IMG/VR virus record: IMGVR_UViG_3300025072_000042
Span: 1-25,578 of that record
Reading direction: 5' to 3' (one strand)
Source: a virus
Length of the DNA: 25,578 bases
The position numbers and the translations under genes were made by a program. The notes beneath the pieces were generated by a model, which did not search any database, was not told the origin of the DNA, and saw only the letters and a program-made list of their open reading frames with translations. This document shows positions 1-25,578 of the stretch, one piece after another. How positions within the stretch are numbered: position 1 is the stretch's first letter; every line of letters begins with the position of its first letter.

Positions 1-2
1 CT

Positions 3-938
3 GCAGGTACGTTTGCCCCTGAGGAGAGCGGTGAATGGGAACCTGGTTTAACTAGCTTACTACCAACTGGACCTGTAGACATGGCAGTGGAAACAATTTT
101 ATCAGGTATTATGCAAGACAATCCTAAGCTTGGTATTGCGCTGGGCTTGTTTGGACCAAAAGTCGCCAAGACAGTTAATGTGAGTGGTGGTAGGGCATTA
201 TCACGTAGAGGGTTTAGAAAAGGATTTGAGAAAGCCAAGACAGACCCTATGTTTGGTGATATTGACTTTGAAGAACTAAGTGAGTTTGTCCCATTTCATT
301 CGACTAAAAGCAATATGTTAAAACAGGGTGCTGTAGGCCTATATCAGCCTAAGGCAGGCTTACGACATATGCAGCAGCAAGCTAAAGCTGACAAGACTCC
401 AGGTTGGATGGATATTTTCGAGCAAGCTCGAGCCAGGAGAGTGCCTATAGAGCCTATAGGAAGGAGGTACAATGTTCATGGTATGCCTAAACCAATGCAG
501 TTTTCAGATTTTACACTATGGCATCTGTTGAGTATGCCTGGAACGTATAGGCAGCTCCCAAAAACCGCATTCCACGAAGCGGCCCATTTTAAACAACACA
601 TGCGTGGAACGAGTGCAAGTGCACCATGGGATTACCATTCTCTTTCTATGGGTACTTGGCCGAAACCTAAAAACGTCCCAGGAGGACCGGGATTTAAAAA
701 ACTTCCTCATTCAATGCAAGAAATAATTGAAACGAATCCAATACGTCAAAAGAAAATAAAATATTTATCTAATCCTATAGAGACAGAGGCGAGACTTGAA
801 GAAATATGGTCATTTGGTAAGAAAGCTAGTAAGTCTGAATTGCGTGAATTGAAATATCTAGGCTATTCAGACAACCAAATTGATAAAATGATAAAAGATT
901 ACGGCAAGGCAAGAGCAGAATGGTATCCGCCAAAATAA
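3..938 (+). CDS. C-terminal part of a large virion-type protein with a zinc metallopeptidase (HEAAH) motif; 5' end outside window
   Basis: The frame is open from the left edge (first full codon at base 3), so the gene starts upstream. The ATG at 81 has no SD and is preceded by in-frame codons reading AGTFAPEESGEWEPG, so it is probably internal. Counting from that ATG, HEAAH lies at residues 165-169 and a likely third zinc ligand in NPIETEA at about 231-237. HExxH followed about 65 residues later by a P-x-E-x-EA glutamate is the gluzincin arrangement, so zinc-dependent peptidase activity is a fair inference. The N-terminal part (about residues 12-35) is Gly/Ala/Leu-rich. It is the only rightward gene left of the leftward block and meets that block convergently with a 3-bp gap. 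It may be the end of an internal virion or tail protein. The substrate is unknown. Confidence 0.7.
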   Translation, partial: AGTFAPEESGEWEPGLTSLLPTGPVDMAVETILSGIMQDNPKLGIALGLFGPKVAKTVNVSGGRALSRRGFRKGFEKAKTDPMFGDIDFEELSEFVPFHSTKSNMLKQGAVGLYQPKAGLRHMQQQAKADKTPGWMDIFEQARARRVPIEPIGRRYNVHGMPKPMQFSDFTLWHLLSMPGTYRQLPKTAFHEAAHFKQHMRGTSASAPWDYHSLSMGTWPKPKNVPGGPGFKKLPHSMQEIIETNPIRQKKIKYLSNPIETEARLEEIWSFGKKASKSELRELKYLGYSDNQIDKMIKDYGKARAEWYPPK

Positions 939-941
939 TTT

Positions 942-1181
942 TTACTTATTAAATAGCACCTCACCCCTCCCCCTCATCTTCTTCTGCCACGTAGTCTTCT
1001 GACTCTTTGACATGTTCTTTGGACAGTCAGGTAAAGACTCTACCCTTGTATCGAAGGAGGGAGGTGCAAGTCCACAAAACAAACGTACTGTCTCGTTGTA
1101 TTCCCGTAAGGTAGGATTGTACGTTGACTTTGCGCACATAGCACACTTCACCCCCTCGATTTTAGGGCACCGTTCAAACAA
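942..1181 (-). CDS. Cysteine-rich small protein, 79 aa, unknown function
   Basis: This is the last leftward gene of the DNA-metabolism block. The only start near the upstream gene is TTG at 1181, just after an in-frame TAG and 5 bp past the stop of the preceding gene. No SD is visible, so translation would depend on coupling, or begin at the ATG of AMC at codon 15. Cysteines at positions 5, 13, 16, 36 and 53, including a CAMC pair near the N-terminus, suggest a small metal-binding fold. The tail is Lys/Arg-rich (KKMRGRG). I do not recognise the family. The start is uncertain, and the ORF itself is supported mainly by its position and by lack of competition. Confidence 0.5.
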   Translation of the reverse strand: MFERCPKIEGVKCAMCAKSTYNPTLREYNETVRLFCGLAPPSFDTRVESLPDCPKNMSKSQKTTWQKKMRGRGEVLFNK

Positions 1182-1186
1182 CTAGG

Positions 1187-1399
1187 CTATGCTGGTATGC
1201 TATCGTCGTCTTCGGCTTCATCAATGGACAGTGACATATACTTGGTTCCCTGCTTGGACTCATTGACCCAGGCTGCAACCTTGTAGTCGTTACCGTCTAC
1301 ATTGAACCCACCTATAAAGTCAGGTTTATTATCACCCTTTTCTTTGTAGCCGTTCTTGAATAGCACACCCTTGTTAGGGTCTGATTTTCCTATTGCCAT
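1187..1399 (-). CDS. Conserved-looking small phage protein, 70 aa
   Basis: The ATG at 1399 overlaps the end of the methyltransferase gene (stop at 1390) and is preceded by GAGGAG about 6-7 bases upstream, a strong SD. The protein has the pattern KGVLFKN...PDFIGGFNVDG...YKVAAWVNESKQGTKYMSLS, then an acidic tail (DEAEDDD). Small proteins of this pattern (KG-lf-N, PD-tG, aAW-n-sk-G-kylSL) recur in phage genomes; this is my recollection of the family. A compact beta-rich fold is likely. An OB-like, DNA-associated role has been suggested for similar-looking proteins, but nothing here proves it. It lies within the DNA-modification end of the operon. Confidence 0.75.
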   Translation of the reverse strand: MAIGKSDPNKGVLFKNGYKEKGDNKPDFIGGFNVDGNDYKVAAWVNESKQGTKYMSLSIDEAEDDDSIPA

Positions 1400-2346
1400 G
1401 TTAGTAACTCCTCTTGAGCTGTTGTATTGTTGATTATTCCGGCATACTCAGGGTTAATTTCTACACCTACGTAGTACCTCCCGAGTCTCTTTGCCACTCT
1501 AGCAGTTGTGCCTGAACCCATGAAGGGGTCAAGTACTATGGCTGCCTCGCGGTTTTCGTGTTTATTCCAACACTCGCAAGTTGCTTCCCAGCCGAGAGTT
1601 ACATACATTGTCTCAACTGGTGGTAGAGGCCCTACACCACGCTTTCCTTCTGTCAGGTAGGACCCTTCAAGTTTTTCTTTAAATCCTTTACCTTTAACAT
1701 TTTCGTATTCTTTACTATATCCTACTGCCCTTACAAACGGTGAACTGCAGGTTCTACATACTCCATGCTCACTGGTACCTGCCTTAATACAGGGCGTTAC
1801 AAGGCTCTCAGGATATGTGGCAAAATGCTTTATACCTGTACCCCTTGTAGGGATAGTCCATACGTCACGCATGTTCTTATTTTTTGTCACTGCCACGTAG
1901 TCGTAGTAGTAGTCCTTGGCCTTCGAGAATAGAAATAGATGCTCATAGCTTGCGCCTGGACGGTCTTTTGCAGAGTCAGGCATAGCATTAGGTTTATGCC
2001 ACACAATATCGCTGCGCAGTATAAAGCCCATGTCTTTCATGCGGTCTACCACCTTCCACGGCACGCCTACAAGGTTCTTATCAAGATAGCTGTCACCTAT
2101 ATTAAGCCAGAGGGTGCCGTCATTACGTAGAACCCTGTGCACCTTTTCCATTATCTCGCACAGGTTTGATACGTACTCCATGGGAGATGCTTCGAGACCT
2201 AGTTGTTTCTCTTTACCATAGTCTCTCAGGTTCCAGTACGGAGGTGAGGTAACACAGCAGTGGATATATTCAGTAGGAATATAGTCCAGCATATCATATG
2301 CGTTACCTACCAGTACTTCATTCCTTAGGTTCTTCTTCTTTTGCAT
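1390..2346 (-). CDS. Orphan DNA methyltransferase (beta class, SPPYW type)
   Basis: The 318-aa protein carries motif IV as TSPPYW (residues 33-38) before the SAM-binding motif DPFMGSGTT (273-281) and the following VGVEINPEY. This IV-then-I order defines beta-class amino methyltransferases. SPPY with W is common in N4-cytosine enzymes but also occurs in N6-adenine ones, so the modified base cannot be decided here. Between the two halves are C197-x2-C200 and C257-x-C259, a zinc-knuckle-like insertion seen in related phage enzymes. No restriction endonuclease is adjacent. The likely role is protection of phage DNA from host restriction, or epigenetic marking of phage DNA. The start ATG overlaps the preceding 57-aa ORF by 29 bp and has only a weak SD (GATGGA, distant). 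Confidence 0.93.
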   Translation of the reverse strand: MQKKKNLRNEVLVGNAYDMLDYIPTEYIHCCVTSPPYWNLRDYGKEKQLGLEASPMEYVSNLCEIMEKVHRVLRNDGTLWLNIGDSYLDKNLVGVPWKVVDRMKDMGFILRSDIVWHKPNAMPDSAKDRPGASYEHLFLFSKAKDYYYDYVAVTKNKNMRDVWTIPTRGTGIKHFATYPESLVTPCIKAGTSEHGVCRTCSSPFVRAVGYSKEYENVKGKGFKEKLEGSYLTEGKRGVGPLPPVETMYVTLGWEATCECWNKHENREAAIVLDPFMGSGTTARVAKRLGRYYVGVEINPEYAGIINNTTAQEELLTWQ

Positions 2347-2491
2347 CTGTTACAAATGGTCCATCTTCATCTACGTCCACATCATATTCTTCTGTGTTAG
2401 CTGGCTTAGATTCGTTCATAAACGCCTCCAGCTTTTCAACACGGAGCGTCAGTCTGTCCATGCTGTTTTCCAGGTCAATCACTCTTGCCAT
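2318..2491 (-). CDS. Small acidic coiled-coil-like protein, 57 aa
   Basis: This short ORF fills the gap between the nuclease-like gene and the methyltransferase. It starts at ATG 2491 with GGAG seven bases upstream and ends at a TGA inside the start of the methyltransferase gene. It overlaps both neighbours (17 and 29 bp), the same style of packing as the rest of the operon. The N-terminal half has a heptad-like pattern (RVIDLENSMDRLTLRVEKL) suggesting a short coiled coil. The C-terminal half is strongly acidic (EEYDVDVDEDG, KEEEPKE). No family is recognised. The good SD and the exact fit in the gap support it; its small size limits certainty. Confidence 0.65.
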   Translation of the reverse strand: MARVIDLENSMDRLTLRVEKLEAFMNESKPANTEEYDVDVDEDGPFVTDAKEEEPKE

Positions 2492-2858
2492 TGAATAGCT
2501 CCTTTAATGGAACTCTCACAAGTTCGGACTGATTATTATCTCCACCTTTCATAATATCAGCCTTGCCTGTGGTTACGAGTTCGGTTACTGTTTGTCTAAG
2601 TTTCTTCACCTTAAAAATAAGGGCTGTGTGAAATTCCCCACTTGATGTCAAGACATGAATCCACCATTCTGCATCTGTAATGGACAGTCCACTTGGCCTG
2701 CCCTTGTAGCCTATTTCTATGACTATGTTCCCTGTGGTGCGCCATATGTCTCGTTCTGTCTTAACCTCAATAGTACCCTTGTTTTCAAATATTTTCCTGA
2801 CACGTTCTTCCCAGACCTCGCCAAATTCGAGGTCTATATCAAAGTTACTCGGACTCAT
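2475..2858 (-). CDS. PD-(D/E)XK-like phage nuclease, 127 aa
   Basis: I chose ATG 2858 (MSPSNFDIDLEFG) because AAGGTGAG lies just upstream. A GTG nine bases earlier is possible but would put the SD inside the gene. Motifs fit a small PD-(D/E)XK-type enzyme: FGEVWEERV (acidic helix, residues about 12-20), IEVKTER (E-x-K, about 30-36), then GNIVIEIGYKGRPSG. Phage proteins with the pattern FG-x-EV-x-E ... EVKT-x ... tGNI-iE ... kpSGi ... A-x-W are common in my recollection and are treated as nuclease-fold proteins. The neighbour upstream (3038-3400) is resolvase-like, so this could act with it in recombination or in host-DNA processing. Catalysis is inferred, not shown. Confidence 0.65.
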   Translation of the reverse strand: MSPSNFDIDLEFGEVWEERVRKIFENKGTIEVKTERDIWRTTGNIVIEIGYKGRPSGLSITDAEWWIHVLTSSGEFHTALIFKVKKLRQTVTELVTTGKADIMKGGDNNQSELVRVPLKELFNGKSD

Positions 2859-3045
2859 CTTTCTCACCTTTTGGTTTGTACTTATGCTTTGTCAAGGATT
2901 TAACATCAATGCCCATAGTCTCAGCCAGTTGTCTAATTCTCCTCTGCACAAGTAGGTATCCAAGCCTGCGCATTATACCTTCAGGCGGCAGGCTTTTCTG
3001 TTCAAGATACTTTTTCATTACCCTCATGTATGTAATCTCAGGCAC
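2845..3045 (-). CDS. Small basic helical protein, 66 aa, unknown
   Basis: The start is GTG 3045, with AGGAGG five bases upstream, inside the end of the resolvase-like gene (8-bp overlap). The stop overlaps the start region of the nuclease-like gene. The protein is mainly helical and basic: KKYLEQKSLPPEGIMRRLGY, then QRRIRQLAETMGIDVKSL and a Lys-rich tail. An HTH-like region at about residues 20-50 is conceivable, but I would not assign one. It sits between two nuclease-fold genes and is tightly coupled to both, so a DNA-linked function is plausible. No family is recognised. Confidence 0.65.
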   Translation of the reverse strand: MPEITYMRVMKKYLEQKSLPPEGIMRRLGYLLVQRRIRQLAETMGIDVKSLTKHKYKPKGEKDESE

Positions 3046-3400
3046 ACTGCCCTCCTTCCCATGTTACAGAACATGCGGTGCATGTACACGCTGCCTTTTT
3101 CATGAGAGACAGGAAAAGTTCTGCCGGTATAACAACAAGCGGCATGTTTCTGTCCTCACGGATGAAAACCCCAACTTCGTTCTTCTCAGGGTACAACCAT
3201 TGTGCGATTTTCTTTTTCCGTTTGCAGCCATAAAATTTGCTCGCAATTTCCAAATCTCCTTTTTCATGTTGTGCTCCACCCCTGTCCCTGTTATGGGCCT
3301 GCAAATCATATGACTTGGCAATGCGAACAATCTCACGTTGTAACTCAGCACCTCTCTGACGGTTGCGTCTACCTCTTCGGACGTTCTTTGAGTTTGTAAT
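3038..3400 (-). CDS. Holliday-junction-resolvase-like protein; probable ATT start or frameshift
   Basis: Translation upstream of the first conventional start (TTG 3304) still gives family-like sequence: RGRRNRQRGAELQREIVRIA, then HNRDRGGAQHEKGDLEI, GCKRKKKIAQWL and NMPLVVIPAELFLSLM. This is the layout of small phage PD-(D/E)XK resolvases (R-x-KG-x-xxE, then GG...GD...E-x-K, W-L, D-x-PLVVI). The frame is open back to a TAA at 3404-3406 and has no ATG, GTG, TTG or CTG before 3304. ATT 3400 has an A3G5 tract seven bases upstream and is my best start. The alternative is +1 frameshifting from the overlapping winged-helix gene. The usual E of E-x-K is G here (GCK), so activity may be altered. The C-terminus adds CTCTAC, possibly metal-binding. 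Function: branch cleavage in recombination (inferred). Confidence 0.65.
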   Translation of the reverse strand: MTNSKNVRRGRRNRQRGAELQREIVRIAKSYDLQAHNRDRGGAQHEKGDLEIASKFYGCKRKKKIAQWLYPEKNEVGVFIREDRNMPLVVIPAELFLSLMKKAACTCTACSVTWEGGQCA

Positions 3401-3572
3401 GGATTATCCCCCTTTCATCTTTTCGCTTGGTAATCTTGAACCCTTCACACTTGAGAAAATATACGGAGGCACGTAACGAAGGAGTGCCGTACTTGATACA
3501 GGCTTCTGCATCTGTAAGTTCTTCGCCTCTGAGAAGAGCGTTCCCTATTATAAAATTATGCACATCAAACAC
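3369..3572 (-). CDS. Winged helix-turn-helix protein, 67 aa
   Basis: GTG 3572 has AGGGG seven bases upstream; a TTG one codon earlier is possible. The sequence reads as a compact winged helix: helix region NFIIGNALLRGEELTDAEAC, recognition-helix region YGTPSLRASVYFLKCEGF, then a wing KRKDERGIIHYKL. This layout (L-x-EA ... G-x-x-x-L-x-x-x-v-x-x-L-r-x-x-G-x-x-I) resembles the small phage HTH family I associate with PF14090. It overlaps the helicase stop by 8 bp and the resolvase-like gene by 32 bp. If the frameshift model for the next gene is right, its product would also exist as an HTH-nuclease fusion. The likely role is DNA binding in replication or recombination control. Confidence 0.7.
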   Translation of the reverse strand: MFDVHNFIIGNALLRGEELTDAEACIKYGTPSLRASVYFLKCEGFKITKRKDERGIIHYKLKERPKR

Positions 3573-4890
3573 CAATCAACCCCTGCGAAATTGCATCTGT
3601 AGTGGCCATTTCAGGTGTTTCATAAAATTTACACCTGTCACCTAATATCCCTACATGCGCACTGCCGGGATTACCATATCTATTCTTACCCAGGATAAGT
3701 TCAACACTGTTCTTACTTGCTGATTCATCTGTAGGGTTCTTTGCATATGGGTAATGCGTAAACATTACCATCTCCGCGTCCTGTTCTATAGAGCCTGAGT
3801 CACGTAAGTCTGAGAGCACAGGCCTGCCTGACTGTCGCATTTCAATCTTTCTATTCAACTGCGATACGGCTATCACACAGAGGTCCAGTGTCTTGGCTGT
3901 CCATTTATATTTTCGCATTACAGTATCAATGGCAACCTTTCTGTCGTCTTCGCAGCCCCTGACATTGATAAGGCCTATATAATCATCAATCACAACGTCA
4001 GGCTTAATCCGTTTAATCTCTGCAAGGGTACCGTCAAGGTCCATAATATTATCATACATTATAAGGTTCTTGTACTTCTTGGTAAGCCTGGATGTCATTC
4101 CTTCCCATTCTTGCAAATCACTTTCACTCATGTTGGTCCTGATTCGGGAATAAGTTAATGACTTGGACTCGATAACGAAAAGCTTTTTCATCATCTCCTC
4201 GTTGGTCATCTCCCTGTTGAATACTAACACGCGGTGACCGTTACCAGATAAGAGGCTAACCATATTGATAATGAGTGTCGTTTTGAATTGACCTGGCCTA
4301 CCGGCCACCACGCTAATTTCTCCCCTTGTCATACCCCCGGTAAGGTTGTCAAGGGCGCCTAAGCCGAATTTAATTACATTGGAACCACCTGACATAACAT
4401 TCTCGGTGGTACTTGCTATAAGATTGGATATGTCAAATCCTCCAGAGGGTCTAGACCGCAGAATACTGTCAAATCTTTCCTGTATGTCACGTATGGCATT
4501 TATACCCTTGTATGCAGGGTCGTCAATGGAGTCTTTAATTTTAACAGATGCCCTGACACATTCCCTCAACAACCATTTATCCACTATCTCACTGGCATGT
4601 GCGTTTAAATTTCCTGTCGTATACACATCATCAAGCAGTCCTGTCAGGTAGTACCTGATGTCGTCCCGCTTTGCAGTTGGAAGTTCGGCACACAGGGTCA
4701 TAATATCTATTGCCCTGTCATTCTTACGTAGTGCAGTAATGGTTCTCCATATTGTGCGATGGTCCTGCGAGTAGAACATGCTTGGCGAATGAATGTGCTT
4801 GGACGCTTCTTCGTATTTTTCAGGGTCTGAGAGAACCTGCCCTATGACAGACTTCTCCATCTCCAGGTCGTGAGGGTACGCCTTAGGCAT
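3565..4890 (-). CDS. DnaB-type replicative helicase
   Basis: The 441-aa protein matches DnaB in length and motif order. The N-terminal helical domain (residues 1-105) is followed by a linker. The RecA-like core has Walker A GRPGQFKTT (197-205), NREM with catalytic Glu (225-228), Walker B PDVVIDDY (297-304), SQLNR (343-347) and DLRDSGSIEQDAE (361-373), typical of DnaB and gp4 helicases. It unwinds the fork 5' to 3' as a hexamer and would recruit host primase and polymerase; no primase, loader or polymerase is seen nearby. The ATG overlaps the preceding MazG-like gene by 8 bp. This is the central replication gene of the block. Confidence 0.95.
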   Translation of the reverse strand: MPKAYPHDLEMEKSVIGQVLSDPEKYEEASKHIHSPSMFYSQDHRTIWRTITALRKNDRAIDIMTLCAELPTAKRDDIRYYLTGLLDDVYTTGNLNAHASEIVDKWLLRECVRASVKIKDSIDDPAYKGINAIRDIQERFDSILRSRPSGGFDISNLIASTTENVMSGGSNVIKFGLGALDNLTGGMTRGEISVVAGRPGQFKTTLIINMVSLLSGNGHRVLVFNREMTNEEMMKKLFVIESKSLTYSRIRTNMSESDLQEWEGMTSRLTKKYKNLIMYDNIMDLDGTLAEIKRIKPDVVIDDYIGLINVRGCEDDRKVAIDTVMRKYKWTAKTLDLCVIAVSQLNRKIEMRQSGRPVLSDLRDSGSIEQDAEMVMFTHYPYAKNPTDESASKNSVELILGKNRYGNPGSAHVGILGDRCKFYETPEMATTDAISQGLIGV

Positions 4891-5098
4891 CTTTATCTTT
4901 CATATATAATATCAGTGCGGTTAAATATATTGCCATGTCAACGGCCTCTTCCAGTACATCTTCAAGGTTATATGTTCCATCTAATGGCATTTCTTTTCCA
5001 AATTTTACGTTACCTATGTCAAGCCTACGGCTGATATAATCCATGACTTTTTTGTTATTCCCCTCAATCACAATCATCACCTTTGCACCCTGCAACAT
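4883..5098 (-). CDS. Small MazG-like/all-alpha NTP pyrophosphatase-like protein, 71 aa
   Basis: ATG 5098 was chosen because AGGG lies five bases upstream. The longer TTG start at 5131 has no SD and would extend into the preceding gene. The C-terminal half, DGTYNLEDVLEEAVDMAIYL, carries the EExxD-type helix and following Tyr/Leu pattern of MazG-like and dUTPase-like pyrophosphatases. It is much shorter than a full MazG domain (about 100 aa), so it could be a dimeric single-helix-pair version or a remnant. A role in trimming the nucleotide pool next to the helicase gene is plausible. Recognition rests on one motif only. Confidence 0.5.
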   Translation of the reverse strand: MLQGAKVMIVIEGNNKKVMDYISRRLDIGNVKFGKEMPLDGTYNLEDVLEEAVDMAIYLTALILYMKDKDA

Positions 5099-5360
5099 AC
5101 GTTCCCTGTGACATCTGTATCTCCTTTTCAATATCGACCCTGCTTACTGGCTCGTCTCGCTGGTCATTTGCCCTGTCTCGTTTAGCCTCTATCATGTCGT
5201 CTCTAATCTTTCTCATGTCCTTTAACAATGCATTATAAGGTTTTTTCCATTTGGGGTCTATTGGAAGCCTGATTGTTTTTACTGCAGTGAGGGCCCAGAG
5301 AATACAATTCAATTCTGATTCGGTGGTTTTTATGGTTACTACTACTTCTAGGTCTGTCAT
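5064..5360 (-). CDS. Unknown protein, 98 aa, with C-terminal Cys pair
   Basis: The gene starts at ATG 5360, just below a 117-bp gap containing inverted repeats, and ends inside the next gene. No convincing SD is seen upstream (AAAGAATTGGT), so expression may depend on structure in the gap. The protein has an N-terminal beta segment (LEVVVTIKTTESELNCILWA), a central basic helical region (KWKKPYNALLKDMRKIRDDM) and a Cys-containing tail (GCKGDDCD). No family is recognised. Its position between the SSB-like gene and the helicase suggests a replication accessory role, for example a loader or adaptor, but nothing in the sequence proves this. Confidence 0.65.
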   Translation of the reverse strand: MTDLEVVVTIKTTESELNCILWALTAVKTIRLPIDPKWKKPYNALLKDMRKIRDDMIEAKRDRANDQRDEPVSRVDIEKEIQMSQGTYVAGCKGDDCD

Positions 5361-5393
5361 ACCAATTCTTTATTAATGAATGTAAAGGGAAAG

Positions 5394-5469
5394 TAGGGAC
5401 TTGGCAGGTGTTAATTCACTGACGTAGACATTTTTCGCATTTGTTTTTTTAACGTCAACCAAGCCCCTA
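5394..5469. repeat. Nested inverted repeats in the gap between SSB-like and 98-aa genes
   Basis: The outer arms TAGGGACTTGG (5394-5404) and CCAAGCCCCTA (5459-5469) pair at 10 of 11 positions. The inner arms TGACGT (5420-5425) and ACGTCA (5452-5457) are perfect and enclose a T-rich loop. The rest of the 5361-5477 gap holds nothing else I can name. This could be a regulatory hairpin in the leftward transcript or a replication-linked structure. Confidence 0.5.
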
Positions 5470-5477
5470 GCATATCC

Positions 5478-5999
5478 TTATTCTAGGCGCTTTCCGTCGC
5501 CCCAGGCGTGGGCAATCTTAGCTTTTGCAGCCTTGCGCTGCTCACCGAACCTGCCTACCCATTCTTCGTGAAACACGTCAATGACCACAGGTTGGCCAAC
5601 AATATCACTGGCTTCTACTTCAGGCAGTCTGTACAGTACTCTTCCGTCACCGTTGGATACAACTGGAATCTCAATTTTAAAGGTCTCCAGGAGTTTCTTG
5701 TACTGTGCGTTACCCTGCCCGACTTTCAGGCTTTTGGTATCATCGTCTGTAGTATCTGCTATGAATCGCCAGATACCACTGTCGTGTACTGTGGTTCCTG
5801 CGTGTTCTCCTGCCTCAGGGGCTACAACATACACCGGTGCGTACACCTGTGCCGGTGAGCCATATCTAGTTTTCCTTTCATAGATATTGAGGGATTTAAC
5901 ATGGGCAGGATATGTGCCGGCTGGAAGCATACCGTTGACCTCGGGGTCATACAAGGCTTCACCTTCAAGGTTGTCTAAAACCTGTTTAACATTTGCCAT
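5478..5999 (-). CDS. Putative single-stranded-DNA-binding-like phage protein, 173 aa
   Basis: The protein opens with MANVKQVLDNLEGEALYDPE, then a beta-rich segment (GMLPAGTYPAHVKSLNIYE, YAPVYVVAPEAGEHAGTTVH), a G-x-GNAQYKKLLETFKI segment and a second beta-rich segment (GQPVVIDVFHEEWVGRFGEQ). The layout ('pAGtY-a-v', long strand, 'GNA-ykkll', 'G-pv-v-v') resembles phage proteins of the DUF669/SSB-like type that are encoded beside recombination genes. It has no typical acidic C-terminal tail. It lies directly downstream of the annealing-protein candidate. SD is poor; the upstream stop (6006) is only a few bases away, so coupling is likely. The SSB role is inferred from layout and context. Confidence 0.6.
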   Translation of the reverse strand: MANVKQVLDNLEGEALYDPEVNGMLPAGTYPAHVKSLNIYERKTRYGSPAQVYAPVYVVAPEAGEHAGTTVHDSGIWRFIADTTDDDTKSLKVGQGNAQYKKLLETFKIEIPVVSNGDGRVLYRLPEVEASDIVGQPVVIDVFHEEWVGRFGEQRKAAKAKIAHAWGDGKRLE

Positions 6000-6005
6000 A
6001 TTTAA

Positions 6006-6446
6006 TTAAAATATGTCAGATGTAGACGTGCCTGTCAGTCCATTGGGCTTGGCAGTCTTAGGTGGTAGGCCTTCAGCTTGCTGTTTAACCGCATTGGCAA
6101 CTTCCTCTGCACTTGCAAATTCAGTACCACCAATGTAGCCAGCAGATGCTAATGCTCTACCGATAGCGGAAGTCTCCGCGTTCTCTACGTGTGAGGTCTT
6201 GTTGATGAAACCTGCACCCTGTACCTCGTAAGCGTGACCTGTGAAACAATGAAATGCTTCAGATGTTTCCTCGGTTGGTCCAAATTCCACCGGAAGTGTC
6301 AGTGTTGCCTTCATGAGTACGTATTCGTGTACGTTGTCATTCAGGATTTCCGTGTGCATACTGTAATTGCCATTTGTATTACTGTTCAATTCCACTATCC
6401 TCTCTGCTACTGTTTTGTACATTTTACCTTTAATATCTACAGGCAT
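6006..6446 (-). CDS. Putative single-strand annealing (Erf/Rad52-like) recombination protein, 146 aa
   Basis: ATG 6446 has AAGGAGAC upstream. Middle residues about 65-110 contain GHAYEVQGAGFINKTSHVEN followed by ETSAIGRALASAGYIGG. The E-T-S-A-x-G-R-A-L helix is a hallmark of Erf-type annealing proteins and related phage proteins. The C-terminal tail is Ala/Gln/Pro-rich (ANAVKQQAEGLPPKTAKPNG). It lies between the Cas4-like exonuclease and the SSB-like gene, the classic exonuclease, annealing protein, SSB order of phage recombination modules. At 146 aa it is shorter than full Erf proteins (about 200 aa), so the assignment is moderate. Confidence 0.6.
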   Translation of the reverse strand: MPVDIKGKMYKTVAERIVELNSNTNGNYSMHTEILNDNVHEYVLMKATLTLPVEFGPTEETSEAFHCFTGHAYEVQGAGFINKTSHVENAETSAIGRALASAGYIGGTEFASAEEVANAVKQQAEGLPPKTAKPNGLTGTSTSDIF

Positions 6447-6447
6447 T

Positions 6448-7197
6448 TTAGTCTCCTTCTACTTTCTTTATTGTGTTAATACCGCCACCACATACATCGT
6501 AGTAACCGCAGTACTTTTCATTACATTCCCAGGCGTACACAGGCGCAAATCCAAGCTTAATAGGGGGTATCCCCTTGCTTAAAGCATCTTTAACTTGCGT
6601 CCAGTATTCTTTGGCCTGACCAACGTAATCCAAATCTATTTCTACTTCTCTCATTGAGCTATCATCTTTTTTATAGTAAGTAATTCTCAGGCCTTTTAGT
6701 TCCCTGTTATAATACTCCTCATACCACAAACCATAGGTGCCAATCTGAAGTGCATAGTTCTCAGAGCCAGCAATACCTTTACCCTCCCTACCGAACATTG
6801 ACTTCCACTTCCATGCCCCGCAGGTCTTAATATCATACAGCACATCCTGAGAGATGAAGGCGCAGTCTATAAAGCCTTTAACACCGTATGTATCCAGAAT
6901 AATTTCCTTTTCAATAAAAATAGGCTCACCGTTCACCTTAGCCCACCATTCAATGGATTCTTGTATATCGGTATGAACCACATCGCCAAGCCGGAACAGC
7001 CTTAAGGTGTCCGAACTTGGCGTCTCTGGTTCTTCGCGGTCTATTGCGTGGAAATAATGCTTACGGGCACAAAGCCCTGATTGGCTTGAATGAAACCATC
7101 TGTCCTCACCTCTGTAGCGTATATCCATTTTACGCTCATTGAGATGGAGGATGTACTTATCGTATATGTCTCTAAGCAGTCCGCCCTTGTGTGCCAA
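6448..7197 (-). CDS. Cas4/RecB-like PD-(D/E)XK exonuclease with Fe-S cluster cysteines
   Basis: TTG 7197 is supported by GGGAG five bases upstream. The 249-aa protein has the full RecB/Cas4 motif set: GDVVHTDIQ (H75), GFIDCAF (D111), YDIKT (D122, K124) and QIGTYGLWY (Q151, Y155). Cys43 (GLCARK) and a C-terminal trio C225, C230, C236 (ECNEKYCGYYDVC) reproduce the 1+3 cysteine arrangement that holds a 4Fe-4S cluster in Cas4, AddB and related phage nucleases. It would degrade DNA ends to give 3' or 5' tails for the annealing protein encoded next. No cas genes or arrays are nearby, so a phage recombination role is more likely than spacer acquisition. Overlap with the regulator gene is 26 bp. Confidence 0.88.
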   Translation of the reverse strand: MAHKGGLLRDIYDKYILHLNERKMDIRYRGEDRWFHSSQSGLCARKHYFHAIDREEPETPSSDTLRLFRLGDVVHTDIQESIEWWAKVNGEPIFIEKEIILDTYGVKGFIDCAFISQDVLYDIKTCGAWKWKSMFGREGKGIAGSENYALQIGTYGLWYEEYYNRELKGLRITYYKKDDSSMREVEIDLDYVGQAKEYWTQVKDALSKGIPPIKLGFAPVYAWECNEKYCGYYDVCGGGINTIKKVEGD

Positions 7198-7384
7198 GCC
7201 TTCTCCCGCGCGGTTTTAGAACTTTACTACCTTCTCTGTTGTTGTAGTCACTGAGAAGTATGTTTAGGGTTGATGTTATAGTCGTACCTTTAATGGAACA
7301 GAGGGACTTGAACACGTCCCAGGTGTCGTTGTCTGTTCTAAAAGAGACTGTCTTAGTAAATGGTAATTCTGACAAATTGGACAT
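7172..7384 (-). CDS. Ribbon-helix-helix DNA-binding regulator, 70 aa
   Basis: This is the first gene of the left block, with AAGGTG six bases before ATG 7384 and a promoter-like pair upstream. Residues about 9-48 (FTKTVSFRTDNDTWDVFKSL, then KGTTITSTLNILLSDYNNR) fit an RHH fold: one strand with alternating residues, then two helices. The C-terminal tail is basic (KPRGRRLGTQGR) and overlaps the exonuclease gene. RHH proteins bind operators as dimers and often repress their own operon. The palindromic sites at 7501-7539 and 7611-7629 upstream are possible targets, as are the matching sites at 16318-16416. The regulatory role is inferred from the fold and position. Confidence 0.75.
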   Translation of the reverse strand: MSNLSELPFTKTVSFRTDNDTWDVFKSLCSIKGTTITSTLNILLSDYNNREGSKVLKPRGRRLGTQGRTA

Positions 7385-7426
7385 TTATTTCACCTTCTTT
7401 CGTTTTTCGCCTGTCAGCCTATTCGT

Positions 7427-7456
7427 AATCTAAACCGATTTGAACATAGCAAACAA
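7427..7456 (-). promoter_or_regulatory. Leftward sigma70-like promoter of the DNA-metabolism operon
   Basis: On the minus strand TTGTTT (7456-7451), an 18-bp spacer and TAGATT (7432-7427) lie about 43 bp upstream of ATG 7384, leaving a leader of roughly 36 nt that contains the SD. The same -10 hexamer TAGATT occurs in the rightward promoter at 16712. Confidence 0.55.
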
Positions 7457-7500
7457 GCTTTTTTTTATTTATTTTTCTATGTCTATCTTATATATATATA

Positions 7501-7539
7501 AACCTATAGTCTACAGGTACAGTCTTATATCTATAGGTT
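7501..7539. repeat. 9-bp inverted repeat in the left control region (possible terminator or operator)
   Basis: AACCTATAG (7501-7509) and CTATAGGTT (7531-7539) are perfect arms with a 21-nt spacer. On the minus strand the stem is followed by an alternating TA run, so weak termination of the transcript arriving from 7636 is possible. The sequence TATATAAACCTA at 7495-7506 is repeated exactly at 16577-16588 in the other control region. Confidence 0.5.
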
Positions 7540-7549
7540 ACATATGTAT

Positions 7550-7570
7550 CTATGTCTATGTCTATGTCTA
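7550..7570. repeat. Tandem hexamer CTATGT x3 plus CTA
   Basis: Three perfect copies of CTATGT followed by CTA lie in the 251-bp intergenic gap 7385-7635. The gap otherwise holds an AT-rich stretch at 7457-7500, the 9-bp inverted repeat and one operator-like palindrome. No ORF is visible there. Confidence 0.6.
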
Positions 7571-7610
7571 AAGAAGAGAATAGACCACGAAGAACCAGCA
7601 AATGAGGTAA

Positions 7611-7629
7611 TACTTGTATTATACAACTA
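7611..7629. promoter_or_regulatory. Operator-like palindrome (left copy of the TTGTAT/ATACAA family)
   Basis: TACTTGTAT-T-ATACAACTA, with 8 of 9 arm positions matching, lies just beyond the stop of the 111-aa gene. It has the same core as three copies in 16318-16416. It probably binds a phage or host dimeric regulator. Confidence 0.6.
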
Positions 7630-7635
7630 TTATTA

Positions 7636-7971
7636 TTATTTTTCGGAATAGTATGCATCTACAAGCTTTTTCAGGTGTGTAGGGTTGGACTTGTTACTAA
7701 TCTGATTCAGAATTTCCTCTGCCTTTTGCAGGTTGGACTTCGTTTCTTTTCTCAGCTTTGCCCCTCTCAGAACACCTCTTGCCATTACGCCTTCATCATA
7801 CATGATTAAAGGTTTATCTTCTGATACGCTTGCGTTGTAATGTTTTCTTTCTGCGTACCATTTAAGCGTTGCCCTGAGAATCGTATTGGCCACAGACTCA
7901 TCTTCTAGCCTGTCTTTGAGATTTTGGACAGTTTCTTCTTCGGGAGTTTTACTTTTTTTCCACATGAACAT
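7636..7971 (-). CDS. Unknown helical protein, 111 aa; last gene of the right leftward block
   Basis: ATG 7971 follows AAAGGAGGT by about three bases; a second ATG two codons on also has good spacing. The protein is charged and helical: EEETVQNLKDRLEDESVANT, then WYAERKHYNASVSEDKP, and a C-terminal helix pair (KSNLQKAEEILNQISNKSNP, LKKLVDAYYSEK). No signal peptide, membrane segment or known motif is seen. The gene overlaps the preceding 52-aa ORF by 67 bp. An operator-like palindrome lies 7 bp after its stop. Function unknown. Confidence 0.75.
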   Translation of the reverse strand: MFMWKKSKTPEEETVQNLKDRLEDESVANTILRATLKWYAERKHYNASVSEDKPLIMYDEGVMARGVLRGAKLRKETKSNLQKAEEILNQISNKSNPTHLKKLVDAYYSEK

Positions 7972-8063
7972 TGTACCTCCTTTCTTGTTCCGTTATTCTT
8001 TTCATTGGTGAAGATTATTTTTTTTATACCAGACCACAGGTTTATTAAAAAAAGGTTATTCAT
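7905..8063 (-). CDS. Small Lys-rich protein, 52 aa, with CSCGKK motif
   Basis: ATG 8063 lies directly after the stop of the 88-aa gene, with AGGAG seven bases upstream, which is among the better SDs in the window. Translation starts MNNLFLINLWSGIKKIIF and ends with VQCSCGKKVKLPKKKL. The C-terminal half overlaps the next gene by 67 bp, which is long for this phage, so the ORF could instead be a leader ORF that sets up translation of the 111-aa gene. The hydrophobic N-terminus might insert in a membrane. No family is recognised. Confidence 0.5.
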   Translation of the reverse strand: MNNLFLINLWSGIKKIIFTNEKNNGTRKEVQCSCGKKVKLPKKKLSKISKTG

Positions 8064-8064
8064 G

Positions 8065-8331
8065 TTACTGCTCCTGTGCAATATCATCCACTACCTGTTG
8101 TAGTGTCTGTATATACTTACGACCTTTGTATTGGTCTGTCAGTGCTCTTCCTTTCTCACGTCTGATTATACCAAGCAGAAACTGACTTACCACCATCCTT
8201 TCAGCTTTAATTGGATTGATATTGTCTCTCCACGGACCTTCATCTGCCCGATTGCGTCTGTGTGGTGCAGGGTCCTGCCACGTAGTTTCATACAGGATAT
8301 TACATCCTGTCTTTTTACACTTTTTTAGCAT
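8065..8331 (-). CDS. Unknown protein, 88 aa
   Basis: The frame is open further upstream, but the N-terminal extension lies inside the preceding gene and looks like shadow sequence. ATG 8331 (MLKKCKKTGCNILYETT) gives a 17-bp overlap typical of this phage, with a modest SD (GGAACGTAGTG). CKKTGC near the N-terminus and a later basic region (RRNRADEGPWRDNI, RREKGRALTDQYKGRKYI) suggest a small nucleic-acid-binding protein, perhaps with a metal knuckle. No family is recognised. Confidence 0.65.
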   Translation of the reverse strand: MLKKCKKTGCNILYETTWQDPAPHRRNRADEGPWRDNINPIKAERMVVSQFLLGIIRREKGRALTDQYKGRKYIQTLQQVVDDIAQEQ

Positions 8332-8581
8332 CACTACGTTCCATAGGCATTTCAAGGTAGTCCTGCAGTGATTCGGATTCATAGATTGCCTGATACAGAG
8401 GAAAAACTTCATCCAACAGTAGTTGCATATCCGCTACATTGCTCGGCTCCTGTTGATGTGTCTCAGGCCTACTTTCTATGGATGCTATGGCAAGCACAAG
8501 GGCCTGGCTTATAATAAATCGGCCTCTCATTGAGTCCAAAAGCAACAGGGCTTCCTCATGTTTTTTTATTTTTGGTTTCAT
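8315..8581 (-). CDS. Unknown helical protein, 88 aa
   Basis: ATG 8581 has AAAGGA six bases upstream, which is part of the shared leader motif TATCAAATAAAGGA. The protein is helical, with a Leu-rich start (HEEALLLLDSMRGRFIISQA) and acidic C-terminal half (LLLDEVFPLYQAIYESESLQ). A helix-rich dimer is likely. It is preceded by a 108-bp gap that forms a strong predicted stem (8613-8680). Function unknown. Confidence 0.75.
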   Translation of the reverse strand: MKPKIKKHEEALLLLDSMRGRFIISQALVLAIASIESRPETHQQEPSNVADMQLLLDEVFPLYQAIYESESLQDYLEMPMERSDAKKV

Positions 8582-8612
8582 GTGATTTCCTTTATTTGAT
8601 AGCTAAACATAA

Positions 8613-8680
8613 AGTTACACCGAAGGCAAGACCTACAGGCAGTATAGGCTTATAATTAGAGCCTTGCCAACGGTGTAACT
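8613..8680 (-). promoter_or_regulatory. Structured leader A: 16-bp stem with symmetrical 2x2 internal loop
   Basis: AGTTACACCG (8613-8622) and GGCAAG (8625-8630) pair perfectly with CTTGCC (8663-8668) and CGGTGTAACT (8671-8680). They are separated by an AA/AA (UU/UU in the leftward RNA) internal loop, and enclose a 32-nt loop. It lies between two leftward genes and is followed by TATCAAATAAAGGA, the SD of the 88-aa gene. No T-run follows the stem, so a classic terminator is unlikely. Confidence 0.65.
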
Positions 8681-8689
8681 ATATTGCGG

Positions 8690-9259
8690 TCAGTCGGTAC
8701 TGGTTAGATAGTCCCGCAGAGATGTGACAGGGATAAAATACCTATGTCCAATCTTATTGCAGGTTATCTTATTGACTTCAACCAGCTTCTTAATGGTCCC
8801 GTAGGACACATTAAAGCACTTCGCCGCATGATGGAACGTCCAAAACGATTCACCGGCAATATAAACATTACCAGTAAAGTCCTCTTTAGGCGTAATCACG
8901 TCTGCTGGCCCTGTAGTTACAGTTGTGCCAGTATCAGTGGCAACACTGTTGTTTGCAGGGAGCGGCAGAGCAGGCGTAGTGGTAGGCGTGAAAGTGGTAG
9001 TACCAATTCTGGCATCTTCCAGTTCCTGCCTCCTAGCTGATTTGGCCAAGTTAGCTGCCCTATAATCCTCATAGCTATCGCATTTATCTATGCGGTTAGC
9101 AGTGGTATAGTGCATCTCGACCAAGTCGGCTACCATTTGGGCTTTCAGACCATGAGCAAACAAGCTTTTAGCCTTGTCAAACCGCTCTTCGGTCATTCGG
9201 CGCTTTGGCGTACCAGCCTTACGATTGGTTAACTTCATCTTACGATTGGTTAACTTCAT
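8690..9259 (-). CDS. DNA-binding protein with two HTH regions, 189 aa
   Basis: ATG 9259 has AAGGAGG five bases upstream. The N-terminal region (MTEERFDKAKSLFAHGLKAQ, VADLVEMHYTTANRI) reads as a resolvase/transposase-type HTH. A Thr/Pro-rich linker follows (residues about 85-125). The C-terminal region (ESFWTFHHAAKCFNVSYGTI, then LVEVNKITCNKIGHRYFIP) resembles an excisionase/MerR-like winged helix with the 'A-x-x-x-x-v-s-x-x-T-I...i-x-k-i-g-x-r-y-x-I-p' pattern. A regulator or a recombination directionality factor is plausible; no integrase is in the window. The first seven codons are duplicated in tandem (21 bp), giving two ATG starts. Confidence 0.78.
   Translation of the reverse strand: MKLTNRKMKLTNRKAGTPKRRMTEERFDKAKSLFAHGLKAQMVADLVEMHYTTANRIDKCDSYEDYRAANLAKSARRQELEDARIGTTTFTPTTTPALPLPANNSVATDTGTTVTTGPADVITPKEDFTGNVYIAGESFWTFHHAAKCFNVSYGTIKKLVEVNKITCNKIGHRYFIPVTSLRDYLTSTD
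9218..9259 (-). repeat. Perfect 21-bp tandem duplication covering the start codon
   Basis: The sequence encoding MKLTNRK occurs twice in a row without any base change, so two in-frame ATG codons (9259 and 9238) begin identical peptides. The SD suits the first. Confidence 0.95.
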
Positions 9260-9290
9260 GACAACCTCCTTCTGTTGACCCTTGTGGAAT

Positions 9291-9329
9291 ATAGGTAGTG
9301 CGTAAGGGAACTCCGCTTAATATACCTAT
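9291..9329 (-). promoter_or_regulatory. Leader hairpin before the two-HTH gene
   Basis: ATAGGTA (9291-9297) and TACCTAT (9323-9329) pair perfectly, with a further small TAAG/CTTA stem inside. This 79-bp gap (9260-9338) ends with the AAGGAGG SD. The stem is weaker than leaders A-C and lacks their TCAAATAAAGGA box. Confidence 0.4.
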
Positions 9330-9338
9330 TTCAGTTAC

Positions 9339-9587
9339 TTACTGAATACTTACTGAATCCTGTTTTATTGCCTCTGCCGTTAGCATTAATTGTATGACAT
9401 GGGCAGAAAATTCGTCCAAAAAATTGTCAAAGCTGGTTAAAATCACCGTGGTCTTCTCCAGTAATTCCAGACACGTGTCCTCATCACCGACCTTAATAGC
9501 CTCGAATGCTTCATCTAGCAGGTCCTTAACATTGGAAATATCTTTCAGGGCATCATCTGTACGGGTTGTAAATGTCTCGTTGTCCAT
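9339..9587 (-). CDS. Small acidic helical protein, 82 aa
   Basis: ATG 9587 (MDNETFTTRTDDALKD) is preceded by AAGGAG at good spacing. A longer in-frame version upstream would overlap the basic 50-aa gene completely and is not needed. The protein is almost all helix and strongly acidic (VKDLLDEAFEAIKVGDEDTC, LEKTTVILTSFDNFLDEFSA). Such small acidic helical phage proteins can be DNA mimics or adaptor proteins, but there is no motif to say so here. The paired basic and acidic neighbours (9553-9705 and this gene) overlap by 35 bp. Confidence 0.7.
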   Translation of the reverse strand: MDNETFTTRTDDALKDISNVKDLLDEAFEAIKVGDEDTCLELLEKTTVILTSFDNFLDEFSAHVIQLMLTAEAIKQDSVSIQ

Positions 9588-9705
9588 CTTTTCTCCTTCT
9601 GTTTTTCTTTTGCCTGATTTGTGCGGCAGTCCTACCATGCTTTTGCAGGTATGCGTCCTGCTCCCGCCTGTCCTGTTTTCTGCGTTTGGCTTTTTTGTTC
9701 GGCAT
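9553..9705 (-). CDS. Very basic small protein, 50 aa
   Basis: The ATG at 9705 shares its A with the TAA of the preceding gene (TAATG), and the stop lies inside the next gene. Translation gives MPNKKAKRRKQDRREQDAYL, then KHGRTAAQIRQKKNRRRKDG and ends NPYR; about 40% of residues are Lys or Arg. Short Lys/Arg-rich proteins with this start are frequent in phage genomes in my recollection, with no known function. RNA or DNA binding is likely from charge alone. The gene fills an otherwise empty 118-bp gap, which supports it. Confidence 0.65.
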   Translation of the reverse strand: MPNKKAKRRKQDRREQDAYLQKHGRTAAQIRQKKNRRRKDGQRDIYNPYR

Positions 9706-9980
9706 TAGAATGAACTAATCCTGACTATCATATCCTTTGAGCCAGACACCCGTTGCCTGTAGTCCAGGACATTATCATGGAAGGTCTTGTCTTTAGACCA
9801 GATTTCATCTATCTCGTCGGCATACTCATGGTCAGGCTTGTCATATCCGTACCTGTCGCAACACTCGCCACACATAGCGTGTGAGCCTACGAGTACTCCG
9901 CCCATGAGGTTTTTCCCACGGGGGCCATTGCAACCATCGCATACGACCACTTGGCCGTAGTTGAACTCTTCCATTATCAT
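9705..9980 (-). CDS. Small zinc-binding protein (CDGC...CGEC), 91 aa
   Basis: ATG 9980 has GGAG seven bases upstream, inside the shared TATCAAATAAAGGA leader box. C14-x2-C17 (VVVCDGCNGPRG) and C37-x2-C40-C41 (AMCGECCDRYG) form a four-cysteine zinc ribbon or treble clef. The remainder is acidic and helical (DHEYADEIDEIWSKDKTFHD). It lies directly after structured leader B. It could bind nucleic acid or act as a small adaptor. No family is recognised. Confidence 0.7.
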   Translation of the reverse strand: MIMEEFNYGQVVVCDGCNGPRGKNLMGGVLVGSHAMCGECCDRYGYDKPDHEYADEIDEIWSKDKTFHDNVLDYRQRVSGSKDMIVRISSF

Positions 9981-10015
9981 TTTTAGTCTCCTTTATTTGA
10001 TAATTTACAAATCAG

Positions 10016-10114
10016 AAGGGTGAACACCTGAACTCGCGGAGTCCCTTTTATGTACGGGCATGAAGGTTGTCACCTTCTATACCCCTATTATGGATTAACA
10101 GAGTATTCACCCTT
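10016..10114 (-). promoter_or_regulatory. Structured leader B: multibranch fold closed by a 9-bp stem
   Basis: AAGGGTGAA (10016-10024) pairs perfectly with TTCACCCTT (10106-10114). Inside, GAAGGT (10062-10067) and ACCTTC (10072-10077) form a hairpin with a 4-nt loop that extends through AT/AT and GGG/CCC pairs, and ACTC/GAGT (10032-10042) forms a small second hairpin. The element is followed by TATCAAATAAAGGAG before ATG 9980. It is tRNA-sized but lacks a T-arm, so it is not a tRNA. A cis-acting regulatory RNA is possible. Confidence 0.55.
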
Positions 10115-10280
10115 AATTCTTTTTCTCCTGACTTTCACAGGCTTCCTGCGCTTCAACCATCAGGTTGTCATAATCATCAATGGTAATAACTGGAAAATCA
10201 TCCAGCCACTTGATGCACAGGTCCATTAAAATCTCACACCTGGTCTGATATTCTACAGGGTCAGTTTTATGTGTTTCCAT
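10113..10280 (-). CDS. Small acidic protein, 55 aa
   Basis: ATG 10280 follows the upstream TAA directly, with GAGG eight bases away. The peptide reads METHKTDPVEYQTRCEILMD, then LCIKWLDDFPVITIDDYDN and ends EKKN. It is helical and acidic with three cysteines. It is the last gene of the AAA-VWA cluster before leader B, whose outer stem overlaps its stop codon. No family is recognised. Confidence 0.65.
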   Translation of the reverse strand: METHKTDPVEYQTRCEILMDLCIKWLDDFPVITIDDYDNLMVEAQEACESQEKKN

Positions 10281-10688
10281 TTAGTCATCCTCATTCTCAT
10301 TATTATTGACCATTTCACTTGCAATCATAGCCATTATCTCTAGTTCTTTTGGTGTTTTACCAAGTTTGCCACATGTATATTGTATCACCTCTTCCTGTAC
10401 GCTATGGAAAAACTCTACACAGGAACCCACTTCCTCCACTTCTTGCTCCAACATATCTATGTACTCCTCATCCTCATCATCATCGGACAGCCTTGTCCTC
10501 AGTTTTTCACCCATTAAGACCATATTAGGGTCTATCCGATTACACATGAAGTGGGTCATCGTAAAGGCCGCCTGAACAAATCTCTTTAATGGTGTAATAT
10601 TCCTTGTATTAACAAACTTGCCTCTAAGGTATTCCTGAATAGCCTCGTCAAGGTCAGTTGCCGGGTCTACTGTTTCTTTTTCTTCCAT
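10281..10688 (-). CDS. Acidic protein, 135 aa, in the AAA-VWA cluster
   Basis: I favour ATG 10688 because GGAGG lies eight bases upstream. An ATG five codons earlier (10703) follows the previous stop directly but has no SD. The protein is helical and very acidic: a central SDDDEDEEYIDMLEQEVEEV and an Asn/Asp-rich end (MVNNNENEDD), with a conserved-looking core KFVNTRNITPLKRFVQAAFT. No known domain is recognised. It is encoded two genes downstream of the VWA gene, so it could be a cofactor or substrate of the MoxR-VWA machine. Confidence 0.75.
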   Translation of the reverse strand: MEEKETVDPATDLDEAIQEYLRGKFVNTRNITPLKRFVQAAFTMTHFMCNRIDPNMVLMGEKLRTRLSDDDEDEEYIDMLEQEVEEVGSCVEFFHSVQEEVIQYTCGKLGKTPKELEIMAMIASEMVNNNENEDD

Positions 10689-10703
10689 AGTATTGTCCTC
10701 CAT

Positions 10704-11072
10704 CTATGCATCAGCCGCTGTTGGCGGCGGTCCTACCTCATGATATTCAGCAATACCAGAGGATTCAAGTCTATATTCCAACATATCGTTGGCAAAAGCG
10801 TAAGCCTCACTATTTGATTTATCACATATCATAAGAACAAACCCTGTATCTCCAGGTAATGTATGTACACAAAACACATACAGCCATTTATTCCCATTAT
10901 CTGTGACCTGATTAACTATATGGGTAACTTCTTGCCTCTTGGCTAGATGCTCCTCAAGTTGTTCTCTCAGGTTGAACATATCAGCGTGGTTTAATACTTC
11001 CTCGTCATCGCCAATCATTTTGATACCTGAACCAATAATAGCATGAAATTGTATCCCTTGGGCTGGTGTCAT
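10704..11072 (-). CDS. Unknown protein, 122 aa, coupled to the VWA gene
   Basis: ATG 11072 overlaps the VWA stop by ATGA, with AAGG about eight bases upstream. The protein has a helical N-terminal half (HADMFNLREQLEEHLAKRQE), then a beta-rich part (KWLYVFCVHTLPGDTGFVLM) with features of a small PAS/profilin-like or ubiquitin-like alpha/beta fold, and a Pro-rich tail (GPPPTAADA). I do not assign a family. Tight coupling suggests it works with the VWA protein. Confidence 0.75.
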   Translation of the reverse strand: MTPAQGIQFHAIIGSGIKMIGDDEEVLNHADMFNLREQLEEHLAKRQEVTHIVNQVTDNGNKWLYVFCVHTLPGDTGFVLMICDKSNSEAYAFANDMLEYRLESSGIAEYHEVGPPPTAADA

Positions 11073-12160
11073 ATTCTGACCTTCCTGATGAGGTCCATAA
11101 AATCATCTTCGTCCTGGCACTGATACATCTTACCAATAAACGCATCTCGCCATGACATTAAATCGGTTTTCCCCGAACCTAACGAATTATTAAGGTACAG
11201 TTCCACATCATATATATCCTCGTCGTCCAAACCATATCTGGTGTCCAAACAGTTGAACCAGTAAAGTTTTCTCACATACCTGGAAGCATTACATAAAACC
11301 TCTATACCATCAGCGTCACCAAAGAACACTACTACCCTACTCTTCCATCTCATCCAGTGACCCAGTCTCCATTCCATGGAATATATATCTGCATGGTGTG
11401 AGATATAATCACAGGTATCTTCCAGCGGTAAATCTTCATATCTGCTGGTTTTAGGGTTCATCCGGGCTGTCATGCGGGCATTAGGTGCCGCGTAAATCTC
11501 CACATCATTAAGTTTTAAGGCCGCAGTGGCAATACCACTAAAGAAAGTGGCCTGACGGCTACAACTAGGACTATTATCAAGAACCAGCACAAGCCTTTCC
11601 TTTTCATAGTCAACCTTGCACTTGTTTATAGGCTTACGTGTGCATGACCTGTAAAGTAAGTCTTCCATATACCATTCATCGTCACCAGGTACAGGTTCAC
11701 CTGTTAAATCTTCAGCAATCTTGGCAAACACATTGGCAATAGCGTTATTAAGCCTCTTCTTTTTGATATGTTTTATAATAAAAGCTGGGTCAGTAGTATC
11801 CTTGTTGAGTTCCCACTCAGCCACACCCTCGTCCAAACGCATACGCCTGTTCATGTCCCAGTGTTCGTCACGCCAGCTTAGAGACTCCCTGGTAAAACCA
11901 CCAACACCCTCATGAAAGCTTGTAATAGGTTTTATTTCCATATCCATATTCACAGGTGGTAAGGGAGACGTAGGTATACCTTGAGAATTAGTGCCTGTGT
12001 AGAAATTTACAATGTTGGATTGCTGAGAGGCTTCCTGAGTTTTATTTGCTGGACCATCCATTGAATTTCCAGGTTCACCCTCGTCACTTGGTATATTGGG
12101 CTTGGAATCCTGAGATTCACCATCGTCCTGCCAATCACGCCATGTCCTGTTAATCGCCAT
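11069..12160 (-). CDS. VWA-domain protein, MoxR partner (CobT/YehP-like logic), 363 aa
   Basis: ATG 12160 (MAINRTWRDW) was chosen; the longer TTG start at 12181 lies inside the ATPase gene. Residues 1-80 look disordered (Asp/Ser/Gln/Pro-rich). Residues about 188-300 form a VWA-type domain: RLVLVLDNSPSCSRQATFFS holds the metal-site D-x-S-x-S (D195, S197, S199), and RVVVFFGDADGIEVL a later aspartate (D282). VWA proteins encoded after MoxR-type ATPases act as partners in chelatase- or chaperone-like machines. The 11-bp overlap with the ATPase gene indicates coupled expression. Its target in this phage is unknown. The domain assignment is fairly clear, the function is inferred. Confidence 0.8.
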   Translation of the reverse strand: MAINRTWRDWQDDGESQDSKPNIPSDEGEPGNSMDGPANKTQEASQQSNIVNFYTGTNSQGIPTSPLPPVNMDMEIKPITSFHEGVGGFTRESLSWRDEHWDMNRRMRLDEGVAEWELNKDTTDPAFIIKHIKKKRLNNAIANVFAKIAEDLTGEPVPGDDEWYMEDLLYRSCTRKPINKCKVDYEKERLVLVLDNSPSCSRQATFFSGIATAALKLNDVEIYAAPNARMTARMNPKTSRYEDLPLEDTCDYISHHADIYSMEWRLGHWMRWKSRVVVFFGDADGIEVLCNASRYVRKLYWFNCLDTRYGLDDEDIYDVELYLNNSLGSGKTDLMSWRDAFIGKMYQCQDEDDFMDLIRKVRI

Positions 12161-14222
12161 AATCCTCACACAGGATATCAAGTATATCTATACAGGTGTT
12201 AACATGGCCTACAAAATCATCCGGCCAATCAACTCTTAGAATCTTAGTGGTAAAAACAATCACATTGTCCAATAACTTAGCCTTGAGCATGTCCTTGATA
12301 AATGTTCTAGCGTCTGGTTCTATAAACCACCCATCCTCGGTAAGCTTGGCCTTTATATCTTCGTATTCCATACTATGTACACATGCCCTAGTAAGTGGGA
12401 GATTCCCGCTATACGCGTATTCCATCAGAAACGGCTCTACCGCAGGCTCTATGTGACCATTAATTCTTATTCTAAGTTTGATATTCCTCTTGTGGTGGTG
12501 GTGATAGAACTTCCATTCCACGTTACCATAGGTATATGTCTTGTGCATCTTGGATGGAACTATTACCATTTTATCAAGCCTTGTAAATTCGTCATGATGA
12601 GGAATATCCTTGTCAGGCATCGGACTGGTAAATTTTTCCATGCCCCAGCCATTATCAAAAGTGCAGTCCATATAAGTATCTTTACGGGCAAGTGCTTTTA
12701 AGTGGAAGTCCCCAATGATACCAAGTGTAACATTGCAGGCATTGTAGTATTCGTTATACCCAACAGTACCAGTGTATGCAAGGAGAGCATTTGAAGGACG
12801 CCCAGTACTGTCACGATGACCTAAATATCTATCTACCAAAAGTTCAAGATATTTCAGCGGGCAGATAATATCCAGACCATTATCTTTGGACCACCTAAAA
12901 TCAATTTCTGAGTTTGGTATGTCAGGACTTACATGCCCCCTAAATATTACCTCATCCTCAGTCGCCTTATGGACGTGCAGGCTGGAACCGAAGTTTATTA
13001 TCCAGTTAATATCATCCAGGGTAGCGAGAGGCTCGGAGAGCATTACCTCACCTCGAATCGCCTTGCCTCTGGTTTGATATGTGGCATCCAGTTTATTCAT
13101 AATACGGTAAATCTCTTCCAGGTATATAATCTTATCATTAATTAAATGACTACCACAAAGCTTTGCCCACTCCATTCTACCTGAATGCTCTGAAGGTCCC
13201 TCAGCCATGCGGTACAGAAAAGTATAGGCTGAATTGGTGTTCTCCATTAATAGAGTGGAATTACTGGCAGAAATGGCCTCACCTGAATCATCTGGTGTCA
13301 TGTCTATATCCTCAAACTGTGTAATCACAGGCTCAGGCATCATTACTTTTTTGGTATCATTTTCACCGTCATCGGACACTACACCACTGTAAACATCAGG
13401 GTCTAAAGCGACCATTTCCCTTTGAATAACCTCATCACTATTTTCCTCGCCTGTAGCAAGGAGTTGATGGTTTTCCTCGGTCTTGGTCACAAACTGGTAA
13501 ACCAGAGTGTTCCAGTCTGCATCTACACCTAAATGGTCTATGGCGTCCATTAACTGTCTTAATTCTTGGATGGTAGCTGCTTTGGGTAATCTTGCCGCAA
13601 GGGTCCGCTTGTAAAGCATTACCATGGTATTAATATGAGGGTTGTCCTTGTGGGTCAGTTCCAGTGCCTGATGCACCAGCTTCGGTGCCAGCGGAGCCAT
13701 ATCTATTTTAGGAAATCTTCTATAGAATGCCTCGTGGAACTGCCTCTCATCATTGGCTGTAAAGAACACCATCATATTCTCAAATTTGGCGGTAGTTTGC
13801 TTACCAGGAATAGATATTCTACCATACTGAAAGAAATCCAGTAAAAAAGCATCTGCTGTAGGCCGTGTCTTGTCCCACTCGTCCAGTACCAGTATTACTT
13901 TCTTTTTGTGGCTGGCTTCCGCAGCCTCGTAAACCGCACCAGGAGATACCTTGACACCTGAGGCTGTATCCTCATCAGGCCACAGTTTCATAAGTAGGTC
14001 ATCTTCTTTTGTACCTGGGGCACATTGGAAGAAGAACATTTTATGACCTGTAATCTGTGAAATTATTATTGGCAGATAACTTTTACCTGTACCTGCAGGT
14101 CCATAAAGAAACGCACCTGCCACAGGCTGGTTGTTTATACTGGCTGAGACCTGGGCTGCAAACTGCCTAGTGCAGAGATAGCCTGAGTCTGTCAGTTCCT
14201 TATGTAGTTTATCTACCTTCAT
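12150..14222 (-). CDS. MoxR/CobS-like AAA+ ATPase with long unknown C-terminal region, 690 aa
   Basis: Residues 1-250 are an AAA+ module of the MoxR/CobS type: Walker A GPAGTGKS (41-48), a KVSPGAVYEA insert (91-100), Walker B VILVLDEWDK (109-118), sensor 1 FFTAND (153-158) and the arginine-finger region YRRFPK (167-172). Residues about 250-690 match no domain I know. They contain an acidic linker (EENSDEVIQREM), then mixed alpha/beta sequence including HHHHKR and RIRINGHIEPAVEP. Typical MoxR proteins are about 300-350 aa, so this is double length. It is followed by a VWA gene, the usual MoxR partner, and four small genes. The likely role is ATP-driven remodelling of a protein complex. Start ATG 14222 overlaps the preceding gene by 14 bp. 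Confidence 0.88.
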   Translation of the reverse strand: MKVDKLHKELTDSGYLCTRQFAAQVSASINNQPVAGAFLYGPAGTGKSYLPIIISQITGHKMFFFQCAPGTKEDDLLMKLWPDEDTASGVKVSPGAVYEAAEASHKKKVILVLDEWDKTRPTADAFLLDFFQYGRISIPGKQTTAKFENMMVFFTANDERQFHEAFYRRFPKIDMAPLAPKLVHQALELTHKDNPHINTMVMLYKRTLAARLPKAATIQELRQLMDAIDHLGVDADWNTLVYQFVTKTEENHQLLATGEENSDEVIQREMVALDPDVYSGVVSDDGENDTKKVMMPEPVITQFEDIDMTPDDSGEAISASNSTLLMENTNSAYTFLYRMAEGPSEHSGRMEWAKLCGSHLINDKIIYLEEIYRIMNKLDATYQTRGKAIRGEVMLSEPLATLDDINWIINFGSSLHVHKATEDEVIFRGHVSPDIPNSEIDFRWSKDNGLDIICPLKYLELLVDRYLGHRDSTGRPSNALLAYTGTVGYNEYYNACNVTLGIIGDFHLKALARKDTYMDCTFDNGWGMEKFTSPMPDKDIPHHDEFTRLDKMVIVPSKMHKTYTYGNVEWKFYHHHHKRNIKLRIRINGHIEPAVEPFLMEYAYSGNLPLTRACVHSMEYEDIKAKLTEDGWFIEPDARTFIKDMLKAKLLDNVIVFTTKILRVDWPDDFVGHVNTCIDILDILCEDYGD

Positions 14223-14427
14223 TCTTACGTCCCTTCATACCGTTTGGGTTAGGGCTTCTACCTTTAAATCTTTTAGGCACATGGTCAGAGTGAACACCTC
14301 TGTAGACGTACCAACCAGTGTGGTTTGCCTTGAAAAACTTCATTTTCTCCTCAGTGCAGTCCCCATTAGGTGGGAACGAGTCCGAGAACTTCCATCCTAC
14401 TGGATATAATTTGGTCTTTTTACTCAT
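14209..14427 (-). CDS. Small basic protein, 72 aa
   Basis: ATG 14427 overlaps the preceding stop as ATGA; a TTG two codons earlier is possible but unnecessary. The protein begins MSKKTKLYPVGWKFSDSFPP and ends with a basic stretch (VPKRFKGRSPNPNGMKGRKN). Aromatic residues are frequent (WYVYRGVHSDHV). No motif is recognised. It is the first gene of the run leading into the AAA ATPase and overlaps it by 14 bp, so it may belong to that system. Confidence 0.7.
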   Translation of the reverse strand: MSKKTKLYPVGWKFSDSFPPNGDCTEEKMKFFKANHTGWYVYRGVHSDHVPKRFKGRSPNPNGMKGRKNEGR

Positions 14428-14606
14428 AGCCAATAATAGATGGGACCTGGCAGGGCAGTACTCACCACGGGCGGTATTCCGCTTCCTGAGGCTGTGTTAC
14501 GAGGCTGTACATGCACCCCTAACACCTCAGCTTTACTGTTGTAGTTCCTCAAGTTACCAGGTCCCCTCAAGCAGAGACATAGACCCTCCTGAACTTTACC
14601 GCACAT
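14424..14606 (-). CDS. Small ORF, up to 60 aa, coupled to the 72-aa gene
   Basis: The frame ends CTATGA, giving an ATGA overlap with the next gene, which is the main argument that it is translated. ATG 14606 (MCGKVQEGLCLCLRGPGN) has no clear SD and overlaps the ORF upstream. A shorter TTG start at 14552 (LRNYNSKAEVLG) has GAGGGG about 12 bases upstream and is a fair alternative. The C-terminal part is Pro/Gly/Val-rich (TASGSGIPPVVSTALPGPIY). It could be a leader or a small real protein. No family is recognised. Confidence 0.4.
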   Translation of the reverse strand: MCGKVQEGLCLCLRGPGNLRNYNSKAEVLGVHVQPRNTASGSGIPPVVSTALPGPIYYWL

Positions 14607-14722
14607 TGGCGTCCTTCAGAAGAGTCCAGTCCCCATTTCATAGTGTAAAGGTTTTGACCGACCAACAGACTACAGGAGGAGGAGTGGAAAGGAGGGTTGT
14701 CTGTCAGCCGGTCGATGTTAAT
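14567..14722 (-). CDS. Possible small ORF with ATT start, 51 aa
   Basis: The frame from 14782 to a TGA at 14567-14569 contains no ATG until codon 29. ATT at 14722 shares its A with the TAA of the membrane-protein gene and has GGAGGA eight bases upstream, a very strong SD. A GTG at 14737 is the conventional alternative but has the SD too close. The product would read INIDRLTDNPPFHSSSCS, then LVGQNLYTMKWGLDSSEGRQ and end RRVYVSA. Without it, the 14607-14721 stretch is empty. Low confidence; it matters because the resolvase-like gene shows the same SD-ATT arrangement. Confidence 0.3.
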   Translation of the reverse strand: MNIDRLTDNPPFHSSSCSLLVGQNLYTMKWGLDSSEGRQCAVKFRRVYVSA

Positions 14723-14886
14723 TACAGGTTCCTCCACGTCCTGTCCACATGGTCCACCACCACAAAGTAAAGAATAACTACCAAGTAGATAATTTCTTTA
14801 CTGGTGTAGAGTTGGAACCAATGAGCGAACAGGTTGGCACACGCCATAAGCGATACCATGATACCTGATATTAGTATTGGTCTCAT
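14722..14886 (-). CDS. Small membrane protein, 54 aa, two hydrophobic segments
   Basis: ATG 14886 overlaps the stop of the 148-aa gene (ATGA) and has GAGGT six bases upstream, a very good start. The sequence begins MRPILISGIMVSLMACANLF, then a short polar stretch (YTSKE) and a second hydrophobic helix (IIYLVVILYFVVV), ending DRTWRNL. A cysteine after MVSLMA could form a lipobox-like site (LMAC), so a small lipoprotein is an alternative. Two short transmembrane helices in 54 aa fit a holin-like or inner-membrane effector protein. No lysis genes are adjacent, so the role is open. Confidence 0.65.
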   Translation of the reverse strand: MRPILISGIMVSLMACANLFAHWFQLYTSKEIIYLVVILYFVVVDHVDRTWRNL

Positions 14887-15329
14887 TTGGTTACCTCTAT
14901 TAGCTTCTTTACGAATTGGAAATCACTAATTTGACCTTTATCTCTAAGCTTCATTAACCTGTACACAGCCTCACTCTTGACCTCATCCTTAGACTTCTCG
15001 ACCGTTACCAGCTTGTCAGGTCTAAATTTAAGCCTCAGGCTGTCAACTTCATCCACAGGTGTATATTCAGGTGCAGTGGTTATCCGCACCTTTCTAGTTA
15101 AATTCTTTACCTCGTCAATGACCAGTATGGGCAGGTCAGTTTCTTTTATAAATGTATTAACGTGGTCGTTGGCGTAAGCGTAGGACCTGAATACTATTTC
15201 CTTTACCAAATCTTTTTTAGTACCCTCCAGCAGTTCTGCAGGTATGCCTATTCTAAAGAGGGTATTCCTGCCGTATCTGGAGAGAGTTATGTTGGCGTGA
15301 ATCTTATCCAAGCCCTTTAACTTCCTCAC
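14883..15329 (-). CDS. Unknown protein, 148 aa
   Basis: The only early start is GTG 15329, inside the preceding gene (26-bp overlap) and without a clear SD; a later TTG (codon 7) is possible. The protein is mixed alpha/beta: KIHANITLSRYGRNTLFRIG, then KEIVFRSYAYANDHVNTFIK, DLPILVIDEVKNLTRKVRIT, and a basic C-terminal half rich in Lys/Glu (LVTVEKSKDEVKSEAVYRLM). The C-terminal helix (YRLMKLRDKGQISDFQFVKK) resembles short helical-bundle or linker sequences. No family is recognised. Confidence 0.7.
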   Translation of the reverse strand: MRKLKGLDKIHANITLSRYGRNTLFRIGIPAELLEGTKKDLVKEIVFRSYAYANDHVNTFIKETDLPILVIDEVKNLTRKVRITTAPEYTPVDEVDSLRLKFRPDKLVTVEKSKDEVKSEAVYRLMKLRDKGQISDFQFVKKLIEVTK

Positions 15330-15657
15330 TAGAAATACTTACATCAGCGAGTTGGTCCAACTCACTTTTAATCTGGGTAATTAAGTTCTTGAACCTCTCT
15401 GCTGAGATAGGTTCGGTGTCATTATTATCAGTGGTATTGTCTTCAGGTGCAAATGTCATGTCACTAGGTGGGCAGTCGCATTCCTGTGCTATCGAGCCGT
15501 CTGCCTCCCTATGTATCACGACACCTGTGCTAGTAGTGGAACCTTCAAAGAAGATATTCCTGGAGCCGTTATAGCTACCATCTCCATTGACTGCCACCTC
15601 TTTGCAGTGCCATCGTAGGTTCCGATGGTTCTTGCAGGTTAGTGTGACGTGTTTCAT
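15304..15657 (-). CDS. Small Cys/His-containing phage protein, 117 aa
   Basis: ATG 15657 follows AAAAAGGAA closely, after leader C. The N-terminal half has a metal-site-like pattern: LTCKNHRNLRWHCKEVAVNG, then YNGSRNIFFEG and ECDCPPSD. Proteins beginning with TCKNH-x-x-LRW-x-CK and containing GSRNIFF recur in phage genomes in my recollection, with no function assigned. The C-terminal half is acidic and helical (ISAERFKNLITQIKSELDQL), joined by a Thr/Asp/Asn-rich linker. A zinc-binding N-domain plus a helical tail is my best description. Confidence 0.75.
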   Translation of the reverse strand: MKHVTLTCKNHRNLRWHCKEVAVNGDGSYNGSRNIFFEGSTTSTGVVIHREADGSIAQECDCPPSDMTFAPEDNTTDNNDTEPISAERFKNLITQIKSELDQLADVSISSEEVKGLG

Positions 15658-15668
15658 TTCCTTTTTTA

Positions 15669-15754
15669 TTTCCTTTATTTGACCTTGTTGGTTTGGGAGT
15701 GTACCTCCCAGAACTTCAAATTTTCCCCTGCTTTGGTTAGGAAGGTGCAGGGGA
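15669..15754 (-). promoter_or_regulatory. Structured leader C: two hairpins followed by TCAAATAAAGGA
   Basis: TCCCCTGC/GCAGGGGA (15724-15731, 15747-15754; 8 bp, 15-nt loop) and TGGGAG/CTCCCA (15694-15699, 15705-15710; 6 bp, 5-nt loop) lie in the 133-bp gap 15658-15790. On the leftward RNA they precede TCAAATAAAGGAAA and ATG 15657. The same box ends leaders A and B. Confidence 0.5.
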
Positions 15755-15790
15755 TACCTCCGGTTGTAGTCACCACCTATTAATAATTGC

Positions 15791-16117
15791 CTAGGCTTTT
15801 TTAGTCTTAGGCTGCGGCATATATAACTTAGGCTTACGCTCGTTACCTTTAGTATCTATGAAATGCCCTTTAGGGCAGTTCTTAGTATTAAAAGCTTCAA
15901 ACGCAGTTACATAGTTCTGCATTTCTGCAGTCTGTGCAATTCCGCCTCTGCCGCCGCCTTTGCCAGATGTAACATGCCCTTGGCTTTTAACTAGTTCAAT
16001 CGCGGCTATTACATCGGCTTTCTTCGTGCCGTTGCTAGGCTTGATTGTGCCAGCTTTTAAGCCAGTAAGCAGGTTGTCTACGTCTTTCTTAGGCAACTTT
16101 TTTACTATCTTATCCAT
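15791..16117 (-). CDS. Basic, possibly DNA-binding protein, 108 aa; first gene of the right leftward block
   Basis: ATG 16117 has no SD, but a promoter-like pair ends five bases before it, so a leaderless mRNA is possible. Residues 1-45 (VKKLPKKDVDNLLTGLKAGT, NGTKKADVIAAIELVKSQGH) form a two-helix pattern like SAP or HeH DNA-binding domains. A Gly-rich hinge (GKGGGRGG) leads to a second helix region and a basic, Pro-rich tail (ERKPKLYMPQPKTKKA). As first gene next to the control region it is likely early and possibly a regulator or nucleoid-type protein. The family assignment is not certain. Confidence 0.7.
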   Translation of the reverse strand: MDKIVKKLPKKDVDNLLTGLKAGTIKPSNGTKKADVIAAIELVKSQGHVTSGKGGGRGGIAQTAEMQNYVTAFEAFNTKNCPKGHFIDTKGNERKPKLYMPQPKTKKA

Positions 16118-16122
16118 ATCAT

Positions 16123-16151
16123 AACTTAATACCGCTCAATATTTCATGCAA
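16123..16151 (-). promoter_or_regulatory. Leftward promoter-like pair immediately upstream of the 108-aa gene
   Basis: On the minus strand TTGCAT (16151-16146), 17 bp, TAAGTT (16128-16123), then ATGAT and ATG 16117. Both hexamers match the consensus at about three of six positions, so it is weak alone. Its geometry equals that of the promoter at 16689-16717. Confidence 0.4.
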
Positions 16152-16189
16152 GCAATATACTAAAACAAGCAAGTGGCGTACATGTAAAC

Positions 16190-16220
16190 GAGCATCACTT
16201 TCTTTCTTGAAGTGATGTTC
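16190..16220. repeat. Hairpin with 11-bp stem in the control region
   Basis: GAGCATCACTT (16190-16200) pairs with AAGTGATGTTC (16210-16220), with one G-T pair and a 9-nt loop. ATGCTC at 16223-16228 can pair alternatively with GAGCAT. No T-run follows on either strand in the required place, so it is not a standard terminator. Confidence 0.55.
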
Positions 16221-16317
16221 TTATGCTCAAAAAAGATAGACATACATTAGAAGGGCGGAGGGGTAGGCGTATCTATAGAGTGTTATATGAGTAGACATAA
16301 TATATGTTATGCGCAAT

Positions 16318-16336
16318 CCCTTGTAGAATACAACCA
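16318..16336. promoter_or_regulatory. Operator-like palindrome, copy 1 (degenerate)
   Basis: CCCTTGTAG-A-ATACAACCA: the right arm matches the other copies and the left arm has diverged. It belongs to the TTGTAT/ATACAA family. Confidence 0.5.
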
Positions 16337-16341
16337 TTCTA

Positions 16342-16360
16342 ATTGAGATTGAATCTCAAT
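16342..16360. promoter_or_regulatory. Second-type perfect palindrome, 19 bp
   Basis: ATTGAGATT-G-AATCTCAAT has perfect 9-bp arms with one central base. It is the same overall length as the TTGTAT family but a different sequence, and it sits between copies 1 and 2. A separate dimeric regulator is likely. Confidence 0.6.
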
Positions 16361-16370
16361 ACCAACTACA

Positions 16371-16389
16371 TAGTTGTATAATACAACTA
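16371..16389. promoter_or_regulatory. Operator-like palindrome, copy 2 (perfect)
   Basis: TAGTTGTAT-A-ATACAACTA, 9-bp perfect arms. An extra half-site ATACAACTA at 16391-16399 starts 10 bp after the right arm (16381), that is, one helical turn away. Confidence 0.7.
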
Positions 16390-16397
16390 TATACAAC

Positions 16398-16416
16398 TAG
16401 TTGTATAATACAACCA
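16398..16416. promoter_or_regulatory. Operator-like palindrome, copy 3
   Basis: TAGTTGTAT-A-ATACAACCA, 8 of 9 arm positions match. With the half-site at 16391 it also forms the perfect palindrome ATACAACTAGTTGTAT (16391-16406). Copies 2 and 3 are 27 bp apart centre to centre. Confidence 0.7.
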
Positions 16417-16497
16417 GTTTCCCAACTAAGCTATTCCTAACGAAAACGCAGGCGACCGGCGTATACGGCGCATAAAAGGCTCACACACATTGTATAG

Positions 16498-16519
16498 AAT
16501 TTTTTTGAAATTTTTTTGA
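16498..16519. repeat. Tandem 11-bp T-tract repeat (AATTTTTTTGA x2)
   Basis: Two identical AATTTTTTTGA units lie side by side at an 11-bp period. Phased A/T tracts bend DNA and are common near origins and strong promoters. Confidence 0.8.
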
Positions 16520-16568
16520 ATCGACCCCCACTTGATTTTCTATTCCATTTTTTGCAATTTGCACCAGT

Positions 16569-16644
16569 ATATAAGATATATAAACCTACATCTATATTCT
16601 ACATACTTCCATTTACTACTATACCTATAGATATAAGATATATA
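16569..16644. repeat. 14-bp direct repeat in an AT-rich stretch
   Basis: ATATAAGATATATA occurs at 16569-16582 and 16631-16644. The interval also carries TATATAAACCTA (16577-16588), exactly repeated at 7495-7506, and ACCTATAG near 16623, related to the arms of the 7501-7539 repeat. Confidence 0.75.
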
Positions 16645-16671
16645 TGGACACACAGAATAGAATTATAGACC

Positions 16672-16680
16672 TGTGGATAC
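16672..16680 (-). promoter_or_regulatory. DnaA-box-like site
   Basis: TGTGGATAC differs only at its last base from TGTGGATAA, the complement of the consensus DnaA box TTATCCACA. Only one such site was noticed, so it could be chance. Confidence 0.35.
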
Positions 16681-16688
16681 ATTCTACC

Positions 16689-16717
16689 TTGATTCTTACA
16701 ATTTTACCATTTAGATT
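16689..16717 (+). promoter_or_regulatory. Rightward sigma70-like promoter, possibly giving a leaderless mRNA
   Basis: TTGATT (16689-16694), a 17-bp spacer and TAGATT (16712-16717) are followed by only five bases before ATG 16723. Transcription would start at or next to the ATG, and no SD is present, so a leaderless transcript is suggested. Confidence 0.55.
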
Positions 16718-16722
16718 GCCGT

Positions 16723-16923
16723 ATGCCTACAAAGGGCTCGGAAAAGAAGTTGGCACAGAAGTACTGTTCCAATTGGGTCAGAGGCAACTGCATCGGCAGA
16801 ATTATTAAATATGAGGACGGAATGACAAAAATATGGTTAGATGAGGAACTTGCGGACAAGGAATGCATTATAGACTCAGGTTGCTACTTTTTTGAAGATT
16901 ACGTAAGGCCGGCTATAAAATGA
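16723..16923 (+). CDS. Small Cys-rich protein, 66 aa; first gene of the rightward late block
   Basis: ATG 16723 lacks an SD but sits at the expected start point of the promoter upstream. The protein contains four cysteines: AQKYCSNWVRGNCIGR (two, 8 apart), KECIIDSGCYFFEDYV (two, 6 apart). The C-x7-C ... C-x5-C layout with a W-L-D-E centre (MTKIWLDEELADKEC) recalls small phage Cys-rich proteins encoded at the start of packaging operons, in my recollection. Metal binding is likely, function unknown. Its stop overlaps the next start (ATGA). Confidence 0.75.
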   Translation: MPTKGSEKKLAQKYCSNWVRGNCIGRIIKYEDGMTKIWLDEELADKECIIDSGCYFFEDYVRPAIK

Positions 16924-17150
16924 ATGTTGAAGATTTTGATGCTGAATGTTTGGTTCTGAACGAATCGGACTATTTTTACCTCTGGTGCTGCGATTGCAAG
17001 CTCAGGCACCTTGTTATTGTGGATGTTGAAAAGGGCAAAGGTGCGCCTCAGGTTAAAATTGGCATGGTAAGAGACCAGATGGCAACGGAGAACCAAAGAA
17101 AGGAAGAAAATATCGTATTGTACAAGAGAAAAGCCAAGAATAAATCTTAA
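16920..17150 (+). CDS. Small zinc-knuckle protein (WCCDC...H), 76 aa
   Basis: ATG 16920 is coupled to the previous gene by ATGA. FYLWCCDCKLRHLVIVDVEK carries a W-C-C-D-C-x-x-x-H knuckle seen in small phage proteins near the terminase genes. The rest is Lys-rich with a short MVRDQMATENQRKEEN helix. No enzyme motif is present. A nucleic-acid or protein adaptor role, perhaps in packaging, is a guess from context. Confidence 0.75.
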   Translation: MNVEDFDAECLVLNESDYFYLWCCDCKLRHLVIVDVEKGKGAPQVKIGMVRDQMATENQRKEENIVLYKRKAKNKS

Positions 17151-17188
17151 TTTTCACCCGGTGGGTAGTTTTGGAAAGGGATAAAGTA

Positions 17189-17212
17189 ATGCAAGTCGTG
17201 GGAGTGGTGTAA
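17189..17212 (+). CDS. Possible 7-codon leader ORF before the small terminase
   Basis: ATG 17189 has AAGGG eight bases upstream and encodes MQVVGVV, stopping (TAA 17210-17212) two bases before the TTG start of the small terminase. The good SD belongs to this mini-ORF, so the terminase start may depend on reinitiation. It may also be chance. Confidence 0.35.
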   Translation: MQVVGVV

Positions 17213-17214
17213 AA

Positions 17215-17976
17215 TTGTACGAAAAGTCTATAAATGACATTCCACATTACATTTTTGAGGATAAGAATGAATTTTATGAAAAATTTCCTAATGAACGTCT
17301 GTATGAGAATTGGAAGGAGGCTCCTGAAGGTGCGTGGACTGAAACAGATGACGGTCAGGTACTTGAAATCCTCAAAAGAGGCAAAATGCGCAATGGAGCA
17401 TCAAGGTCTCACACCGAATATGTTAGGACTCTCCTCGGTATGCGCATGGTCAGAGATAGCGTTGAACTCTCCGGTGAACCTCCTAAGCACATTTACTCCT
17501 TTTCCTGCAACAAATACCCTAAAAGGCGCAGGTTGGAAAGGGAACACTACAATGGACGTGAATTTATTTTTGCACAGTACATTGCCAAAGGAATGGACCC
17601 AATTGAGGCATACCTCAGTTCATTCCCTACAAACAAGAGGAAACATGCGGAACTCTCTGCAAAGCTTCTTCTTAAAACTAAGAGGGTTCAAAAGTTGATT
17701 ACACAGAAAATAGAAGAAAAGATGGATTCACTGGGTATTTCAGAGGATTGGCTGCTTGATGAGGTAAAGAACGTTATTAGTGGTAGGGATGCCCAGGACA
17801 ATAACAAGCTAAGGGCTCTGGAACTGTTAATGAAGGTCCGTGGCATGTTTCCCAGTTCTGAGCAGAAATCAGAATCATTGACCGTTTTTCAGGGTTTTAC
17901 ACCTGAACAGCTCAAGGCAATACAGAATGGTAAACCTAAAGCGTTAAAAACTGTGGATGCGGAAATAAGTCAGTGA
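17215..17976 (+). CDS. Small terminase subunit-like protein, 253 aa
   Basis: The start is TTG 17215, the first start-type codon after an in-frame TAA, with GGGAG about 10 bases upstream. The N-terminal 110 residues are unusual (charged, ending in a Cys-Lys/Arg stretch SCNKYPKRRRLEREHYNGRE). Residues about 115-165 (REFIFAQYIAKGMDPIEAYL, NKRKHAELSAKLLLKTKRVQ, LITQKI) match the small-terminase HTH pattern: F-v-x-eYl ... A-x-x-A-g ... A...A-x-x-L-L-k-x-x-k-V-q-x-L-I. The C-terminal half has the expected helical oligomerisation region. TerS recognises phage DNA and feeds it to the large subunit encoded 0.4 kb downstream. Confidence 0.75.
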   Translation: MYEKSINDIPHYIFEDKNEFYEKFPNERLYENWKEAPEGAWTETDDGQVLEILKRGKMRNGASRSHTEYVRTLLGMRMVRDSVELSGEPPKHIYSFSCNKYPKRRRLEREHYNGREFIFAQYIAKGMDPIEAYLSSFPTNKRKHAELSAKLLLKTKRVQKLITQKIEEKMDSLGISEDWLLDEVKNVISGRDAQDNNKLRALELLMKVRGMFPSSEQKSESLTVFQGFTPEQLKAIQNGKPKALKTVDAEISQ

Positions 17977-18200
17977 CAGAGGAGCGGAGATATGCGGATG
18001 CGTTGGGTATTACCCTGTATGAGAACATTGATGAGATTGAACTTGATGAGGCGTTAAGGGAATTGAAGCGGTTATCCTCCATGGTTGATGTTCTGTTTAT
18101 AGGCGACCCTCAGAGCATGAATTTCATGGCTATGAGTCAAATGTTGAATATTATAGACGCTATTGAGATTCCAATGAGGGTGCCACAGGCAAGTGCATAA
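17973..18200 (+). CDS. Unknown acidic helical protein, 75 aa
   Basis: GTG 17973 overlaps the terminase stop as GTGA. The protein is helical: RRYADALGITLYENIDEIEL, then DEALRELKRLSSMVDVLFIG and MNFMAMSQMLNIIDAIEIPM. No motif is recognised. Its place between the terminase subunits suggests a packaging accessory. It ends TAATG-coupled to the next gene. Confidence 0.7.
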   Translation: MTEERRYADALGITLYENIDEIELDEALRELKRLSSMVDVLFIGDPQSMNFMAMSQMLNIIDAIEIPMRVPQASA

Positions 18201-18361
18201 TGCCTTATAAAAGAGTAGGGAAAACAGTTTATGTTAAAAAAGGCGGCAAGTGGAAAAAGAAGTCCACTACCAAGAGCGTAGCAAGTGCCAACCGCATGCT
18301 GCGCCTCCTGCGAGGCGTAAAGCACGGTTGGAAACCCACAGGTAGGCGTGCAAAACGTTAA
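18200..18361 (+). CDS. Small very basic protein, 53 aa
   Basis: ATG 18200 shares its A with the previous TAA (TAATG). The product begins MPYKRVGKTVYVKKGGKWKK and continues TTKSVASANRMLRLLRGVKH, ending GWKPTGRRAKR. Short proteins with the plan MPY-K-x-gk-x-v-y-v-k-k-GGKW-k ... a-x-s-A-x-x-x-l-R-L-L are common in phages in my recollection. It probably binds nucleic acid. It fills the 147-bp gap before the large terminase and overlaps that gene by 14 bp. Confidence 0.75.
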   Translation: MPYKRVGKTVYVKKGGKWKKKSTTKSVASANRMLRLLRGVKHGWKPTGRRAKR

Positions 18362-20036
18362 TGTCGAGCGTCTTACAAAAAAGGCGAAGGAAGATAAAGA
18401 GGCACCTTTGGAAGAAAAAGCAGAAGAAAAACAGGCACAAGAAGAAGAAAAAGTAGAAGAGTTTAATATTATACCGGCCGGTCTTGCAGACCGTGACCAA
18501 ATCCTCAATCGCTCATATGATGACCTACTTTACTTTGGTAGGGCATTTCTCCCTAAAGACTTTCTTAATAAGAGCAAATCACCTGAATTTCATAAACGCA
18601 TTGCCAAGAAGCTGATTAGTACCGTCCCAGGCGGCAGGATATGTAATATTCTTCCCAGGGGCTTTGGCAAGTCTGTAATGGCAAAATCGGCTATTATGCA
18701 TAAAATATGTTTCGCACCGCAGGGGGAGAGGCAGTTTGTTGCATGGGTTGCAGAGGAGCAGGGTCAGGCTATTGACCACCTCAAGTATATTAAGACCCAT
18801 ATTGAGTACAATGACATGATACGATACTATTTTGGCAACCTTGCCGGTGACGCTGTAGGTAACAGGTGGACCGAGAAGGATATTGTTACAGCTAAAGGTG
18901 ACAGGTTACTTGCTAAAGGCACAACTCAGAGGCTTAGGGGCCGTACTGAGATTGATGTACGATATACCGGTATTGTACTTGATGACTTTGAATCTGAATT
19001 AAACACTAAAACGCCTGATAGGCGGGACGAGATTAAGAAATGGGTAGTATCTACAGTATATCCTGCACTTGAGGAGACACCAGGTAACGAAGGCTGGATT
19101 TGGCTTATGGGCACAATTGTCCATTATGACAGTTTCCTGCAGATGGTTTATGAAGGGTTTAGCGATGCTGTGAAGAATGGTAACCCTTATCCTTGGAACG
19201 TTGAGTTTATTCGTGCCATGGATGATGGTAAGTCAATGTGGCCGGAACAGTTTTCCATGAAAAAGCTTGAGTCTAAGAGAAAAGAATTTATAGAAGCAGG
19301 CCTTGTTAACAAATTTAGTCAGGAGTACATGAATGATGCCAGAGACATTACTAACGCCGCGTTTAAAATTGACCGTGTCCAACACCACAGAATGTCTTTT
19401 AGGCGTGCTGGTAATTTCACTTATCTCATTGATGGCGACGACGCTATACCTGTTAACGTTTATCTTGGTGTCGATTTGGCTCATACTGCAACAGTGCGCT
19501 CAGACTTTCAAGTCATACTGGTGCTCGCTGTGGACTCAGAAGGGCACAGATACGTCCTAGACTATTTCCGTGAGAAGATACCTACATTTGATGTTCCTAA
19601 TGAAATTATTAAAATGGCAGAGAAGTACAGCCCTGTGCGTAGGGTTACCATTGAGACTGTGGCTGCCCAGGAGATGGTGAGGGATATGGTTGAACGTATC
19701 AGTTATGAACACAGGAGATTAATTCCAGGTATTTTCAAAGGTGTAAAACCTCCTCCAGGCATTAAGAAGGAGGATAGGCTTGAAACGGCATTAGGTCCTT
19801 TGATAAACGGCAAAAGGCTGTATATCAAAAAGAGTATGACAGAGATTGTTGATGAGCTGTTTGAGCACCCAAAGGCCAAACATGATGATATTTTAGACGC
19901 TTTATACTATGCCAACTACTATGCAAGGCCTATTCGTAGTGGAAGAACAGACGTGGCAAATCTAGAAGAATTGGTAGAAAATCGTAAAAACCCCATCAAA
20001 ACGACCTATAATTGGCTCACAGGCGCAAGAATATAG
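18348..20036 (+). CDS. terL: Large terminase subunit (packaging ATPase and nuclease), 562 aa
   Basis: The protein has the two-domain TerL plan. ATPase: Walker A LPRGFGKSVMAKS (102-114), VAWVAEEQGQA (131-141), Walker B GIVLDDFESE (208-217) and coupling motif LMGTIVHYDS (253-262). Nuclease: VYLGVDLAHT (D376), RRVTIETVAAQE (E436) and KHDDILDALYYANYY (D513, D514, D517), the RNase-H-like acidic triad. GTG 18348 follows AGGTAGG; the first 40 residues are a charged Lys/Glu-rich extension not needed for the fold. TerL cuts concatemers and pumps DNA into the head through the portal encoded next. It overlaps the 53-aa gene by 14 bp. Confidence 0.96.
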   Translation: MQNVNVERLTKKAKEDKEAPLEEKAEEKQAQEEEKVEEFNIIPAGLADRDQILNRSYDDLLYFGRAFLPKDFLNKSKSPEFHKRIAKKLISTVPGGRICNILPRGFGKSVMAKSAIMHKICFAPQGERQFVAWVAEEQGQAIDHLKYIKTHIEYNDMIRYYFGNLAGDAVGNRWTEKDIVTAKGDRLLAKGTTQRLRGRTEIDVRYTGIVLDDFESELNTKTPDRRDEIKKWVVSTVYPALEETPGNEGWIWLMGTIVHYDSFLQMVYEGFSDAVKNGNPYPWNVEFIRAMDDGKSMWPEQFSMKKLESKRKEFIEAGLVNKFSQEYMNDARDITNAAFKIDRVQHHRMSFRRAGNFTYLIDGDDAIPVNVYLGVDLAHTATVRSDFQVILVLAVDSEGHRYVLDYFREKIPTFDVPNEIIKMAEKYSPVRRVTIETVAAQEMVRDMVERISYEHRRLIPGIFKGVKPPPGIKKEDRLETALGPLINGKRLYIKKSMTEIVDELFEHPKAKHDDILDALYYANYYARPIRSGRTDVANLEELVENRKNPIKTTYNWLTGARI

Positions 20037-20049
20037 GAACTTTTTACCA

Positions 20050-20093
20050 TTAACCTCATTGTATGCCTTGACACATACAATATAACAGGTTAA
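20050..20093 (+). promoter_or_regulatory. Nested hairpin in the TerL-portal gap
   Basis: TTAACCT (20050-20056) pairs with AGGTTAA (20087-20093), and inside it ATTGTATG (20058-20065) with CATACAAT (20074-20081), with an 8-nt loop. The inner arms contain TTGTAT and ATACAA, the half-sites of the operator family, at a wider spacing. The stem overlaps the -35 and spacer of the portal promoter. Confidence 0.55.
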
Positions 20094-20096
20094 ATT
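20068..20096 (+). promoter_or_regulatory. Sigma70-like promoter of the portal/structural genes
   Basis: Perfect TTGACA (20068-20073), a 17-bp spacer and TAAATT (20091-20096), then six bases to ATG 20103. No SD is visible before the portal ATG, so a leaderless transcript is again suggested. Confidence 0.6.
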
Positions 20097-20102
20097 ACAT
20101 AT

Positions 20103-22133
20103 ATGCCAATAGATAAAGACCCACGGGCTAAAGCTAACCAGGAGCTTTTTCGCAAGTGGAGTGATTCTAGAAAGGATTGGGATGATGAGGCCCGCAACGA
20201 TGTGGACTTTTACCTTGGTAATCACTTTACCAGTGACGAATCCGATGAATTAAAGTCCCGCAATCAGGCCGATGTTCCAATGGACAGGACCTCACCTGCC
20301 GTTGAAAAGCTTAAAAGTGTTATGACTGCAAGGCCTCCCGGCTTTACAGCAATTCCAAGGGAAGACTCAGACGTAAAAATTGCAAAACTGTGGCGTATTA
20401 TCCTTGGTTACATATGGGAAACCTCCCAGGGTGACGCCCAGATGAAACAGGCAATTCATGACTACGCTGTTACAGGCCTTGGTTATCTTTTTGTATTTAT
20501 CGACCATGAATCAGATTTTGGTAGAGGCGATGTAAAGTTCACCCATGTTGACCCGTTCAGGGTCTATGTACCTCCTTCTACTCGTAATCGCTGGTTGGAT
20601 GACGCTGAAGGCGTCATTCTTTCTACCATCCTCACGGGTGACCAGCTCATCGACCTCTACCCTGCATTAGGACCTCAGATAGACCCAGAAACAGGTGAAA
20701 TGGTACCTGGTATCATTGAAGACCTTGATACATATTCGGATGAGGACTATCCTTCGTCCAGTATGCAGAATACCATGCAAACATTTACACCTGCAGAGGT
20801 GGACAGCAAGGCTGTATGGCCTGAAGAAAAGTATCAGATACTTGAACGTTTTTTCAAAATAAAGGTCCCGTTCTACAGGATTGTAGATATACAAACAGGG
20901 CAGGAGTCAGTCCTTGATACTGAAGGTTTTAATCAGTTCCTGCAGGAGAATCCAGGTGTTTTTGAACGTGGGTTGATGGACTTTGAAGAGGTGTTCCAGA
21001 CACGTATTGCGTCAATTGCATCAATAGGTGAATACTTTCTATATGAGAATGTTATGAACTGTCAGTATTACCCTATTGTTCCACTTCCGAATATTTGGAC
21101 AGGCACACCTTATCCTAAGTCTGACGTTTCAAGGGCAAGGCCAATGCAAAAGCTTCTTAATAAGCTATGGTCACTGGCACTGTCACATGCACAGTCATCC
21201 GCAGGTTTGAAGCTTTTAGTACCTGTGGGGAGTGCTATTCACGGTGTTGAGAGACTGGAACAGGACTGGGCAAACCCTAACGCTGTAATTGAGATTGACA
21301 CGTCTCAGGGTGAACCTCACTACCCTGCACCTCAACCCCTGGCCTCAGAGTTTTACAAGTTGATACAGCAATGTGAGTTCTATATCGACTTTACCTTTGG
21401 CCTGCCTGAGATGATGCACGGGTTTCCTGAAAAGGCACCTGATACTGTGCGAGGCACAGAGCGTATGATTTCACTTGGTACTGAAAGGCCAAAGTCAAAG
21501 CTACGGGATATAGAATTTAGTATTAGTCGACTTGGTATTATTATGTACCATATGTCCAAAGGACATTACAACTATCAAAAGATTTTCCGCCTTGCCCAGC
21601 CGAATAACGATATTTCGGAGGTTATGGCGAATTACTATGATGATACCTCAGCATCAGTGCTTGATATTATGAGGGACAGGTTGAATATCTATCAACACGA
21701 CATACAAATCGAATCAGGTTCTACACTACCTACAAGTAAGTGGGCTGAACTTGGTGTTTACATGGAGGCGTTCCAGATGGGGATTGTTGATGATATTGAG
21801 GTGCTGAAGAAACATCCTGAGATATTCGATAAAGAAGGTATTATTAAAAGAAAAAGTTTACTTGCTCAAGCCCAACAGCATATTGCTCAGTTGGAAGAGC
21901 AGGTCAAAAGCTTGCAGGGAGACTTGCAAACATCACAAAGGGAGTCTGTGCAAGACCGTAAGAGAGTGGCCGTTGAGAAGTTCAAAGGCAAACTTTCGCA
22001 GGTCGAAGCAGACGCTAAGGCAAATAGCAAAGTGCAGGCATCAAAGCTTGCCAATGAGGTGAAGCTTGAAATGGAGAAATTAGGACCAATGGCACAACAA
22101 ATGGCGGCAGAGACTGCGGCCGAGGTTGAGTAA
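20103..22133 (+). CDS. Portal (head-to-tail connector) protein, 676 aa
   Basis: Length, charge and position after TerL fit a podovirus/P22-type portal. The N-terminus (RAKANQELFRKWSDSRKDWD, DEARNDVDFYLGNH) and the phrase PMDRTSPAVEKLKSVMTARP match the common portal start (charged helix, then 'N...V...i'). AVTGLGYLFVFIDHESDFGR, DPFRVYVPP and EMMHGFPEKAPDTVRGTERM are typical of the clip/stem domains. Residues about 585-660 form a long coiled coil rich in Gln/Lys/Glu (QQHIAQLEEQVKSLQGDLQT). As a dodecamer it closes the capsid vertex and holds TerL. It has its own promoter and no SD. Confidence 0.9.
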   Translation: MPIDKDPRAKANQELFRKWSDSRKDWDDEARNDVDFYLGNHFTSDESDELKSRNQADVPMDRTSPAVEKLKSVMTARPPGFTAIPREDSDVKIAKLWRIILGYIWETSQGDAQMKQAIHDYAVTGLGYLFVFIDHESDFGRGDVKFTHVDPFRVYVPPSTRNRWLDDAEGVILSTILTGDQLIDLYPALGPQIDPETGEMVPGIIEDLDTYSDEDYPSSSMQNTMQTFTPAEVDSKAVWPEEKYQILERFFKIKVPFYRIVDIQTGQESVLDTEGFNQFLQENPGVFERGLMDFEEVFQTRIASIASIGEYFLYENVMNCQYYPIVPLPNIWTGTPYPKSDVSRARPMQKLLNKLWSLALSHAQSSAGLKLLVPVGSAIHGVERLEQDWANPNAVIEIDTSQGEPHYPAPQPLASEFYKLIQQCEFYIDFTFGLPEMMHGFPEKAPDTVRGTERMISLGTERPKSKLRDIEFSISRLGIIMYHMSKGHYNYQKIFRLAQPNNDISEVMANYYDDTSASVLDIMRDRLNIYQHDIQIESGSTLPTSKWAELGVYMEAFQMGIVDDIEVLKKHPEIFDKEGIIKRKSLLAQAQQHIAQLEEQVKSLQGDLQTSQRESVQDRKRVAVEKFKGKLSQVEADAKANSKVQASKLANEVKLEMEKLGPMAQQMAAETAAEVE

Positions 22134-22181
22134 TGGCCTAGTTCCGCTCCGTGAGTTTCAAGACATCAAAAGGAGTTATTT

Positions 22182-22973
22182 ATGATAGAAAATGAAGCTG
22201 AAGCAGATGTCGTTGACCAAGTGGTTGATGGCTCCGGAGACGCCGGACTTTTTCAGTTTGCAGATGAATCCGATTATAGTGCGTCAGAATCGGCGCATAT
22301 TGACGAACAGGGAGAGCCTACTTCTGGAGAGGAAGTAACGGACTGGGAATCTGAAGCTAAAAAGTTTCAGTCCCTCTATGACAAATCAAACACTAAATTA
22401 AGTGACCTTGAGAAAATGGAACCGTTAAAGAATCTTTTGGAGATGAGGCCAGACCTTGTTCAGAAGCTTCAAGAAGGAATCGTCGGTGGACCGGAGGAGA
22501 ACCAGGCTAACCCGTCCGTTGGACTTTCAGAAGAGGAGTTTAACCCCTGGGATGCATATTACAAGCCCGAGTCACCATCATACCAGTTCAGGCAAGAGCA
22601 GGAACGTGGAATGGTGGATGATGCTCTTCAAGGGCACCTGGCATCTATCGAACAACAGAATGCAATTAAACAGACAGTTAGTGACCTGAGAAGTGTTCAC
22701 AGGTTGAATGATGACGAGGTCAAGGATTTCCTTGATTGGTCAACTCAACCTAAAGAAGCTGTAGGTTTGGATACATTACTGAAGGTTTGGAGAGATGCTA
22801 CAGGGAAAAAAGGTGAAACGGAAGTAATGAACTCTGTAGATGCGGTAAGACAGACAAAAACCCAACCACAGACAGCGGCTGCCAGTCATGGCATGTCCCC
22901 TCGTCCAAAATCTGATACAGATTCGGCTTGGGACTCTGTTGTAGGCGCAAATCAGAGCGGAAGACTTCCGTAA
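22182..22973 (+). CDS. Probable capsid scaffolding protein, 263 aa
   Basis: ATG 22182 has AAAAGGAG seven bases upstream. The protein is acidic at the N-terminus (EAEADVVDQVVDGSGDAG), has a coiled-coil-like middle (WESEAKKFQSLYDKSNTKLS) and a positively charged, Pro/Ser-rich C-terminal part (ASHGMSPRPKSDTDSA), the usual scaffold layout with a capsid-binding tail. Position between portal and major capsid protein fits. No protease signature is present, so it is unlikely to be a fused protease-scaffold. The assignment rests on composition and gene order. Confidence 0.7.
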   Translation: MIENEAEADVVDQVVDGSGDAGLFQFADESDYSASESAHIDEQGEPTSGEEVTDWESEAKKFQSLYDKSNTKLSDLEKMEPLKNLLEMRPDLVQKLQEGIVGGPEENQANPSVGLSEEEFNPWDAYYKPESPSYQFRQEQERGMVDDALQGHLASIEQQNAIKQTVSDLRSVHRLNDDEVKDFLDWSTQPKEAVGLDTLLKVWRDATGKKGETEVMNSVDAVRQTKTQPQTAAASHGMSPRPKSDTDSAWDSVVGANQSGRLP

Positions 22974-23006
22974 TTTGTTAACTAAGTGAGATAGGAGAAA
23001 AGTACA

Positions 23007-24371
23007 ATGGCTATTAATCAAGGTACTTTAAAGTTCGGTGACCCCGGCACAGGTACAGTTGATAGCGCATCTATATCCACAAGACGGTTATATAACTTTG
23101 GTGATAGGGTCGCTGACCTTGCACCGGAGGAATCTCCGTTTTTTGTTTATCTCAGCAAAGTAGCAAAGGTTCCTACTGATGACCCTCAGTTTCGTTTCTT
23201 GGAAGATAGAACCAAAATTGATTGGACTAGTCGTAGTTTCGTAATGGCAAACGCACCTGGCACGGTGGTAGCTGGAACCAGCTATCCGTTTCAGGTTGCT
23301 GATGCTGATACACCTGCGGCTTCAATTGATTGGCTTGTTAAAGGCATGGTCATTGCTGTTAATCCCCAAACGGATGCAACGGTTGACTATGGTTCTGTTA
23401 TTGTTAGAGTTGAAAGCGCGCCTTCTGACCAAGGCACATATACGGCGTTTACAGGCAAAGTAATTAGCCTGCCGAATGCCAGTCTTGGTGATTATAACAA
23501 TGTAGCTGACAACGATAAATGCCAAGTAATTGGAACTTCTTTCGCAGAGGGTACTGGTGCTCCTGACGTTTGGTCAAGTGAGCTTCAAGACGACTATGGT
23601 TATACGCAGATTTTTAAGACTGCTGCAGAAATGACGAACACTGCTGTGGCTACCCGCTATCGTGGGTATCCAAACGAGTGGGCGCGTATCTGGGCTCTTA
23701 AATTGCGTGAGCATAAGGTCGATATTGAACGCACTATGCTATTCGGTCATCGTGCCAGTTCTGGTGGAATCAACTACACTGAAGGTCTTGTTGGTCATTG
23801 CGTTGTAAATGTGAACCCCACTGATGGTGGGAGCACATGGTCTTATTCTACAGGGAAACCTTATTATAAGACAGTTGCAACGGGTGAAATGACATATGAT
23901 TCCTTGCTTGCTGACCTTGAGGTTCTGTTCGACCCTGCACGGGGTGGTTCAGAGGATAAACTTGTGTTGGCTGGTCTTCCCGTAATCACGTTCTTTAACA
24001 AACTTGGAAATGGTTTCTTCATTGATACGTCTATTGGTTCTACTTCTAATATGCCGTATACATATGAAATGAAACGCCGTGATGGTGCATTTGGTCATAA
24101 ACTTATGACCATTGAAACTGTTCATGGTACGCTCCATCTTGTAAAAGAACCTCTGTTTAGAGGATTTTCCAGTGGATTGATGTGTTTCGCTGACATGAGC
24201 AAGGTTGCTTATCGTCCTCTCGTCGGTAATGGCGTTAATCGTGATACACATATTATGACTAACGTACAGAGCGCCGATGAGGACCTTCGGAAAGATATGA
24301 TTCTAACCGAAGCAGGTCTCGAAATCACACTACCTGAGTCTCATGCGCTTTACAGCGTTGAGAGCTTATAG
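23007..24371 (+). CDS. Major capsid protein, 454 aa
   Basis: ATG 23007 has AGGAG eight bases upstream. Gene order (portal, scaffold, then this) and composition are those of an HK97-fold major capsid protein. FGDRVADLAPEESPFFVYLS and KTAAEMTNTAVATRYRGYPN (E-loop to spine-helix region) are followed by WARIWALKLREHKVDIERTM, a long helix, then VTFFNKLG, GTLHLVKEPLFRGFSSGLM and RPLVGNGVNRDTHIMT, which read like the A-domain. No cleavable N-terminal delta domain is obvious because the scaffold is separate. It would form the icosahedral shell. Confidence 0.88.
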   Translation: MAINQGTLKFGDPGTGTVDSASISTRRLYNFGDRVADLAPEESPFFVYLSKVAKVPTDDPQFRFLEDRTKIDWTSRSFVMANAPGTVVAGTSYPFQVADADTPAASIDWLVKGMVIAVNPQTDATVDYGSVIVRVESAPSDQGTYTAFTGKVISLPNASLGDYNNVADNDKCQVIGTSFAEGTGAPDVWSSELQDDYGYTQIFKTAAEMTNTAVATRYRGYPNEWARIWALKLREHKVDIERTMLFGHRASSGGINYTEGLVGHCVVNVNPTDGGSTWSYSTGKPYYKTVATGEMTYDSLLADLEVLFDPARGGSEDKLVLAGLPVITFFNKLGNGFFIDTSIGSTSNMPYTYEMKRRDGAFGHKLMTIETVHGTLHLVKEPLFRGFSSGLMCFADMSKVAYRPLVGNGVNRDTHIMTNVQSADEDLRKDMILTEAGLEITLPESHALYSVESL

Positions 24372-24378
24372 GAGGTGA

Positions 24379-24837
24379 ATGATGAGAGCTGATTATCTAG
24401 AACCTAATAGTGGCGTTAGCAACTCTATGTTGAAAATCAAAAGAGTTGTAGCTGATATTACATTAACTACTGAAGACAGTGGGTCTGTAATTCTGTGTAA
24501 CCCCACAGCAACAACTGAAATCACGCTTCCAACTCCAGTGTCAGGATGGCACTGTAAGGTTGTTATAACTGAAGATACAGATGGAAGTGATGGTGGAATG
24601 AATCAAATTACCAATATTGCTTTTGGTAGTTATGATGTTGTTGGTCATATACATGCGTCTGACGGCGCTGCTGGAGATTATGCGGTCGATAATGATGACT
24701 ACATGAACTTCACGGCTGCAGCCAGCCCCGGAGATAGTGTTGATATTTTTACTGACGGTGCTCGTTGGTATGTCAATGCATTCTGCGAGAATGTATCTGA
24801 TGGTGACGTGGTATTTCATACTGCTGCTGCTACATAG
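24379..24837 (+). CDS. Putative capsid decoration or head-associated protein, 152 aa
   Basis: GGAGGTGA precedes two ATGs; the second (24382, MRADYLEPNSG) has the better spacing. The protein is beta-rich, Thr/Val/Asp-rich with few charged clusters: VVADITLTTEDSGSVILCNP, TEITLPTPVSGWHCKVVITE and a Gly/Asp-rich rest, typical of beta-sandwich surface proteins. The position directly after the capsid gene supports a head decoration or cement role. The exact family is not recognised. Confidence 0.6.
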   Translation: MMRADYLEPNSGVSNSMLKIKRVVADITLTTEDSGSVILCNPTATTEITLPTPVSGWHCKVVITEDTDGSDGGMNQITNIAFGSYDVVGHIHASDGAAGDYAVDNDDYMNFTAAASPGDSVDIFTDGARWYVNAFCENVSDGDVVFHTAAAT

Positions 24838-24887
24838 GCTGAGACAATAATCGAAGTTGGGGTTTAGAACTCCCATATAAGATTACA

Positions 24888-24920
24888 AAGCTGTTGGCGG
24901 GTTGCTCCCGCCTTCAGCTT
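24888..24920 (+). terminator. GC-rich hairpin between structural genes, probable partial terminator
   Basis: AAGCTG-TT-GGCGGG, loop TTGCT, CCCGCC-TT-CAGCTT: perfect 6+6 bp stem with a symmetrical TT/TT internal loop. The stretch after it (CTATAAATAGG) has no long T-run, so read-through into the next gene is expected. It may tune the ratio of capsid to downstream proteins. The remaining bases of the 24838-24939 gap show nothing else. Confidence 0.5.
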
Positions 24921-24939
24921 CTATAAATAGGAGACAATT

Positions 24940-25428
24940 ATGGCAAGTTTAACGGTAACCCTCACAGAGGCGATTACATTAAACAATAGAGACCAGGGTG
25001 CCACTACAAGAGCAACTATATCCAGTATTGATGAAATATTTAAGCGAATAGTTACTTGTCCTGCTAATAATGAAACTACTATAGCGCGATTTAGAAGTTC
25101 TGTAGGGAATGTAAGTGGTGCTGTTGCGTATGATTCAGCTTTAGATGTTCAAGATGTAAAATATATTAGGGTCACCAATCTAGATGGTTCTAACGATTTA
25201 AAGTTGAGCCTACAGGTAGATGTTGGTGAAGATGATACAGGTGCTGATATGTCAGCTACTATTTTGCTAGAAGCTGGTAACAGTTTTATGATGGGTTCAC
25301 CTGAAGATGGTATAGGTGCTGATGATGATGCTGCTGGCTTAGTGACAAATCTTGTAGATTTAGATAGTCTTGTGGTTCAACCCGGTTCTAACGCAATTGA
25401 TGTGGAATTGTTTGTAGCAAGTGACTGA
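24940..25428 (+). CDS. Virion structural protein of the 'MASLTVTLTE' type, 162 aa
   Basis: ATG 24940 has AGGAG seven bases upstream. MASLTVTLTEAITLNNRDQG, SIDEIFKRIVTCPANNETTI and VKYIRVTNLDGSNDLKLSLQ followed by ILLEAGNSFMMGSPEDGIG match a small beta-rich structural protein family frequently encoded after the capsid genes in marine phages, as I recall it. The order of strands and a long Ser/Asp-rich tail suggest a trimeric or beta-barrel surface protein. It is probably a head fibre or tail-proximal component; the virion location is not proven. Confidence 0.7.
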   Translation: MASLTVTLTEAITLNNRDQGATTRATISSIDEIFKRIVTCPANNETTIARFRSSVGNVSGAVAYDSALDVQDVKYIRVTNLDGSNDLKLSLQVDVGEDDTGADMSATILLEAGNSFMMGSPEDGIGADDDAAGLVTNLVDLDSLVVQPGSNAIDVELFVASD

Positions 25429-25429
25429 T

Positions 25430-25578
25430 ATGCGTATTTCAGGTATATGTAGAACACACGGGTATTATAAAGGTGAAAGGTGTCCTAGATGCAATGAGGT
25501 ACCTAGCGACGATAGTAAGTGGACTACCAACCTTTTCCTAATAGGTGAAGCTGCAAAGCGTAGTGACGTTGAATTTGG
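25430..25578 (+). CDS. Start of a small zinc-ribbon-like phage protein (truncated by window end)
   Basis: ATG 25430 lies one base after the previous stop (TGATATG). The 49 visible residues read MRISGICRTHGYYKGERCPR, then CNEVPSDDSKWTTNLFLIGE. C7-x2-H10 and C18-x2-C21 form a zinc-binding knuckle. The frame is open to the right edge, so the full length is unknown. Short Cys-rich ORFs of this kind, starting M-R-I-x-G-x-C-x-x-H-G-Y-Y, occur among phage late genes in my recollection. Function unknown. Confidence 0.6.
   Translation, partial: MRISGICRTHGYYKGERCPRCNEVPSDDSKWTTNLFLIGEAAKRSDVEF

Follow-up and report, generated by a model that had tools for sequence, protein, structure and literature searches.

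The 605-bp gap that separates the two divergent gene blocks of this virus genome contains an element of ~90 bp that is conserved across a phage family and is found again in chromosomes of the Marinimicrobia (SAR406). The gap may be a control region in which this element serves as a promoter-type signal shared by phage and host, beside hypervariable operators, an interpretation that is given an even chance of being correct. The element looks more like such a shared signal than like a proven replication origin, and the hosts of these phages would probably be Marinimicrobia bacteria.

The window analysed here is the whole stretch of 25,578 nucleotides of the IMG/VR record IMGVR_UViG_3300025072_000042. 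The ORF map confirmed that the divergent gap described by an earlier, sequence-only reading of this DNA is real: it extends from 16118 to 16722 (33.6% GC) between a leftward and a rightward ORF, with leftward genes on its left side and rightward genes on its right side (Table 1). Since bases 1-938 are again rightward, gene orientation diverges once and converges once along the map. The rightward ORF at this left end (3-938) carries a HEAAH motif and is perhaps the end of the structural block, continued from beyond the contig edge. The same reading had noted a DnaB helicase without a visible initiator: the helicase matches PF03796 at E 8e-50, and no initiator was recognised among the proteins scanned, which comprise only part of the ORFs. 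The 66-aa protein encoded first on the right and its homologs share the cysteine pattern CxN...GxC.G followed by a later C and C..F, often open the structural block, and gave no Pfam or PHROG match. The true start of the large terminase is probably further right than the GTG listed at 18348, because two relatives (L005 and L006) carry in-frame stops near that position.

The two divergent promoters that had been proposed within the gap fared less well, as nine sigma-70-like matches were counted in 1.6 kb against 4.5 +/- 2.2 expected, none of them outstanding. Elsewhere, 31 of 77 rows have a TTGAC[AT] hexamer no more than 130 bases downstream of the stop codon of the large terminase, a raw count that includes many near-identical rows, and GGAGG-type ribosome sites precede several internal genes; both features fit a bacterial host. 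An archaeal promoter and host, considered for TATA-like boxes and for first genes devoid of ribosome sites, were set aside on account of these internal GGAGG-type sites and hexamers. Upstream of the portal gene of the window (20068-20102), a TTGACA is followed ~17 bases on by a TTAAAT-like box.

Table 1. Coordinates of the features discussed in the text, in window positions.
Feature	Position	Strand	Evidence or remark
DnaB-like helicase	3565..4890	-	PF03796/PF00772
Operator copy upstream of the ribbon-helix-helix-like gene 7172-7384	7613..7627	.	operator scan
First leftward gene, 108 aa, no assigned function	15791..16117	-	ORF; comparable ORF in the corresponding position of L006 (by eye)
Operator-like palindrome, diverged copy	16320..16334	.	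repeat and operator scans
Operator-like palindrome GTTGTATAATACAAC, exact	16373..16387	.	repeat and operator scans
Operator-like palindrome, exact second copy, 27 bp past the first	16400..16414	.	repeat and operator scans
Family-wide conserved element, ~90 bp	16424..16519	+	alignment A8, nhmmer, information profile, host copies
AAC box	16424-16426	+	part of conserved element
GC-rich tract	about 16452-16471	+	part of conserved element
AAAAGG	16474-16479	+	part of conserved element
CACACACATTGTA	16482-16494	+	part of conserved element
T-run	about 16500-16506	+	part of conserved element
Two tandem 11-bp T-tracts	16498..16519	+	first is the conserved T-run of the element; tandem is species-specific
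AT-rich leader of the rightward operon, including a 14-bp direct repeat	16520..16722	+	repeat scan; motifs shared with 7385-7635
DnaA-box-like GTATCCACA, one mismatch, chance level	16672..16680	-	likely the box of the sequence-only reading
First rightward gene, 66-aa small protein, four conserved cysteines	16723..16923	+	alignment A4
Terminase small subunit	17215..17976	+	phrog_51 E 2e-9; Terminase_2 E 0.0011, below its cut-off
Terminase large subunit	18348..20036	+	Terminase_6C

The conserved element is composed, in this order, of an AAC box, a near-constant spacing of ~50 nt ending in the GC-rich tract, ATAAAAGAC, ACACACATTGTA and a T-run. The GC tract is mostly G-rich on the rightward strand and C-rich in several clades. 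In the phage alignment, no dyad was found at this tract and no consensus RNA structure for the element (consensus energy 0 on both strands); the window gave no Rfam match. When the interior of the gap (about 16172-16695) was aligned with those of L005, L006 and L007, it was mainly the conserved block that was retained. A promoter of a single-subunit RNA polymerase, which the element resembles, was also considered and not retained; the corresponding model, PF00940, had no match in 10 genomes, although the control genomes were equally silent, so that this negative is no proof of absence. A second non-coding stretch of similar appearance, CAGGAGCC...GGTTTC.TGG...CACCCCGCCT, was seen by eye left of a diverged copy of the element in two loci, at about 1.7 kb in L071 and about 0.1 kb in L064.

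Relatives of the phage were collected by terminase searches of viral contigs, which yielded 7 related loci and then 80 of at least 534, and with a profile of the first rightward small protein, for which 80 of 272 loci were kept. In the genome collection, no relative was detected with the terminase profile. A tblastn search of 50,697 phage records with the portal, helicase and terminase returned only distant matches, all below 60% identity, and the AAA protein had no match. In each of five contigs (G002, G003, G008, G009 and G012, behind L036, L058, L146, L128 and L166), the two ends overlap over 77-426 bases at 95.7-100% identity, which makes these contigs complete circles with sizes of about 47-51 kb, although G002 and G003 showed no exact end repeat.

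With an iterated nhmmer profile, the element was detected in 103 of 151 distinct contigs (19 duplicate loci being left out), once per locus and never twice. One of these matches, L013, is a chance hit. It was kept in the iterated model and alignment, hence in the information profile and in the circle, DnaA-box, dyad, RNA-fold, host-array and host-placement analyses, and was left out of A8 and R1, the comparison of left and right pairs, the downstream-ORF counts, the weak-match count rows and the 102-locus comparison. Many of the 48 loci without an nhmmer match begin to the right of the element, and two of them, L064 and L071, hold the diverged copies seen by eye. L176 is among the nhmmer matches, and the filters were relaxed to place L183; the positions assigned to L067, L068, L074, L081, L087 and L179 come from weak or distant alignments and were not used. 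Two records longer than the genome unit contain the element twice, IMGVR_UViG_3300030101_002855 (63,940 bp, two copies) and IMGVR_UViG_3300030708_000851 (80,282 bp, two exact-pattern matches), and both are possibly assemblies running across two strains.

The exact core pattern occurs in 49 viral stretches, and the gene for the terminase small subunit follows on the same strand in 43 of 47 new loci; in the remaining 4, the sequence ends at most 1,466 bp downstream of the element. This association raises the question of whether the element is the packaging start, a cos or pac site read by the terminase, to which the GC-rich tract of either strand polarity with conserved boxes on both flanks could lend itself. 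Moreover, the first base of seven contigs falls inside the element or no more than about 36 bp from it, where the local density gives about 2 (hand estimate). Such a role is nevertheless very unlikely: the five circular genomes and several other contigs of 35-64 kb hold the element internally, in 19 of 21 left-arm loci the sequence continues for 1,500 bp beyond the gene start and so past the place expected for the element (the other 2 are cut), the GC tract lacks the two-fold symmetry expected of cos, and the copies standing before host genes do not fit a packaging start.

These host copies were met in a scan of the genome collection (84,980 species) with the exact pattern, which returned 7 contigs, 5 of them with the whole or nearly whole element. 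Four of these five are labelled Marinimicrobia; the fifth is labelled Anaerolineales, with a sequence identical to a Marinimicrobia copy. This Anaerolineales match (L282) repeats L285 and may be misbinned, and two further matches devoid of the GC tract (L284 and L286) look like chance. No ORF of eight query phage genomes matches the 7 contigs at E 1e-4. A sequence-only model built from 46 phage copies (R1) was run with the stricter filters of Infernal on two phyla. In the Marinimicrobia phylum, it found 94 matches (best 6.7e-14) distributed over 39 of 199 genomes, a tally that includes G028 and G029, which had been found by the motif itself; in the phylum of a Prevotella MAG, it found one match each in 3 of 198 genomes (best 2.7e-4). 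Genomes with a match contain 1-10 copies, located in contigs of up to 734 kb. Viruses have been reported in Marinimicrobia genomes (PMC4533152). No description of the element was found in the literature searched by topic, the motif sequence itself not serving as a query.

The position of these copies relative to host genes is what would be expected of a class of Marinimicrobia promoters. Among 55 distinct copies, 13 are too near an end; of the 42 assessed, 35 are followed by a co-oriented ORF and 4 by a convergent one, and 3 have no downstream ORF in reach. The co-oriented ORFs begin 8-384 bp downstream of the element (median 62), and the upstream ORF is divergent in only 7 cases. In two different Marinimicrobia MAGs (L287 and L288), the element is preceded by ~200 bases of non-coding DNA that look alike by eye and contain repeated CGTCAC motifs. 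The number of copies per host genome and the near-constant distance separating the AAC box from the core (about 50 nt) could also suit a site bound by an architectural or partition-type protein, having no part in transcription start, packaging or replication. This seems very doubtful in view of the placement bias directly upstream of co-oriented host ORFs.

A promoter-type signal is preferred because of this placement before host genes, the fixed orientation, the core followed by a T-run, and the variable operators alongside. According to this model, the gap would separate the early (leftward) block of a tailed phage from the structural (rightward) block, and the promoter-type element at the centre of the gap would point toward the terminase and structural genes. 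It would most likely be read by a dedicated factor, an alternative sigma factor or an activator of host or phage, and rightward transcription would start near the T-run. Several observations count against this model. The nearest downstream ORF of 102 phage loci is co-oriented in 54 and leftward, hence convergent, in 48 (ORFs of at least 60 aa, some possibly spurious), and in 29 of the 102 loci the end of a leftward ORF is no more than 160 bp away from the element, in 20 of them no more than 63 bp. In G010, G011 and G012, the adjoining leftward ORFs are conserved genes with ribosome sites, so that a rightward transcript would there be antisense at first. On the host side, 160 of the 199 Marinimicrobia-phylum genomes have no R1 match, the ORF reached downstream is convergent for 4 of the 39 copies that have one, and terminator-like strings are scarcely more frequent upstream (11) than downstream (7) of 48 copies. 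The element as a general host promoter was rejected, as 400 kb of G168:C1 contain one real copy and no excess of weaker matches.

The clustering of host copies, several of them near contig ends or tyrosine recombinases, is likewise unlike the prediction of a plain promoter, and it leads to the main rival, in which the element is a site-specific recombination or cassette site: a tyrosine recombinase would move arrays of element plus gene in the host, and the phages would carry one site. G083:C11 holds seven same-strand copies within 7 kb, most of them directly followed by one ORF; among the genes of this array are a glyoxalase, an amidohydrolase, a weakly lipocalin-like protein and an FAD oxidoreductase. 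Matches to PF00589 lie 0.34-0.53 kb upstream of the element in G200:C106, G167:C36 and G028:C6, where about 0.09 recombinases within 1 kb would be expected from a rough hand estimate (37 matches, 52 copies and 21.9 Mb in 12 host genomes). Furthermore, tRNA genes stand upstream of the element in L287 and, by eye, in L306, and 12 of the 94 host matches start less than 400 bp from the left end of a contig, right ends being known only in part. Nonetheless, a recombinase is that near in only 3 of the 52 copies of these 12 genomes, no phage integrase was matched in 7 phage genomes, 5 of them complete, and the phage alignment contains neither a dyad nor an attC-like consensus fold. Two phage loci, L054 and L057, also weigh against this rival, since the segment between the left gene and the GC tract differs although both left genes share 95% identity with one and the same query. 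On balance, a recombination or cassette site is judged improbable. An inverted-repeat fold of the integron attC kind was rejected for the phage alignment, on the grounds of the missing dyad and of the consensus energy of 0.

The tyrosine-recombinase ORFs concerned are those at 706-1818 in L369 and 659-1027 in L365 and the upstream ORF of L318, their Phage_integrase matches ending 0.34-0.53 kb upstream of the host copies. In L369, the order is recombinase, element and a winged-helix/HNH gene; defence-system models run against ten proteins matched only the HNH protein, weakly. The two interpretations could also be combined in a mobile control element of ~90 bp that occurs singly or in cassette-like arrays in Marinimicrobia, heads single genes, sometimes beside a tyrosine recombinase, and sits once per phage between the early and structural blocks; phage and host cassettes would then be controlled by one common factor or undergo exchange at a common site. 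This combined possibility is held to be unlikely.

The left half of the gap brings in the second component of the promoter-type interpretation. The claim of a divergent control region is supported by the joint presence of operators, a hypervariable left half and the conserved element. The operators are indeed there: the palindrome GTTGTATAATACAAC is exact at two places of the gap, and weaker copies occur once more within it and once outside, upstream of the gene at 7172-7384. An operator scan returned 9 matches (both strands counted, including one with three mismatches at 11770) against 1.16 expected, and the longest exact direct repeat of the gap, the 17 bp of the operator repeats, was reached in 0 of 500 shuffles. 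The product of 7172-7384 may be a regulator of the ribbon-helix-helix type; the protein family scans gave no family match for it. The operators of the left half would be bound by a lineage-specific repressor, here plausibly this ribbon-helix-helix-like protein. In L010 and L011, no such palindrome common to the gap and the regulator leader was found.

Regarding the phased 11-bp T-tracts described earlier, two tandem copies exist (16498-16508 and 16509-16519), but the related stretch at 16548 falls 47 bases after 16501 and hence outside the 11-bp register; an exact 11-periodic run of 12 bases arose in 0 of 500 shuffles. The 14-bp AT-rich direct repeat is present as described, at 16569-16582 and 16631-16644, and 3 of 500 shuffles produced a repeated 14-mer. 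The leader upstream of the ribbon-helix-helix-like gene (7385-7635) likewise contains AT-rich repeat motifs. The search for the same repeats in relatives was negative for most of them: among the 102 phage loci, operators, tandem T-tracts and the DnaA-like box are confined to the window, L003 and L004, the last two being of the same species as the window, and the operators were accordingly rejected as a family-wide feature. The 14-bp repeat occurs at least twice in these three and in 6 other loci of the 102.

By sequence comparison, the left half of the gap appears as a hypervariable segment, which holds the palindromes in the window. In 78 pairs compared left and right of the GC tract, 14 have at least 90% identity on the right with less than 70% on the left, none shows the reverse, and 16 are high on both sides. 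The pairs L156/L176 and L158/L176 lean the opposite way (left 0.87, right 0.62).

The sequence-only reading had seen in this gap the features of a replication origin. The features it named give no support to this claim, and nothing observed refutes it either. The near-consensus DnaA box is at chance level, as the gap contains 0 exact TTWTNCACA and 3 one-mismatch matches versus 2.1 expected; the cluster of boxes above chance by which a DnaA-dependent origin would be known is absent from the gap of the window. Cumulative GC skew, proposed as a check, is indeed lowest close to the element, at a distance of about 1 kb or less, in all 5 complete relatives. Its maximum, however, coincides with the junction where the gene blocks converge instead of the antipode: it is located at 34.2-36.8 kb of the rotated map, 9.2-10.4 kb past an antipode at 24.5-26.4 kb. 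The pattern of a bidirectional fork, a minimum at the origin with a maximum near the antipode, was thus found in none of the five. A maximum at the convergent junction means that the skew follows the gene strand and cannot vote for an origin, and gene orientation alone would suffice to place the minimum at the gap.

The element might still be a phage replication origin, possibly opened by transcription through it by analogy with the lactococcal c2-type phages. The map with a single divergent gap, the AT-rich surroundings with their T-run, the skew minimum and the presence of DnaB beside no recognised initiator are all compatible with it, and a tested origin lies in the same kind of gap in the lactococcal Ceduovirus (PMC7150918). 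Exact DnaA boxes are also in excess over 86 family sequences, with 16 against 6.1 +/- 2.4 in shuffles. Yet 11 of these 16 share a single position immediately behind the T-run in some members of the family, the window having none, and chromosomal copies before host genes would be unexpected for a phage origin. Together with the position of the skew maximum, this makes an origin quite unlikely, and the shared promoter-type signal is retained as the preferred interpretation.

If this interpretation is right, the element offers a sequence handle on a large family of uncultured ocean phages, pointing to a SAR406 host. It would further mark the possible start of the structural programme and represent a regulatory signal, or an exchange site, common to a phage and the chromosome of its host. 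The analysis of skew has a more general implication, namely that a GC-skew minimum in a divergent phage gap is not readable as an origin without the antipode test.

Among known systems, integron cassette arrays are made of same-strand units of a site and a single gene, with a tyrosine recombinase. One host genome has a comparable same-strand array of site plus single gene, and a tyrosine recombinase is near some copies; unlike integron sites, the element is conserved in sequence and not in fold, it precedes the gene, and many copies are solitary. Temperate phages of the lambda type have palindromic operators between two divergent blocks, variable between relatives. The window likewise has palindromic operators between divergent blocks that vary between relatives, but it differs in having a putative repressor only, no integrase match in complete relatives, and an element shared with the host phylum.

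Replication origins provide two further points of comparison. Cluster A mycobacteriophages have RNA-based prophage origins near parABS, shown by plasmids; like the phage of the window, they are without a recognised initiator, and their replication is linked to a transcribed non-coding region (PMC7157519). Unlike these plasmid-demonstrated origins, the gap of the window is known from its sequence. The origin of Ceduovirus (c2-type) phages is a non-coding gap between divergent blocks, flanked by early promoters, and sustains plasmid replication without further phage functions (PMC7150918). The gap of the window is also non-coding and lies between two divergent blocks; it differs in being described from nucleotide data alone and in that its conserved element is also present in host chromosomes. 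Moreover, the origins of Ceduovirus are of three mutually dissimilar types, whereas here one core has been kept across the family.
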